54,869 bases of DNA. It comes from Bacteroidia bacterium. GTDB lineage: Bacteria; Bacteroidota; Bacteroidia; SpSt-205. Below, one piece after another: positions 1 to 54,869 of the stretch (within the stretch, counting starts at the first letter, position 1; each line of letters starts with the position of its first letter). The DNA lies in NCBI GenBank assembly GCA_026413325.1, contig JANZYW010000006.1:1-54869 (forward strand). Direction: 5' to 3'. A program made the translations under genes and the position numbers. The notes under the pieces were generated by a model. The model saw nothing but the letters and a program-made list of their open reading frames with translations. It searched no databases and had not been told where the DNA came from.

Positions 1-19
1 AGATGTGTATAAGAGACAG
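1..19 (+). other. Tn5/Nextera mosaic end (library adapter)
   Basis: The first 19 bases are exactly the Tn5 mosaic end used in tagmentation libraries. The inverse copy closes the window. This is a construction artefact, and it interrupts metK in the middle of the reading frame. Confidence 0.97.
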
Positions 20-996
20 CCGTAGGTATTGACGTAGACTGCTACGGGCTGAGCGATACCGATGGCATAGGCAACTTGGATAAGGACTTCTTCAGCGATA
101 CCTGCCGCCACGAGATTTTTAGCTACATACCGAGCCATGTAGGCTGCACTTCGGTCGACTTTGGTGGGATCTTTCCCAGAGAAAGCCCCGCCTCCATGAG
201 GGGCACGCCCTCCATACGTGTCGACGATTATCTTCCGCCCGGTAAGACCAGTATCTGCATGAGGCCCACCCAGCACGAAGCGCCCCGTTGGATTGACGAA
301 AATACGAGTCCGCTCATCCATCATCTCAGGAGGAAGAACCCGAGGAAGAAGAAGAGTTCGCACATCTTCTTCTATCCTTCGATGCATGGTCCTCCAATCC
401 TCTGCAAACTCCTCATGCTGGGTAGATAGAACGATCGTATGGACCCGCAAAGGCTGACCCGCATCCGTGTACTCAATAGTTACCTGACACTTCGCATCGG
501 GACGGAGATAGGGCATCAGAGCCGCTTCTTCTTTGCGAATACGCGATAGCTCTCGCAAAATGCGATGCGCATATGCTATCGCCATCGGCATATACTCCTC
601 CGTCTCCCGACAAGCATAACCGAACATCATCCCTTGATCCCCAGCACCTAAGTCTGGATCCAATCCTTGGCCCTTATTTACGCCCTGAGCGATGTCGGGA
701 GATTGACGATGGATCGTGGTGATGACGCCGCAGCTATCCGCATCGAAACGAAGCTCAGAACGGTCGTAGCCGATAGAACGTATTACGCTCCGAGCGACTT
801 CTTCATAATCTACACGGGCATCAGTAGTAATCTCCCCCGCTAAGACGACCAATCCGGTCGTTACTAAGGTTTCACAAGCTACTCGCCCTCCAGGATCTTG
901 CGCCAGAATAGCATCCAATATCGCATCCGAGATTTGGTCGGCGACCTTATCGGGGTGTCCTTCTGAGACGGATTCTGAGGTGAACAAGTATGACAC
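20..996 (-). CDS. metK: S-adenosylmethionine synthase, C-terminus cut
   Basis: Makes S-adenosylmethionine from methionine and ATP in the cytoplasm. The reading frame opens with a GTG at 996 and runs 325 codons to the adapter junction without a stop; the last residues (VNTY) match a conserved stretch near the C-terminus, so the usual 380-420 residue protein lacks its tail here. Visible family motifs are [15 protein letters not shown] at the N-terminus, then [12 protein letters not shown] and [15 protein letters not shown]. The start is supported by the family N-terminus (residues SYLFTSESV follow the first codon) and by a -7 box five bases upstream. The gene is divergent from the gene at 1007 with only 10 bp between start codons. 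No leader exists that could hold a SAM riboswitch. Confidence 0.95.
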
Positions 997-1001
997 GGCC
1001 G

Positions 1002-1009
1002 CAAATATG
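1002..1009 (-). promoter_or_regulatory. -7 promoter box of metK
   Basis: Read on the minus strand this is CATATTTG, one mismatch from TAnnTTTG, followed by five bases and the GTG start of metK. It overlaps the ATG (1007-1009) of the divergent gene. Confidence 0.5.
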
Positions 1010-1663
1010 CGTAAAAGCTGGCATCTTTGGAGGGTGCGTACCTTAGTTATAGGTTCTCGTAATCGAATAGACGCCTTGATGAGAGGGGTAGGGCGTCGGT
1101 GGGAACCAGATATCTGGAAATGGCCCAGCAAAGTGCCGCCTGGATGGCCTCACTATGAAGTTATCGTAGATTTAGAAGCAGATGAACGGCCCTCTCCAGC
1201 TTTTCGAACGGTCAGCTCAGCTTTATGGGTTCTCTCCAGTGTAAAAGCTCCCCTCCATCGGTTGTTACCAGATCCCTCCTGGGCATCGCGCTGTGTAGGA
1301 GCCAATCTTCTGCCTGGCTTTTGTGAGCGAGACATCGTGGAGGCTACCGCCCTCTCTGACGCTGCATGGGAACGGTTCCACACCTGGGAGCCCCAAAGCC
1401 TGCGAGTACCCGATACGGTCGGCTTAGTAAGCGCCCGCATACTCTGCCTCATCCTCAATGAAGCCCTTCTGCTACGAGGGGAGGGTCAGCTTACCATGGA
1501 TACTCTGGACCTTGCTGTGAAGCTGGGACTGAACTATCCCTATACTTTGTCTGAATGGGGAGAACGAATCGGATGGAAACATATCCGAGAAGTGGTAGAA
1601 GCACTCAACGCAGAATATGGTGCAAGTGTCTACCCCATCGCACCAGCCCTGCGAGGGATGTAA
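1007..1663 (+). CDS. 3-hydroxyacyl-CoA dehydrogenase family protein (reduced)
   Basis: 218 residues. The C-terminal half resembles the 3-hydroxyacyl-CoA dehydrogenase C-terminal domain: the segment [17 protein letters not shown], then the [12 protein letters not shown] stretch and an [13 protein letters not shown] helix. The N-terminal half starts with a Rossmann-like strand ([16 protein letters not shown]) but lacks the GxGxxG nucleotide loop, so NAD binding and dehydrogenase activity are doubtful. Reduced proteins like this are known in Bacteroidota; the substrate is unknown. The ATG at 1007 is preferred over an upstream in-frame GTG at 980, which would lie inside metK. The 3' end overlaps the convergent M16 peptidase gene by 34 bp. 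Confidence 0.6.
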
Positions 1664-2862
1664 TGAAGCTTCAACCGCCTCCCGGGAACCATATACTTCT
1701 CGACCGCTAAGCGAAGAGAATCTTCGGTAAGCGTTTCATAAGGGTGGAGGGGCTCAGTAAACCATTCAAGATGGCCCGCTAAAACCGAATGAACCAGGGC
1801 AAGGGCACGTCCCAGTGCCTTTTCTCGTTGCCGATGAAGAGATAAGTATCGTTGAGGTCGATAGACATCTAACGCTTCCATAAGTCTCTCCGAAGGGAGT
1901 GTATGAAGGACAGCGCTCAATCTATCTTCATACCGATTTACTGATATACCCTCTGAGAGATACGCTTCTATGACCCATAGCCCACCGAAATGAAACTGCC
2001 AGACATATGTGCTCAATCGAGAAGCGAGCCCCTCTTCATGAACAAGATGCCGTACCAGATACCCACTTCTCTCATCTCCTAAGTAATCATCTAAAAGATC
2101 CACTGCCGGCATGTATGGGTCATCTATCGGAGGGAGTCGGAAAGCCCATGTCACCAATACCTGAGGAACAGCCCCTTCTCGGGTCAAGAGAGGCTCAGGC
2201 GAAGGCAAATCCTCAGCTGAAGGTACCACAGGAAGGGGAACTCCTCCTTTTTCTCTGTTATACAACTTCTCGATATGCTGCACCAAATCAGAGGAAATAC
2301 CCCCACCTGACACACAGAGAATAGCATTTCGTGGCGTGTAGTAAGCAGAATAGAAGTTTTGTACAGTTTCCAAAGAAAGGGAGAGAATCTGATCGGGAGT
2401 TTCCCCAATGACCATGTGCTGGTAAGGATGAGCAGGAAAAATGCCCCGCAATACAGAAAAGAAGCGATCTGCGTAGGGAGGATTGAGATACCGCTGTCGA
2501 AACTCCTCGGCGACGACCTGCCGTTGGATAGCCAGCTTCTCCTCCGTAATCTCCAAATCAAAAAGACGCGCTGCTTCCAACTCCAGCGCCAATGAAGCCG
2601 CTTCTTGTGGCACCCTTGCGTAATAGACCGTGTAGTCCTGTCCCGTGTAAGCATTCGTACTTCCCCCTACTTCTTGCAGACGCCGGTCATAAGCGATGCG
2701 TTCATCCTCAAAAAGCAAGTGCTCAAGGAGATGGGCTACCCCTATCGCAGGAGCCTCTTCATGAGCTGCCCCCACTGTATATGCCAAGACTACCGCCGTA
2801 AAAGGCGTATCTGCGGGTAAAAGAAAGACCCGCAGGCCATTCGGTAAAGTGAATTGATTCAT
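1630..2862 (-). CDS. M16 family zinc peptidase (insulinase-like)
   Basis: 410 residues, the usual length of one two-domain M16 chain. The inverted zinc motif HxxEH is H44-L-L-E47-H48, and the third ligand is in the segment QVVAEEF near residue 119-120, the expected distance downstream. All metal ligands are present, so this is the catalytic rather than the inactive type of chain. No signal peptide is visible, suggesting a cytoplasmic or periplasmic-edge processing peptidase. Its ATG overlaps the parB stop (ATGA), so it is the third gene of a parA-parB-M16 operon and probably translationally coupled to parB. The substrate is unknown. Confidence 0.88.
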   Translation of the reverse strand: MNQFTLPNGLRVFLLPADTPFTAVVLAYTVGAAHEEAPAIGVAHLLEHLLFEDERIAYDRRLQEVGGSTNAYTGQDYTVYYARVPQEAASLALELEAARLFDLEITEEKLAIQRQVVAEEFRQRYLNPPYADRFFSVLRGIFPAHPYQHMVIGETPDQILSLSLETVQNFYSAYYTPRNAILCVSGGGISSDLVQHIEKLYNREKGGVPLPVVPSAEDLPSPEPLLTREGAVPQVLVTWAFRLPPIDDPYMPAVDLLDDYLGDERSGYLVRHLVHEEGLASRLSTYVWQFHFGGLWVIEAYLSEGISVNRYEDRLSAVLHTLPSERLMEALDVYRPQRYLSLHRQREKALGRALALVHSVLAGHLEWFTEPLHPYETLTEDSLRLAVEKYMVPGRRLKLHYIPRRAGAMG

Positions 2863-3722
2863 GCTCCTTTTGCTCCGAGAAGCTCTAACAGCCGCTCTAA
2901 GTCTTCTGTAGAGGTGTAGTGAATACGGAGTTCTCCAGCTCCATCTGGCCGGGCTTTGACTTGGACAGGAGCGTGAAGACGATAAGAGAGCATTCGCTCT
3001 ACTTCTGAGAGGTGGATATCAGTGAGCGAGGGGGGACTCGCTACTTTAGGGGACTTTGGCGTGGTATACTGAGAAATAAGAGCTTCCACTTGTCGGACAT
3101 TGAGATTTTTTCGCTGGATATCTCGAAATACCTGGAGTTGTAAGTCGGGAGAATCGAGGGAGAGAAGAGGACGAGCGTGCCCCTCAGAGAGAGTACCTTC
3201 TTTGAGAGCTTTTTGGATCTCAGGGGGCAACCGCAAGAGGCGGAGGGTATTCGCGACGGCGGGTCGACTTTTCCCTACATAGCGAGCGACTTCTTCTTGA
3301 TTTAGACCGCATTCTTCCATAAGGCGCTTGTAAGCGAGGGCAAGCTCAATAGGATTGAGATTTTGCCGATGGACATTCTCAATGAGAGCGAAGGCCAGTA
3401 GCTCCGTGTTATCTGCAGTCCGAACATAAGCAGGAAGCGTAGACAAACCAGCTCTTTTCGCAGCACGCCAGCGCCGCTCCCCCGCGATCAGCTGGAACTT
3501 ATCTCCTACTTGTCGGACGGTGATAGGCTGGATCAGCCCATGCTCCCTAATAGACTCTGCGAGGGCAGCCAACTCTTCTTCTGGAAAATCAATGCGAGGC
3601 TGAAAGGGATTGGGTTCTATTTGCTCAACAGGTATCTCCTGTATGGTATGCGAACGCTCAACAAGAGACTCTTCTACAGGCAGAATAGCCCCAAGGCCTC
3701 GCCCCAAACCGCGCGATTTCAT
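2859..3722 (-). CDS. parB: chromosome partitioning protein ParB
   Basis: 287 residues. ParB is the CTP-dependent clamp that loads at parS and spreads along DNA to segregate the origin region. Seen here: a short basic N-terminal tail (KSRGLGRGLG) of the kind that contacts ParA; the IEPNPFQPR and GLIQPI segments; the GERRWRAAK arginine box of the CTP-binding fold near residues 81-89; the ENVHRQNLNPIE stretch; and a helix-turn-helix (LNQEEVARYVGKSRPAVANT). It overlaps parA upstream and the M16 gene downstream by 4 bp each. No parS-like site was found in the window. Confidence 0.95.
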   Translation of the reverse strand: MKSRGLGRGLGAILPVEESLVERSHTIQEIPVEQIEPNPFQPRIDFPEEELAALAESIREHGLIQPITVRQVGDKFQLIAGERRWRAAKRAGLSTLPAYVRTADNTELLAFALIENVHRQNLNPIELALAYKRLMEECGLNQEEVARYVGKSRPAVANTLRLLRLPPEIQKALKEGTLSEGHARPLLSLDSPDLQLQVFRDIQRKNLNVRQVEALISQYTTPKSPKVASPPSLTDIHLSEVERMLSYRLHAPVQVKARPDGAGELRIHYTSTEDLERLLELLGAKGA

Positions 3723-4504
3723 GCAGGAATGGGGATATTATTCCGTTGGAGGAACTCTTCCGCCAGCATCATATAGTCTTGAGCTCCTCGTGAGTTTGCA
3801 TCATACTGAATGACAGGCTTCCCATAACTGGGAGCCTCGCTCAAGCGAGTGTTACGCTGAATCACAGTTTTGAAAACAATCCCTTCAAAGTGATGAGAAA
3901 CCTCTTCGACCACTTGACGTGAAAGCCGCAAACGGGCATCGTGCATCGTCAAGAGGATGCCCTCTATCGTCAAGGAAGGATTAAGACGTTGCTGGACGAT
4001 CTTTATGGTATTGAGCAGCTTCCCCAGACCCTCGAGGGCGAAGTATTCACATTGCACGGGGATGAGGACACTATCGGAAGCCACAAGCGCATTAACCGTA
4101 ATCAATCCCAAAGAGGGTGCACAGTCCAAAAAAATAAAATCGTAGTCCGAGCGCAGGGGATCGATAGCCTTCCGAAGGCGATGTTCGCGCTGAGGCAAAT
4201 TGATCATATCCACCTCAGCCCCGACGAGATCGATGTGGGCAGGTATAAGATGGAGGGTTTCTATCCCCGGCACTCGATGGATAAGCGGATGCGGGTCAGT
4301 GAGATCACCCAAAATGACATTGTAAATCGTTTGTGTAACATTTCGCGGATCTATGCCTAATCCTGAGGTGGCATTGGCTTGAGGATCGACATCGATAATG
4401 AGCACCTTAAACTCATACGCAGCGAGGGAGGCAGCGAGGTTTATAGCGGTGGTTGTTTTGCCGACACCGCCTTTTTGATTGGCGATGGCGATGGTTTTCC
4501 CCAT
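3719..4504 (-). CDS. parA: chromosome partitioning ATPase ParA
   Basis: 261 residues. ParA forms ATP-dependent dimers on the nucleoid and moves ParB-bound origins. The deviant Walker A motif (KGGVGKTTTAINLA) follows the short segment MGKTIAIANQ, and VLIIDVDPQANATSGLG is the Walker A' region. FIFLDCAPSLGLITVNAL is the Walker B region. The ATG at 4504 gives the family N-terminus; a TTG four codons upstream lies inside the promoter box and is not used. A perfect -7 box stands 9 bases upstream, so the leader should be only a few bases. The gene heads the parA-parB-M16 operon. Confidence 0.95.
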   Translation of the reverse strand: MGKTIAIANQKGGVGKTTTAINLAASLAAYEFKVLIIDVDPQANATSGLGIDPRNVTQTIYNVILGDLTDPHPLIHRVPGIETLHLIPAHIDLVGAEVDMINLPQREHRLRKAIDPLRSDYDFIFLDCAPSLGLITVNALVASDSVLIPVQCEYFALEGLGKLLNTIKIVQQRLNPSLTIEGILLTMHDARLRLSRQVVEEVSHHFEGIVFKTVIQRNTRLSEAPSYGKPVIQYDANSRGAQDYMMLAEEFLQRNNIPIPA

Positions 4505-4513
4505 ACGATTGCA

Positions 4514-4521
4514 CAAAGCTA
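4514..4521 (-). promoter_or_regulatory. -7 promoter box of parA
   Basis: Minus-strand TAGCTTTG, a perfect TAnnTTTG, 9 bases before the parA ATG. Confidence 0.7.
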
Positions 4522-4548
4522 CGAAAAGGCTACGTACTTTGCGTATAG

Positions 4549-6141
4549 ATGAGAGCGTATAGGGTGTGGAAAACCGTATATATCGCTTTTTTTCACAAAG
4601 GCAGCCCTTGGCTCTTGGGATGGGTTGCTCTTTTTATGGGCTGCCATCCCCGACGAGATCTCCCAGCAAACGTACTCCGCATAGGACTCATGAACAGCTA
4701 TAGCAGTTTGGATCCTATCTACGCCCGTGACCAGCTCAGCGTCTGGCTGGTACAGCAAATTTTCTCAGGACTTGTTGGATATGACAGCCTTTTGCGTCCC
4801 GTACCTGCTCTGGCTGAGCGATGGGAGATAAGTGAAGGAGGAAAGAAATACAGATTTCACCTTCGCAAGGGGGTGCAATATCATTATCAGCCTAATCGGT
4901 TTCTTCGTGCGGCCGATGTCCTTTACAGTTGGCATCGTTTAGCGCATCCAAAATGGTCTTCTCCGGGAAGCTATTTGTTTAGAGGCATTATTGCAGGCTG
5001 GGAAGCCTATCAAAGAGGAGATTCCCCTTCTATCCAGGGTTTGAAAGCGATCGGGGATAGCATCGTGGAGATTACCCTTACCGCCCCCTATGGCCCGTTT
5101 CTACATCTCCTGACCCTCCCCTATGCTATGGTAGTATTACCAGAGCTCGCTGAAAGTCTGGGACGTGATTTTGGAAAACACCCGATCGGCTGTGGTCCCT
5201 TTGCTTTAGAATATCATGAGACAGGACGCCTGCTGGTCCTGAAAAGATGGGTATCTGCCCGACCTCCCTACGTACAAAAACTGGTTTTCCGATGGTATCC
5301 CAATCGACTCTGGGCCTGGGAAGCCCTCCAACGAGGGGAAATAGATGCCTTTGAAGGAACTGATAGAGCGCTGGACCATCTTCTGAGTCATAGACAGGTC
5401 AATAAAACAAAAGCCTACCGCATAGAAACCCCGCAGTTGGGTACGGAATATATCGGCATGGATGTCCAACGGCATCCCCCCTTCCGGGAACAGAAGTTTC
5501 GAAAAGCGCTTCGGTACCTCATCTGGCAGATGCCCCTCACGGGTGTGGTACTGCGCGGGCATGCCACCCCCGCTCGCACGTTTATCCCACCCCTCTTGCT
5601 CAGTCACCTCCCCGATGTCGATAGGACCCCACCTGATACACAAACCTTAGCGCAGCTTCAAACCCTCTCCCTTCGTCTCTATGCTCCCCCCACCTTCCGA
5701 GAACTATGTGAGTATATACAGAGTCAGCTTGGTCAACAAGGCATTCAGCTCCAGATAGAATATCTACTGGGCCCCTCTCTCAGGGAATACATCAGCAAAG
5801 GGCAAATCGCTCTCTGGAAAGCAAGCTGGCTGGCAGACTTCCCCGATGGAGAAAATTTTCTCATCCTCTTCGAATCACACCAACACGTACCTACAGGTCC
5901 CAATACCACCCGCTACGCAAATAAGAAAGTGGATAGTCTGATTAGCCATAGCAGACATATCCCCCAGGAGGAGCTGCGCCGTGAGCTGTATACCATCGCA
6001 GAAAGCCTCATTTCAGCTGAAGCCCCTGTCATACCCCTATATCATGCCCACGGGATCTGGACCCTCCACCCCCGAGTGAAAGGCTTCCCACGCAGTGCCC
6101 TGCCCGTCTGGCTCCCCCTGCAAGAGGTACAGATTCAGTGA
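4549..6141 (+). CDS. peptide/oligosaccharide-type ABC solute-binding lipoprotein
   Basis: 530 residues, the typical size of family 5 extracellular solute-binding proteins (OppA/DppA type). The N-terminus has a hydrophobic segment ending in a lipobox (ALFMGC, lipidated Cys at 32), so the mature protein is membrane-anchored in the periplasm. Family features seen are the LNSYSSLDP-like opening of the mature domain, [21 protein letters not shown], and the C-terminal [10 protein letters not shown] region. No permease or dedicated ATPase genes are adjacent, so the ligand and partner transporter are unknown. It is divergent from parA with 44 bp between starts; downstream, lptB has its own promoter. 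Confidence 0.85.
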
Positions 6142-6156
6142 ATGGGAGCAGGATAC

Positions 6157-6164
6157 TACTTTTG
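6157..6164 (+). promoter_or_regulatory. -7 promoter box of lptB
   Basis: TACTTTTG, a perfect TAnnTTTG, five bases before the ATG at 6170 and just past the stop of the preceding gene. Confidence 0.75.
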
Positions 6165-6169
6165 AAAAC

Positions 6170-6898
6170 ATGCGGCTTGTCGCCCATAGACTCCAAAAGA
6201 CCTACGGGAAACGCAAGGTAGTCGATGGAGTCTCTCTTCACTTGGAGCCAGGAGAGATCGTAGGGCTCTTAGGACCAAATGGAGCGGGTAAAACGACCAC
6301 ATTCTATATGATAGTGGGCTTCATTCGTCCCGATGAAGGAGAGATTTACTTAGGAGAGGAGCGCATCACAGGCCTACCCATGTATCGTCGAGCGCAGCGG
6401 GGTATTGGTTACCTCCCACAAGAGGCCTCCGTATTCCGCCGAATGAGTGTAGAAGATAATCTCCGCACCGTATTAGAACTGAGAAAAGGGCTCTCCCGGA
6501 AAGAGATATACGAACGGATCGACCAACTATTAGAAGAGTTTAGTCTGACTCATGTCCGCAAGTCTCTTGGACAGCAGCTCTCGGGAGGAGAAAGACGGCG
6601 TACCGAAATCGCCCGAGCTCTGGCTACTGAACCCCAATACCTTCTCTTAGACGAGCCTTTCGCAGGGGTAGATCCTATCGCAGTGGAAGAGATCCAGGCC
6701 ATCGTCGTAAAACTCGCTGAGAGAGGTATAGGTATCCTTATCACAGACCATAACGTACATGAGACACTCAGCATCACGCGTCGATCTTATCTCCTCTATG
6801 AGGGACGTATCCTAAAGGAAGGGGCAGCAGAAGATCTCGCCGCCGACCCAGAAGTACGAAGGGTATACTTAGGAGAAAAGTTTCAGCTGATCCGATGA
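6170..6898 (+). CDS. lptB: LPS export ABC transporter ATPase LptB
   Basis: 242 residues. LptB hydrolyses ATP at the inner membrane with LptF/LptG to push lipopolysaccharide along the Lpt bridge toward LptD. Walker A is GPNGAGKTT (35-43), the signature is LSGGE (137-141), Walker B is LLLDEP followed by FAGVDP (158-169), and the switch histidine is H194 in ITDHNV. The GVDP and HNVHETL signatures are characteristic of LptB. The start at 6170 gives the standard N-terminus and is set by a -7 box five bases upstream; longer frames would run into the preceding gene. LptD is encoded in the same window at 35300. Confidence 0.95.
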
Positions 6899-7016
6899 GA
6901 ACCTTTTTTCTCTCTCTCATCCTCCCCCATAGAAAGCTTCTTTACGAGATACCCCCTCTCCCTCCTTTATCAAAGACTTCGAAGCAAACAAGGCTATCTT
7001 TTGAAAGCCAGCCAGT

Positions 7017-8546
7017 ATGAAGTCTATTGCTTCTCTTTTGTATCCGATTGTACGCATTCCTCATAAACGGATAGAAGCCCTTCGTAGGGACCCTATCCAT
7101 AAGCAACACAAGTGGTATACCTATCTGCTTGAAAGAGGAAGCCAGACTCGCTATGGAAAAGCCCTGGGGCTGAAACCAGGGATGTCTTACACTTCTTTTC
7201 AGCGACAGGTCCCCATCGTCTCCTATGAAGAGCTCTACTCCTGGATAGAGCGCTCACTCAAAGGGGAAGCAGACATCCTATGGCCAGGTATAGTTCGATG
7301 GTTTGCCAAATCCTCTGGCACCACCAACGACCGCAGTAAGTTTATCCCCGTCCCGCCAGAGAGCTTCCGATATACCCACTTTCGGGGCGCAAAAGACATG
7401 TTCGCCACGTATCTCACGCTTTACAAGAACCAAACTCACCTTTTGGAGGGAAAAATCATCAGTATAGGGGGTAGCCACGCTATAAGTCCACTGGGGCCTC
7501 ATGCTCGCTGTGGAGATCTCAGCGCCTTGCTCTTAGCCAACATGCCGGCCTTCTACCGCTTATTTCGAGCCCCCTCCCTGGACATAGCCCTGCTTCCCAG
7601 TTGGGAAGAAAAAGTGCCGCGCATGGCAGAAGCTCTCCTATCTGAAAAGCAAAACATCGTGGGACTTGCCGGTGTCCCGACCTGGACAGTAGTCCTATTT
7701 GATGAACTGCTGCGACGCACAGGGGCTGCACACGTGCTGGAAGTATTTCCCCTATTTGAAGTATTCTTTCATGGAGCGGTGAGCTTCACGCCGTATGAAA
7801 AGCTGTTTTACCGGTACCTTCCCTCCCCTGCTGTCCGCTACATGGAGATATACAATGCCTCAGAAGGTTTCTTTGCGTTTCAAGATGAACCCGCCCAACG
7901 GGATCTACTTCTGATGGCCGACCACGGCATATTCTATGAGTTTATTCCCTTCAGCGCCTGGGAGCGAGGCCAATGGGAAGCCATACCTCTCGAACAGGTA
8001 CAACTGCATGAAGTATACGCTCTGGTGATAACGACAGTGGGGGGCCTATGGCGCTATCTGATCGGAGATACAGTCCGATTTGTGAGTCTACGTCCTTATC
8101 GTATACGCATAGCGGGCCGCACTCGCCACTACATCAATGCTTTCGGAGAAGAGGTCATGGTAGAAAATGCGGAGGTCGCCCTTCAAGCGGCTTGTTCGGC
8201 TACGAGTGCAAGCGTACGGGATTTCACAGTGGCACCGATATACCTCGCGGAAGGGTATCGAGGCGCTCATCAGTGGCTAATCGAGTTCATTCAGCCTCCC
8301 TCCAACCTTGACCGGTTTGCAGAGGTATTGGACCAAACTCTCCGCCAGGTAAACTCCGATTATGATGCCAAAAGAGAGGGGAATCTCGCACTGGGCCCCC
8401 CTCATATAACCTCCCTTCCAGAAGGGACTTTTTATCGATGGCTGCATAAAAAAGGACGCTTAGGGGGACAAAACAAAGTGCCTCGCTTGTCTAATGATCG
8501 CACCTATGCAGAAGAGATATTGGCTTTGGCTGCTACCCCTTCTTGA
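7017..8546 (+). CDS. GH3 auxin-responsive-promoter family protein
   Basis: 509 residues, normal for bacterial GH3-like proteins, which belong to the adenylate-forming (ANL) superfamily and in plants couple acyl acids to amino acids. The nucleotide-binding segment FAKSSGTTNDRSKFIPV lies at about 96-112, followed by the GGSHA and YNASEGFFAFQDE motifs typical of the family, and a C-terminal domain with the conserved GRTRHYINAFGEE stretch. The bacterial substrate is unknown. A TATCTTTTG (one base longer than the consensus) lies 13 bases before the ATG. Its 3' end overlaps the DUF4296 lipoprotein gene by 41 bp. Confidence 0.9.
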   Translation: MKSIASLLYPIVRIPHKRIEALRRDPIHKQHKWYTYLLERGSQTRYGKALGLKPGMSYTSFQRQVPIVSYEELYSWIERSLKGEADILWPGIVRWFAKSSGTTNDRSKFIPVPPESFRYTHFRGAKDMFATYLTLYKNQTHLLEGKIISIGGSHAISPLGPHARCGDLSALLLANMPAFYRLFRAPSLDIALLPSWEEKVPRMAEALLSEKQNIVGLAGVPTWTVVLFDELLRRTGAAHVLEVFPLFEVFFHGAVSFTPYEKLFYRYLPSPAVRYMEIYNASEGFFAFQDEPAQRDLLLMADHGIFYEFIPFSAWERGQWEAIPLEQVQLHEVYALVITTVGGLWRYLIGDTVRFVSLRPYRIRIAGRTRHYINAFGEEVMVENAEVALQAACSATSASVRDFTVAPIYLAEGYRGAHQWLIEFIQPPSNLDRFAEVLDQTLRQVNSDYDAKREGNLALGPPHITSLPEGTFYRWLHKKGRLGGQNKVPRLSNDRTYAEEILALAATPS

Positions 8547-8829
8547 GGGGTGCAGATCTCTTTCTCCATCGCCTCCTATTGCAGAGGACACGACTATTCA
8601 ACTGCTGCGAGAACTATATACTTTCCGGGCTCATCTTACCACGCAGAACCTACCTATCGCGACCAGTGAGAGCCTTTTGACAGGCTACACCTCTTCCTTG
8701 CTGCGACACTATGCCATAGATACACTCAGATGGGATAGCCTCCGTCGTTTTTACGCAAAACATCCGGAGCTTTGGCAACAGACCCTGGAAGACTTGCTTC
8801 GCGACCTACAGACAACTAAGCCTCAATAG
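8506..8829 (+). CDS. DUF4296 family lipoprotein
   Basis: 107 residues with a short hydrophobic leader and a lipobox (LLEGC, Cys at 15). The body matches the Bacteroidota DUF4296 pattern: an acidic helix (IQLLRELYTFRAHLTT), a central YAID segment and an HPELWQQTLEDLLRDL ending. The function of the family is unknown. The ATG at 8506 fits the signal peptide; it lies inside the end of the GH3-like gene, so the two are probably translationally coupled. The gene is convergent with the YbjN-like gene at 8842, 12 bp away, and no terminator hairpin is seen. Confidence 0.75.
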   Translation: MQKRYWLWLLPLLEGCRSLSPSPPIAEDTTIQLLRELYTFRAHLTTQNLPIATSESLLTGYTSSLLRHYAIDTLRWDSLRRFYAKHPELWQQTLEDLLRDLQTTKPQ

Positions 8830-8841
8830 CCCTTCTCTCAC

Positions 8842-9318
8842 TTAGTTTAGCCTCGGGTAATACCCCAGCAACCATTTCCGCAGCTCCTGGGAAAGGAGAT
8901 CCTCTCCTTTCACGAGATACAGAAGAAAGCGGACAATCCCCATCAGCAAACGGTGCAAAGTGAGCTCCAGCAGTTTCTGCGAGATTCCACATTCCACATC
9001 TAAATGGAAATCTGCATAGAAATACCCCTCTTTCCAGTAGACCCGAGGCCATCGATGTTCCTGGTTCCATCGATTTGCAAGAGAGAGGGCTTCTTGCTCT
9101 CCAATCGGCCTCTCGATCCCTTCATAACGCGCTATGATAGAGAGTATCTCACCTTGTAGACCCTCTCTTAGGATAAATACCCGTACTTGGGCTGGAAACT
9201 CTTCAAAACCTAAAATCAAGTGGTAGTCTCCATCTTTATCTATGGAGTACTTCAAAGAAGATTTCCGCAAAAACCGCTCTATGCCCCGCTCCAGCTTTTT
9301 TCGTAGGTCAGATTCCAT
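8842..9318 (-). CDS. YbjN-like protein, copy 1
   Basis: 158 residues, no signal peptide. It looks like the YbjN / type III chaperone-like fold: an N-terminal helix (KKLERGIERFLRKSS), strands around YSIDKDGDYHLIL and VRVFIL, then the conserved stretch LANRWNQEHRWPRVYW and DFHLDVECGI. The matching segments in the gene at 9489 make the two clear paralogues. The function is unknown. The last 15 residues extend beyond the paralogue. No good -7 box is seen before its ATG. Confidence 0.6.
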   Translation of the reverse strand: MESDLRKKLERGIERFLRKSSLKYSIDKDGDYHLILGFEEFPAQVRVFILREGLQGEILSIIARYEGIERPIGEQEALSLANRWNQEHRWPRVYWKEGYFYADFHLDVECGISQKLLELTLHRLLMGIVRFLLYLVKGEDLLSQELRKWLLGYYPRLN

Positions 9319-9488
9319 ATTTTTTTGCGTTTGTTCTCATAGATATAGAGCGTGTATCCCCTGAGAAGGAGAGCCACTTTCTAAGCTCCCGCTTGTCGGA
9401 AGTTCGTTTCTTCAAGGGAAAGACATCAGACCCAATCACTTGCATATAACAAATATACATCCATGGCCTATAAAGCCATAAGAGAAGC

Positions 9489-9920
9489 TCAGCCTTTGTC
9501 ACCTGCCTGATTACCTATGTACAGCAAAAACTGGAGTATAGCCGATAGCAGCCTTCGAAGCGTATGATGTACGAAAGCAGAGGGAAGTCCACACTCTACA
9601 TCTAAATGGAAGTCTCCATAAAAGTTTCCATCTAACCAGTATATGCGCGGCCAGCGGTTTTCTATATTCCAGTTGTTGGCAAGAACGAGGGCATCCTCCT
9701 CTGCGAGCAGAAAGTGGGGGGTTTCAAAACGGCTCACTATCGAGAGTATCTCTCCGTGAGTTCCAGCAGCCATGAGCACTACTTGTACATAGGCAGGTAT
9801 TTCCTCCACTTTGAAGAAAACCCGAAAGTCTCCTTCCTCATCAATGGTATATTTCAGAGAAGATTGCTGGAGGAACCTCTCCATCAACTGCCGCAGTTTC
9901 GTACGTATCTCTTTGTCCAT
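9489..9920 (-). CDS. YbjN-like protein, copy 2
   Basis: 143 residues, a tandem paralogue of the gene at 8842. Shared landmarks are ERFLQQSSLKYTID, GEILSIVSRF, LANNWNIENRWPRIYW and DFHLDVECGL. The ATG at 9920 aligns with the start of the paralogue; an upstream in-frame TTG at 9962 is less likely. The 170 bp between the two copies carry no recognisable gene. The role is unknown. Confidence 0.6.
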   Translation of the reverse strand: MDKEIRTKLRQLMERFLQQSSLKYTIDEEGDFRVFFKVEEIPAYVQVVLMAAGTHGEILSIVSRFETPHFLLAEEDALVLANNWNIENRWPRIYWLDGNFYGDFHLDVECGLPSAFVHHTLRRLLSAILQFLLYIGNQAGDKG

Positions 9921-10115
9921 GAGTCTGATCCCGGTATAAAAAGACCCTTCTTTCGCATGCAAGATAGCAAATTTTTATTCATAAAAAGAGGGCCTTCGCT
10001 CAAGAGTCATAGCCTTTCGTAAGGAGCGGTAGAAGAAGATACCTGCTAAACAGGAACTCACGTCCCTTTGCCCCAGAATATAGGGCACTTTCTCGAAATA
10101 ATAGTGGCTAAATAT

Positions 10116-11060
10116 CTACTTCTTGCGACCTCGAAGAGACTCCACCATTTGGAGAAGTAAGGGGCCGAATGCAGTCCGTACAGCTACTTCTCTGACTTGT
10201 ATAAGAGCCGATTCTATGTAACCAGCCCCCTTCTCACGTAACCCCAGACGCTCATAGAGAGAGAGCCCCACTTCTCGGCGTTTATCCGGGGGTAAACTCC
10301 GATCTTCTAACATAGTCCGTTCAGAAGGGGAAGCTGATTCGTACGCCCAAAGCCAAAGAAAAGTTTTCTTGCCCTCCACGAGATCTCCTCCGCGGATCTT
10401 ACCCGACTCTTCACTGAAGGCATCTAAATAGTCGTCCTGTAGCTGAAAGTAGCGTCCTATTGCTTCTCCTGCATATCTCAGGCGTATCTGCTCATCTGGA
10501 GGGGCACCTGCTAAAGCAGCTCCAGCTTCCAGGGCTGACCCCATTAAGGCACCTGTTTTTTCTGTGATCATCTCCAGGTAGTCTTGGAGAGTGACCTGAG
10601 AGGTGGGGGCTTTGGAAAGCTCTAAGTCTCGCAGTTGCCCATGACATACCCTGAGCGCTCCTTGAGATAAAATAGTTTGCAGGGGCAGAATCGACTCTGG
10701 GGGAAGCTTGGCAAGCTGCTGATATACCGCTATCAAAAGGGCATCTCCGACTAAGATAGCGATATTCTCATCTGTCTCTCGATAGACAGTGGGACGTCCC
10801 CTACGCAAAGCAGAGCGATCCATAACATCATCATGGACCAGAGTGAAAGTATGGAGGAGCTCTAAAGCCAGAAGAAGGGGAAGCCCTTCCTCCCATTTTG
10901 CTGCTTCCCTTTTGTAAAAGGCATAGCTCTCCCAGGCCAGTCGCGGGCGTAAACGTTTGCCTCCCCCGTCTAAAGCATAGCGCATCCAGGCTTCCCAGCT
11001 TCCCATTTCAGGCCAGGAGAGACACCGGAGTTCACTCTCGAAACGCTCCAGGGTCCACAC
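10116..11060 (-). CDS. polyprenyl (farnesyl/geranylgeranyl-type) diphosphate synthase
   Basis: 314 residues. Condenses isopentenyl diphosphate onto allylic diphosphates. The substrate-binding motif GGKRLRP is at 33-39, the first aspartate-rich motif DDVMD at 77-81, RRGRP at 86-90 and the second motif DDYLD at 209-213. A phenylalanine lies five residues before the first motif, which in this family often goes with shorter chain products, so a farnesyl or geranylgeranyl product is plausible, but this is inference. The start is a GTG at 11060 with a near-consensus -7 box four bases before it, so the gene can be expressed apart from the upstream RNase R gene, 13 bp away. Confidence 0.9.
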   Translation of the reverse strand: MWTLERFESELRCLSWPEMGSWEAWMRYALDGGGKRLRPRLAWESYAFYKREAAKWEEGLPLLLALELLHTFTLVHDDVMDRSALRRGRPTVYRETDENIAILVGDALLIAVYQQLAKLPPESILPLQTILSQGALRVCHGQLRDLELSKAPTSQVTLQDYLEMITEKTGALMGSALEAGAALAGAPPDEQIRLRYAGEAIGRYFQLQDDYLDAFSEESGKIRGGDLVEGKKTFLWLWAYESASPSERTMLEDRSLPPDKRREVGLSLYERLGLREKGAGYIESALIQVREVAVRTAFGPLLLQMVESLRGRKK

Positions 11061-11064
11061 CCCA

Positions 11065-11072
11065 CAAATATC
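11065..11072 (-). promoter_or_regulatory. -7 promoter box of the polyprenyl synthase gene
   Basis: Minus-strand GATATTTG, one mismatch from TAnnTTTG, four bases before the GTG at 11060. Confidence 0.45.
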
Positions 11073-11073
11073 C

Positions 11074-13170
11074 TTACAAGATTGGCTCTCCCAGATGCCG
11101 CACCAAGAGAAGGTCGACTAAACGTCTATCAAAATCAATCCCAACGACCCGCACTTGTACTTCATCGCCGAGGCGAAAGCGACGTCGACTGTATCTCGCT
11201 TTGAGAAAATGCCCTTGGGCATCCCGCTCATAGATATCCGAAGGGAGCTCTCGCATAGGTACGAGACCTTCTGCTCGACTCTCTGTCAACTCCACATACA
11301 GTCCCCAGGATTCGATGCCTACGATGATCCCCGTCAACTCTTTCCCCTCCAGCTGGGCAAGATATTCTAACTGTTTGTATCGAATCGATGCACGTTCGGC
11401 TTGCTCTGCTACCCTTTCCCGCTGAGAACTGTGTCGGCAGAGCTCTTCCAGGCGAGAGCGATCGGGATAGGGAGAAATCGTCCCATCCAATACAGCCGCT
11501 AAAATCCGATGAACCAGTAGATCAGGATACCGGCGGATAGGGCTCGTGAAATGGGTATAGTGCGTAAATCCCAGGCCATAATGACCGATGTTACTCGTCG
11601 TGTAAAGCGCTTTAGGCATGGTACGAATAGCGACAGCTTGAATAATATGAGCCTCAGGCTTGCCTTCAATAGCCTCTATCAGCTCGTTGAGAGAACGAGT
11701 GAGCGAACGGGCGCTGCGAATGTCAATAGTATAGCCGAAACCCTCTAAAAAAAGCTGGAGGGCTCGAAGCTTGTCCGACTTCGGGATGTCATGCACCCGA
11801 TAGACAGTAGGAAGGCCCCGCTGCTGAGAGAGAAATAAGGCCACCTGACGATTTGCCAGAAGCATAAACTCCTCTATCAGCTTATGAGCATCCTTTCGGT
11901 CTTTTACATAAAGAGCCACCGGTCGATATTCCTCATCCAGCTGAAACTTAATCTCTACAGTCTCAAAGCGGATGCCGCCCTCTTTCATCCGAGCCGCGTG
12001 AAGCTGCTTAGCCAGCGTATTCAGAGTACGGAGTTCGGAAGCAAAGGGTCCTGATTCCCCTTCCAAAATGCGCTGAGCTTCCTCATAAGAGAAACGATAT
12101 TGACTGTGGATCAGAGAACGACCTATCCATACGGAATGCAATCTGGCTTTTTTGTCCATCTGTACGACGACTGAGAAAGCCAGGCGATCCTCATGGGGCC
12201 TCAATGAGCACAGATTCGCACTCAACCGCTCTGGAAGCATCGGAAGCGTCCTATCCACCAAATACACACTCGTGCCGCGAGCATGGGCCTCCTTATCTAA
12301 CAAGGAGTCTGGCATCACATAATAACTAACATCCGCTATATGGACACCCACCTCGTATAAACCAGAGGGTAACTCTCGAAAGGACAAGGCATCATCGAAA
12401 TCTTTCGCATCTTCTGGATCTATCGTGAACGTAGGGATGCCTCGAAAATCATGACGCGACTCAATCTCAACTGCAGGGATATCCTCGGGTAAATCAGCTG
12501 CTTCGCGGAGGACTTCTTCTGGAAAGGATTCGGGAAGGGCAAATTCATGAATAATCGCATGAATTTCTGTATGGTGCTGGCGTGGAGCCCCCAGCACACG
12601 TACTATTTCTGCGACGGGATACTTTAGTCCCCAAGAAAGGAAACGAACCGCAACCTTCTGCCCGATCAAATCGGAAGGGACATCCTTAGGGAGCTGAAAG
12701 TCGATGGCAAGGGGAGGCTGCTGAGGGGTCACATAAAGCCTACCATTGCGACCTTCTTCGACTGTCCCCACAAATGTGCGTTGTGTGGGGGCGATGCGGC
12801 GTATAACTCTACCCAGAACTTGCTCTGGATACAGTGCGTAGATTTCTATCTCGACATACTCCCCCGGTAAAAGTCGCTGCTTGCGAAAATCACCGAGAGA
12901 GACCCGCAGGGCAAAGGGATCAAGGAGAACATAGGCTTCTTCATACCGAGTTTGCACCTCCGCTGAAAAAGTTTTACCCAAAAGATTCAGGGCATACCGA
13001 CCCTTTGCGTCTCGATACACCCACCCTTCTCCTACCAGATTTTCCAGCTCGACTGTCAATATCGCTTCGTCCATAAAAGGACGAACTCGCTCCAGAAGCT
13101 GAGAGAGACGCCACTTTTTGGACCCTTTTTGCAGAAAAATAGGAAGGAGGGCGGCAGCTGTAGGACGCAT
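11074..13170 (-). CDS. rnr: ribonuclease R (RNase II/R family exoribonuclease)
   Basis: 698 residues, somewhat shorter than E. coli RNase R but normal for Bacteroidota. It degrades structured RNA 3' to 5'. Seen: an N-terminal winged-helix-like region (residues 15-60), cold-shock domains, the catalytic RNB domain with the aspartate cluster IDPEDAKDFDDA (250-261), the conserved LPMLPERLSANLCSL and FTHYTHFTSPIRRYPDLLVH segments, and a C-terminal S1 domain starting near GKELTGIIVG. Its ATG overlaps the stop of the NHL-OmpA gene (TAATG), so it is probably translationally coupled to that envelope gene. Confidence 0.95.
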   Translation of the reverse strand: MRPTAAALLPIFLQKGSKKWRLSQLLERVRPFMDEAILTVELENLVGEGWVYRDAKGRYALNLLGKTFSAEVQTRYEEAYVLLDPFALRVSLGDFRKQRLLPGEYVEIEIYALYPEQVLGRVIRRIAPTQRTFVGTVEEGRNGRLYVTPQQPPLAIDFQLPKDVPSDLIGQKVAVRFLSWGLKYPVAEIVRVLGAPRQHHTEIHAIIHEFALPESFPEEVLREAADLPEDIPAVEIESRHDFRGIPTFTIDPEDAKDFDDALSFRELPSGLYEVGVHIADVSYYVMPDSLLDKEAHARGTSVYLVDRTLPMLPERLSANLCSLRPHEDRLAFSVVVQMDKKARLHSVWIGRSLIHSQYRFSYEEAQRILEGESGPFASELRTLNTLAKQLHAARMKEGGIRFETVEIKFQLDEEYRPVALYVKDRKDAHKLIEEFMLLANRQVALFLSQQRGLPTVYRVHDIPKSDKLRALQLFLEGFGYTIDIRSARSLTRSLNELIEAIEGKPEAHIIQAVAIRTMPKALYTTSNIGHYGLGFTHYTHFTSPIRRYPDLLVHRILAAVLDGTISPYPDRSRLEELCRHSSQRERVAEQAERASIRYKQLEYLAQLEGKELTGIIVGIESWGLYVELTESRAEGLVPMRELPSDIYERDAQGHFLKARYSRRRFRLGDEVQVRVVGIDFDRRLVDLLLVRHLGEPIL

Positions 13171-15164
13171 TAGGGAATCACCTCAAATTCCACCCGCCGA
13201 TTGAGGGCACGACCTTCAGGCGTCTGGTTATCTGCGATGGGCTGGCTATTTCCATGCCCTACGGCTTCTATCCGATCGGGAGATATTCCTTTTCGGATGA
13301 GATACATTCTTACGTTTATGGCGCGCTCTTCTGAGAGCCGTTGATTGTGCTGAGGGTTGGGATCCCCGATATCAGTGTGTCCATGTACCCGAAGGCGAAT
13401 CTTCGGATTCTTTTTCATGAAATCCGCGATGCGATCGAGAGCAGGATAAGAGGTGGGCTCCAGTACAGGGCTATTCGGTTTGAAGTGGATCCGAGTCTCC
13501 CGTAAAAGAGCTCCACTCACAGCAGGCCGCAAAAAGACCAGCAGAGAATCCCCAGCCTGTACTTCGACCTTCTGAGAGAAAGGAAAGTAACCCTCTTTTT
13601 CTATCTCTACCTCAAAGGTACCCGAAAGGGTAGGCTGAAACTCGCCTTGTGGAGAGGTAATGCCGGACTGCTGTACAGCTCCTGCACCGATAAGCTTCAC
13701 CTGTCCCCCCACAACCGGGGCTTGTGTGGACTCGTCTAAGACTCGTATGAAGAACGGCCTCGGCTGAGGAGAGAAGCGCTTGAGACGAACCTCGACTTGC
13801 AAGGGACTTTCTTGTACTCGGATCGTACGCTGAAGAGGGATATAACCTGCTTTCTCGAAAAATATCGTGAGGGTATAATCCCCTGGTGACAAAGAGGCCT
13901 CCGCTTCTCCTTGTGAGTTGGTAGTAAGGGGAAAACTTTTTTGAGAGGGGGTGGCTCGAATATGCACCTCAGGTAGTGGGGTTCCCTTCTCGTCATCCAG
14001 TACTCGGATTCGAAGGCTAACAGAGAGAGGGGGCTGTACTTTGGGAGTATCTACTACCTGGGGCCGTTTGTACTTTTCTAACTTTTCGATAGCGATGCGT
14101 CGAATGGCTGCATTTCGGTAATCACACACGTAGAATACGGTGGGCTTCTCACCTATGCAGATTTCGACTGGCTCATAGAAACGAGCATACTTGCCATTTC
14201 CGTCGATCCATCCAGGGCGCCCTGTACCTGCCAAGATCTCAACTGTACGCTCAGCTGCGTTGATCTGATAGACGATATGGCGCCCCCCATCTGCGATATA
14301 CAAGTTTCCGTCGGGATCTACAGCTACCCCTCCTCCATGTCCTCCGCCACTGGTGACGAAACTCAGCCCCCCTGCGAGCTCCCCTCGAATGGTCCAGCCT
14401 CTAAAGTTTAGGTCGACAAACGTAGTCGTCTCCCCCTGAGGAGTGACCTTTCGGATACAGCGATTCCCTGCATCGACGATGTAGAGATTGTCATTTTTAT
14501 CGATTGCCAGGCCCACTGGAGAGCTGAACTGGACCTGCTTTCCAGACCCATCTCGATACCCCGGTGAGCCCGTTCCTGCCACGGTAGTCACCTTCCCTTG
14601 AGGAGTAACTTTACGTAAAGCATTATTCCCCGCATCTAAAACCCAAAGATTCCCACGGCTATCGCGTACGATAGCGATTGGAAAAAGAAAGCGAGCCTCT
14701 TCCCCCACCCCATCGCGAAACCCCCCGCCTTTCCCTCCGGCCAACGTGCTCACTTGCCCTTCTGACGTAATGCGTCGAATGGCATGGTTGAAATAGTCAC
14801 ATACATACAGGTTGCCTGCAGGATCGATAGTAAGCCCATGCGGACTATTGAATGCCGCTTCTTCTCTTTCTCCATCCTGGAAGCCTGCGCTACGGGGCTG
14901 GCCTGCTACCAAAACCACCCTGCCGTCCGCGGTCACCTTCCGAACGCAGTGGTTCTCATCGTCTGAGAAGTAGATGTTAGCCGCCTTGTCCACTACGATT
15001 CCATTCGGACGATTAAGGGCAGCTTCCAAAGCAGGCCCCCCTCGGTAACCTACCCTTCCACTTCCTGCGACAGTAGTGACTTCGACTTTATAGGTGACCT
15101 CTAGGGTCTGTGCAACAAGGCCTCCTATGAGAAGGATACCCCCGAGGCGAATGAATCCACGCAT
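13170..15164 (-). CDS. NHL-repeat, carboxypeptidase-regulatory-like and OmpA-domain envelope protein
   Basis: 664 residues. Order: signal peptide (cut probably after GGLVAQ), about five to six NHL-type propeller blades (roughly 28-370; repeated pattern FxxPxGLxxDxxGNLYVxDxxNxxIRKVT), two carboxypeptidase-regulatory-like beta domains (about 385-460 and 475-545), and a C-terminal OmpA peptidoglycan-binding domain (about 555-664) with IHFKPNSPVLEP, HGHTDIGDPNPQHNQRLSEERA and NRRVEF. It is probably anchored to peptidoglycan with an outward or periplasmic propeller; the ligand is unknown. The gene begins 20 bp after tRNA-Gly and its stop overlaps the RNase R start. The gene at 22236 has a parallel design. 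Confidence 0.85.
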   Translation of the reverse strand: MRGFIRLGGILLIGGLVAQTLEVTYKVEVTTVAGSGRVGYRGGPALEAALNRPNGIVVDKAANIYFSDDENHCVRKVTADGRVVLVAGQPRSAGFQDGEREEAAFNSPHGLTIDPAGNLYVCDYFNHAIRRITSEGQVSTLAGGKGGGFRDGVGEEARFLFPIAIVRDSRGNLWVLDAGNNALRKVTPQGKVTTVAGTGSPGYRDGSGKQVQFSSPVGLAIDKNDNLYIVDAGNRCIRKVTPQGETTTFVDLNFRGWTIRGELAGGLSFVTSGGGHGGGVAVDPDGNLYIADGGRHIVYQINAAERTVEILAGTGRPGWIDGNGKYARFYEPVEICIGEKPTVFYVCDYRNAAIRRIAIEKLEKYKRPQVVDTPKVQPPLSVSLRIRVLDDEKGTPLPEVHIRATPSQKSFPLTTNSQGEAEASLSPGDYTLTIFFEKAGYIPLQRTIRVQESPLQVEVRLKRFSPQPRPFFIRVLDESTQAPVVGGQVKLIGAGAVQQSGITSPQGEFQPTLSGTFEVEIEKEGYFPFSQKVEVQAGDSLLVFLRPAVSGALLRETRIHFKPNSPVLEPTSYPALDRIADFMKKNPKIRLRVHGHTDIGDPNPQHNQRLSEERAINVRMYLIRKGISPDRIEAVGHGNSQPIADNQTPEGRALNRRVEFEVIP

Positions 15165-15184
15165 TATGAACTACCCTATCGTTG

Positions 15185-15257
15185 AGCGGGAGACGGGTTT
15201 CGAACCCGCGACCTTCAGCTTGGGAAGCTGACGCTCTACCAGCTGAGCTACTCCCGC
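15185..15257 (-). tRNA. tRNA-Gly (anticodon CCC)
   Basis: A 73-nt cloverleaf on the minus strand. Acceptor stem GCGGGAG/CTCCCGC, D stem GCTC/GAGC, anticodon stem TCAGC/GCTGA with the loop TTCCCAA (anticodon at 15222-15224), T arm GCGGG TTCGAAA CCCGT, discriminator T. The 3' CCA is not encoded. A perfect -7 box lies six bases upstream. Confidence 0.95.
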
Positions 15258-15263
15258 ATGGAG

Positions 15264-15271
15264 CAAAGATA
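15264..15271 (-). promoter_or_regulatory. -7 promoter box of tRNA-Gly
   Basis: Minus-strand TATCTTTG, a perfect TAnnTTTG, six bases before the mature tRNA 5' end. It calibrates where transcription starts relative to this box. The rest of the 15258-15471 gap shows no gene. Confidence 0.8.
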
Positions 15272-15459
15272 CGATGATTTTTGACAGAGTTTCCTTAGAG
15301 ACAAATCTGGATTCAAAGTAGCTGAGTGTGTTGCCTTTCGGACCCATCTAAGGAAATGGGTTAGGGAGAGACCGCCACCACCAGGATTTCCTTGCGAAAA
15401 GCATTTATTCTCTCTTCGCACTCTCAATCGAAAGCAAACCTAATACCAGAACAGTTTGT

Positions 15460-15467
15460 TATTTTTG
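15460..15467 (+). promoter_or_regulatory. -7 promoter box of the yqgE operon
   Basis: TATTTTTG, a perfect TAnnTTTG, four bases before the ATG at 15472. Confidence 0.75.
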
Positions 15468-15471
15468 GAGT

Positions 15472-16020
15472 ATGAAAAAACCGTCTCCGGGCATGTTGCT
15501 GGTAGCGGAGCCCTATCTGCCCGATCCCAACTTCTTTCGCAGTGTAGTTTTATTAGTCGAACACAACGCAGGGGGAAGTTTGGGTTTTGTCCTCAATCGA
15601 CCTGCCCCTGTTCAAGTGAAAGAAGTGACCGACTACTTCGGTGAGGTGGAATACCCGCTCTTTAGAGGGGGTCCAGTAGCCCCTAATACCCTCCATGTTC
15701 TCCACGCCATCGGCCATCTCGCAGAAAGCCAACGCATCACAGAAGGGGTATATTGGACGGGTAACCCTAGGCCGCTACGAGCGATATTGGCAACCCGAGA
15801 TATTCCTACATCCATCATTCGATTCTTCGCAGGATATGCAGGGTGGGCTCCCGGCCAGCTCGAAGCAGAAATAGCCCAACACTCCTGGATCCTCACCGAG
15901 GCTCGACCCGAATATGTATTCAGTTCTCAGCCTGAATCGCTCTGGCGAAAAGTCTTGACAGACATGGGAGGGAAATATGCCTTCATCGCCACATTTCCCG
16001 ATGACCCTCGAGTCAACTAA
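15472..16020 (+). CDS. YqgE/AlgH family protein
   Basis: 182 residues, full length for the UPF0301 family. Characteristic segments are the N-terminal GMLLVAEPYLPDPNFFRSVVLLVEHN, GGSLGFVLNRP, FRGGPV and the FAGYAGWAPGQLEAEI block. The molecular function is not established; AlgH was first named as an alginate regulator in Pseudomonas. It is the first gene of a plus-strand operon running to 21939, transcribed from a box four bases before its ATG. Its last 20 bp overlap the next gene. Confidence 0.93.
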   Translation: MKKPSPGMLLVAEPYLPDPNFFRSVVLLVEHNAGGSLGFVLNRPAPVQVKEVTDYFGEVEYPLFRGGPVAPNTLHVLHAIGHLAESQRITEGVYWTGNPRPLRAILATRDIPTSIIRFFAGYAGWAPGQLEAEIAQHSWILTEARPEYVFSSQPESLWRKVLTDMGGKYAFIATFPDDPRVN

Positions 16021-16342
16021 CCGCTGGGAAAGCCTGACTGCAAAGGTATCTGCAAAATACGGGGGAGAGCCTTCCGAGGAATCCCTTCTTTTTCTAATCG
16101 GTCTCCATGAGTGGGGAGACTACCCCCCTGGAGAAGAAAAACGAGTAAAAGCAGACCTAATCCAGCTGGGCGTGTTGGTTCTCTTAGAGCGAGCCGGATT
16201 CATGCGCCGCACAGGTGTCGACGCAGAGGGATGGCCTACTTGGGAACGGACACAGCCTATCCCCTCCTGGTCTCCCGGCGAGCAGCGACGCTTCCTTCGA
16301 GAAGCCATCATCGATTACTTCGCAGAGATTTGGGAACTTTGA
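16001..16342 (+). CDS. small conserved Bacteroidota protein
   Basis: 113 residues, soluble, no signal peptide. The sequence has the layout of a conserved hypothetical family in Bacteroidota: FLIGLHEWG near the N-terminus, a basic helix (KRVKADLIQLGVLVLLERAGF), DAEGWPTWERTQPIP, and a C-terminal EQRRFLREAIIDYF helix. No function is known to me. The ATG at 16001 lies inside yqgE and gives the family N-terminus, so the gene is likely coupled to yqgE. metF starts 3 bp after its stop. Confidence 0.6.
   Translation: MTLESTNRWESLTAKVSAKYGGEPSEESLLFLIGLHEWGDYPPGEEKRVKADLIQLGVLVLLERAGFMRRTGVDAEGWPTWERTQPIPSWSPGEQRRFLREAIIDYFAEIWEL
16334..16341 (+). promoter_or_regulatory. possible internal -7 box before metF
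   Basis: GAACTTTG, one mismatch from TAnnTTTG, four bases before the metF ATG. It overlaps the stop codon of the preceding gene, so it may be chance. Confidence 0.35.
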
Positions 16343-16345
16343 CCT

Positions 16346-17299
16346 ATGCATGTAGCCGAAATCCTTTCCCGAGAACCCGGCCCTTTTATCAGTGTAGAAA
16401 TCATCCCCCCTCGCAGAGGGGGTAACATACAGCAAGTACACAGTGCCGTAGAAAGTCTCCTTCCTCACCGTCCCCGATACATCAACATCACCAGCCATGC
16501 CGCAGAAGTAGTATGGCAAGAGCAAGCCGATGGCACATTTCGCCGACGAGTCAAGAGACGAAGCCCAGGAACTTTCGGACTCTGCGCAGTTATCAAGTAT
16601 AAGTATGGGATCGAACCAGTTCCCCATCTCCTCTGCCATGGCTTCACGCGGGAAGAAACCGAGGATGCACTCATCGAACTCCATTACCTCGGGGTAGAAA
16701 ATGTATTAGCCCTTCAAGGAGAAGAAAAATATGCTCGCCCCCCCCGACCCGATAGAACTGTCAACCATTATGCAGTAGAACTGGTAGAGCAGATCACGGC
16801 CATGAATCAAGGACGTTATCTGGATGAGCTAACAGACGCCCAGCCCACCCGCTTCTGCGTGGGAGTGGCAGCCTACCCTGAGAAGCACTATCAATCTCCC
16901 AACCTTGCCTTCGATATCGCCAACCTCAAACGAAAACAAGATGCAGGCGCCAGCTATGCGATTACCCAGATGTTTTTTGATAATCGATCGTACTTCGAGT
17001 TTCTCGATAAAGCCCGCAGCGCGGGAATATATATCCCGATTATCCCTGGCTTGAAGATCCTGACCAAGAAAGAACAGGTGTACTCCCTTCCCCGTTCTTT
17101 CCACGTTTCTATCCCAGAAGGGCTGGCGAGTGCAGTCCTGGCCGCAAAAGGAGAGGCAGAGGTGCTCGAAATCGGCTTAGAGTGGGCTTACCACCAGGCA
17201 ATGGACCTTCTCGCAAACGGTGTACGAAACCTTCATTTTTATACTATGCTTTATACCAAGCCCCTATTGCGACTGATGAGCCGTCTCAAGTTAGATTGA
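16346..17299 (+). CDS. metF: methylenetetrahydrofolate reductase
   Basis: 317 residues. Reduces 5,10-methylene- to 5-methyl-tetrahydrofolate for methionine synthesis, with FAD. The N-terminal SVEIIPPRRGG carries the catalytic Glu at 18 (Glu28 in the E. coli enzyme). YINITSHAAEVVW, the ENVLALQGEEKY segment, QDAGASYAITQMFFDN and the IPIIPGLKILTKKEQ block follow the family order. One oddity: where most family members have the RGD tripeptide, with an Asp near the flavin, this protein has QGE. It sits between a small conserved gene and a DUF1684 gene. It works in the same pathway as metK, also in the window. Confidence 0.93.
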   Translation: MHVAEILSREPGPFISVEIIPPRRGGNIQQVHSAVESLLPHRPRYINITSHAAEVVWQEQADGTFRRRVKRRSPGTFGLCAVIKYKYGIEPVPHLLCHGFTREETEDALIELHYLGVENVLALQGEEKYARPPRPDRTVNHYAVELVEQITAMNQGRYLDELTDAQPTRFCVGVAAYPEKHYQSPNLAFDIANLKRKQDAGASYAITQMFFDNRSYFEFLDKARSAGIYIPIIPGLKILTKKEQVYSLPRSFHVSIPEGLASAVLAAKGEAEVLEIGLEWAYHQAMDLLANGVRNLHFYTMLYTKPLLRLMSRLKLD

Positions 17300-17304
17300 G
17301 GACC

Positions 17305-17916
17305 ATGCGTCCTCTTTTATCTTGGAAGGCTGTCGCCTTCCTCATCGGATTGATTATTTTCGCTTTGCTTTTATGGCCTCATCGACCCATTTCTACTCCG
17401 ACTACCTCCCCCTCTTGCCAGTGGGAGTGGTCCCGATATGAGACAGCCCTTTCACAAGCTCGAAAACACAAAGACAGTCTTTTTCTCGTCGACCCTCGCT
17501 CCCCCATTCCTCAGCAGGAGAAAAATCATTTTCGAGGGCTAAAATACTTCCCCCCTGACAGTCAATGGCGTTTGAGAGGCCGATATGAGGCGCTCAAGAA
17601 TGCTTTGGCTCCTATGGTAGGCGTTGCATGGCTTCACCTCCCCACCTTGGATGGCTGTAAAGGCCCTTCTAAGCTTCTGGTATACGGAGAAAAAACAGGA
17701 AGTTTATATGTAGCTTTTTGGGACTCCACTGCTCATACAGGCCTCACGTATGAGGGAGGACGATATGTACCTGTAGAGGTAGTGGGAGAGAGTGCTTGTG
17801 TAGATTTCAACAGGGCCTATTTTCCCTATTGCGCCTATAACCCCTCTTACATCTGCCTTCCCTACCCCCCTGAAAATCGCTTATGTCTCCCTGTCTTAGC
17901 AGGGGAAAGGTGGTGA
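17305..17916 (+). CDS. DUF1684 family protein, membrane-anchored
   Basis: 203 residues. One N-terminal membrane segment (AVAFLIGLIIFALLLWP, about 11-27), then a DUF1684 domain: GLKYFPPDSQWRLRGRYE, a central LLVYGEKTGSLYVAFWDST strand pair, and the hallmark C-terminus DFNRAYFPYCAYNPSYICLP followed by PPENRLCLPVLAGE. The family is widespread but of unknown function. The ATG at 17305 is the only start giving a membrane anchor and lies 5 bp after metF; engB begins 3 bp after the stop, so all are in one transcript. Confidence 0.8.
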   Translation: MRPLLSWKAVAFLIGLIIFALLLWPHRPISTPTTSPSCQWEWSRYETALSQARKHKDSLFLVDPRSPIPQQEKNHFRGLKYFPPDSQWRLRGRYEALKNALAPMVGVAWLHLPTLDGCKGPSKLLVYGEKTGSLYVAFWDSTAHTGLTYEGGRYVPVEVVGESACVDFNRAYFPYCAYNPSYICLPYPPENRLCLPVLAGERW

Positions 17917-17919
17917 ACC

Positions 17920-18498
17920 ATGATCAGACGCTATTCTCTTTCGGATACTTGGCCTGCAGTCCCTCTTATCGCTCTCTCTGGTCGCTCAAACGTAGGGAAA
18001 TCCTCCCTGATTAACCGGCTCCTGGGTACTCCCATAGCTGGAGTCAGCCGTAAACCTGGACGTACCCGCGAGATTTCCTTATATCAAAAGGAACCTACCC
18101 ATCTGTGGGTGGATCTACCCGGATACGGCTATGCGGGGACATCTCAGGCAGAGCGCATGAGATGGGAGAAAGAAACGAAAGTCTTTCTCCGAGAGAGAAG
18201 GCCCTTCGTTTGGGTCCTTGTGGACAGCCGGATCCCTCCACAACGAATAGACAGGGAATGGATAGCCTGGTTAGAAAGTCTGCAGCTCCCATATGGAGTC
18301 CTCGCTACCAAGGCTGACGGTCTCTCTCAGAAAACCCGATACGCTCAGCAAAAAAGGCTACGAGAGGCTTATCCTCAAGCGCAGGAGCTTTTCTTTGTTT
18401 CCAGTCGCACAGGAGAAGGACTTGCAGCACTCCATATTTGGCTGTCCAGATGGCTAAAGAGAAAAGAAGGCGAGGAATCCCCCTACCTTCGCTCTTAG
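17920..18498 (+). CDS. engB: ribosome biogenesis GTPase EngB (YihA/YsxC)
   Basis: 192 residues. EngB is a GTPase needed for late assembly of the large ribosomal subunit. G1 is GRSNVGKSSLINRL, the G2 threonine is in KPGRTREISLY, G3 is DLPGYGYAG, G4 is TKAD and the G5 region is FVSSRTGEG. Size and motif order are typical. AAGGTGG in the end of the upstream gene lies about 8 bases before the ATG and is one of the few Shine-Dalgarno-like sequences in the window. Confidence 0.95.
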   Translation: MIRRYSLSDTWPAVPLIALSGRSNVGKSSLINRLLGTPIAGVSRKPGRTREISLYQKEPTHLWVDLPGYGYAGTSQAERMRWEKETKVFLRERRPFVWVLVDSRIPPQRIDREWIAWLESLQLPYGVLATKADGLSQKTRYAQQKRLREAYPQAQELFFVSSRTGEGLAALHIWLSRWLKRKEGEESPYLRS

Positions 18499-18499
18499 T

Positions 18500-19927
18500 A
18501 TGCCTGAGGTCTCCTATAACCGAGTCAAGATCATAGCCACAGCGGGGCCTGCTTGCCAAACAACGGATATTTTACGCCGACTGATTCTCTCTGGGGTGGA
18601 TGTGATTCGCCTCAATCTGAGTCATGGTACATGGACGCAGCATCATCATTTCATCGAAGAGGTTCGACGCTTGAACCTAGAGTTAGGCACGAGAGTAGCC
18701 CTGTTGGCAGACCTCCAGGGCCCCAAGATGCGGATAGGCCGCTTAGAACATCCTATCCCTATCCGACCAGGAGAGGAGATTCGCTTCACTACTCATCCTA
18801 CTGGAGAACCTACCGATATCCCCGTAGAATATGAAACCTTAGCACGGGATGTACGCCCTGGAGACATTGTGCTGGTAGAAGATGGTCGCATACAGTTAGA
18901 AGTACTTCATACAGACAAAATAGGCACTGTACACCTACGAGTATTGACGGGAGACCGTATCGGCAGCCGAAAAGGTATCAATCTACCAGGCAGGCCTATT
19001 TCCCTCCCTACCCTCTCGGAAAAAGACTGGGAAGACCTCTTAGAAGCTGCACGGCAACAGCTGGACTGGGTAGCCGTTTCTTTCGTACGTTTCCCTGATG
19101 ACATCCGACAAGTACGTTCATTCCTCTCACGGGTAGGTTCCAGCTCCCGCATCATGGCCAAGATAGAGCGCCCAGAAGCACTCGAGCACCTGGAAGATAT
19201 CGTATCCGTCAGCGATGCGCTGATGGTGGCACGGGGAGACTTAGGGGTAGAAATCCCCGTGGAAGAGGTTCCATTCTGGCAGAAAAAAATCGTACATACC
19301 TGTAACCGCTTAGGAAAACCTGTCGTGGTAGCTACCCAAATGCTGGAAAGTATGATCCAGAATCCCACTCCCACGCGAGCAGAAGTAACCGATGTCGCAA
19401 ATGCGGTCTTAGACGGAGCGGATGCGGTGATGCTAAGTGGGGAAACCTCCGTGGGTGCCTTCCCTGTGGAGGCTGTGCGCCAAATGCAACGAATACTGCG
19501 CCAGGCGGAACAAGCGGTAGAAGTCTATCGTTTTCCTGGACAGCCCGATCCCGCATCTCCTACCTACCACTCGGATGCAGTGTGCTGGACTGCCTGTACG
19601 TTAGCCTCTGAAGTAGGTGCGAAAGCCCTTGTAGGACTCACCTATTCAGGCTATACGGCATTTCAGTTAGCTCGATGGCGCCCGCAGACCGATATCTTCA
19701 TTTTTACTCCTAACCCCCGCATTTTGGGGGGACTCAACCTGCTCTGGGGCGTGCGCGCTTACTACTACAAACGATACGAAGGCACCTATGACACCATTCA
19801 AGATGTGGTTCAGATCTTAAGAGACATGGACCATGTGAGCTCAGGAGAAACGGTTATTTTTACAGTGTCTATGCCTCTCCGTGCCCGATTGCGCACGAAT
19901 ACCTTGTACATCGCTCGGGTGCCGTGA
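18500..19927 (+). CDS. pyk: pyruvate kinase
   Basis: 475 residues, full length for the bacterial enzyme, which makes ATP and pyruvate from phosphoenolpyruvate. Seen: KIIATAGPA at the N-terminus, VIRLNLSHGT (K+ and substrate loop), LLADLQGPKMRIG, the B-domain lid, MAKIERPEAL with the catalytic Lys, MVARGDLGVEIP, and NRLGKPVVVATQMLESMI. The C-terminal allosteric domain is present but short. The gene begins one base after the engB stop, and its own stop overlaps the GTG start of the sensor kinase (GTGA). Confidence 0.96.
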   Translation: MPEVSYNRVKIIATAGPACQTTDILRRLILSGVDVIRLNLSHGTWTQHHHFIEEVRRLNLELGTRVALLADLQGPKMRIGRLEHPIPIRPGEEIRFTTHPTGEPTDIPVEYETLARDVRPGDIVLVEDGRIQLEVLHTDKIGTVHLRVLTGDRIGSRKGINLPGRPISLPTLSEKDWEDLLEAARQQLDWVAVSFVRFPDDIRQVRSFLSRVGSSSRIMAKIERPEALEHLEDIVSVSDALMVARGDLGVEIPVEEVPFWQKKIVHTCNRLGKPVVVATQMLESMIQNPTPTRAEVTDVANAVLDGADAVMLSGETSVGAFPVEAVRQMQRILRQAEQAVEVYRFPGQPDPASPTYHSDAVCWTACTLASEVGAKALVGLTYSGYTAFQLARWRPQTDIFIFTPNPRILGGLNLLWGVRAYYYKRYEGTYDTIQDVVQILRDMDHVSSGETVIFTVSMPLRARLRTNTLYIARVP

Positions 19928-21939
19928 AACCTCCTTCCCTCGTCATATGGGGACTTGGGATTGTGTGGTTCGGGATTTGGCATAGCTCCCGAGCATGGCC
20001 TCCTAAGTTATGGGACGGGTATCAGTGGAAACGGCTCGATAGTTGCAAGTGGGAAGTACACCGAACACTTCCTCGGTTTAGTGAGAGCCTGCTTCGACCT
20101 GGAGACCAGCTGCTCCGCATTGACTACCTGCCCGTTTGTGATCTGACTCACATTCCCCCTGGAAAGGAAAAGGGACGTTTATACTTGTATGAGATTTCTC
20201 GGGAAGGACGTATACAACTGGTATTTGTAGAGAGTCAGCTCCCCCTGGTATTCGGGTGGCCCTCTTCGCCGAAAGAATACACCCTAACCCGATTGCTCAG
20301 TTTCCTGGTTTGGCTCTTTGCCCTGTTCCTGATGGGAGTGACCGCCGATCAGTGGCGATGGGAATGGCCCTCCCTCTGGAGAGAAGGTCTTTCTCTCCTG
20401 GTGAGTCTGCTACCACTGGGGGTATTTTGGTTTTTCTGGGAAGAACCTACACCGATTTTCCGTTCCTATTTTACTCCCTTTCTACTGAGCTTGTGGGGGA
20501 TCTGGTCTATCAGTCGCGTCACAGACCACCGTCTCCAGATTTTGCTTGCGATTTTAAGTATGGGCTGCTTCTTTACAGACGGAATCCCCTTTTTAGAAGG
20601 GATAGGCGCCTCTGCTTTGTTAGGGAGTAGCCTACTGACTTTATCAGGTCCTACACGTCTGATCTACACCCTCGTGTGGATGGGGTGGGGCACTTTCCCT
20701 CATCCCCTCGCTATCCCTCTGCTTGGAGGCATCATTCTTACCTCTCACATTCCTCTCCTGAAACGCACCTTCGGGCTTCTACCCAAGGAAAAGATCGCAT
20801 TCCGGAGCATCGCCATTTTGGCGGGAATAGGCATGGGTATCCTGTATCGATCCGAGGGGTTCCTCCTTTCCTTCCTGTGGGGTATGGTATCGCTTGGGAT
20901 AGGGATTGCCCTGACGGAGGTTTTGTGGCGAGTCATTCAAGCCCGTCAACGCCGGGTTCGCCTCTTACAGGAGAGACTCCCTCAACTATGGGAAATCGTG
21001 GACAAAAACACCCTACGACTGTTTATAGAGGAGACCCTTCGGGAGTATGCAGACATCGGAGAGATAGAGATTTCCACGCAGGGTCGTCCTTCTGGAGAAA
21101 CACGCCCTTGGTTGCGCCGAAGTGGAGAAAGCCCCCCTTTCGAGATCACACAGCTTCGATTTAGTCCAGATGCTCTTATACCTCTACCTGCCTACGGGTG
21201 GTTAGCCCTTCGCGAGGGAACAAGACAACTCGGACCAGAAGATGTGCGCCGCTTAATGCCCTTTGCTGCGGGGATCAGCATCGCCTTGCGCCATCTTTCC
21301 CTTTTCGAAGCGGCACATGAAGCCCGTTTAGCTGCTCTGCGGGGGCAGCTGAGCCCACATTTTCTCTTCAACGCGCTGAATACCTTGCAGGCTCTGATCG
21401 CCGAAAACCCCTCTTTAGCCGAAGAGCTTATGACCCGGTTAGGAGCTCTTCTTAGACGCAGTCTTCTCCATGCTCGTCACGTAACCGTCCCATTGGAAGA
21501 AGAACTGGCGCTTGTGCGAGATTACCTGAGCATAGAGAAGGAACGCTTCGGTCAACGGCTACGACTCTCGTGGAATCTCCCCGAATCTCTCCCTTCTCTG
21601 GAAATCCCGCCATTTGCTATACAACTGCTGGCAGAAAATACCATCAAACATGCCGTCAGTCGCGTGAATCGGCCTGTCACTGTAGAGATAAGTGTCGTAG
21701 AAAAGCCAACAGAGGTGGAGATCATCGTTCAGGACGACGGTCCAGGTATAGACCTGAACCGCATAAAGGAAAGTGTAGGACTCTCTAATCTTCTTCTTCG
21801 CTTAGAGCAGCTTTACCCCGAGAAGGCCACCCTTCTACCTGAACGCCTCACAAAAGGTACCCGTGTCACCCTGCGCTTTCTTCGTCCCCTTCCAGAGACG
21901 ACCGCTCGTAGTCATAATCCGGCAATAGATCTGTCCTGA
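19924..21939 (+). CDS. LytS/YehU-type sensor histidine kinase
   Basis: 671 residues. N-terminal signal-anchor, a roughly 85-residue extracytoplasmic segment with a PDZ-like stretch (LLRPGDQLLRIDYLPV), then about eight hydrophobic membrane segments (120-345), a GAF-like linker and a C-terminal kinase. The phosphoacceptor is H479 in LSPHFLFNALNTL, the N box is ENTIKH and the G box DDGPGI, as in His_kinase/HATPase pairs of the LytS class. Such kinases usually pair with a LytTR response regulator, but none is encoded within the window. The start is a GTG overlapping the pyk stop by 4 bp. The last 74 bp overlap the convergent DUF3276 gene. Confidence 0.88.
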   Translation: MKPPSLVIWGLGIVWFGIWHSSRAWPPKLWDGYQWKRLDSCKWEVHRTLPRFSESLLRPGDQLLRIDYLPVCDLTHIPPGKEKGRLYLYEISREGRIQLVFVESQLPLVFGWPSSPKEYTLTRLLSFLVWLFALFLMGVTADQWRWEWPSLWREGLSLLVSLLPLGVFWFFWEEPTPIFRSYFTPFLLSLWGIWSISRVTDHRLQILLAILSMGCFFTDGIPFLEGIGASALLGSSLLTLSGPTRLIYTLVWMGWGTFPHPLAIPLLGGIILTSHIPLLKRTFGLLPKEKIAFRSIAILAGIGMGILYRSEGFLLSFLWGMVSLGIGIALTEVLWRVIQARQRRVRLLQERLPQLWEIVDKNTLRLFIEETLREYADIGEIEISTQGRPSGETRPWLRRSGESPPFEITQLRFSPDALIPLPAYGWLALREGTRQLGPEDVRRLMPFAAGISIALRHLSLFEAAHEARLAALRGQLSPHFLFNALNTLQALIAENPSLAEELMTRLGALLRRSLLHARHVTVPLEEELALVRDYLSIEKERFGQRLRLSWNLPESLPSLEIPPFAIQLLAENTIKHAVSRVNRPVTVEISVVEKPTEVEIIVQDDGPGIDLNRIKESVGLSNLLLRLEQLYPEKATLLPERLTKGTRVTLRFLRPLPETTARSHNPAIDLS

Positions 21940-22153
21940 CATGAGATATCACTTGGTCTAAAGCCCGCTGAAACTTAACGAAGTCTTCCTTATACAGAAA
22001 GATCTTCTGCTTCTGGCTCACTTCTCCAGTGAAATCTCGTTTCGTCTCTGTGATAGTGATGTAGTAATCACGATTTCGCGTGGCTCGCACATCGAAGATG
22101 TACGTTCTTTTCCCCGCGCGCACTTTAACTGAATACACTTCTCTCGCTTCCAT
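21866..22153 (-). CDS. DUF3276 / PUR-alpha-like nucleic-acid-binding protein
   Basis: 95 residues. Matches the Bacteroidota DUF3276 family, related to the PUR domain that binds single-stranded DNA or RNA: EVYSVKVRAGKRTYIFDVR, DYYITITETKR and KIFLYKEDFVKFQRALDQVI. The ATG at 22153 gives the family N-terminus, and a perfect -7 box stands 23 bases upstream, so this is one of the few genes here with a real though short leader (about 18 nt). The acidic C-terminal tail is encoded antisense to the end of the sensor kinase. Confidence 0.85.
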   Translation of the reverse strand: MEAREVYSVKVRAGKRTYIFDVRATRNRDYYITITETKRDFTGEVSQKQKIFLYKEDFVKFQRALDQVISHVRTDLLPDYDYERSSLEGDEESAG

Positions 22154-22176
22154 ATACCGCCCGTATCGCTTCGCTG

Positions 22177-22184
22177 CAAAGGTA
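22177..22184 (-). promoter_or_regulatory. -7 promoter box of the DUF3276 gene
   Basis: Minus-strand TACCTTTG, a perfect TAnnTTTG, 23 bases before the ATG at 22153. Confidence 0.7.
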
Positions 22185-22223
22185 CAAAAGTTCCAGATAG
22201 AAAACTGCCTCCTTGAGATACCG

Positions 22224-22231
22224 TATTTTTG
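22224..22231 (+). promoter_or_regulatory. -7 promoter box of the FG-GAP/OmpA gene
   Basis: TATTTTTG, a perfect TAnnTTTG, four bases before the ATG at 22236. Confidence 0.75.
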
Positions 22232-22235
22232 GGGC

Positions 22236-24575
22236 ATGAAAACACAGGTGTGGGGATTTTCCCTTTATAGTCTGCTCTTCGCTTTACAGTTGCAGGCACA
22301 GCTCCTTAACCGCTCTGGTAAAGACAGCACGATATTTATTTCTGGGCAGGTTTTTCTCCCCAACTACCCCATTGCTACTTGCTCCAATCCTTGGGGGAGT
22401 GCGGTTGCTGACTTTACCGGCGACGAATGGGAAGATATCCTTATCGCTTGCCGCTCAGAAGGGAAGCTTACCCTTTACATCAATGACCGGAAAGCCGAGT
22501 TTCCTCGGACGCGGAGCTTTCCCAGCTTGCGGGAGGTCTGGAAACCCCTCGCTGTAGATCTCAATGGCGATGGTCATAGAGATATCGTTGCGCTCTCTTA
22601 TAGTGAAGCTAAAGTCGCCTGGCATCTCAATAGCGGCCCCGGGCAGCTTCCTCTCACCAACTCCATTAGCGTGGGAAAAGGTCCTCACCATGTCTTCTCT
22701 GGCGACTGGGATGGAGATGGCCAGGTGGACATAGGCGTAGTCTGCCATGACGAAGGAAGCGTACACTTGCTCCGTACAGGCTCACGGGGAAGCCTACAGC
22801 CGTACAAAGTACTCAAGGCAGCCAATCGACCTCGTGTCGCCGTCGCACGCGACCTGGACAAAGACGGTAAAGCAGATATCGTAGTGGGAGGAGAAGAACC
22901 CTTTCTTCTTCTTTTTTATGGAAAAGGCGGATATGCCACAGAGGGTCAAAAACTCTCCTGTCCCCCCTCTATTTGGGCCATGGATGTAGGAGACCTCAAT
23001 AAAGACGGGCGAGCCGATATCGTCCTGGGTACCTATATCGGCACTTCTATTGTCACCCTCTTCAATATGGGATATGGGAGATGGGAGGAGCCTCGAATTC
23101 AACCATCAGGAAACTACAACTTCGCTCTCTACCTCGGCGATTTCGACAGAGACGGCGATCTCGACGTTGTCACCGTCTCTGCCAGAGACCATGTTATCAA
23201 TATACATCTCAATGACGGAAAGGGAAATCTCTCAGACAGACATCGTATAGGGACAGGTCAGTGGCCGATATCCTTAACGCTGGCAGATGTGAATGGCGAT
23301 GACAACGTAGATTTTATCACTACTTCGGTCCATGACCACGCCATAAATGTACACCGAAATGTGCCAGTGACCCCACCCAAACCTGTCCTGATAGCTATCC
23401 AGGGGCGCCTTATCGATGGAGATACAGGACAGGAGATCGCTGGCAATGTCTCTTTGATCGATACTACTGCTCTTGAGCGGGTAAACGGCCGAGATGAAGC
23501 TTTTCAAGTACAGCGGTTTTCGCCAGGTAAACCTTTCCGTTTCGAAGTAACAGGAGGGAGACATATCCTCCTGCTCAAAGGTACTGCCCCAGAGTATCCC
23601 TCTGCGGAGATACGGATTGTCCTACCCCCTCTCAAGGACTTACCAGATTCCATCCTGAAAGAGGGATTGCACCGAGATATCATCCTTCGTCGGATACAAC
23701 GGGTGAAAGTATGGGGGACCGTTACTGATGCCACCAAGAAAGACCCTATCCCTCGCGCCACAGTACGGCTTACCACCCAGGCAGGAGAAGTGGTGGCTGA
23801 ACTTTCGACAGACAGCCGAGGGTATTACGAAACCTATGCTCCTTTGGGGATCAATCACCGCATACAAGGAGAAGCTCCTTCTTATGAGCCAGCTTGGCAG
23901 GTTTTCTCCCTCGGGCGAGAACACTACCCCCAAGGCCTGCGTGTGGATCTCTCCCTTTCTCCTGCTGCCCCCTCTCGTACCTGCATAGAAGGGCTCGTAC
24001 TCCACCAGAATACCCGTTCACCCATTCGGGAAGTAACTATTTTTTTCATAGATCGAGCAGGCCTTCGACGGCGGGTCACCTCCCAGGCAGGAGGTACCTT
24101 CAAGGGATGCCTCCCCCCTGGTTTCTATCAAGTCGAGATTATTCACAAAGGCTTTTTCCCGTACCGAGATTCGGTCGACATCCCAGAGGGAGGAACCAAA
24201 CGGGAGTTTCTACTCACTCCTGTTGAAACAGAAAAAGCCATCGTCCTGCGAAACATCTATTTCGATTATGACAAAGCAACCCTCCGCTCTGAATCCATAG
24301 AAGAGCTGGAGCGAGTGGTTAAATTTCTGAATGAAAACCCCTCTTTACGCGTAGAAATAGCAGGACATACGGACAGTGACGGCTCGGATGCCTACAACCT
24401 GCGTCTTTCTCAAGCCCGAGCCCAGTCTGTGGTGGATTACCTCATCTCACGGGGTATCGATGCTTCTCGCCTGGTTGCCAAGGGATATGGAGAAAGCAGA
24501 CCTGTCGCCCCAAATGATACACCTGAAAACAAACAGAAAAACAGACGCACCGAACTCAAAATCCTCGGTATATAG
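22236..24575 (+). CDS. FG-GAP/VCBS propeller, carboxypeptidase-regulatory-like and OmpA-domain envelope protein
   Basis: 779 residues. Signal peptide (about 1-21, LFALQLQA), then an FG-GAP/VCBS-type propeller to about 380 with seven calcium-loop-like repeats of the form DxNGDGxxDI (for example DLNGDGHRDI, DWDGDGQVDI, DFDRDGDLDV). Three beta domains of the carboxypeptidase-regulatory type follow (about 390-660), and an OmpA domain closes the protein (about 670-779; IYFDYDKATLR, AGHTDSDGSDAYNLRLSQARA, NRRTEL). It is probably peptidoglycan-anchored. Ligand unknown; the architecture parallels the NHL-OmpA protein at 13170. The ATG at 22236 is set by the -7 box and the signal peptide. The GTG of the next gene overlaps its TAG stop by one base. 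Confidence 0.86.
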   Translation: MKTQVWGFSLYSLLFALQLQAQLLNRSGKDSTIFISGQVFLPNYPIATCSNPWGSAVADFTGDEWEDILIACRSEGKLTLYINDRKAEFPRTRSFPSLREVWKPLAVDLNGDGHRDIVALSYSEAKVAWHLNSGPGQLPLTNSISVGKGPHHVFSGDWDGDGQVDIGVVCHDEGSVHLLRTGSRGSLQPYKVLKAANRPRVAVARDLDKDGKADIVVGGEEPFLLLFYGKGGYATEGQKLSCPPSIWAMDVGDLNKDGRADIVLGTYIGTSIVTLFNMGYGRWEEPRIQPSGNYNFALYLGDFDRDGDLDVVTVSARDHVINIHLNDGKGNLSDRHRIGTGQWPISLTLADVNGDDNVDFITTSVHDHAINVHRNVPVTPPKPVLIAIQGRLIDGDTGQEIAGNVSLIDTTALERVNGRDEAFQVQRFSPGKPFRFEVTGGRHILLLKGTAPEYPSAEIRIVLPPLKDLPDSILKEGLHRDIILRRIQRVKVWGTVTDATKKDPIPRATVRLTTQAGEVVAELSTDSRGYYETYAPLGINHRIQGEAPSYEPAWQVFSLGREHYPQGLRVDLSLSPAAPSRTCIEGLVLHQNTRSPIREVTIFFIDRAGLRRRVTSQAGGTFKGCLPPGFYQVEIIHKGFFPYRDSVDIPEGGTKREFLLTPVETEKAIVLRNIYFDYDKATLRSESIEELERVVKFLNENPSLRVEIAGHTDSDGSDAYNLRLSQARAQSVVDYLISRGIDASRLVAKGYGESRPVAPNDTPENKQKNRRTELKILGI

Positions 24576-25528
24576 TGGACCTCTCCCTCGTTATCCCTGC
24601 CTATAATGAAGCAGAATCCCTCCCCGAGCTAATAGAATGGATTGTTCGGACATGTGAGCCTCTCCCTCTTTCCTACGAGATATGGATCATCGATGATGGG
24701 AGCACAGATGCTACCTGGGCCACTCTCCTCCAGCTGCGAGAAATCTACCCCCATCGTCTGAGAGCTGTGCGATTTTCTCGAAACTATGGGAAATCCGCTG
24801 CATTATACGTGGGTTTTCAAAAAGCACAAGGAAGGGTTATCATAACTTTGGATGGAGACCTACAGGACTCCCCTGATGAGATCCCCGCCCTTTATGCACT
24901 AATCGCTGAAAAAGGCTACGACCTGGTAAGCGGTTGGAAAAAAAGAAGACACGATCCTCTCTCTAAGACTCTACCCAGCAAGCTTTTCAACAAGGTGGTT
25001 CGCATTTTTACGGGCATACCTCTTCACGATTTCAATAGCGGGATAAAAGCTTATAGAGCGGCTGCAGCGAAGGCGATAGACTTATATGGAGAAATGCACA
25101 GATACATCCCTTATCTCATAAAATCTGCCGGATTTCAGCGAATAACAGAAAAAATAGTCACTCACTACCCCAGAAAATATGGTCATACCAAGTTTGGATG
25201 GGAACGGTTTCTGTATGGGTTTTTGGACCTGCTCACCGTGAGCTTCCTGGTACGATTTGGGCGTCGACCTATGCACCTGTTTGGCTCCTTAGGTGTGCTT
25301 GCTTTCTTAGTCGGATTTCTCACCGTGGGCTGGCTCATTTGGGATAAACTCTATCAGCTCCATGTTTATGGGCGGGTCACGAGAGAGGTAGTACAGCAAC
25401 CGCTGTTTTATCTGGGTCTCACAGCGAGTATTATGGGCATCCAACTGTTTCTCACGGGTTTCTTAGGAGAGCTCATCCTGCGACAATCTCCTCAAAAGCA
25501 CCATTACATCGTAGCTGAGGAGCTATGA
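24575..25528 (+). CDS. family 2 glycosyltransferase with membrane domain
   Basis: 317 residues. Dolichyl-phosphate-mannose-synthase-like GT2: LSLVIPAYNEAESL, IDDGSTDATW, RNYGKSAALYVGF, ITLDGDLQDSPDEIP and DFNSGIKAYR, then HYPRKYGHTKFGWERF. Two hydrophobic segments near the C-terminus (about 232-255 and 273-300) anchor it in the inner membrane. Such enzymes usually load a sugar onto a polyprenyl phosphate carrier; donor and acceptor are unknown. The start is a GTG overlapping the stop of the OmpA-domain gene, and its end overlaps the VWA gene (ATGA). Confidence 0.9.
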   Translation: MDLSLVIPAYNEAESLPELIEWIVRTCEPLPLSYEIWIIDDGSTDATWATLLQLREIYPHRLRAVRFSRNYGKSAALYVGFQKAQGRVIITLDGDLQDSPDEIPALYALIAEKGYDLVSGWKKRRHDPLSKTLPSKLFNKVVRIFTGIPLHDFNSGIKAYRAAAAKAIDLYGEMHRYIPYLIKSAGFQRITEKIVTHYPRKYGHTKFGWERFLYGFLDLLTVSFLVRFGRRPMHLFGSLGVLAFLVGFLTVGWLIWDKLYQLHVYGRVTREVVQQPLFYLGLTASIMGIQLFLTGFLGELILRQSPQKHHYIVAEEL

Positions 25529-27411
25529 CTGTGAGCATCTGGGTATGGGGGGGGGTATCCGCTCTCATCGCAACGGGGATGGCTCTGTGGAGTTATCACC
25601 GACTCCCCGTGCGAGTACCCCGACCCTGGCTATACCTCCTGGGGTTTCTTCGAGGGTTGGGCATATGGGCCCTTCTATTTCTCTTAGCGGAGCCCTTATG
25701 GACGAAGTCAGCAATACGGGAAGAACGCCCTCGGATCCTACTTCTCCTGGATAACAGCCAAAGTGTGGTATGGGGCAAGTACTTATCCCTCCCAGAATAC
25801 GCTGACGGGGTGCGAAAGATAGCCAATGAACTGCGAGGTATCGGCTTCGAACCGACCTTTTACCTTCTGGATAGGGGCATAAAAGAAGGCGACAGCTTGG
25901 ATGGAAAGGGCGAGGCAAGCTGGATCACTGCTGGCATCCAAGAAGCCATTCAGCGAGAGAAGCAAGTTTCAGCGGTCGTACTCTTCTCAGATGGACAAGA
26001 GAGCGGAGAAAAATCTGCCTCTTTGCCGACGAATGTCCCTATATGGACTGTCGCCATCGGCCCTCCTCAACCCATCGGAGATGCGCGAATAGAAGCAGTG
26101 GAGGGTCCTCCTTGGATCAGGGAGGGCCAAGAAATCCAGCTTCGCATCCGCCTTTCTCGCCTTACTCGACCAGCCCTCCTCCGGGTAACAGCCTCCTCAC
26201 ACAACTATACCCTCACCTTACCCGCCGGCGCAGAAGAAAGCCAAATCACACTCAAGCCATTGCCAGTGGGCGTCCATCCCATACGGCTCCGAGTAGAAAC
26301 AAATGAAGATCCCAATCCTGCAAATAATGAGCGGATGGAGATCCTACACGTACGAAACGCTTATCCCACCTTCGTCCTGTGGGCAGGAGAACTCACGCCC
26401 GATATCGCCTATCTTAGAAGAACCTTGGAGCAAATAGGTCCCGTTCGGTTAGCCGCTGCCCGAAAGCCGACCGGATACACCGTAGATCCCGATACCCTCC
26501 TTTCTCAGCCAAACGCACTTCACATATGGTACAACTTTCCGATCCGCTCTGACGATGTACCTTTAGCCCGTCGTATTCTACGGGAAAATCATTTCCTCCT
26601 GTTTTTTGGCGGAGCCTCCTCCCTCTCCCCAGAAATTCTAAACGAGATAGGGTGGAAAAAATCGAGCGTGCTTGGATCCCACATTCTACCAGGGGGGGTA
26701 ACCCTTTACTTACATGACCCAGACGTCGTTTCTTCCTCTCAGCTCATCGATGTAGGATGGGGTGCTCCTATCGGGTACAAGCTATTTAGAGGAAACCGAC
26801 TCATTGTGGGCTTCTTAGGAGAAGGATGGTGGCGCTTGAGAGAAAACAGTACCCTTACTGCTCAGTGGGACTCTTTGCTCCGAGAACTTCTCCAAGAGGG
26901 GCTACGCATACAACAAAGTCGACTCCTATTCGCTCCAGAACGCTCACGGATTTCCATCGGAGAAGTGGCTCTATGGAAAGGGTGGCTTCCAGAGGAAGCG
27001 TCACTTTACCTCCGAGACCAAAAACTGCCCATCTATACCAAAGCCGATGGGCTCAAAGAAGCTTTTTGGACTGCAGATAGCCCAGGAATATATCCCTACA
27101 CCCTCCGTCAAGGAGAAAAAACCTTGCTTACCGGATACCTTTGGGTTGAGTCTCCACCCCAAGAAATGCTCCGTATCGGACGAGATACGGTAACTCTTTC
27201 TTATTTAGCCCACCAGACTGGGGGACGTTTTTTCTCATGGGAGAGAAAAGATAGCTTGCCTATCTCTCTCAGAGAGAGCCTCCCACCTCACACGCTCGTA
27301 TCTTCGCAGCGAGATGTTATACCCTTTCATGAATGGAGCGTATGGCTGATAAGTATCCTTCTTCTTTTTTCCGCAGAATGGCTGCTGCGGCGCTATGTGG
27401 GCTTATACTAA
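25525..27411 (+). CDS. VWA-domain membrane protein
   Basis: 628 residues. Two N-terminal membrane segments (about 4-22 and 36-57), a von Willebrand A-like domain with an intact metal site start (LLLLDNSQSV, DxSxS) and a VVLFSDGQESG strand, Ig-like beta domains in the middle, and one C-terminal membrane segment (about 605-622) just before the end. This layout matches a conserved Bacteroidota family of unknown function. It is in an operon with the glycosyltransferase (4-bp overlap) and the GldB-like gene, which starts inside its 3' end. Confidence 0.75.
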   Translation: MTVSIWVWGGVSALIATGMALWSYHRLPVRVPRPWLYLLGFLRGLGIWALLFLLAEPLWTKSAIREERPRILLLLDNSQSVVWGKYLSLPEYADGVRKIANELRGIGFEPTFYLLDRGIKEGDSLDGKGEASWITAGIQEAIQREKQVSAVVLFSDGQESGEKSASLPTNVPIWTVAIGPPQPIGDARIEAVEGPPWIREGQEIQLRIRLSRLTRPALLRVTASSHNYTLTLPAGAEESQITLKPLPVGVHPIRLRVETNEDPNPANNERMEILHVRNAYPTFVLWAGELTPDIAYLRRTLEQIGPVRLAAARKPTGYTVDPDTLLSQPNALHIWYNFPIRSDDVPLARRILRENHFLLFFGGASSLSPEILNEIGWKKSSVLGSHILPGGVTLYLHDPDVVSSSQLIDVGWGAPIGYKLFRGNRLIVGFLGEGWWRLRENSTLTAQWDSLLRELLQEGLRIQQSRLLFAPERSRISIGEVALWKGWLPEEASLYLRDQKLPIYTKADGLKEAFWTADSPGIYPYTLRQGEKTLLTGYLWVESPPQEMLRIGRDTVTLSYLAHQTGGRFFSWERKDSLPISLRESLPPHTLVSSQRDVIPFHEWSVWLISILLLFSAEWLLRRYVGLY

Positions 27412-28358
27412 GCGGATGTCATCCAGATGAGACCTTACCTGATATAGAGCTGTCTATCTGGAGAGGGGAAGCAGCTCTTCGTAAAGGGCTAACGACCGCA
27501 GCCGACTCCCAACGCATGCGAGCTTTTTTCTACGATTGCGTCTACGAAGGAGATACTGCCGTCCCTGATAGCATTTATTTCTACGATCTGCGTTCACTCA
27601 TCCAGGATAGCCTTTTTTGCTGGCTCATCGACACCGTCCAGAAGCGCTATCCCCTTGGATACGACTTTAGCTCATCTTTGAAACCCCTTTTTCAGCGGTG
27701 GAAGCTTCATTTTCCTGAGGACTCACTCCCTGCAGTTGTCACATTTGTCACAGGCTATGGACCTATTGGGGCTCTTACCCTGGAAAGAGATATGTGTCAG
27801 CTCTGCAGTCGGCATCTCATGATAGGGCTACATTATTTTCTCTCCGATACGTTTGGATTTTACCCTCCTGACCTGCCTTATTTTATCCGTAGACGACTCA
27901 CTGAGCCTCACATCCCGACTTTCGTAGCGCTCCGACTTATCCGAAGTAAAATGCCCTCTTTGTCTCCTCGTATGCTACCTCGGCTCATCGATTATATGGT
28001 ATGGTATGGGATCCAGCTGTATGCCTTGGAGAAGCTTCTTCCCCATGTAGAGGAGAGTTTACGCACATTCTATACCTCTGCCCATGAAGAATGGTTGAAG
28101 AAAAATGCTCGCTATGCCTACAAAGAGCTTCTTCCCTATCTACAAGAAAGCCGGTATGCCACCATCCAACCCTTTATCGGAGAGGAGCCTTTCACCAAAC
28201 CCCTGGGCTCGGACTCCCCTCCTCGATTAGGATGGTATTTTGGTTGGCAAGCGGTACGTCGCTATGCCGAGAAACAACACATATCCCTTCGACACCTTCT
28301 CCTCCTCCCTCCCACCCAATATCAAGAAGTATTTGCGAAATCTGGTTACAAACCCTAA
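27345..28358 (+). CDS. GldB-like gliding motility lipoprotein
   Basis: 337 residues. The N-terminus has two arginines, a hydrophobic stretch and a lipobox (LILSGC, Cys26), so it is a lipoprotein. The C-terminus PPRLGWYFGWQAVRRYAE and QYQEVFAKSGYKP is typical of GldB, as is the central MIGLHYFLSDTFGFYPPDLP segment. GldB is needed for gliding and linked to the type IX system in Flavobacterium, but homologues occur in non-gliders. ATG at 27345 is chosen; starts at 27333 and 27378 are possible. The first 67 bp overlap the VWA gene. Confidence 0.72.
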   Translation, partial: ADKYPSSFFRRMAAAALCGLILSGCHPDETLPDIELSIWRGEAALRKGLTTAADSQRMRAFFYDCVYEGDTAVPDSIYFYDLRSLIQDSLFCWLIDTVQKRYPLGYDFSSSLKPLFQRWKLHFPEDSLPAVVTFVTGYGPIGALTLERDMCQLCSRHLMIGLHYFLSDTFGFYPPDLPYFIRRRLTEPHIPTFVALRLIRSKMPSLSPRMLPRLIDYMVWYGIQLYALEKLLPHVEESLRTFYTSAHEEWLKKNARYAYKELLPYLQESRYATIQPFIGEEPFTKPLGSDSPPRLGWYFGWQAVRRYAEKQHISLRHLLLLPPTQYQEVFAKSGYKP

Positions 28359-28376
28359 AAGGGTCTTTACTTTAGT

Positions 28377-28384
28377 TACTTTTG
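28377..28384 (+). promoter_or_regulatory. -7 promoter box of Wzz-like gene 1
   Basis: TACTTTTG, a perfect TAnnTTTG, four bases before the GTG at 28389. It fixes that GTG as the start over the ATG three codons later. Confidence 0.75.
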
Positions 28385-28388
28385 CAGA

Positions 28389-29390
28389 GTGACGGGTATG
28401 TGGCGCATCCTTCATAGGCTTCCTTATGCCTCCTATGTGCATGCTTGGCTTCGCTCTCTCCCCTGGATCGTTGGCATCACGCTGGGTATAAGTGCAGCGA
28501 TAGCCGCATGGCAATATAGCAGACCAGATGAATATCTCTGCAGTGTAGAATTCGTTCCTCCTCATTTGGACGAGTTGAGTGCCATGCCCTTTCCTCGAGT
28601 GGTACCAGGACGTCCCACCGACCTCGAGCGAATCCTGAGCTATCTTAGCTCTGCGAATTTTCTGCAGGGGCTGGTCGATACCTTCCACCTCGTGGAGCAT
28701 TATGGAATAGACTCTCGAGCTCCTATTCGAACCATCCTCAGCCAACTGGATGCAAAGCTAAAAGCCAATATCACCGCTCGCATAACTCGGAACTCCACTA
28801 TTGTACTCCAGATCTATGACGAAGATCCACATTTCGCTTTTCAGATGGTTGAGTTTGCCCTTAGAAAAGTCCAAGAGCAGGTAGCATTTTACGACAGACA
28901 TGAAAGGGCTTACAGAGAATTAGCTCGACAGGAGGAGGAGCTAACTCAGAAGATAGAAAAAATACGAGAGAGGTTGAGTTTTATACGCTCTAAGTATAAA
29001 ATAATCGCCGCACCCGACTTGGAAACCGGTAATATCCAAGTTCCCTATCAAAATCTTCTAAGAAATCCAGAGGCCTTCTCCCACTTCGATGAAGTAGTTT
29101 CTTTGGAATTTGAGCTACGTCGATTAACCCAGTTGAGGGTTGATATAGTGAAAGCCCGGTTAGAGCGAAGTCAGCTAACTCAGATCGGTCAGGAATCTAT
29201 CTGGGTGATTGAGAAACCCGCCCGTCCGATCTTACCCTCTCGTCCCAAAAGACTGCGCTGGATAGTTATGGGGACGACGCTTTCACTTGTTTTCCTTTCT
29301 GCTCTGGTCCTGTATGCCCATTTCTTAGGCTTACTGCATCCTTCCGTGTCCTCTGAGTTAGAGGCAGAGTTGGTTCAGGTAAAGACCTAA
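28389..29390 (+). CDS. Wzz-like chain-length/polysaccharide co-polymerase protein 1
   Basis: 333 residues with Wzz topology: a first membrane segment (about 25-43), a large periplasmic part with a coiled-coil (HERAYRELARQEEELTQKIEKIRERLSFIRSKY), a proline-rich segment (EKPARPILPSRPKR) and a second membrane segment (about 298-316). The motif SRPDEYLCSVEFVPPHL just after the first segment is repeated in the next gene. No tyrosine kinase domain is attached. Wzz proteins set the length of exported polysaccharides, but no Wzy or Wzx gene lies nearby, so the partner is unknown. The GTG start sits four bases after a perfect -7 box. Confidence 0.75.
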   Translation: MTGMWRILHRLPYASYVHAWLRSLPWIVGITLGISAAIAAWQYSRPDEYLCSVEFVPPHLDELSAMPFPRVVPGRPTDLERILSYLSSANFLQGLVDTFHLVEHYGIDSRAPIRTILSQLDAKLKANITARITRNSTIVLQIYDEDPHFAFQMVEFALRKVQEQVAFYDRHERAYRELARQEEELTQKIEKIRERLSFIRSKYKIIAAPDLETGNIQVPYQNLLRNPEAFSHFDEVVSLEFELRRLTQLRVDIVKARLERSQLTQIGQESIWVIEKPARPILPSRPKRLRWIVMGTTLSLVFLSALVLYAHFLGLLHPSVSSELEAELVQVKT

Positions 29391-29408
29391 AATGTGCCGA
29401 AATCATCT

Positions 29409-29416
29409 TACCTTTT
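29409..29416 (+). promoter_or_regulatory. -7 box of Wzz-like gene 2
   Basis: TACCTTTT, one mismatch at the final base, five bases before the GTG at 29422. Confidence 0.45.
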
Positions 29417-29421
29417 AGCGC

Positions 29422-30402
29422 GTGGACGTTTTCTCCTTTGAGAATCTCAAGTTATATCTCCGCGTTGCGCTCCGACATTGGAAGGGGATCGTCGTTTCCT
29501 CTCTGGGAGCCACGCTGGTGATTAGTTTATGGCTTTTTTCGCGGCCGGATGAATACGTCTCGGAAACGGAATTTGTGCCGCCCGATCTGAGTACCGCCTC
29601 TCCTCTCCTGCGAGAAGCCGCTCTGGTACCCGGCACAGCCAGCGATTTAGAGAGAGTCTATAGTTATCTAAACTCCTTTGCCTTACGACAGGCGCTTATC
29701 GATAGTTTCAATTTGTATACCTACTACCATCTTGACAGAGAAAGCTCCCCTCGTAAAAGAGCACAAGCTCTCAACGCTATTCTCAATCGGGTTCTCGACG
29801 TACGCATCACCCGCAACTCAACTATCCTCCTAAGCGTACGGGATACCTCTCCCGACCATGCCTACGCGATGACCGCTTTCTTGGTCAGGCAAGTAGAACG
29901 GTTCTGTAAAGGCATCATCCGCATGGATGAATCTCTCCAAGAGACCGAAAACCAGCTTCAAAAACTAAGCGCAGAAATCCGATCGCTTGAAGAAAGCCTC
30001 TCTTCTCTGCGGGTCAAATACCGAATATTCACTTCTGGAGAAAATCGGAATGGCGCTATCAGCTTGGGCGGTCCAGAAGCACTTGCTCACTACGACAAAG
30101 TACTTAGCCAAGAGACCCGCCTTATCCGCCTCCAAGAAGCCTATGCCCGTTTATTAGAAGAAAAAATCCGCCGAGAAGACTTCCTAAAGGTGTATCCACA
30201 AGTAATTTTTATCATTCAGCCCCCCTATAAACCGATTTTTACCTCCGGTCTCAGCCGATGGCTCCTTTTTCTCATCACGTTGGTGGGTAGCTTTATCTTA
30301 TCTTGTATTCTGTTTCTTTACGCCTACTACATAGGGCTACTCCCCGACAAGAATACATCTTACAAAAATCGAGTTCAGGCAGCAGTTTCCTCGAACTTAT
30401 AG
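29422..30402 (+). CDS. Wzz-like chain-length/polysaccharide co-polymerase protein 2
   Basis: 326 residues, a tandem paralogue of the preceding gene: the same topology (membrane segments about 23-41 and 278-300), the shared SRPDEYVSETEFVPPDL and RITRNSTILLSVRD segments, a coiled coil (ETENQLQKLSAEIRSLEESL) and a proline-rich PPYKPIFTS before the second membrane segment. It has its own -7-like box and GTG start, so the two paralogues may be expressed separately. The 3' end overlaps the convergent aroQ gene by 28 bp. Confidence 0.73.
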   Translation: MDVFSFENLKLYLRVALRHWKGIVVSSLGATLVISLWLFSRPDEYVSETEFVPPDLSTASPLLREAALVPGTASDLERVYSYLNSFALRQALIDSFNLYTYYHLDRESSPRKRAQALNAILNRVLDVRITRNSTILLSVRDTSPDHAYAMTAFLVRQVERFCKGIIRMDESLQETENQLQKLSAEIRSLEESLSSLRVKYRIFTSGENRNGAISLGGPEALAHYDKVLSQETRLIRLQEAYARLLEEKIRREDFLKVYPQVIFIIQPPYKPIFTSGLSRWLLFLITLVGSFILSCILFLYAYYIGLLPDKNTSYKNRVQAAVSSNL

Positions 30403-30821
30403 TGTAGAAGTGCCAGCACCGCCAACTCGTATCCATACATACCTAATCCTGTAATGATGCCGGAGCAAGCTCGAGCTGTTATGAGCCGCTGTCGAAATGG
30501 CTCCCGCTTATAGATTTGGCTGACGTGTACCTCGATACAGGGACGCTGACATCCTTTGATTGCGTCATAAAGGGCATAGCTGGTATGAGCCAGAGCCCCT
30601 GGATTGAGAATCAAACCATCGTAGGCGTCTGTCTCCCAAATCCATTCTATGAGATCTCCTTCATGGGCACTCTCTAAGTAAGAAAAGCGTACCTGATGTC
30701 CATACTTCTCAATCAACCTTGCCCAGACTTGGTCCCATCCCTCCTCCCCATACCAATGGGGCTCTCGCCCCTTTCCTATATATCGTACATTCGGACCATG
30801 AAGGATGCGAATGCGCCTCAT
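30375..30821 (-). CDS. aroQ: type II 3-dehydroquinate dehydratase
   Basis: 148 residues, full length. Converts 3-dehydroquinate to 3-dehydroshikimate in the shikimate pathway. RILHGPNVRYIG is the family N-terminus, Y24 is the catalytic tyrosine position (PHWYGE), LILNPGALAHTSYALYDAI carries the substrate asparagine, and IEVHVSQIYKREPFR carries the catalytic histidine and the lid arginine. The ATG at 30821 is fixed by the family N-terminus and by a perfect -7 box five bases upstream. Both ends overlap opposite-strand genes: 24 bp with xerD at the 5' end and 28 bp with the Wzz-like gene at the 3' end. Confidence 0.95.
   Translation of the reverse strand: MRRIRILHGPNVRYIGKGREPHWYGEEGWDQVWARLIEKYGHQVRFSYLESAHEGDLIEWIWETDAYDGLILNPGALAHTSYALYDAIKGCQRPCIEVHVSQIYKREPFRQRLITARACSGIITGLGMYGYELAVLALLHYKFEETAA
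30786..30793 (+). promoter_or_regulatory. -7 promoter box of xerD, inside aroQ
   Basis: TACATTCG, one mismatch (T to C at the seventh base), four bases before the xerD ATG at 30798. It lies within aroQ codons 10-12. The same TTCG variant occurs before lpd and before the gene at 53542. Confidence 0.5.
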
Positions 30822-31703
30822 ATCCCCAAAAGTATCTTAACGGAATGGCTCCACTACCTCTCTATCGAAAAAGGGCTCAGTCCTACCACGCTAAAGGCCT
30901 ATAAGAAGGACGTTGAACCGCTATTAGAGGGCCCTTTCACCATCGAAGGTATACAAAGTCACCTCCATGAACTTAGCCAGACCCGAGAATGGCAGACCAT
31001 CACTTTAGCTCGAAAACTTTCCGCCCTTCGCGCATTCCTCCGATTCCTCTACGAAGCGGGACATCTCTCAGAGGATTGGTCTCAACTATGGGATTCTCCT
31101 CGTTTCTGGCGGAAAGTGCCGACTTATCTCACCCCCGAAGAAGCTCGTATCTTGATCGACTCGTATCCTCTCACGCATCGGCACAGCCTAAGAAACCGGC
31201 TCTTGTTAGAGCTACTATATAGTGCTGGACTCCGAGTAAGCGAGGCTTGCGGGCTCCGGCTTAGTGACATCCTTCCTGAGGAGCAGATGCTTCGCATATG
31301 GGGAAAAGGGCAGAAACTTCGATGGGTACCCTACGGGCGCAGCCTTCAAGAAGCCCTCCTTCTGTATGAATCGATCCGCCAAGAAAGATACCGCCCCTTG
31401 CGAGGAAAAGAGGACTTCCTACTTCTTAGCCAAAAGGGAGGGGCTCTCACTCGTATCCAGGCTTATCTCATCGTTCGAGAAGCTGCCCATCATGCAGGCA
31501 TAGAGCGCCCTATCTCTCCCCATGCTCTCCGTCACAGTTATGCGACCCATTTACTTTTAGCAGGTATGGATATCGCTTATCTCCAGCTTCTCTTGGGTCA
31601 TGCTTCTCTCACGACGACACAGCATTACCTCCACTACCTCCCCTCAGAGCTTTCACAGGTGATCCAACAGTTCCACCCCCGCGCAAGAGAAGCCCCAAAA
31701 TAA
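30798..31703 (+). CDS. xerD: tyrosine recombinase XerD/XerC type
   Basis: 301 residues, normal for Xer recombinases that resolve chromosome dimers at dif. N-terminal SAM-like domain (TEWLHYLSIEKGLSPTTLKAYKKD) and catalytic domain with the full set R146 (SAGLRVSEA), K170 (GKGQK), H242 and R245 (HALRH), H268 (LLGHAS) and nucleophile Y277 (TTTQHYLHY). No other in-frame ATG, GTG or TTG before the core domain would give a complete protein, so the start must lie inside the 5' end of aroQ. Its 3' end overlaps the next minus-strand gene by 95 bp. It could be XerC; one copy alone cannot decide. Confidence 0.92.
   Translation: MKDANAPHIPKSILTEWLHYLSIEKGLSPTTLKAYKKDVEPLLEGPFTIEGIQSHLHELSQTREWQTITLARKLSALRAFLRFLYEAGHLSEDWSQLWDSPRFWRKVPTYLTPEEARILIDSYPLTHRHSLRNRLLLELLYSAGLRVSEACGLRLSDILPEEQMLRIWGKGQKLRWVPYGRSLQEALLLYESIRQERYRPLRGKEDFLLLSQKGGALTRIQAYLIVREAAHHAGIERPISPHALRHSYATHLLLAGMDIAYLQLLLGHASLTTTQHYLHYLPSELSQVIQQFHPRAREAPK
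30827..30834 (-). promoter_or_regulatory. -7 promoter box of aroQ, inside xerD
   Basis: Minus-strand TACTTTTG, a perfect TAnnTTTG, five bases before the aroQ ATG. It lies within xerD codons 10-13. Confidence 0.75.
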
Positions 31704-32223
31704 ATCCATATATTCCTCCTAAGAGCCCCAGTACTTTTATTCGACTCCCTATTAGCCATAGGAGGTCGCGAGATTTTTGCCTGTACTCCGCGTACAGGGT
31801 TAGCTGCATTTGTACGATTTCTTCGATACGCTGCGGTTCTACTTGTTGACGACGAAGATAGTCCTTTAGCGCTGCAGCTCGTCTGTCAGGGTACGCTTCG
31901 TACGCCTCGATAAGCAAAGGTTCCATAAGCCACTCTCCTGCCGCTTTCAAAGGAGCACTTAGGACCGCTACTCCCACCACCCATAGGATAATCCGAAGGG
32001 GGTCTATGTGACCAAACCGTCGCATTCGAAGGAGGAGGACTATCAGGACTATGAGGAGCCAAACCCCTCCCGCCAAGAGCAGAAACTGGCCCGCCATGAC
32101 CTGATAAGCAAAACCTCCCTTCCAGGCGATATAATCTACGGCCAAAGCACCAGACACATGAAGGAGGATAGCCCAGATACCACTTTTTACCCAGAAACTA
32201 AGGGGCAAGAGATTCATCTCCAT
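31609..32223 (-). CDS. membrane protein of unknown function (DUF4199-like layout)
   Basis: 204 residues with about four hydrophobic segments (roughly 12-32, 38-64, 76-94, 158-178) and a polar helical stretch between the third and fourth (EAYEAYPDRRAAALKDYL and onward). This recalls the DUF4199 layout of Bacteroidota, but I am not sure of the family. The last 30 or so residues are low-complexity (Gly/Ser) and are encoded antisense to the end of xerD, the longest convergent overlap in the window. Its start overlaps the end of the DUF1599 gene by 26 bp, so the two are probably coupled. Confidence 0.6.
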   Translation of the reverse strand: MEMNLLPLSFWVKSGIWAILLHVSGALAVDYIAWKGGFAYQVMAGQFLLLAGGVWLLIVLIVLLLRMRRFGHIDPLRIILWVVGVAVLSAPLKAAGEWLMEPLLIEAYEAYPDRRAAALKDYLRRQQVEPQRIEEIVQMQLTLYAEYRQKSRDLLWLIGSRIKVLGLLGGIYGFILGLLLRGGGTVGSPVKALRGGSGGNAVSS

Positions 32224-32722
32224 ATCGAACCAGATATAGCAATGCGTAATTCATGATATCAAACAAATTATCCTCTATCGCTATGGCGTGACGAGCTGGA
32301 TCTGTGTCCATCTTTCGCAGACGAGCTAGCTTCATAAGAATAAACTCCACGAATGCTAATGGTCGCATGTGACTCCATGCATCTCCATAATCTGCATTCT
32401 TCCGAGTGAGCAAGCTCTCCGCCTCCTGATAAAGAGAACTGAGCGCCTCCTCTACTGGAGACTGCACCCCCCGAAGGCGAAGCAACGCGAGAGCTGCATA
32501 GTTAGCTAAAGCAAGCCAGTCGGCCAAAGTCGATTCGCCAGTAGCCGTTTTTCCTCCGCTTTGCACAAGGGTGCGAATCCGCTGAGCTTTTACGTAGAGA
32601 AGGTCCACGAAAGAAGGTAAGGAGAGCTCAGACCAGCTCTCTCCATATTGATCTCGCTTTGAGGTGAATACCTGACTGGCTTTTTCCCGCCATCGGGTGT
32701 AACCGGAGGGGATCACTTCCAT
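32198..32722 (-). CDS. DUF1599 family protein
   Basis: 174 residues made of two related halves: KRDQYGESWSELSLPSFVDLLYVKAQRI near the N-terminus and RKNADYGDAWSHMRPLAFVEFILMKLARL in the C-terminal half, ending with a DIMNYALLYLVRYG helix. This internal duplication with DYGxxW motifs is typical of DUF1599, an all-alpha family distantly related to nucleotide-processing (MazG-like) proteins; the activity is unknown. A perfect -7 box ends only one base before the ATG at 32722. If transcription starts 4-7 bases after the box, the GTG at 32716 would be the real start. Confidence 0.78.
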   Translation of the reverse strand: MEVIPSGYTRWREKASQVFTSKRDQYGESWSELSLPSFVDLLYVKAQRIRTLVQSGGKTATGESTLADWLALANYAALALLRLRGVQSPVEEALSSLYQEAESLLTRKNADYGDAWSHMRPLAFVEFILMKLARLRKMDTDPARHAIAIEDNLFDIMNYALLYLVRYGDESLAP

Positions 32723-32723
32723 G

Positions 32724-32731
32724 CAAAGGTA
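32724..32731 (-). promoter_or_regulatory. -7 promoter box of the DUF1599 gene
   Basis: Minus-strand TACCTTTG, a perfect TAnnTTTG, one base before the ATG at 32722 and seven before an in-frame GTG at 32716. Confidence 0.65.
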
Positions 32732-32901
32732 TCGGTCCCTGTTTATTCACAGGACTGTTGCAGGCTCAAAGCACGAAAGAGGACATGCAACTGGATCCCA
32801 TTTCCTCTGCTGGCCGCTGTGGCTTAGATGCATCAAATCCTTCTCCTCGAACTTTGTTTTCCTCTGAGAGCTACCCCCCTTCCGAAGAAAAAACTCTCTG
32901 G

Positions 32902-33531
32902 TCAGGCCCGCTCATAAGTGCCAAATACTCTATCCCAGAAAGTCGTAGTCACGCCGAAGCGCTTCTCAGGGGTCTTGAAGTGGTGAAGATTGTGATTTTG
33001 CCACAGAGCCCGCAAAAAAGGAAAAGGAGGATGGGGATACTTGTGAATAGCAAAATGCACGTATTCATATAGACTGTATCCGATGCCAAACCCCGCAAAG
33101 AAAGGCCAAACCTTATCCCACCCCAGGAGTAGCCAGAAAAGAAACCAGAAAACCACTGCTATGGGCATCGTAACGAAAGGGGAAGCAGTAACAAAACGCA
33201 AGTCTCGCGGAATATCATGATGCGCGCCGTGCATGAAGTTGTGCCATCGCTGAACGAGAGGATGGTCCTCTACATAATGCAGAATAAAGCGATGAAGAAT
33301 ATACTCGGTGAAAGTCCACGTTGCGACCCCTCCTATAAAAAGGACACTCGCTAACCATCCAGTCATGCCTTGCCAAAGCACGGCGTATAAAAGCATAGCA
33401 AATGAAAGTCCGCCGTATACAGCCATGGCAAGGTAGGTATTCACATCTCGGTATCGACTGAGCCACTCCCAAGGCTGCTTCCAAAAAACCTGGGGATAGG
33501 TGAACTGCTTCTTGTTAGGTTTGCCTGCCAT
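32902..33531 (-). CDS. fatty acid hydroxylase family protein 1 (FA2H-like)
   Basis: 209 residues, an integral membrane di-iron enzyme with four hydrophobic segments and histidine boxes: EYILHRFILH, RWHNFMHGAHHD, EYVHFAIH and NHNLHHF, then KRFGVTTTFWDRVFGTY. The box pattern resembles fatty acid 2-hydroxylase/Scs7 of sphingolipid metabolism, so a hydroxylated acyl chain in a sphingolipid-like lipid is a plausible product (inference). The ATG at 33531 lies five bases after a perfect -7 box. A second gene of this type lies 157 bp upstream. Confidence 0.85.
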   Translation of the reverse strand: MAGKPNKKQFTYPQVFWKQPWEWLSRYRDVNTYLAMAVYGGLSFAMLLYAVLWQGMTGWLASVLFIGGVATWTFTEYILHRFILHYVEDHPLVQRWHNFMHGAHHDIPRDLRFVTASPFVTMPIAVVFWFLFWLLLGWDKVWPFFAGFGIGYSLYEYVHFAIHKYPHPPFPFLRALWQNHNLHHFKTPEKRFGVTTTFWDRVFGTYERA

Positions 33532-33536
33532 AAAGA

Positions 33537-33544
33537 CAAAGTTA
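33537..33544 (-). promoter_or_regulatory. -7 promoter box of fatty acid hydroxylase gene 1
   Basis: Minus-strand TAACTTTG, a perfect TAnnTTTG, five bases before the ATG at 33531, preceded by an AT-rich stretch. Confidence 0.75.
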
Positions 33545-33643
33545 AGCTTTTATTTTCAATAATCAATTTCCTCTCCCCTGGCTCAAAGCCCCGGCATCTC
33601 CTATCTTTCTATGGAGCGCAGGACGGCAAGCCATGAGGTTCTC

Positions 33644-33678
33644 GGGGTGTGCCAGCACCTGTGGTGCTGGCACACCCC
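33644..33678 (-). terminator. perfect 16-bp hairpin after fatty acid hydroxylase gene 2
   Basis: Arms 33644-33659 and 33663-33678 are perfectly complementary over 16 bp with a 3-base loop, and G+C rich. In minus-strand sense it starts 10 bases after the stop at 33689. There is no T-run after it on either strand, so it may be a terminator, a 3'-end RNA stabiliser or a protein-binding palindrome. Confidence 0.5.
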
Positions 33679-33688
33679 TCCGAGACTC

Positions 33689-34261
33689 TTAGACGCTTCC
33701 AAAGACATAGTCCCACCAACGAGTGGTCACCCCATGGTATTTGTGCGGATCTCGAAAGTGGTGCCAGTGGTGATGGCGCCAGAGAGGTCTTAGCCATCGA
33801 AAAGGTGGTTGCGGCCATACATGTATCGAAAGGTGGAGTCCTTCATACCAGAGATACCCTATAACAAACCCGCTGTAAAATGCCCAGAAAAGTACATGAC
33901 CTCCCCAAAGAAGCCAAAATAGACCGCCAAATACCAAGGCTACTGGTATCGTGAGGCGCAAGGAAGTTACTATGTGCTCTGGTGAATGGGGCTTTCTGTG
34001 ATGAATCCAATGTATATCGTATTTCTGTGCGAGGGGGCGCCCAGGCTTCTCGTGAAAAGCAAAACGATGTATTAGGTACTCGACAAGAGTCCAACAAAGC
34101 CAACCGCTCCCAGCGACAAGAGCGACTTTCCAGACGGGGGCAAATGCCAAGCTCAGGGCAAACCCCACCCCTGCTACGCTTCCATAAACGATGAGAGGGG
34201 GAAGGAGAACCCGAAAAGCACCCACCCCTCGCAATCTGTGCAGGCTCTCAGTAGAATGCAT
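33689..34261 (-). CDS. fatty acid hydroxylase family protein 2
   Basis: 190 residues, membrane di-iron enzyme with the boxes EYLIHRFAFH, DIHWIHHRKPH, YEGLHLSIH and RHHHWHHF, followed by YHGVTTRWWDYVFGS. It shares the layout of the protein at 32902 but differs in many residues, so the two may act on different lipids or positions. The ATG at 34261 stands five bases after a perfect -7 box; a perfect hairpin follows its stop codon, separating it from the first hydroxylase gene. Confidence 0.84.
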   Translation of the reverse strand: MHSTESLHRLRGVGAFRVLLPPLIVYGSVAGVGFALSLAFAPVWKVALVAGSGWLCWTLVEYLIHRFAFHEKPGRPLAQKYDIHWIHHRKPHSPEHIVTSLRLTIPVALVFGGLFWLLWGGHVLFWAFYSGFVIGYLWYEGLHLSIHVWPQPPFRWLRPLWRHHHWHHFRDPHKYHGVTTRWWDYVFGSV

Positions 34262-34266
34262 ACAAC

Positions 34267-34274
34267 CAAAAATA
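34267..34274 (-). promoter_or_regulatory. -7 promoter box of fatty acid hydroxylase gene 2
   Basis: Minus-strand TATTTTTG, a perfect TAnnTTTG, five bases before the ATG at 34261. Confidence 0.75.
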
Positions 34275-34307
34275 CAAAAGATGCCAATGTTCTCTTTCCC
34301 TCTTGCT

Positions 34308-34679
34308 TCAGCTTACCTCTCCAGAAAGACGATTAGCTTCGGGAGGGCGTTTACAACTGCGGCGCAAGGCCACCCAGTCATACCATCGGTCTCTCCACTG
34401 AAGAGGGATGAGCCATAATACAAATGCTGGAAGCAGCCATCCCCCATCCCACAACACACGTCGGATAGCTTCACTCTTTATCCAGATTTTGTCCCCTCGT
34501 TGGTACATCACCGCTTCCACGGGGAGAGGAAGCTTCGAAAGCTCGGTGTAGTCTGTCGGAACGAGCTGTAAACGTTTGGATAAGCTCCAGCGGTAAATCC
34601 ACTTCGCTAATCTCTGGCACAACCGACAGTGCCTATCGTAGTACAGCTTACCCTTTTCTTCCCTTTTGAAGAAAAGCAT
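34308..34679 (-). CDS. DUF393 family thiol-disulfide oxidoreductase-like protein
   Basis: 123 residues. KLYYDRHCRLCQRLAKWIY carries the CxxC that follows the first strand in DUF393 (DCC) proteins, and WYDWVALRRSCKRP is the family C-terminus. A hydrophobic stretch (WLLPAFVLWLIPL) sits in the middle. Redox function is predicted, not shown, for the family. The ATG at 34679 is chosen because it puts the YYDxxCxxC motif at the usual distance from the N-terminus and lies 27 bases after a perfect -7 box; a longer frame reaching a GTG at 34742 spans that box. Confidence 0.75.
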   Translation of the reverse strand: MLFFKREEKGKLYYDRHCRLCQRLAKWIYRWSLSKRLQLVPTDYTELSKLPLPVEAVMYQRGDKIWIKSEAIRRVLWDGGWLLPAFVLWLIPLQWRDRWYDWVALRRSCKRPPEANRLSGEVS

Positions 34680-34706
34680 CGTAATAACACTTTGCCGACT
34701 TACCAC

Positions 34707-34714
34707 CAAATATA
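34707..34714 (-). promoter_or_regulatory. -7 promoter box of the DUF393 gene
   Basis: Minus-strand TATATTTG, a perfect TAnnTTTG, 27 bases before the ATG at 34679, giving a leader of about 20 nt. Confidence 0.6.
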
Positions 34715-34773
34715 CCCCCATACCCTCAGGCAGCACCCGCACCTTGCCCGATATGAGGGAGCGAAGCTATCAA

Positions 34774-35265
34774 TCAGTGATACGGTTTAGGAGGTTCTTT
34801 GGGAGGCAAGGGCAGGGTTCCAGGTATGCCAAGAAGTGGAAATTCTTTCCGCAAAGGATGATAGCCAAAATCCTCTGGCAGGTAAATCCGCCGCAAGTCC
34901 GGATGCCCTAAGAACCGAATACCCATCATATCATAAGCTTCCCGTTCATGCCATGCTGCCGCCGGCCACAAATCGACGACGCTCTGGAGAGTGGGGTCTT
35001 GTTCAGGCACACGAACTTTCACTCGAACCCGCTGACGCTCAGATAAGTTTACCAGGTTATAAACGACCTCAAAGCGAAGTCCCTCCTCGAAGTGATCCGT
35101 CGCACCTATATCCACAAGGTAGTCGAAACCGTAGCCTTCCTTCAGGAGGTGGAGAAAAGCCTTTTGATTGGCCCTATCTACCTGGAAAGTAAGCTCACCT
35201 GCGTGTATCCGAGCTTCTACTGCTTGAGAGGAGAGCGATTCCATGAGGGATACAAGGCTCGACAT
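34774..35265 (-). CDS. nuoC: NADH-quinone oxidoreductase subunit C (30 kDa)
   Basis: 163 residues. NuoC is a peripheral-arm subunit of respiratory complex I. The hallmark AAAWHEREAYDMMGIRFLGHP followed by DLRRIYLPEDFGYHPLRKEFPL is complete, preceded by the YGFDYLVDIGATDH and VVYNLVNL segments. It is not in a nuo operon here: neither neighbour is a complex I subunit. The ATG at 35265 is supported by a near-consensus -7 box four bases before it. It may complement a nuo cluster elsewhere that lacks this gene. Confidence 0.93.
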   Translation of the reverse strand: MSSLVSLMESLSSQAVEARIHAGELTFQVDRANQKAFLHLLKEGYGFDYLVDIGATDHFEEGLRFEVVYNLVNLSERQRVRVKVRVPEQDPTLQSVVDLWPAAAWHEREAYDMMGIRFLGHPDLRRIYLPEDFGYHPLRKEFPLLGIPGTLPLPPKEPPKPYH

Positions 35266-35269
35266 AGCC

Positions 35270-35277
35270 TAAAAGTA
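35270..35277 (-). promoter_or_regulatory. -7 box of nuoC
   Basis: Minus-strand TACTTTTA, one mismatch at the last base, four bases before the ATG at 35265. Confidence 0.45.
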
Positions 35278-35299
35278 GCGGTTTTCAAGCAAACTATCT

Positions 35300-37783
35300 C
35301 TACAATCCACGGACAAATCGGTCCTGCCAGTCCCTCCGTTTGGTGATGCGGATGTCCTGCAGCTTAGGAGAACGGGCTGAAATGGTCATAAAGTAACTCT
35401 GTCGGGGCCCGAAAGGAATCCAGTTGAAGCTCAGCTCCCAACAGTGCAGATCTCGATAGATATTGATGCTGGTAAAAGAAAGCGCCTTCTGAGTGAAGTC
35501 ATACCCCGAGGTCAGTTGTATACGCCAGTAGCGAGTGAGATTGAGCTCCCCTGAGAATCCTAACGTTTGAACCCACCGGTAAGTGGCTGAGTCACGAAGG
35601 AACTGCCGCTGCCCTACCAGATTATAACTGATATCTAATCGCCAAGGGAGAGAAAAGAATATGAGGGATTCCTCAGCTTCTCCAGGCGGAGTGGGAGGAC
35701 GACGGGGTTGGAGGGAGGTCGTCAAAGCCCAGTTCATCTGCGTAAGAGCCCCCACGCGACGGTCTACCTCCCACCGATAACGAGAGGTTCGAACACCCGA
35801 GGAGTCGTACCAATAAGGGTCTAAGGTAGCCGTGTAATTAAGGTTGAGGAGAGACCCTAAGAGGTTGGTCCGAGCAAATAGGGCGATGGGAGAGAGCGCA
35901 AAGCTGTCTGCGGCAAAATTGTAACTTCCACTCAGCCCGAAATTATCTAAGAGGGTGAGATACTTATACTTCTTACCTGTAGAATCACGCAGATCTCGAT
36001 ACCGAGCTTCTATCAGATTATTGAGAGAAAACTGAAGAGCTGTTTGGCGACCTGCGGGGGGGCTTCCATAAAAACCCCACGCCAGCGGATTGAGACGCCG
36101 TTCCCGTCCTTGGAAAGAGAGGGATTGGTAAAGTCCCCATCGAGGGTCAGAAAAGTCCGGACGCCACTGTCCCCCTACAGTCGGAATAATCGTATGGCGA
36201 AAGGCCAGCCCCTTTCGCCCCCGGAAAGTCCGTATCCCATATATGCGAGTCGTGAAGGTGACCGCTGCAGAAAAGTCACGAGCAGCTCGCAAGGCCTTTT
36301 TCCTTTCTTGGGTGAGGGTACCCGCTGTATCGAGACGATAAGCTATCTGCTCACTATAGAGGTATTCGTTGAAGCTGAGGGTAGGAGTAAGTTGAAAGTA
36401 TCGGAAGAGCGTATAGCCCGCGGCGACCTGGAGGGCATGCCGCACCCCCCACCGGAAGGTATCCCGCATGAGTGGCGTAAAAAGGAGGCTTTCAGGAAGA
36501 GCCATTACTCCCTGCGCATCCAGGCGATACGTATACCCGATCTTTTCATACCATCGGGCCCCCCCCTTAGAAACCTTCCGCTGAAAAGGAAAAACTCGGT
36601 TCTGATACAGAGCCAGCACGGGTAGTTGAAAACTCCAGGTTTTCTGGATAAGATTCTGGGTATGATTGGTAGAGAGCGTCAGCTGCCAAGGACTCCGAGG
36701 AAAACTTTTCTGGAAGGCAATGCTCGACTGGAGATTGGTAGAAAGAAAGTCTGTAGCATTGTAGCTCTGGCGGGCCAGGAAGGTGGAGCTCCCCCCCTGC
36801 ACACTGGCAGTCAAGCTGGCTGTAGGGGACACCGTCTGGCGATGCTGCCACCGTACGAACCCCATCCGAGTCGCCTGGTAATCGGGGTCTCCCGGTTCGT
36901 TGAAAGTCTGATAGGCATATTGCAAAGACAAAGAACCTTCATACTGGTACCGCTTCCGATAAGTCCATAACAGCTCAGAACGGAACCCCCCCCGGGTGAA
37001 TACATCTGCCTCTAAACGGGCATCCATGTATCGATTGATGGCCCAATAATAACCCAACCCCCGCAGAAAAAAACCTCTATCAGCTGCCTGTCCGATAAGC
37101 GGGAGAAGTATACCCGAGCTTCGACGATCAAGCAAAGGAAAGTATCCAAAAGGCAAGAATAGGGGCAAAGGCACCTCGCCTACAACAGCGTACAGAGGAC
37201 CGCTCACGATGCTCTCCTGCGGATACAGCTTCATCTTGGTAGAAGCGATATAAAAGTGCGGGGGACGCGCAGTGCAGGTGGTATAGTAGGCCCCCGCCGC
37301 ATAAAACGTACCGTCGGGATTCATCTGGAGAGCACGCCCCGCCAGAACCTCATCCGTGAGCTGCTGCCGCATACCAAAAATCTGACCCCGCCTTCGATGG
37401 AGATCATATCGAAGGCTGTCCATCTCATACCGCTCACTCCCATAGTAAAAGAGTGGAAGCTCCCGCAAAGAATCTCCCTCCCAGCGACCATATCCATATA
37501 AGAACCCCTTCTGCCACTCTACTCGCACGTATCCTGTCTGAAGGCGGAGATTCCCTTGCCGAATCAAAGCCTCTCGATACAGCCGTCCCTCTCCCGTGCG
37601 AAAGTCAAAGGCAATCGAATCAGCCGCCTGGTAAAACAGCGTGTCTTCAAAAGGACTGTATCGGATTAAGGAGTCACGCAAGGCAGGAGGAAGGGAATCC
37701 CCCTTAGGTCCCTCTCCGAGCTGCGCATAGATGCAGTTGTAGAGCCCCACTGCAATAACAACTGCGATTTTGTATCTTTGCAT
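35300..37783 (-). CDS. lptD: LPS assembly outer membrane protein LptD
   Basis: 827 residues. LptD inserts lipopolysaccharide into the outer leaflet of the outer membrane. Signal peptide about 1-20 (VVIAVGLYNCIYAQ), an OstA-like periplasmic jellyroll region (GEGRLYREALIRQGNLRLQTGYVRVEW, then YTTCTARPPHFYI), followed by the conserved PLPLFLPFGYFPLLDRRSSG entry segment and a long beta-barrel of alternating aromatic strands. It is the Bacteroidota form. The frame stays open to 38131, but this start (ATG at 37783) has the signal peptide and a perfect -7 box 12 bases upstream. Its start codon overlaps that of the divergent amidase gene in one CATG. Confidence 0.9.
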   Translation of the reverse strand: MQRYKIAVVIAVGLYNCIYAQLGEGPKGDSLPPALRDSLIRYSPFEDTLFYQAADSIAFDFRTGEGRLYREALIRQGNLRLQTGYVRVEWQKGFLYGYGRWEGDSLRELPLFYYGSERYEMDSLRYDLHRRRGQIFGMRQQLTDEVLAGRALQMNPDGTFYAAGAYYTTCTARPPHFYIASTKMKLYPQESIVSGPLYAVVGEVPLPLFLPFGYFPLLDRRSSGILLPLIGQAADRGFFLRGLGYYWAINRYMDARLEADVFTRGGFRSELLWTYRKRYQYEGSLSLQYAYQTFNEPGDPDYQATRMGFVRWQHRQTVSPTASLTASVQGGSSTFLARQSYNATDFLSTNLQSSIAFQKSFPRSPWQLTLSTNHTQNLIQKTWSFQLPVLALYQNRVFPFQRKVSKGGARWYEKIGYTYRLDAQGVMALPESLLFTPLMRDTFRWGVRHALQVAAGYTLFRYFQLTPTLSFNEYLYSEQIAYRLDTAGTLTQERKKALRAARDFSAAVTFTTRIYGIRTFRGRKGLAFRHTIIPTVGGQWRPDFSDPRWGLYQSLSFQGRERRLNPLAWGFYGSPPAGRQTALQFSLNNLIEARYRDLRDSTGKKYKYLTLLDNFGLSGSYNFAADSFALSPIALFARTNLLGSLLNLNYTATLDPYWYDSSGVRTSRYRWEVDRRVGALTQMNWALTTSLQPRRPPTPPGEAEESLIFFSLPWRLDISYNLVGQRQFLRDSATYRWVQTLGFSGELNLTRYWRIQLTSGYDFTQKALSFTSINIYRDLHCWELSFNWIPFGPRQSYFMTISARSPKLQDIRITKRRDWQDRFVRGL
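37773..37780 (+). promoter_or_regulatory. -7 promoter box of the amidase gene, inside lptD
   Basis: TATCTTTG, a perfect TAnnTTTG, one base before the ATG at 37782 and ten before the ATG at 37791, within the first codons of lptD. Confidence 0.65.
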
Positions 37784-38561
37784 GAAGAGTATGGGCAAAG
37801 GTAGGCGGCTAATGAGACCTTTTTTTCTCTTCGGAGCCGTCTGGATACTCAGTTCTTTCCGGCTCCTCAAACCTGCCCTCGTAGTCGTAGACGCCGGACA
37901 TGGAGGCAAGGACCCCGGCGCACATGGCAAAGTGTATAAAGAAAAAGATATCACCTTAGCTGTAGCCTTGCGATTAGCCGAGCTATTGCGAAAAGATTCC
38001 CACTTCCGAGTCATTTTGACTCGCGATACGGATACCTTCGTGGAGTTAGTCCGCCGAGCCGACACCGCTAATAAAGCGCATGCCGATTTCTTCGTCAGTA
38101 TCCACTGCAACGCTAACCCCAAGAAAGACATTCATGGCTCTGAGACCTACGCCCTCGGAGAGCACAAAAGCCAAGATAATCTGACCGTAGTCATGCGGGA
38201 AAACTCCTCTATCCTCATGGAAGAGGGATACCAGCGTACCTACGACGGTTTTGACCCGAACTCGGAAGAGGCTTATATCATTTTTTCTCTTATGCAGCAT
38301 GCCTTTTTGAAGCAGAGTTTGCGTTTAGCCAAAAAGATAGAAGACAACCTCATAGAGAAAACGAAAAGACCCAGCCGGGGGGTTAAGCAGGCAGGCTTTT
38401 TGGTCCTATGGCGTACCAGTATGCCCTCCGTCCTATGTGAAATCGGCTTTATCTCACACCCACAAGAAGAAAAATTTTTAGCCTCTTCCGCTGGACAGGA
38501 GTACATAGCTCAGGCTATCCACCAAGCTTTGCGCCAGTATATCGCAGCGGGCCAGGAGTGA
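37782..38561 (+). CDS. N-acetylmuramoyl-L-alanine amidase (Amidase_3)
   Basis: 259 residues. Cuts the bond between muramic acid and the peptide stem of peptidoglycan. Zinc ligands H40 (VVDAGHGG), E54 (KEKD) and H108 (SIHCNA), and catalytic E220 (LCEIGFI) are all present. A hydrophobic leader (PFFLFGAVWILSSF, about 13-26) is consistent with export. A lid of about 60 residues after SETYALG replaces the short loop of minimal enzymes. The start may be ATG 37782 or, if the -7 box sets the RNA end, ATG 37791. Divergent from lptD with overlapping start codons; exbB follows 15 bp after the stop. Confidence 0.92.
   Translation: MKSMGKGRRLMRPFFLFGAVWILSSFRLLKPALVVVDAGHGGKDPGAHGKVYKEKDITLAVALRLAELLRKDSHFRVILTRDTDTFVELVRRADTANKAHADFFVSIHCNANPKKDIHGSETYALGEHKSQDNLTVVMRENSSILMEEGYQRTYDGFDPNSEEAYIIFSLMQHAFLKQSLRLAKKIEDNLIEKTKRPSRGVKQAGFLVLWRTSMPSVLCEIGFISHPQEEKFLASSAGQEYIAQAIHQALRQYIAAGQE
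37796..37803 (-). promoter_or_regulatory. -7 promoter box of lptD, inside the amidase gene
   Basis: Minus-strand TACCTTTG, a perfect TAnnTTTG, 12 bases before the lptD ATG, within the first codons of the amidase gene. Confidence 0.65.
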
Positions 38562-38565
38562 TACT

Positions 38566-38573
38566 TATTTTTG
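38566..38573 (+). promoter_or_regulatory. -7 promoter box of exbB
   Basis: TATTTTTG, a perfect TAnnTTTG, three bases before the ATG at 38577. Confidence 0.75.
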
Positions 38574-38576
38574 GGC

Positions 38577-39254
38577 ATGCTTTGGCTACAGACACCCGCT
38601 GGAGAAGCAAGCCTCCCCGCTCCTAAACCAGTAGAGCTCACCCTTCTGGATTTCATCTTCATGGGGGGGTGGAGCATGGTTATCTTAATCCTGCTTGCCG
38701 CAATCGGACTCTACATCTTCCTGGAGAGATATCTCCTGGTAGCAAAATATGACAAAGATCCAGGGCCTTTCATGGAACAAGTGAAAGCTGCTATCCGACA
38801 AGGAGATCTCAAGCGGGCAGAAGCACTCTGCGTAGCTACTCCCACTCCTTTTGCTCGAATGGTAGGAAAAGGGATCAGTCGACTGGGCTCTCCCCTTCCA
38901 GATATCTCTGCTGCTGTCCAAAACCAAGGAAACTTAGAAATCCTTCAGCTGGAAAAGAACGTGCCCTATCTGGCCACCATCTCTGCTCTTTCCCCGATGG
39001 TTGGATTTCTGGGCACCGTCACAGGGATGATACAAGCCTTTATGAAGATCGCCCAGCTCCAAGGCAATGTGAATCCTTCCGCACTCGCCGATGGGATCTA
39101 TGAGGCCATGATTACCACAGCGGCAGGACTCATCGTAGCCATACCTATACATTTTGCCTACAATGTGCTGGTAAATCGGATCCAAAGCTTCATTCTCAAG
39201 ATGGAAGCCGCCAGTACCAGCTTCCTGGATGTACTCCAAGAACCAGTGCGGTAA
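38577..39254 (+). CDS. exbB: ExbB/TolQ/MotA family proton channel protein
   Basis: 225 residues with three membrane segments: about 27-47, 127-150 and 163-185. ExbB forms the pentameric motor with ExbD that energises TonB using the proton gradient. Landmarks are MGGWSMVILILLAAIGLYIFLER, the VPYLATISALSPMVGFLGTVTGMI stretch (residues lining the pore) and the AMITTAAGLIVAIPIHFAYNVLV helix. The ATG at 38577 stands three bases after a perfect -7 box. exbD, tonB and an M23 peptidase gene follow with gaps of 2 bp or 4-bp overlaps. Confidence 0.92.
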   Translation: MLWLQTPAGEASLPAPKPVELTLLDFIFMGGWSMVILILLAAIGLYIFLERYLLVAKYDKDPGPFMEQVKAAIRQGDLKRAEALCVATPTPFARMVGKGISRLGSPLPDISAAVQNQGNLEILQLEKNVPYLATISALSPMVGFLGTVTGMIQAFMKIAQLQGNVNPSALADGIYEAMITTAAGLIVAIPIHFAYNVLVNRIQSFILKMEAASTSFLDVLQEPVR

Positions 39255-39256
39255 TC

Positions 39257-39658
39257 ATGTTTCGAAGACGTCTCCAGCCCCAATCGGACTTCGCTCTCGC
39301 CAGCATAGCGGATATGGTGTTTCTTCTTCTCATTTACTTTATGCTCACTGCGACTTTCGTTAATCAAGCGGGGGTGCGGGTCGAACTCCCCCAAGGCTCC
39401 TCCAAACAACCGAGCCCTGCCCCTCATAGCATTACCATAACAGAAAAAGGAGACTGGTACTGGGACAACCAGCGCATCTCCAAAAAGGACTTAGAAGGTT
39501 ATGTCCGAGCCGCCCTATCCCATGCCTCTAAAGATCCGAACAGCCGCCTCATCACCCTGCGCACTGATCGTACCGTCACGATGGAAGAGGTAGCCTATGC
39601 GATCTCTCTTATCGCAGAATATCGGGGGAGTGTCGTCATAGCCACCCGACGGCCATGA
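39257..39658 (+). CDS. exbD: ExbD/TolR family protein
   Basis: 133 residues. Short basic N-terminus, one membrane helix (ADMVFLLLIYFMLTATFV, about 18-35) that carries the proton-carrying aspartate at its start, then a periplasmic domain (GVRVELPQGSSKQP, ITITEKGDWYW, LITLRTDRTVTMEEVAYAISLIAEYRG). ExbD couples proton flow through ExbB to TonB. The gene starts 2 bp after exbB and its stop overlaps the tonB ATG (ATGA). Confidence 0.93.
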   Translation: MFRRRLQPQSDFALASIADMVFLLLIYFMLTATFVNQAGVRVELPQGSSKQPSPAPHSITITEKGDWYWDNQRISKKDLEGYVRAALSHASKDPNSRLITLRTDRTVTMEEVAYAISLIAEYRGSVVIATRRP

Positions 39659-40338
39659 AGGTCTCTACCTACCTTCAAGACGAGGCACAGGCCCGCCGTA
39701 TCAGTGCGACTCTTACGATGCTATTGCTTCTCCTGCTCTTTATCGTCGCTTACCTCTGGGTTCTTGTTCGCGGCACTATCCCACCAACAGATGAGAATCC
39801 TTACATGATAGCGGGGCGGATCGATTTCGGCTATACAGAAACCCCTGGTACGATAAAGCCTCAATCCTCCCCTCCTGAGTCCCCCAAAGAAGAGCCCGTG
39901 ATTACTACCCCGGACGTTCGCCCCGTAAAGACTCCCTCGACTCCGACTCCTCCTACGGCAGAAAGCGAACCTACCGAAGAAAGTGAAGAAGAAGTGGAAA
40001 ATGAGGTCTTTGAGCCTGGAGGCTCTCCTGACGCTTCCCAGCCAGGAGACATCGGCCAAGGGCTTCTGGAGTTTGGAGAAGGGGAAGAAGGCCTCCAAAA
40101 TCGCCGACTCATACACTTTGTACCTCCTCGCTATACGGTACAGAAAGAAGCCCGAATCAAGTTCGAGCTTTTTGTCTTACCAAATGGGCAGGTTTCTCAT
40201 GCACGAGCGCTGAGCTTACAGGCCCCCCCTGAGCTAAAACAGGCCGGAGAAGAGGCTATCCGCCAGTGGCAGTTTAGTCCGATCACCACTAACCAGATTC
40301 AGCGAATGACCGTCACCATCCGATTTCGTCTACGATGA
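39655..40338 (+). CDS. tonB: TonB energy transducer
   Basis: 227 residues. N-terminal membrane anchor (LTMLLLLLLFIVAYLWVLV, about 20-38), a proline- and glutamate-rich spacer (about 65-125) crossing the periplasm, and a C-terminal TonB domain (about 150-227; FVPPRYTVQKEARIKFELFV, NGQVSHARAL, AIRQWQFSP). It transmits energy to TonB-dependent outer membrane receptors; none is encoded in the window. It overlaps exbD and the M23 peptidase gene by 4 bp each. Confidence 0.9.
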   Translation: MKVSTYLQDEAQARRISATLTMLLLLLLFIVAYLWVLVRGTIPPTDENPYMIAGRIDFGYTETPGTIKPQSSPPESPKEEPVITTPDVRPVKTPSTPTPPTAESEPTEESEEEVENEVFEPGGSPDASQPGDIGQGLLEFGEGEEGLQNRRLIHFVPPRYTVQKEARIKFELFVLPNGQVSHARALSLQAPPELKQAGEEAIRQWQFSPITTNQIQRMTVTIRFRLR

Positions 40339-42122
40339 TCCGACTCTGGGTCTGGCTCCAGCTAAGCTGGCCTGTGCCTGGCCCCATCACCCTCACCGGC
40401 AGTTATGGTGAGATACGCGATCAGACTTTCCACACGGGTATAGACCTATCAGTAGGCGAAAAAATCGGCGTAGTACCCGTTTTATCAGCGGGTGAAGGGT
40501 ATGTGTACCGGATACGAGTCAGCCATACTGGATTCGGTAGAGTGCTGTATGTCCGACACCCTCAAGGTCTCCTTACAGTGTATGGCCATCTTTCCCATTT
40601 TGCTCCGAAGGGGGAGCGTATCGTAGAAGAGTTACAGCAGACACAGCGCCGCTTCGAAGTGGAAAGCTACCTCCCTCCCACAGCATGGCCTGTCAAGCGA
40701 GGCGATACCCTCGGATGGGCAGGTAATAGCGGCTATTCATTCGGCCCTCACCTGCATTTCGAAGTACGTACGCTCTCAGAGCGTCCTGTATGCCCCTTTC
40801 GCTACCTACCTCCTGTAGGGGATAGCCAACCCCCTGTTTTTTTTCGCATAGCGCTTCAGCCCCTAAGCCCTTACAGTCTCGTTGAAGAGTGGGGAGAAAA
40901 GAGGCGACTGCGCTTCAGACAAGTGTCTTGCTCTCGTTCGCATCGAAGATATATCTGTCTGGATACTCCCTCTGTGGCAGGCCCCATTGGAATAGAATAC
41001 ACCGCGGCTGACCGATATGGAGGAGGAACAGCCTGGTTAGGCTTAGCCAGGATTTCTCTCAGAGACAGTGCTGGGGATCTCCTCTATCAAGCTCGATGGG
41101 AGAGCCTGGATTTCGACTGGCGCCGATTTCTGCGCTGGCATATTGATTTTGCATATCAGCAGCTTTACCGTATAGGGATAGCCCGCCTGTACAAGCCCTC
41201 ACATGAAAAAATACCTTGGAATGAGGGGGAGGGAGCCATCGTCCTACCTCCAGGCAGATTAGCCGTGTACCGTATCGAAGCAGCCGATTTCGCTGGCAAT
41301 ACAGCAGAAGTACTATTAGTATTGCGAGGAAAAGCACCTCCTTCCCTTCCAGCACCCCGTCGCCCTCTCAACCCTCGTCTATTGTGGGCAGTAGAAGAAG
41401 GATTTCTACTCAGTAGAGAGCCTCTGTATACATCCCAGGGCGATACCATCACTCCATATAAGCCGCTTCGTCTCGGAGATAAACTTCCCGATACCCTCTG
41501 GTCCCGGCGGGGGAAAGCCCTCCCCACTTACCTGAAAGCTTGTATTCCGCCTGGTCATGCTGTACGGCTTTCTCTCTCTCCAAACTGTACTCTCTCCATT
41601 CAACAGGAGACTTTACAAGAAACCCTCTATTGCCAAGTGCGGCCCATACAAGTACCTTTCGGGAAAGGGTTCTTTATCGGAGATGAGAAAATACCCATTC
41701 GCTTTCCAGCAGAGCTGCAGTGGGCTCAAGAAAAAGGAAGTGCCTTCGAGTCAAGAAGCTATCCTCTCTTTCGACCTCCTCGGGGAGGGGCCTGGTCTCC
41801 TGTCATAGGAGCAAAGCGAGAAGGCCTCAGCTGGCGAATACCTGTCCGTTCGTGGGGGGAGTATATCATGATGGTCGACTCTTTCCCTCCCCATATTCGA
41901 CCTTTGCGGGCAGAAGGTCCCTACTACCTCGTACTCATCGAAGACCTCGGTAGCGGGGTTAACCCCTATCAACTGCAAGTGCGAGGGGAGAAAGGGAACC
42001 TCTATCCAGAATACTACGAGCCTCAGCAGATACTGTACCTCCCTCGCAAAGCAGGGAAAAAGTTTCACATTTTAGCTGTAGATAGGGTCGGCAATCGAAC
42101 CGAGAAAGAGATTCGCTTCTAA
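40335..42122 (+). CDS. M23 family metallopeptidase
   Basis: 595 residues. The N-terminal third is a LytM/M23 domain with zinc ligands H33 and D37 (FHTGIDL) and H141 of GPHLHFEV, plus H85 (YGHL) and H139; all catalytic residues are present. Long C-terminal beta-rich extension (about 160-595) of the type found in Bacteroidota cell-wall peptidases. The hydrophobic leader is short (IRLWVWLQLSWPV), so the mode of export is unclear. Coupled to tonB by a 4-bp overlap, it is the last gene of exbB-exbD-tonB-M23. The 124 bp after its stop hold nothing recognisable. Confidence 0.87.
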   Translation: MIRLWVWLQLSWPVPGPITLTGSYGEIRDQTFHTGIDLSVGEKIGVVPVLSAGEGYVYRIRVSHTGFGRVLYVRHPQGLLTVYGHLSHFAPKGERIVEELQQTQRRFEVESYLPPTAWPVKRGDTLGWAGNSGYSFGPHLHFEVRTLSERPVCPFRYLPPVGDSQPPVFFRIALQPLSPYSLVEEWGEKRRLRFRQVSCSRSHRRYICLDTPSVAGPIGIEYTAADRYGGGTAWLGLARISLRDSAGDLLYQARWESLDFDWRRFLRWHIDFAYQQLYRIGIARLYKPSHEKIPWNEGEGAIVLPPGRLAVYRIEAADFAGNTAEVLLVLRGKAPPSLPAPRRPLNPRLLWAVEEGFLLSREPLYTSQGDTITPYKPLRLGDKLPDTLWSRRGKALPTYLKACIPPGHAVRLSLSPNCTLSIQQETLQETLYCQVRPIQVPFGKGFFIGDEKIPIRFPAELQWAQEKGSAFESRSYPLFRPPRGGAWSPVIGAKREGLSWRIPVRSWGEYIMMVDSFPPHIRPLRAEGPYYLVLIEDLGSGVNPYQLQVRGEKGNLYPEYYEPQQILYLPRKAGKKFHILAVDRVGNRTEKEIRF

Positions 42123-42246
42123 AGAGGCAAGACCAGAAATAGCACACATGGAATAAACGGACCGAGCTAAGCCGCTTTCGGACGGCGGTCGCTTTGATTT
42201 CAATCGCTTCTTCCCTTGGCCAACCGCTGATGGCCTCCTATCCTCT

Positions 42247-43128
42247 TTAGCTTCTCTGGTGCTTCCAACGATTGTGCGTCCACAGCCAGTTATGCGGCTG
42301 CTTTTGTATACTTGACTCTAACGCAGCGACATACCTCCGGGTTATTTCCCCCTCTGGAAGAGAACGAGGGTCATCGGTAATCAATTCTGGATACGCCTCA
42401 TATCGATGCCGAGCTCGCTGTACGATCTCTACAAAGAGAACTCGATATCCTCCTAATCTCGCACTTCTCTCTAACCCTCCATGCCAAGCTGTATCTCGAT
42501 GAAAAAAAGGAAGCCAGTATGCTCTCTGAAGGTCACTGGGACTCTGGTCTGCCATCAGAATAAGTGTGTGGGTCGTAGAACGCATCCGAGCTAACCGTGC
42601 CCCCATCTTCCCCAGCGGAAGCATTTCACTTCCATACCGACCCCGTAGCTTTAAGAAAAAGGTATCCGCAGCAGGAGAGCTCAAAGGAAGATAGACACAT
42701 AAGATAGGAGCCAGTGTATCCTTTCGTACGATCCATCCTCCCCACTCCCAGTTAAACTGGTGCCCCATCGCCACGATGACAGACTGGCCCCGTTGATGAG
42801 CCTCATGAAATAGGTGTAGGTTCTTAATCTCGAAGCGCTCTCTCACCGCTTCCCACCCCTGTGCATGCATGAAGCACAGCTCCACCATCCAATCTGCGAA
42901 AAGTTGGTAAAAATCTCTTTCTGTCTGGGCGATCCAGGTATGGGGCTTATCAGGAAAGGCTGACACAAGGTGCTTTCGTACCAGCTCCTGACGATACCCC
43001 CACGTTTTGTATAGAATTCGATAAAGTATCCCAGAAATCCTATCTTGCTTCTGCCAAGAGAGCCGCCCAAAACGATCTAAAATAAAATCAAAGAGCTTCA
43101 CAAGAAAACGTTGCTTGGAGGATAACAC
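42247..43128 (-). CDS. lipid A-type lysophospholipid acyltransferase (LpxL/HtrB family)
   Basis: 293 residues. Adds a secondary acyl chain to the lipid A precursor at the inner membrane. The catalytic HX4E is in VAMGHQFNWEWGG, and the downstream PLSSPAADTFFLKLRGRYG and ILMADQSPSD segments fit the family. The start is a GTG at 43128, with a -7 box four bases upstream; the N-terminal helix (KQRFLVKLFDFILDRFG) is a likely membrane contact. It complements lptB and lptD, also in the window. It is divergent from asnB with 71 bp between starts. Confidence 0.88.
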   Translation of the reverse strand: MLSSKQRFLVKLFDFILDRFGRLSWQKQDRISGILYRILYKTWGYRQELVRKHLVSAFPDKPHTWIAQTERDFYQLFADWMVELCFMHAQGWEAVRERFEIKNLHLFHEAHQRGQSVIVAMGHQFNWEWGGWIVRKDTLAPILCVYLPLSSPAADTFFLKLRGRYGSEMLPLGKMGARLARMRSTTHTLILMADQSPSDLQRAYWLPFFHRDTAWHGGLERSARLGGYRVLFVEIVQRARHRYEAYPELITDDPRSLPEGEITRRYVAALESSIQKQPHNWLWTHNRWKHQRS

Positions 43129-43132
43129 ACAG

Positions 43133-43140
43133 CAAAAATG
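43133..43140 (-). promoter_or_regulatory. -7 box of the acyltransferase gene
   Basis: Minus-strand CATTTTTG, one mismatch at the first base, four bases before the GTG at 43128. Confidence 0.5.
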
Positions 43141-43184
43141 CAGGAAAGAACGAGAATCCCCTCCTCGCTAAGTCAGGTCCGTCC

Positions 43185-43192
43185 TATTTTAG
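43185..43192 (+). promoter_or_regulatory. -7 box of asnB
   Basis: TATTTTAG, one mismatch at the seventh base, followed by seven C residues and the ATG at 43200. Confidence 0.45.
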
Positions 43193-43199
43193 CCCCCCC

Positions 43200-45101
43200 A
43201 TGTGTAGAATAGGAGGACTCTGGTATCGGAAAGGGCCCATACCCCTGCCTGCTCTCCTCTCTCGACTGCAGGAGATGGCTTCCTTACAGATGCACGGCGG
43301 ACCAGATGGCGAAGGCGTATGGCTTCACCCAGAGAAGTGCCTCGGATTCGCTCATCGAAGATTGGCTATCATCGATCTTTCTCCAGCTGGAGCCCAACCC
43401 ATGCAGAAAGGCTCGCTGGTTATCACATACAACGGAGAAATCTACAACTACAAAGAACTCCGAACGGTATTGGAAAAGCGTGGCTATACTTTCTCGAGCA
43501 CTTCTGATACAGAAGTTCTTCTGTGGGGGTGGAAAGAGTGGGGGCCCGACCTTCTACCCCGCCTACGGGGAATGTGGGCGTTTGCTTTATGGGATGGGGA
43601 GTCGCTGTGGCTCGTACGAGACCGCTTCGGAGTAAAACCCCTCTTTTACTTTCTATCAGATGCGCTTCTGGCTTTCGCCTCTGAGCTTCCCGCTCTCCTC
43701 GCAGTACTCCCTGCATCTCCCTCGCCTTTCCTGCCGGCATTACCCATGTATCTCAGTTATGGATTTATCCGAAATCCCTACACATTCTATGAGGGGGTTC
43801 TACAGGTGCGTCCTGGGGGATATTTACATATCTCCGAGAAAGGGGCTAAAGAACGGCCATACTGGGACCCCCTCCAGGTCTTCTTCCCCGAAAAAAAGGT
43901 TACCTATTCTACGGAAGAAGTAGAAGCCCAGCTCTTGTCCAGCTTCGAAAGAAGGCTCATCGCAGACGTTCCAGTAGGTCTTTTTCTCAGTGGTGGGATA
44001 GATTCGTCTCTGGTCGCAGCTTTGCTCTCGGTAAAAACGCAAACCTTTCTCCCCACCTTTACCCTGGGTTTCGATGAAAATAGCTATGACGAAAGCTTCT
44101 GGGCTGCCCGCATCGCAGCTCATCTTCACCTCCCCCACTTCTCTACTCGGATCTCTCTCAGCGAGCTAATCCCCCTGGTAGAAAAAATACCCTTGCTCTA
44201 TGGACAACCTTTCGGAGACGCCTCTGCATTAGCTGTCTATGCGCTCGCCCAGTTTGCTTCTCAGCAAGTCAAAGTCGTCCTGTCCGCAGATGGAGGGGAT
44301 GAGCTATTTGGAGGCTACGTACGCCATACACAATCGATCTCGTGGCTTCGAGCTGCGGGCAGAATCCTACGGACCTTCCCCTGGAGTGGAAGGCACCTTG
44401 CGAAGCTACCCCTCTTCAAGAATCGTTTTCACAATCTATCAGCTAAGCTCCTGAAACTCTCTCATTTTCATGGTCACCATTACGGGGAAATGGTACAGGC
44501 CTTCCCAGAATCTTTGATTTCCTCCTATTTTACAGAACCTATATCCTCCCTGGTGTATATCGATGAGCCGCTTCCAGAGCCCTGGTACAGCCTGGGAAGC
44601 CGCCAATACGCAGATCTGCGTATTTATCTCTCCGATGACGTCCTCCAGAAAGTCGATCGCGCGACCATGGCCCATGCCCTGGAGGCCAGAGAGCCTTTCT
44701 TGGATCCTGAACTGGTGGAACTCGCAGGAAGGCTACCTGCCCTCGCTAAGGTACAAGGGACAGTGACAAAACGTATCCTCCGGGAGATTCTACATCGCTA
44801 TATCCCCTCTCCTCTATGGAAGAGGCCTAAACAAGGATTCGCTATTCCAGTCGCAGCTTGGCTCCGTAACCCGTTAGCGGAGCGTCTCCGGTACTATGTC
44901 TACAGTGAAGAGAGCCCCCTACGATTTTTACCGCTTGACCTGGAAAAACTCCGTGCAACCCATCGGCATCTGGAGGAAGGAGAAGAAGGACTCGGCCTCT
45001 TGTTTTGGCATCTTCTCGTTCTTGGGCTGTGGGGCGATTGGTATCCTACCAAATCTCTAAAAGCCGATAGTCTATCCCAGGCCAAAGGCGAGTCGGCTTA
45101 G
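43200..45101 (+). CDS. asnB: asparagine synthase (glutamine-hydrolysing)
   Basis: 633 residues. The N-terminal Ntn glutaminase domain has the required Cys2 (M-C-R-I-G-G) and the ITYNGEIYNYKEL and RDRFGVKPLFY segments. The C-terminal synthetase domain has the ATP loop FLSGGIDSSLVAAL, VLSADGGDELFGGY and the DDVLQKVDRATMAHALEAREPFLD block. It could make asparagine or act as an asparagine-synthase-like amidotransferase on another acid; context does not decide. AGGAGG occurs in codons 4-6, after the start, not before it. The last 56 bp overlap the convergent repeat-protein gene. Confidence 0.9.
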   Translation: MCRIGGLWYRKGPIPLPALLSRLQEMASLQMHGGPDGEGVWLHPEKCLGFAHRRLAIIDLSPAGAQPMQKGSLVITYNGEIYNYKELRTVLEKRGYTFSSTSDTEVLLWGWKEWGPDLLPRLRGMWAFALWDGESLWLVRDRFGVKPLFYFLSDALLAFASELPALLAVLPASPSPFLPALPMYLSYGFIRNPYTFYEGVLQVRPGGYLHISEKGAKERPYWDPLQVFFPEKKVTYSTEEVEAQLLSSFERRLIADVPVGLFLSGGIDSSLVAALLSVKTQTFLPTFTLGFDENSYDESFWAARIAAHLHLPHFSTRISLSELIPLVEKIPLLYGQPFGDASALAVYALAQFASQQVKVVLSADGGDELFGGYVRHTQSISWLRAAGRILRTFPWSGRHLAKLPLFKNRFHNLSAKLLKLSHFHGHHYGEMVQAFPESLISSYFTEPISSLVYIDEPLPEPWYSLGSRQYADLRIYLSDDVLQKVDRATMAHALEAREPFLDPELVELAGRLPALAKVQGTVTKRILREILHRYIPSPLWKRPKQGFAIPVAAWLRNPLAERLRYYVYSEESPLRFLPLDLEKLRATHRHLEEGEEGLGLLFWHLLVLGLWGDWYPTKSLKADSLSQAKGESA

Positions 45102-46764
45102 GACCTGCATACTTCTTGAGCCACTCCTCTAACCGCACTCTTTCTTCAGGATATGCTCGAACGAGCCAGGCGATCTGTCTCTTCCGTACCAGTTTTTCGA
45201 TCTGTATCGCTTTTGTTTCCTCTATCGTCAGCCGTTTCTTGACGAGCTGGAGACCTCCCATTTCACCAAATCCCTCGATTCCAGGAAGGCCTTTGATATA
45301 TCGACGACGGGTAGAAGACCCTCGAGCAGGCTCCAGAACCCACACCTCTATTTGCTTGACAGCCCAAACTTTTCGCTTCTCTAATCGAGGTTTCTTCAAC
45401 AAACGACCCTGTCTATCATAAAAGTGTGCAAAAACATATACCCTCCATCCCATTTTTACTCCCGCTACTGGGACCCGACCATATGCTTGGGTATTGACCC
45501 ATTCTCCGACGGAAAAGCCACTATACGCACTGACCAGTTCGCAGTGCTTGCGATGATGGGTGAAAAGATATCTCAAGTCATGGGCTAATCGTTCAGTAGC
45601 CGTCATCACACCTCTTCGCTGCGCATCACAGGGTACTTCATAAGCGGAAGGAGGGAGGTGTCGTATGGAAGGAGAAGCACACGTGTAGCGATCGAAGTTT
45701 TTATGCGCAACCTGTGGCAGGCCACAACTCACTCGTTCTGTCCGCCGGCGGTAGTGCTGCACCACAGGCATACGACAAGCGTATTTGTCAAATTGCTTGT
45801 GAGAGATTCGAGAGGGGTGACAAGCTATTTTCTCTGCCCACTGACGATGACGGATAGAAGATACTTCGCAAGCATACTTATCGAAGTTGCGGCGCTGTAA
45901 ATCAAAGGGAATACAGGTTATGCCCTCTGCATAGGTTCTGTGCGAGACGGAGGGGGGGGTACATCCCCCCTCTGAAGAACGCTTATGTCGCGGAGGGCGA
46001 ACCGTATAGAGAAAGCGCTGCGGGACCGAACGATGCGGAATTATTCTCGCTCGGTATAGGTGCCTTTCAGCTCGTTCGGGACGATGTGGGATCGCTGGTA
46101 GAGGAATGAAAAAATTCCGTTCTTCCCGTCGATGAGAGGGGGTAGAAGGGCGGAGAGTGTGCTTTTCAGCTCGCTGTGTATGAGGAGTTGGAGAGAATCG
46201 AGTACGCAGACGTTCCGCCCTTTGGGAATGGGAGAGGGCGGGAGAAGGTATGCGGCGCCTTTCCGCTATAGCAGGCCGATGCCGCCTTCGAAGGAATGGG
46301 AAGGAAAACCGTTCTGCGCGATTTGCATGGGGAATATCTCTCTGAGCAAGTCGCATCCGCTCAGAAGCTCGAGGAGAGTGGCGAAGTTTAGCCCCTGGAA
46401 TGCGATACCGCTCCGCTCGCATCGAAGCCCTTGAGCGACGGCTCTGAAGGGGAAGGCGAAACCGCTCCGCTCGCTCCAAGTGACGTACCGAGGGCTCATA
46501 AGGCCGAAAAGCCTCCCAACGCTCCATCGGCTTGTGTCGAGGCGTATATACAAAGGGACGGAAACGCTCTGCTCGACGAGTCGGACGAGGGCGACCATAC
46601 CGGTCTACACGGGTCTCGGCTCGCTTCTGGACTCGACGAGGACGCCGCTGCTCTTCCACGCGAACCCGTTCTGCACATTCAGGACCTGTACAACGAGGAG
46701 GAGCCTTTAGATCTTGCCCAGAAACCCACCCGAAGATCAAGAAAAATCCTAAAAGACGAAACAT
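45046..46764 (-). CDS. secreted basic protein with about 22 His-periodic 16-residue units
   Basis: 572 residues, family not recognised. Signal peptide about 1-16 (LLGFFLIFGWVSG). Residues 31-380 are imperfect units of 15-18 residues, each starting at [AF]-[ED]-[RK]. The acidic residue is at 32, 50, 66, 84, 100, 118, 135, 151, 168, 184, 200, 216, 233, 249 (Gln), 265, 280, 295, 311, 326, 343, 358 and 376. A histidine follows exactly 11 residues later in about 16 units. N-terminal units are very Arg-rich (RAERFR); from 265 on each unit also has a Cys, mostly at +4 (FDKYAC, AEKIAC, TERVSC). A non-repeat C-terminal domain of about 190 residues follows. The ATG at 46764 is preferred to a TTG at 46773. 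Secretion, and use of His/Cys for metal or disulfides, are inference. Confidence 0.7.
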   Translation of the reverse strand: MFRLLGFFLIFGWVSGQDLKAPPRCTGPECAERVRVEEQRRPRRVQKRAETRVDRYGRPRPTRRAERFRPFVYTPRHKPMERWEAFRPYEPSVRHLERAERFRLPLQSRRSRASMRAERYRIPGAKLRHSPRASERMRLAQRDIPHANRAERFSFPFLRRRHRPAIAERRRIPSPALSHSQRAERLRTRFSPTPHTQRAEKHTLRPSTPSHRREERNFFIPLPAIPHRPERAERHLYRARIIPHRSVPQRFLYTVRPPRHKRSSEGGCTPPSVSHRTYAEGITCIPFDLQRRNFDKYACEVSSIRHRQWAEKIACHPSRISHKQFDKYACRMPVVQHYRRRTERVSCGLPQVAHKNFDRYTCASPSIRHLPPSAYEVPCDAQRRGVMTATERLAHDLRYLFTHHRKHCELVSAYSGFSVGEWVNTQAYGRVPVAGVKMGWRVYVFAHFYDRQGRLLKKPRLEKRKVWAVKQIEVWVLEPARGSSTRRRYIKGLPGIEGFGEMGGLQLVKKRLTIEETKAIQIEKLVRKRQIAWLVRAYPEERVRLEEWLKKYAGPKPTRLWPGIDYRLLEIW

Positions 46765-46770
46765 CCAGCG

Positions 46771-46778
46771 CAATATTA
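46771..46778 (-). promoter_or_regulatory. -7 box of the His-periodic repeat protein gene
   Basis: Minus-strand TAATATTG, one mismatch at the fifth base, six bases before the ATG at 46764. Confidence 0.4.
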
Positions 46779-46971
46779 CGGCAAGAAAAGGAAAAGCACT
46801 CTAAATCGAGCCCCTACCAGTCGTAAAAACAGGCATACCCCCCAGAAACAGATGGCTCCCGACCTACTCATTCAGAGAGAGTATCTATTGTGATGAGGGA
46901 CCTTCTAATACCAACCCTGTGCAAGTTTTTCGGAGTATCAGAACTCACTCCTTTCAGTGATGAAAAAGAGA

Positions 46972-46979
46972 TATCATTG
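46972..46979 (+). promoter_or_regulatory. -7 box of the type IX cargo protein gene
   Basis: TATCATTG, one mismatch at the fifth base, four bases before the ATG at 46984. Apart from this box and the box at 46771, the gap 46765-46983 shows nothing recognisable. Confidence 0.45.
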
Positions 46980-46983
46980 CAGC

Positions 46984-48360
46984 ATGTCTATTCGATTAGG
47001 GATACTATTAGTCGGCTTTCTCTCTTTGTGCTGGGCTCAACCCATACAAGCCGTATTTGGCTTACTCGAAGGGAATGGGAATACCTATCCTCACACGGGA
47101 TTATACTACCGGTGGGAAGATCCAGGAGCCGGTGCTATGACCAGTGGGATAGGAGATATCCATGGAGTTGAACCCTTTGGAAATGACCTCGCTTATGACC
47201 CCCGCACTAAGCTTCTCTTCGTGGTGGGAGGAAGCAACCCTACTACTGGAAACTGGCGGGGAACGGTATATGCTCTGGATATCTGGCGCTCCCAAACTCC
47301 CCTCTCCACCCGATTAGACAGCATCGGCGCACGCCGTATTGCTGTAAAAGACACGCTTCTTCTGGTGACTCGATATTGGTACCCTTACTTTACAGCCTAC
47401 CGTATCTCTTATAACCCAGCTTTGCACACCTTGCAGTTGGATTCACTGTGGTCTCCGGTTAGTCCTCTGTTGCGGAACGTACCCGACGGGCTCCTGGTAC
47501 GAGGGGATACGGCCTTTATCAGTATCTCATACAGCAATACGACCTTTTTACCTGATAGCCTCGTGTTGGCGATTAACTTGCGAAATCGTACAGTAGCTGG
47601 TTCATGGCAAGTTTACCCCAACCCTAACGAGATCGTTCGTATCGGCGGAAACCTGTATGTGCAATGTTTTGGAAACTTCTCCAGCCTCCGGGTAGCACGC
47701 ATAACACCCTCTTCACCCGTCGTGACAGTATGGAATACAGGATACCAGAGTTTAGGTGGATTTGCCACTGATACGGGAGGCGTAAAAGATACGATTCTAT
47801 TCTGGAATGTCGATACGCTTCGAGCATTTCACGTAACGACCGGTCAGATTGCTCCAGGGGCGTACTTGGGGATTACTTCTACCACGGCTCCTTTTTCAGC
47901 CTACGGCCTCATGTGGGTAGGGAGGCAGCTCTGGCTAAGCTTTACGAACTACTCCGACACGAGCTTGATTGTTTTCAGAGACCCGATTTGGGAACCTACT
48001 CCCCCTCACTTCGACACTGCTTTCGTGAGCATGGGATTGGGAGGGGTGGGATATCCCTCTCTCAGAAGGTTCATCTATGTGAGCGACGATACCAGTCGCA
48101 CCACTACCGCTCTTGCGGCTTTTTCTTCTACTCCTGGTGCTGTACACGTCTGGCCCACCCCCACCCTACAGCATCTTTTCTGGAAATCACAAGCTCCAGT
48201 GGAGACCCTCATCCTCTACAACGCCCAAGGACAGATGATTCGTCGCTACACGCACCCGGTGAACCCCTTGCCGGTAGAAGACTTACCTGCAGGTCTTTAT
48301 TTCCTTACAGTCCAACAAGTGGGAGGAGGCATGCACTCAGCTAAGTTTTTCAAGGAATAG
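46984..48360 (+). CDS. secreted protein with type IX sorting domain
   Basis: 458 residues. Signal peptide about 1-19 (GILLVGFLSLCWAQP), a beta-rich, propeller-like middle of unknown function (repeated short strands with aromatic residues, for example NDLAYDPRTKLLFVVGG), and a C-terminal type A sorting domain: VETLILYNAQGQMIRR, LPVEDLPAGLYFLTVQ and a final SAKFFKE strand. Such tails direct export across the outer membrane by the type IX secretion system and are removed afterwards. The ATG at 46984 follows a -7-like box by four bases; an in-frame ATG at 46957 would add nine residues before the signal peptide. Confidence 0.78.
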   Translation: MSIRLGILLVGFLSLCWAQPIQAVFGLLEGNGNTYPHTGLYYRWEDPGAGAMTSGIGDIHGVEPFGNDLAYDPRTKLLFVVGGSNPTTGNWRGTVYALDIWRSQTPLSTRLDSIGARRIAVKDTLLLVTRYWYPYFTAYRISYNPALHTLQLDSLWSPVSPLLRNVPDGLLVRGDTAFISISYSNTTFLPDSLVLAINLRNRTVAGSWQVYPNPNEIVRIGGNLYVQCFGNFSSLRVARITPSSPVVTVWNTGYQSLGGFATDTGGVKDTILFWNVDTLRAFHVTTGQIAPGAYLGITSTTAPFSAYGLMWVGRQLWLSFTNYSDTSLIVFRDPIWEPTPPHFDTAFVSMGLGGVGYPSLRRFIYVSDDTSRTTTALAAFSSTPGAVHVWPTPTLQHLFWKSQAPVETLILYNAQGQMIRRYTHPVNPLPVEDLPAGLYFLTVQQVGGGMHSAKFFKE

Positions 48361-48373
48361 GTCGATCTCCGAG

Positions 48374-49105
48374 ATGCGGCGAGTCCCTCCCTGGCCAGCC
48401 TGGTTTGAACATCCTCCTCAAGCAGAACCAGGCCGAGTCCTGGTAGTGCTCACTGGAGCAGGTATCTCCGCAGAAAGCGGACTTTCCACATTCCGAGATA
48501 AAGGTGGTTTATGGGAAAAGTATTCTATCTACGAGGTGGCTACCCCCGAAGCCTGGATAAAAAACCCTCAGCTCGTTCTCGACTTCTACAACGAACGGCG
48601 AGCCCAACTCGCTGAGGTCCAACCTAACCCTGCTCACCACCTCCTTAGAGAGCTGGAAAAGCACTTCCTGGTGATCATCCTTACTCAAAATGTAGACGAC
48701 CTCCACGAACGCGCCGGTTCAACCTATATCCTACATCTTCACGGGGAACTGACGAAGGCCCGTAGTACGGTCGACGAGAATCTGATATATGAAATCGGAT
48801 ATGCCCCCATCCGACTGGGAGATACCTGTGAGAGAGGTTCCCAGCTCCGTCCCCACGTAGTATGGTTTGGGGAGGAAGTTCCCGCTTATACCTTTGCAGC
48901 GAAGTGGGTTATGCAAGCTGATATACTGGTAGTGATAGGCAGCTCGTTACAGGTATACCCAGCAGCGGGGCTTTTAGATGAAGCCCAACGAGCCCGCCGA
49001 AAGATTTTAATAGACCCTAAACCAACCCTCACCCAGGGCGTGGAGGTCATCGCTGCGCCTGCCAGTGAAGGGGTACATCGTCTCACCGAAATTCTTCTTT
49101 CGTGA
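48374..49105 (+). CDS. SIR2 family NAD-dependent protein deacylase
   Basis: 243 residues. Removes acyl groups from lysine using NAD. LTGAGISAESGLSTFRD binds NAD, TQNVDDLHERAG is the second NAD motif, and LHLHG carries the catalytic His. FYNER has the Tyr-x-x-Arg arrangement that in SIRT5/CobB-type enzymes binds acidic acyl groups, so desuccinylation or demalonylation is plausible. The usual four zinc cysteines are missing: only one Cys lies between the catalytic His and RPHVVWFGE. The start is 13 bp after the type IX cargo gene, and the stop overlaps the GTG of the next gene. Confidence 0.88.
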   Translation: MRRVPPWPAWFEHPPQAEPGRVLVVLTGAGISAESGLSTFRDKGGLWEKYSIYEVATPEAWIKNPQLVLDFYNERRAQLAEVQPNPAHHLLRELEKHFLVIILTQNVDDLHERAGSTYILHLHGELTKARSTVDENLIYEIGYAPIRLGDTCERGSQLRPHVVWFGEEVPAYTFAAKWVMQADILVVIGSSLQVYPAAGLLDEAQRARRKILIDPKPTLTQGVEVIAAPASEGVHRLTEILLS

Positions 49106-50562
49106 GAAAGAGGGCCCTCCTTCTGTGGGGGTGGGCTGCAGGCTGCGCTTCCATCCAACCTCCCGACGGGGGCCCTCCAGATAGGGTTCCTCCCCAACCC
49201 AGCCAGATACGAATATTACGCAGTAGGTATAGCTCCTCTCTCCTTCTTCGCCTGAAATGGGGAGAATACCTTAGTCCTACTTCTTCGCTCAGCGGAGTCG
49301 GGCTTTGGGTCAACCCTCCTCATCCTCTTCAGGCCCGCTTGAGAGGGAAAGTTTTGCGGATACGCGTCGATAGTCTCTCTCCAGAAGAATGTTTGGTGGT
49401 GTGGGGAGGACCTGGTCTAAAAGACTTCACCGAAGGCAATCCTTTCTCTCCACGCCCCCTCTGGAGAAGCTGTAAGGGAGGAGATACGCTCCTGAGGACG
49501 ATAGGTCTGCTTCCCCAGCCCAGCTCTGCTGACCCCATTTGGGGCTGTCTATATAATCAAAACGGTACTTACCGTTTCGCAGGATGGCAGGGAGCTCTGC
49601 ATCTATCCGACCTACCGGAAGGGATTTATCGCGGATGGGCTTGGGAAGACAAGGATCAGAACAACCAGTGGAACATAACAGAGCCTATTTGGCTTCCGCT
49701 GGCTCCTCTTCACTGGCCCCCTATTTCGCCTGATAGTATTGCTTCCCCACTTGACACCTCCTATGCTGCCCCTTCTGCAGCGGATAGAAAAATGGGGGCC
49801 TGGCTTCGCTGGAGCGTCGATACGCTCCCCCCCCTCCTACCTCGTTCTCAGCTTATAGACAGTTCTTTGGGTTTATTGGTATTTGCCGAACCCATCACCC
49901 TCCTGCACGCTACAGGAGAGGTTCGACCCCTCTCAGAAAGAGCCCTCCTCGTGAGAGACAGCACTGAGATAAACATCGCTGACACGCTGGGAAACGGCCA
50001 GCGATTTTTTGTAAGCTTCTCCCAAGTAGACACCCAGAACTACAAGCCGACAGCATTCTGGCCCACCTCTGCAAATGCTACTACTCCTTATCTCTTCCTT
50101 ACTTGGCCAGAAACGCTGTGCGTACGAGATACCTTCTGGGTGGGGCGCAAGGGAGACTCTTTGTATATCGCTGATGCCTGCTTCCAGAAGGGAGAAATTT
50201 GGCTCTCCCCGTTGCCTACGTCAGGGGAAGTTTCTGTGTTTTTTCGCACTGCTCAAAACGATACGTTTTCTGTCCGTTTGCCGACTCGGAAATATCCAGT
50301 TGCCCTACCTATCGATACTTCGGTAAAGCGCTGGCGAGTGTATGGCTCGCCTGTCCTTTCTGGTGCCCCCTATACAGAAGCTCTCCCTGGCGATACCTTG
50401 TGGTTGTGTGCAGGAAGCTACTCTCTGCTTGGACTACCCACTGATACTCCATTCTGGAGACCAGTTGAGCTGGATGAAGGAAAACCGATTCTCTCGAATC
50501 CTCCTTCTCGTCTCCCCTTCCCCCTGATTCTCCAGGCTAAAGAAACTGAGCAAGGGCCCTGA
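49102..50562 (+). CDS. Ig-like-domain lipoprotein
   Basis: 486 residues. Lipobox WAAGC with Cys15, then the short proline/glycine-rich stretch CASIQPPDGGPPDRVPPQPS, which resembles the opening of Bacteroidota Ig-like (SbsA-type) lipoproteins. The body is a run of beta strands including the LYNQNGTYRFAGW, LPEGIYRGWAWEDKDQNN and GSYSLLG segments that recall carboxypeptidase-regulatory and Ig-like domains. The function is unknown. The start is a GTG overlapping the sirtuin stop. The gap 50563-50743 has a weak 7-bp inverted repeat (50577-50583 with 50610-50616). Confidence 0.68.
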   Translation: MRKRALLLWGWAAGCASIQPPDGGPPDRVPPQPSQIRILRSRYSSSLLLRLKWGEYLSPTSSLSGVGLWVNPPHPLQARLRGKVLRIRVDSLSPEECLVVWGGPGLKDFTEGNPFSPRPLWRSCKGGDTLLRTIGLLPQPSSADPIWGCLYNQNGTYRFAGWQGALHLSDLPEGIYRGWAWEDKDQNNQWNITEPIWLPLAPLHWPPISPDSIASPLDTSYAAPSAADRKMGAWLRWSVDTLPPLLPRSQLIDSSLGLLVFAEPITLLHATGEVRPLSERALLVRDSTEINIADTLGNGQRFFVSFSQVDTQNYKPTAFWPTSANATTPYLFLTWPETLCVRDTFWVGRKGDSLYIADACFQKGEIWLSPLPTSGEVSVFFRTAQNDTFSVRLPTRKYPVALPIDTSVKRWRVYGSPVLSGAPYTEALPGDTLWLCAGSYSLLGLPTDTPFWRPVELDEGKPILSNPPSRLPFPLILQAKETEQGP

Positions 50563-50731
50563 AAGGTCTATCTCGTGTAGGAGTTTCTCCCTCAAAAATT
50601 CCTCGTCTTCTCCTACCTAATAGATAGTAGACGGTAGCATGGGTCTGTGAGCAGCGGGAATCGATACAGTCGGGGATGACGCCCAGCATCGTGAAAGGCT
50701 CCCGATCCAGTGGAAATGGCGCAAAACGGCG

Positions 50732-50739
50732 TACCTTCG
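50732..50739 (+). promoter_or_regulatory. -7 box of lpd
   Basis: TACCTTCG, one mismatch (T to C at the seventh base), four bases before the GTG at 50744. Confidence 0.5.
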
Positions 50740-50743
50740 CCTC

Positions 50744-52141
50744 GTGGAAAGGTACGACTTGGTGATAATAGGCAGTGGTCCCGGGGGATATGTCGCCGCC
50801 ATCCGAGCCGCACAACTGCACCTATCTGTCGCTCTCATTGAGAAATACCCTGCTTTGGGAGGCACTTGCCTAAACGTCGGCTGCATCCCCTCTAAGGCTC
50901 TACTGGATTCATCAGAGAAATTCTACGACGCAGCAAAGCACTTCTCCGACCATGGTATAGAAACGGAAAAGCTTACCCTAAACTGGCAAAAAATGGTAGC
51001 TCGTAAGGATCAGGTCGTAAAACAGACAGTAGGGGGCGTAGAATACCTCATGAAAAAAAATAAGATAGCGGTCTTTCATGGCCATGGCCGTTTCGTTTCT
51101 GCTAATGAAATAGCTGTAGAAGGCGGTCCTACCCTATACGGACGAAACATCCTGATAGCCACGGGCTCAAAGCCCTCAGCTCTACCCACTATACCGATAG
51201 ACAAAAAACGAATCATTACCTCTACTGAAGCCTTATCTCTCCCAGAAGTACCTCGTAGACTTCTCATCATCGGTGGGGGGGTTATCGGGGTAGAGATGGC
51301 CTCAATCTTTGGGAGGTTGGGAACTGAACTCGTTATCGTAGAATTTCTGGATCGGCTCTTGCCTGGTATGGATGCAGACGCCGCCGAGGAAACTCGACGC
51401 ATTCTTACTACAGACTACGGAGCGAAAATCCTTTTAGGACATGCAGCTCAATCTGTCGAGATTGGGAACCGCGGTGTGGTTGTGCATGTCGCTCCTCGAG
51501 CGGGAGGGGAGAGCTTCCCTATCGAAACGGACTACGTCCTCGTAGCTGTCGGACGTCGTCCTTACACAGAAGGTCTCGACCTTGAAAAAGCAGGGCTCAC
51601 CGTCGATGAAAGAGGACGAATACCGGTAAACGACCACCTTCAAACTGCTATACCGCATATTTTCGCCATAGGCGATGTGATACGAGGTCCTATGCTGGCT
51701 CATAAAGCCTCAGAGGATGGGGTCTATGTCGCGGAGCGTCTGGCAGGACGGAAGCCCCATCTTGACTATCGACAGATACCGAGTGTAGTCTACATATGGC
51801 CTGAAATCGCCGGTGTCGGCTATACAGAAGAAGAGCTACAAAAAGAAGGTAGACCCTATCGAGTCGGTAAGTTTCCCTATCGTGCATCGGGCCGGGCACG
51901 CGCTGCACATGACACACGCGGATTTGTGAAGGTTATCGCAGATGCCAAAACGGATATGCTACTGGGAATGCATATCGTAGGAGCTCGAGCCGCAGATACG
52001 ATCGCCGTCGGAGTGGCAGGCCTGGCATATGGGGCTTCTGCAGAGGATATCTTTCGTTTGCCTCTGGCCCATCCCACCTTCAGTGAAGCGCTCAAAGAAG
52101 CTGCGCTTTCCGCCAGTGAGGGGAGTGCGATCCACCTTTGA
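50744..52141 (+). CDS. lpd: dihydrolipoyl dehydrogenase (E3)
   Basis: 465 residues. Reoxidises dihydrolipoamide in 2-oxoacid dehydrogenase and glycine cleavage complexes, with FAD and NAD. FAD loop VIIGSGPGGYVAAIRAAQL, redox disulfide C42-C47 (GGTCLNVGCIPSK), NAD loop IIGGGVIGVEMASIF, FAD-binding IFAIGDVIRGPMLAHKASEDG and the C-terminal active-site pair in HPTFSE. No E1 or E2 genes are nearby. The start is a GTG four bases after a TACCTTCG box, with no Shine-Dalgarno-like sequence. Confidence 0.95.
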   Translation: MERYDLVIIGSGPGGYVAAIRAAQLHLSVALIEKYPALGGTCLNVGCIPSKALLDSSEKFYDAAKHFSDHGIETEKLTLNWQKMVARKDQVVKQTVGGVEYLMKKNKIAVFHGHGRFVSANEIAVEGGPTLYGRNILIATGSKPSALPTIPIDKKRIITSTEALSLPEVPRRLLIIGGGVIGVEMASIFGRLGTELVIVEFLDRLLPGMDADAAEETRRILTTDYGAKILLGHAAQSVEIGNRGVVVHVAPRAGGESFPIETDYVLVAVGRRPYTEGLDLEKAGLTVDERGRIPVNDHLQTAIPHIFAIGDVIRGPMLAHKASEDGVYVAERLAGRKPHLDYRQIPSVVYIWPEIAGVGYTEEELQKEGRPYRVGKFPYRASGRARAAHDTRGFVKVIADAKTDMLLGMHIVGARAADTIAVGVAGLAYGASAEDIFRLPLAHPTFSEALKEAALSASEGSAIHL

Positions 52142-52202
52142 TACCTTTCTTCTGACATCCTACAACTGTTTCTCGCCACACACGATTTGTAGAAGGGGGT
52201 AG

Positions 52203-52210
52203 TACCTTTG
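52203..52210 (+). promoter_or_regulatory. -7 promoter box of mtaB
   Basis: TACCTTTG, a perfect TAnnTTTG, six bases before the GTG at 52217. Confidence 0.72.
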
Positions 52211-52216
52211 TAACAG

Positions 52217-53485
52217 GTGGCGCGTATTGCATTCCATACGCTTGGATGCAAGCTTAATTTCTCCGAGACGGCGACGCTGGCTCGTCAGCTGGTGGAAGCA
52301 GGGCACACCCTTACCGATTGGGAAGCCCCCGCAGATGTGTATGTGCTCAATACCTGCACAGTTACCCATCAAGCGGAGCGAAAAGCGCACAAACTTCTCC
52401 GGCAGGTTCACCGCCGAGCACCAAGAGCACATATCGTCGTTACGGGCTGTTATGCTCAGCTGCGTCCCACAGAACTGCAAAAAGAAGGAGTGACATTAGT
52501 AGCTTCTAACGCAGAGAAGCCTTCTTTGGCTGCAGCTATTCTCGCCCTCTTGCAGGAACGCACAGAGACTCTGCCTCCATCCCCTCCCCCCCGATGGGAG
52601 TTCTGGCCCAGCAGCTCGGGAGAAGGACGTACCCGAGCCTTCCTCAAAGTGCAAGACGGCTGCGACTACAAATGTAGCTTCTGCACAATACCCCAGGCCC
52701 GGGGGCCAAGCCGCAGTGCTCCCCCTGAAGCTGTCCTATCAGAGGCCCTTCGCCTCGCAGCAGAAGGCTTTTCAGAAATTGTCCTTACTGGCATCAACCT
52801 TGGCGATTACGGAAAGCCCCACGGCATCTCATTTCTCACCCTTCTCCAAACCTTAGAAAAAAACCTTCCCTCCTCCATTCAGCGCCTTCGTCTCTCTTCG
52901 ATAGAACCCAATCTTTTATCAGATGACATTTTAGATTTCATTGCGGAGCACCCTCGCTGGGCTCCGCACTTCCACCTTCCTCTCCAAAGTGGAAGTGACA
53001 GGCTACTAAGGCTCATGCGGCGTCGCTATCAGCGGAAACTATACGAGAACCGTATCAGAGCTATCCACGAGCGCTTTCCCCTCGCGGGCATTGGTGTAGA
53101 TGTGATTGTGGGCTTCCCCGGAGAAAGTCTCCACGAGTTCGAGGAAACCCGACGATTTTTAGCGGACCTGCCCGTGAGCTACCTCCACGTCTTCCCCTAC
53201 AGTGAGCGTCCCGGCACCCCCGCAGTCCATTTGCCTGAGTCTGTCCCTTGGCCAGAACGACTTCTCCGAAGCGAAATCCTCCGAGAACTCTCTCGAAAAA
53301 AGAAATGGGCATTGGCCGAAAAGTGCCGAGGCCACTTGGTAACTGTGCTCCTGGAGACACCAGCAGAAGGTCTTACAGAAAATTACCTTCGAGTACAGGT
53401 CTCGGTTCCCTCCCGTCCCGGGACTCTTCTCCGAGTAGAAATGGGTACAGAGGCTGCCCTCGTAGAAGAGATTTCTCCCCCCTAA
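52217..53485 (+). CDS. mtaB: tRNA t6A37 methylthiotransferase MtaB
   Basis: 422 residues. Radical SAM enzyme that adds a methylthio group to t6A at position 37 of ANN-decoding tRNAs. N-terminal UPF0004 domain with three cluster cysteines (TLGCKLNFSE at 11, NTCTVT, TGCYAQ), radical SAM motif CDYKCSFC, then GINLGDYG, RLSSIEPN, HFHLPLQSGSDRLLRLMRRRY and GVDVIVGFPGE. The C-terminal TRAM-like part is short. The GTG at 52217 gives the family N-terminus ARIAFHTLGCK directly. Family members with GCKLN are MtaB rather than MiaB or RimO. Confidence 0.92.
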   Translation: MARIAFHTLGCKLNFSETATLARQLVEAGHTLTDWEAPADVYVLNTCTVTHQAERKAHKLLRQVHRRAPRAHIVVTGCYAQLRPTELQKEGVTLVASNAEKPSLAAAILALLQERTETLPPSPPPRWEFWPSSSGEGRTRAFLKVQDGCDYKCSFCTIPQARGPSRSAPPEAVLSEALRLAAEGFSEIVLTGINLGDYGKPHGISFLTLLQTLEKNLPSSIQRLRLSSIEPNLLSDDILDFIAEHPRWAPHFHLPLQSGSDRLLRLMRRRYQRKLYENRIRAIHERFPLAGIGVDVIVGFPGESLHEFEETRRFLADLPVSYLHVFPYSERPGTPAVHLPESVPWPERLLRSEILRELSRKKKWALAEKCRGHLVTVLLETPAEGLTENYLRVQVSVPSRPGTLLRVEMGTEAALVEEISPP

Positions 53486-53529
53486 GAACGTAAAGTCGAA
53501 TCCCCCCACAGTACCTATCTGATAGTTGA

Positions 53530-53537
53530 TATATTCG
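53530..53537 (+). promoter_or_regulatory. -7 box of the gene at 53542
   Basis: TATATTCG, one mismatch (T to C at the seventh base), four bases before the GTG at 53542. Confidence 0.5.
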
Positions 53538-53541
53538 CATC

Positions 53542-54850
53542 GTGCAGGGCTCCTCCTCTAAGCGACCTCGACGTTGGATATGGCAGCTCTTACTAATCAT
53601 CCTAGGGATTGCGGCTATCGGGGGAGTAGGACTCATCGGAATAAGTGTACTTGCCTATAGCAAGTATATAGAGGTGCACGATGCCCTTCAGGTGGAAAAC
53701 ACAGGTACGCCTGAACATCGGACTTTCCATCTGAAGAAAGTCGAAACTGAAGTCCCCTCTCTGTCCTCTCCTTTCTCCTTTCGCCCCGAAAAGGCCCTGC
53801 GGCTGGTCTCTCAGCACTATGATGTGCCTTCTCCCTCAGAGAGGGAGGTTTTCCTCAAGGAAGGTACCTCTGAAAAGCTGGTAACGTATTCCTACCCCTC
53901 TCCTCAGCGTCTACTCGATGAAAAACCTGAGATTTCTTCTGCTGGGAAGGTAATTCTGCTTGCCCAGCGGCCTTCCTCAGAACAAGTAGGAGGTCTCTTT
54001 TATGTGTGGTTTTGGCGAGCCGATACATGTCACCGCTTTTTTAGAGGGAGGAACGGAGACTTCTGGGGCGCTTCTTTTAGTGCTCTTTTTCGATGGGATG
54101 GGAGTGAGATAGAGCAGATCAAGCTACCCCTCCTGTTTCCTTCGACTGAGGTGCCTCTCGTCGTAGAGGATACCGGAGGTGTCTGGGCTATCCAAGGACA
54201 GAAAGCCCTTTATTGTGATGGGCTGACGTGGAGTGAAGTACGCTTGCCCTTTCCCGTCGATCAGGCGATCCTTACGCCCTGGGGAGGGATGATGGGATGG
54301 CAGCGATGGGGCAGTTCTCTTCTGTGGCAACGCACCGATAGCTACTCGGTTCATACGATCCAGGGGTACTCGCTTCTCCCATTAGGATATGTAGATTCCG
54401 TCCTTGTGGGCTTGTGGGAAAAAGGCCCTCAGCAAGGGATATTTCTCTGGGATGGGCGTGCCCTCACCCTCCGCGCAAGTGTCACCCCTCTCTGGAAAAG
54501 TAGAAGCACTGTCACTGGCGGAGAAGGAATCAACAAAGTAGGATGGGTTTCCGATGAGGGGGCCTTTCTCCTGGAAAAGGGACGTTTGTGGCGTATAGGC
54601 CCTCCGCCTCCGTACAGATGTGCTATACTTGCTATCGGCGAAATACATACCTTAGCTGGCGCAAGCGACAGCTTATCTGTATTTTTTCATCCCCGTTCGG
54701 GATGGACAGTTTCTCCCGTGGAAGCGCTATCTAACACTACCTGGACAGGCCACCAAGGAGAAATATGGCTTTCCCGAGCTTTTGCTTCACAAGAGCAGAT
54801 CGTAGCCATGTACTGGCCAGAACCGCGCTCCCTCATAGATATCCCTACAG
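53542..54850 (+). CDS. membrane-anchored beta-rich protein, C-terminus cut
   Basis: 436 codons to the adapter junction, still open. Basic N-terminus (KRPRRW), one membrane segment (about 14-40, WQLLLIILGIAAIGGVGLIG), then an extracytoplasmic part with short repeated strands such as GGVWAIQGQKALYCDGLTW, GIFLWDGRALTL and GAFLLEKGRLWRIG, which look like beta-propeller blades. No enzyme motif is visible. It could be the sensor part of a signalling protein whose C-terminal domain is missing, but that is a guess. The GTG start is supported by the box four bases upstream. Confidence 0.6.
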
Positions 54851-54869
54851 CTGTCTCTTATACACATCT
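54851..54869 (-). other. Tn5/Nextera mosaic end (library adapter)
   Basis: The last 19 bases are the reverse complement of the first 19. The real genomic sequence is therefore 20-54850. Confidence 0.97.

Follow-up and report, generated by a model that had tools for sequence, protein, structure and literature searches.

Putative facing, overlapping housekeeping promoters between head-to-head lptD and amidase genes in Bacteroidia

Introduction

Where do two divergent genes begin, and from which promoters are they transcribed, when only a few nucleotides lie between their start codons? This question is raised by a locus of Bacteroidia bacterium (NCBI GenBank assembly GCA_026413325.1, contig JANZYW010000006.1), in which lptD stands head to head with the gene of an N-acetylmuramoyl-L-alanine amidase. 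The answer may bear on the question of how growth of the outer membrane is coordinated with remodelling of the cell wall in bacteria. The whole stretch of DNA analysed, 54,869 nucleotides long, is called the window below.

Bacteroidota sigma-A promoters are described as sharing the -7 consensus TAnnTTTG (PMC6847099, PMC9723704, PMC7366714). For F. johnsoniae, the -7 box is placed at -12 to -5, and 4-5 nt separate it from +1 (PMC6847099). The leaders mapped in this phylum have a reported mean of 33 nt in F. johnsoniae, while 5.5% of the mRNAs are given as leaderless for F. psychrophilum and about 3.7% of the 5' UTRs as shorter than 10 nt for B. thetaiotaomicron (PMC6847099, PMC9723704, PMC7366714). 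The literature searches that we made found no paper on the lptD-amidase junction.

Results

The lptD-amidase locus

The features of the locus are collected in Table 1. The lptD product matched PF19838 LptD_2 over the full domain (positions 1-464 of 464), and the amidase product matched PF01520 Amidase_3 at near full length (positions 1-173 of 174), confirming the gene identities given in the earlier note. Its letters and coordinates were likewise correct: the + strand reads CATG at 37781-37784, TATCTTTG at 37773-37780 and CAAAGGTA at 37796-37803, the last being TACCTTTG on the - strand. Genes for MotA/ExbB, ExbD, TonB_C and M23 proteins lie 3' of the amidase gene, and a nuoC-like gene lies 3' of lptD. 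Elsewhere in the window, the - strand carries a 575-aa open reading frame with numerous short R/H/AER-rich repeats (45046-46773) and two neighbouring genes (32902-33531 and 33689-34261) whose products, small membrane proteins that appear alike and contain histidine motifs, look like fatty-acid hydroxylases by eye.

Table 1. Genes, -7 boxes and predicted transcription starts at the lptD-amidase junction
Feature	Position	Strand	Remarks
lptD (LptD_2)	35300..37783	-	start ATG 37783-37781; protein MQRYKIAVVIAVGLYNCIYAQ...; PF19838 E 2.7e-136
N-acetylmuramoyl-L-alanine amidase (Amidase_3)	37791..38561	+	start ATG 37791-37793; protein MGKGRRLMRPFFLF...; PF01520 E 4.8e-55
amidase -7 box TATCTTTG	37773..37780	+	inside lptD codons 2-4; full TAnnTTTG in 3/10 genus genomes
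lptD -7 box TACCTTTG	37796..37803	-	inside amidase codons 2-5; conserved in 10/10 genus genomes
predicted amidase transcription start	37785..37786	+	leader 5-6 nt; from the F. johnsoniae spacing as described in PMC6847099
predicted lptD transcription start	37790..37791	-	leader 7-8 nt; from the F. johnsoniae spacing as described in PMC6847099

Start codon of the amidase gene

According to the earlier note, both genes begin inside the CATG, lptD with 37783-37781 and the amidase with 37782-37784. In the window, ATG 37782 does share the reading frame of the amidase. However, among ten genomes of the genus (that of the window, G000, and nine congeners), an in-frame ATG 9 nt upstream of 37791 occurs in the window's own genome alone, whereas all ten have a counterpart of ATG 37791 with nGCAAAnGTA after it; G002 also has an upstream ATG, but its reading frame ends at TGA after two codons. 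In addition, with the 4-5 nt described between box and +1 (PMC6847099), the transcript predicted from the amidase's own box would begin only downstream of ATG 37782. On this comparison, the amidase almost certainly starts at ATG 37791 and not at 37782, and a CATG start shared by two genes thereby disappears. We therefore reject the placement of both start codons inside 37781-37784, which can hardly be correct. The lptD ATG beside the amidase box is kept in 10/10 genus genomes, and the distance between the two start codons is 7 nt in the window and 5-9 nt across the genus. Start calling from a single genome is thus misleading where promoters sit inside neighbouring genes, as they appear to do in this lineage.

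The lptD -7 box

In all ten genus genomes, the lptD strand carries TAnnTTTG at 10-14 nt upstream of the lptD ATG, as is characteristic of a Bacteroidota sigma-A promoter. The third positions of amidase codons 2, 3 and 4, inside which the box falls, are C, A and T in every one of these genomes, while the encoded residues vary (Gly, Ser or Arg at codon 2; Gly, Cys or Ser at codon 4). Constant third positions despite varying residues point to selection on the DNA, and judged from this comparison, the conservation of the lptD box exceeds chance. One congener (G009, locus L002) carries an extra TACCTTTG directly abutting the lptD ATG, at spacing 0, besides the conserved box.

The amidase -7 box

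For the amidase box, the genus comparison gives a mixed picture of conservation above chance, with the TTTGC core, equal to lptD codon 2 CAA, in 9/10 genomes versus the complete TAnnTTTG in only three (G000, G009 and G007). In the remaining seven, it reads CATnTTTG or CATnTTCG. In 400 kb of genome G006, CA..TTTG was found 4-6 nt before ATG 3 times versus 54 times for TA..TTTG. Because the C-initial form is so rare near ATG in G006, the amidase promoter may be weak in these seven species; alternatively, it may be located elsewhere. In six of the seven congeners, no TAnnTTTG occurs on the amidase strand within 300 nt upstream; the seventh (G001) has one, but 129 nt away. A -33 element, sought by eye, was not clear for either gene.

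These observations would be explained if the lptD box alone were a real promoter, with the amidase transcribed from elsewhere and TATCTTTG a coincidence of the lptD codons. The 9/10 retention of the core speaks against such a coincidence, as does its fate in the congener G008 (L057, ~8,420-8,450), where lptD is separated from the amidase and lies downstream of, and on the same strand as, a fatty-acid-hydroxylase-like gene. There, lptD has retained TACCTTTG 7 nt before its ATG, but codon 2 is CGC instead of CAA, which fits CAA having served the amidase promoter, albeit in one case. The amidase was not found in this genome, which is 81% complete. The class-wide comparison below also speaks against an lptD promoter acting alone, and we regard this explanation as unlikely, though not negligible.

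Facing boxes across the class

Of 60 related genomes, 56 yielded the amidase, among them that of the window and those of 9 of 10 congeners. Both genes were present in 52 of the 60 genomes searched and stood head to head within 4 kb in 49 of these 52; in the three exceptions (G018, G039 and G051), they are on different contigs. Outside the genus, the head-to-head order holds in 39 of the 42 genomes with both genes, so that the synteny in relatives named as a check in the earlier note was found.

We searched for facing pairs defined as TAnnTTTG-N5..45-CAAAnnTA, taking the expectation from dinucleotide shuffles. The first set comprised 37 class junctions, after one of the 38 read (G044) was dropped for its 3.8 kb between the genes; the divergent G029 was not included. 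Facing boxes occurred at 19/37 of these lptD-amidase junctions versus 0.46 expected, and the mirror, back-to-back order at 4/37. The stricter TAHHTTTG, with no G in the middle two letters after F. johnsoniae, gave only 3/37 (0.26 expected), because the lptD box of the class is usually TAGTTTTG. Since the middle letters were relaxed from HH to NN after viewing the first set, the NN rule was then applied unchanged to held-out junctions from 40 further genera, one per new genus, taken among the matches listed, in which weak lptD matches are under-represented. The amidase motif was divergent from lptD in 36/40 (not so in G072, G074, G107 and G133), and 21 of these 36 junctions had a facing pair versus 0.42 expected, with the mirror order at 0/36.

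Pooling both sets, 40/73 class junctions carry a facing pair, with spacers of 5-39 nt, mostly 17-30 nt. The other 33 lack an exact pair, and allowing one mismatch added 23 of the 73, of which little is gained since shuffles gave 61/365, or about 12 per 73. At the other divergent junctions of the same class loci, the facing pair was found at 0/39 and the back-to-back pair at 1/39. Outside the lptD-amidase junction, the class loci contain 3 facing pairs versus 9.6 by shuffles, fewer than predicted. By these counts, the face-to-face layout is clearly above chance at class level. If the amidase box were a coincidence, a box on the amidase strand would not be expected opposite that of lptD at 40/73 junctions. 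The interlocked promoters proposed in the earlier note are accordingly strengthened on the lptD side (10/10) and in the recurrent layout (40/73), while the evidence for the amidase box within the genus remains mixed (full consensus in 3/10).

The lptD boxes of the class have further features of their own. G is the first middle letter in 26/40 of them versus 6/70 other boxes upstream of open reading frames (Fisher p 6e-10), the typical form being TAG(T/C)TTTG. At 43/73 class junctions, for example L062 (G017), L072 (G030) and L074 (G032), no ATG precedes the signal-peptide core of lptD, so the start there must be TTG or GTG; the core was located automatically, which left 7 cases in which no start preceded it and 3 without a core. 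Because ATG is often not the start codon of lptD in the class, lptD leader lengths derived from ATG only (median 226, n=19) are not meaningful. The G-bearing box and the non-ATG start could keep LptD output low or regulated.

Probable short leaders in the lineage of the window

The embedding of both boxes in coding sequence might reflect a property of the lineage. In G006 (L031-L050, 400 kb), TAnnTTTG lies 3-6 nt before ATG in 59/322 open reading frames, with peaks at 4 nt (28) and 5 nt (17). The ratio of boxes at spacings of 3-6 nt to those at 15-50 nt is 59:25 in G006, 17:11 in G011 (L096-L105, same family) and 7:2 in the window, compared with 18:65 in the pooled class loci. Since TAnnTTTG is mostly 4-5 nt before ATG, the family probably has many leaderless mRNAs, unlike the mapped Bacteroidota, for which few are described (PMC6847099, PMC9723704, PMC7366714). 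A leaderless-rich lineage would account for a promoter pair lying inside coding sequence.

Back-to-back pairs number 13 and facing pairs 5 in the same 400 kb of G006. Among the facing ones, two are at divergent junctions, which we take, naming the genes from their proteins, to be panB/ubiE and an ABC ATPase/GtrA-like pair; the facing layout is thus rare, yet not unique to lptD. The divergent panB-like and ubiE-like genes (L034, ~880-920) have facing TAACTTTG-N12-CAAAAGTA, a second interlocked pair.

In the window, the boxes are contained in TATCTTTGC-N13-GCAAAGGTA, a near-perfect inverted repeat, and one could read the two half-sites as a single palindromic operator for a regulator instead of two promoters. 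The box spacer, however, varies from 5 to 39 nt over the 40 class junctions, unlike a fixed operator, and the half-site equals the -7 consensus established for sigma-A, which precedes ATG in the 400 kb of G006 at the short spacings given above (59/322 open reading frames). We rejected the operator on account of the varying spacers; it is very improbable.

Discussion

Taken together, we interpret the junction as a pair of head-to-head envelope genes with two facing, overlapping housekeeping promoters, an old layout, with translation of the amidase beginning at ATG 37791, and we assign this reading a probability of roughly 0.7. Both promoters would be of the sigma-A type (TAnnTTTG), opposed to each other and overlapping, each box falling within the opening codons of the opposite gene (lptD 2-4; amidase 2-5). 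Transcription is predicted to begin near 37791 leftward for lptD and near 37785 rightward for the amidase, leaving leaders of 5-8 nt and an antisense overlap of about 7 nt between the 5' ends of the two RNAs. The face-to-face layout would be old and common to much of the class, whereas its embedding in coding sequence would be particular to the compact lineage.

A bidirectional promoter as defined by Warman et al. 2021 reportedly has a shared, reciprocally overlapping -10 element. Such a promoter is ruled out here: the boxes at 37773-37780 and 37796-37803 do not overlap but are separate, 15 nt apart and facing each other. As judged by sequence only, the opposed elements in the window appear near enough for one polymerase to cover both. 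From the general footprint sizes of the polymerase and the 15-nt distance, open complexes at the two boxes are expected to be exclusive. A polymerase in open complex at one box would cover the other promoter, so that lptD and the amidase would compete for initiation, and initiation would be mutually exclusive by geometry, provided that both promoters are used. Exclusive or balanced expression of lptD and the amidase, as suggested in the earlier note, may follow from this arrangement.

Whether such competition serves a purpose is a separate matter. The overlap could instead lack a regulatory role and be either a by-product of compaction of the genome or an ancient accident not easily reversed. 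The genus is compact and leaderless-rich, G006 has its two further facing pairs at divergent junctions, and a promoter embedded in another gene is hard to move. On the other hand, the layout is common also in class genomes with longer amidase leaders (median 48 nt, 31 resolved), and none of the 39 other divergent junctions in those class loci has facing boxes. We consider a by-product a real possibility, somewhat less probable than its opposite. A conserved promoter clash that serves class-wide as a switch between LptD and the amidase or sets their ratio, holding the growth of the envelope layers in step, is for now a tentative and rather doubtful proposal. If it were true, the clash would keep LPS insertion (LptD) and peptidoglycan cutting (amidase) coordinated without any regulator. 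The facing pair between the genes for LPS export and wall hydrolysis is a simple candidate for this role, being present in over half of the class junctions that were sampled and in none of the other divergent junctions examined.

The putative promoters of the lptD-amidase junction are like other Bacteroidota sigma-A promoters in their -7 consensus, and the 4-5 nt from box to start described for these was taken over for our prediction (PMC6847099). Mapped Bacteroidota are described as having few leaderless mRNAs, while in the lineage of the window the box is mostly 4-5 nt before ATG. Bidirectional sigma-70 promoters likewise have two opposed starts at most 25 bp apart, but as described in PMC10268837 their -10 elements are nearly symmetric and overlap reciprocally, and their starts are usually 18 bp apart, in contrast to the two separate -7 boxes found here. 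The scbA-scbR locus of Streptomyces coelicolor is likewise composed of divergent genes with facing promoters and overlapping RNA 5' ends, for which polymerase occlusion and collision have been modelled as the basis of a switch (PMC3134472). Its RNA overlap is given as 53 bp, compared with about 7 nt predicted here and 12-16 nt typical in the class as calculated from the spacers, and scbA-scbR has a dedicated regulator (PMC3134472), whereas both boxes of the lptD-amidase pair are of the housekeeping type, with no known regulator. Facing promoters with overlapping 5' ends are therefore a known kind of arrangement, as scbA-scbR is described in PMC3134472; what appears to be new, within the literature searched, is the conserved lptD-amidase instance.

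Follow-up and report, generated by a model that had tools for sequence, protein, structure and literature searches.

The spruce budworm antifreeze protein is a Cys-containing beta-helix built from 15-residue coils. Within Bacteroidia, GldN/PorN, a subunit of the type IX secretion ring, is exported, as are MORN-like proteins that carry short repeats. Here we describe a gene in a window of 54,869 nucleotides (the whole of the stretch analysed; contig JANZYW010000006.1 of a Bacteroidia bacterium, assembly GCA_026413325.1) whose product resembles each of these in some respect. Its C-terminal repeat units share with the antifreeze protein a period of about 15 residues and one Cys per unit; however, the protein is rich in Arg and Lys rather than Thr, and has neither a sequence match to the antifreeze protein nor a predicted solenoid. 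Its likeness to the MORN-like proteins lies in being an exported Bacteroidia protein with short repeats. Its likeness to GldN/PorN, which consists of export and of similar short motifs in the C-terminal domain, is superficial. Kinship of that domain with GldN/PorN (PF19841) was suggested by eye and was ruled out by profile comparison: hhalign of the domain against 31 GldN proteins gave a probability of 0.1-0.2% over 7-18 aligned columns, and the true GldN of this genome is a separate gene on another contig.

The gene is present in a single copy in its own genome and lies on the minus strand. An alternative TTG start is possible 9 bases upstream of the ATG. The features of the gene and its product are as follows.

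46764-45046, minus strand: whole gene, starting with ATG at 46764 and encoding a predicted exported protein of 572 aa
46717..46764, minus strand: predicted signal peptide, residues 1-16; M1 and Q17 are invariant in alignment A1
46675..46692, minus strand: N-terminal motif C25-x-G-P-x-C30; C25, G27 and C30 are invariant in A1
45640..46569, minus strand: full array, residues 66-375, of 19 units [DE]0 ... H11, each of 15-18 residues, with the register read by hand
45976..46569, minus strand: units 1-12, Cys-less and Arg/Pro-rich, of the type R-A-E-[RK]-x(9)-H
45640..45975, minus strand: units 13-19, seven Cys-type units with Cys at position 4 in each, [DE]-[RK]-[YFL]-x-C-x-P-P-x-[ILV]-x-H
45622..45639, minus strand: end cap Y-x-V-P-C-D-[AP] (YEVPCDA here), the last half-unit, which joins the array to the C-terminal domain
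45049..45630, minus strand: conserved C-terminal domain of about 190 residues (379-572), beta plus helix in AlphaFold2

A short basic stretch sits between the CxGPxC motif and the array. The motif is retained in several distant relatives, in the version CKGEGC in G123, and is missing from L096, L100 and L101. The C and D of the end cap are nearly invariant in the alignment of relatives, and the C-terminal domain has an invariant Cys408 and a Y/F-P-E-E motif at 538-541.

In Bacteroidetes, cleavage by signal peptidase I leaves Gln as the first mature residue, the so-called Q-rule (PMC5837995; PMC10653852). The repeat protein has the sequence that this rule describes, a signal peptide followed directly by Gln: Gln17 is invariant in the 10 aligned sequences and is also present in G012 and L102. 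We infer that the signal peptide is cleaved before Gln17. A type IX sorting domain (TIGR04183) was not found in the protein in the NCBIfam search. Because Gln17 fits the Q-rule and the protein is without such a sorting domain, it most likely resides in the periplasm or is anchored in the envelope.

The array is defined by the spacing between an acidic residue and a His. Sixteen of the 19 units have E or D at position 0 (the other three have R, Q and S) and 17 have H at position 11 (the other two have S and R); both residues occur together in 14 of 19. The units themselves measure, in order, 18, 16, 18, 17, 16, 17, 16, 16, 16, 17, 16, 15, 16, 15, 16, 15, 17, 15 and 18 residues. Across the array region searched there are 14 D/E-to-H pairs at distance 11, compared with a mean of 1.9 in composition shuffles (n=5000), which never exceeded 9 pairs at any distance from 1 to 24; the maximum in first-order Markov sequences (n=20,000) was 10 pairs at any distance from 1 to 20. 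The acid-to-His spacing is thus real. An earlier, sequence-only reading of this DNA had proposed about 22 units, about 16 of them with the exact spacing; the repeat holds and those counts were slightly too high. Its description of units that vary from 15 to 18 residues around a fixed distance of 11 is borne out by the hand-read register and the shuffles. It had also argued against recent duplication, and we agree: pairwise DNA identity between units averages 36% (maximum 51%), mean amino-acid identity is 23%, and Tandem Repeats Finder (score 30) found no tandem array. Since the units are so far diverged and that program finds no array, recent duplication does not explain the spacing.

The same spacing is found in other genomes. 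Orthologues are intact in 11 further genomes and range from 392 to 582 aa, showing that the number of units turns over while the core spacing stays constant. Distance 11 is the peak in 10 of 10 relatives of the same genus (weakly so in the shortest, L010) and in 4 of 5 more distant relatives with His units. The Cys of the C-terminal units, which lies seven residues before His in six units of the window protein, provides an anchor that was not used in the spacing count. When the units of the genus are aligned on this Cys, the acid falls at Cys-4 in 79% and the His at Cys+7 in 75% of them, which confirms the register independently.

Family members occur in all 12 genomes of the same taxonomic family, namely 11 of the genus and one of another genus. 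Those relatives that carry names, among them KatS3mg025, KatS3mg026, SKYB7, SKYG57 and RSWP8, are metagenome assemblies of Bacteroidia, and the names suggest a hot-spring origin for many of them. The protein is therefore present in every searched genome of one lineage, which includes these probable hot-spring Bacteroidia, suggesting a permanent function in the envelope. A profile of the C-terminal domain found matches in one further family of the order and, in the whole class, in 23 of 395 genomes from scattered families, three of them partial and one (G081) false. G081, a weak match (E 0.004), was rejected as a family member; its protein is MORN-like, with a different, longer repeat and without the C-terminal domain. 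A sample of 396 genomes of the phylum contained no family member beyond the window's own, and a search for plasmid-borne relatives found none. A signal peptide and basic arm recur in the distant relatives, as does the same unit, 15-16 residues long, in all but two branches; some have nearly perfect 15-residue units, e.g. LDGTACARLRIRHRS. When a three-unit profile of the repeat was searched against the 395 class genomes, clear matches were confined to genes with the C-terminal domain, and the remaining matches had E-values of 0.005-0.01; the G059 gene is split across two contig ends. Because clear matches to the repeat occur only in such genes, repeat and domain form one architecture. By sequence comparison, these exported, strongly basic repeat proteins are a real, previously unnamed family in some Bacteroidia, in which the spacing is kept across species and which is defined by the conserved domain of about 190 residues. 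We consider the family worth defining.

Library searches returned nothing for either part of the protein. Neither the repeat nor the C-terminal domain had a significant match in Pfam, NCBIfam or PHROGs when the window protein and seven divergent members were searched; the best single-member scores were at chance level (HTH_23, E 0.013; PHROGs of unknown function, 0.02-0.04; SPMIP11, 0.066). Solved structures gave no significant match by sequence (best E 1.5 with the domain profile), fold searches gave nothing significant (the best E-value, 0.17, came with a meaningless TM-score of 0.06), and a keyword literature search gave nothing relevant on the repeat. The match behind a Tudor/SH3-like reading of the beta part, to 5dma at E 1.6-2.1, is at chance level. 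That the repeat would prove unfamiliar had been anticipated from the sequence, and these searches uphold it. Both the repeat and the domain are thus absent from all libraries tested. Exported repeat proteins as such are common and of an already known kind; what sets this one apart is a strongly spaced repeat paired with a conserved domain, each matched by none of these libraries.

AlphaFold2 gave the repeats of the full protein a pLDDT of 33-42 and no secondary structure, from a shallow alignment of 10 sequences, and much of the C-terminal domain a pLDDT of 70-88. The domain modelled alone scored 66 (pTM 0.60); its model places helices after long strands. The sequence-only reading had named structure prediction as a check, and a prediction lacking a periodic fold as an outcome that would refute it. 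The model shows no periodic fold; with an alignment of only 10 related sequences, however, this negative is weak evidence about the units.

Exchanges at the two conserved positions bear on what the spacing is for. Arg replaces His in 17% of the Cys units within the genus. Phe stands at the His position in 73% of the Cys-anchored units of L102, which represents the branch formed by G123, G051 and G090. At the acid position, Gln is found in 71% of the Cys units of the second genus of the same family (L041), and Gln or Asn predominates in G347 (12 of 13 such pairs). In the G186 protein, the C-terminal domain and a basic arm are present but units of this kind are not. The ligand residues that would mark a metal-binding His repeat are therefore not conserved across the family, while the spacing stays fixed. 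Metal ligands are not normally exchanged for Phe or Gln at unchanged spacing, which suggests that the role of the spaced His is structural and not one in metal binding. The acid position (Asp, Glu, Asn or Gln) could be a turn cap, and His or Phe a stacking or packing residue. The earlier proposal of a structural or ligand-binding constraint thus survives in part: the spacing appears to be kept by selection, and the exchanges of His for Phe and of acid for Gln/Asn speak against the ligand role. When a repeat diverges this far and its spacing stays fixed, either a fold or a ligand may be the cause; the family offers a clear case in which to test this, with members that have Phe for His, Gln for the acid or no repeat at all as natural material for the decision. 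In the Phe branch we also observed that L102 and L110 (G123, G051) have alternating YSC/F units (YSCAPKTKKFYSFKRYSC) in place of the His units, and a long C-terminal tail rich in Lys and Glu.

Charge is conserved throughout. The mature proteins have a pI of 10.5-12.1 and a net charge of +11 to +17 per 100 residues in 18 of 18 members, including L101, which has no such repeat, and L102, which has no His at that position. At a net charge of +12.5 per 100 residues, the window protein is far more basic than any other long reading frame of the window, the runner-up having +5.9. All members have in common an export signal, a basic repetitive arm and the C-terminal domain. High positive charge, kept in all members, is a feature necessary for a polyanion-binding class and no proof of it. 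As a separate observation, the mature protein has exactly 11 cysteines, an odd number, in 9 of 18 members despite differing numbers of units; one Cys may be free or paired between molecules.

Polyanion binding, which the sequence-only reading had listed among its possible functions, is the reading that we prefer, tentatively and at somewhat less than an even chance: a periplasmic or cell-envelope protein whose cationic, regularly spaced arm binds an anionic polymer of the envelope. In this view, units of 15-18 residues make up an extended and strongly basic arm at the N-terminus, and a beta-plus-helix domain at the C-terminus holds it. Candidate ligands of the arm are extracellular DNA, lipopolysaccharide, exopolysaccharide and a polymer associated with peptidoglycan. 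In each unit, a fixed core made up of an acid or Gln, an aromatic residue, Cys or a small residue, Pro, Ile/Val, and His or Phe would form a small structural module, for example two short extended segments and a turn, that sets out Arg and Lys on both sides of the His, and the variable linker from His to the next acid would be a tolerated loop. The last seven units, with one Cys each, may be tied by disulphides beside the C-terminal domain, stiffening the arm there. Units that change in number around a constant core spacing are what one would expect of an arm for binding or for spacing.

Spacing without binding is what the strongest rival proposes, and we regard it as a serious possibility, if an unlikely one. 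Here the array would fold into a rigid rod or a beta solenoid laddered by disulphides, with one coil per unit and with His/Phe, Ile/Val and Cys stacked in columns, and the protein would serve as a strut in the envelope, a surface fibre or a spacer. Such a rod is consistent with the alternation of the conserved positions (2 and 4, 9 and 11), with the turn-like H-[RK]-x-x-[DEQN] segment, with C-terminal units that carry one Cys each at a period of 15-16 residues, with an aromatic residue taking the place of His, and with the near-perfect 15-residue units of distant members. It fits less well with N-terminal units that are rich in Arg and Pro, with linkers that differ from unit to unit, and with the AlphaFold2 model and the fold searches.

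A purely charged, disordered arm needs no strict 11-residue spacing, so some real fold was probably missed. A bolder form of the polyanion-binding reading, to which we give a smaller chance, is that the units adopt an ordered fold not described before, a coil of two segments in which His/aromatic residues and Cys stack in columns and Arg and Lys form a regular ladder. The protein would then be a natural cationic ruler that fits a periodic anionic polymer in the Bacteroidia envelope, with the new C-terminal domain holding one end of the ruler.

It is improbable, in our judgement, that the arm is a disordered, low-complexity basic spacer whose unit pattern is a relic of ancient duplication. Low AlphaFold2 confidence, the Arg/Pro-rich composition and the rapid change in unit number would all suit such a spacer, but acid and His are in register across the class despite 23% amino-acid and 36% DNA identity between units, and the register would have decayed along with the other positions had selection not kept it. 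The proposal of a turn-by-turn His that binds metal or haem, in which the acid or Cys would join His as a ligand, draws on the constant placing of His in 17 of 19 units and on the Cys seven residues before it in six, but is the least probable of all given the exchange of His for Phe in one branch and of acid for Gln/Asn in two others, the Arg found for His within the genus, and the G186 member.

Around the repeat gene, no neighbour common to different families was found. A convergent asparagine-synthase gene (asnB) adjoins it in 6 of 11 relatives of the taxonomic family, including one of another genus. In the window, the 3' ends of the repeat gene (minus strand) and the asparagine-synthase gene (plus strand) overlap by 56 bases (45046-45101); since they lie tail to tail, the two genes are not an operon. 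On the other side, the gene at 46957-48360 is divergent from the repeat gene; its product is exported and matches TIGR04183, a type IX sorting domain, and a relative of this product is encoded next to the repeat gene in L041. G240 and G059 have a same-strand reading frame of 189-190 aa immediately next to the repeat gene (L104:6067-6639 and L109:6713-7282), and the N-terminal region of its product is rich in Cys (CKGxCC).

Elsewhere in the window, 13170-15164 and 22080-24575 each encode a large OmpA-ended protein of the envelope in which NHL or FG-GAP propeller repeats are combined with carboxypeptidase-regulatory-like domains, a PorE-like layout that scores far below the PorE cut-off. Adjacent YbjN-family genes at 8842-9318 and 9489-9962 are an apparent tandem duplication.
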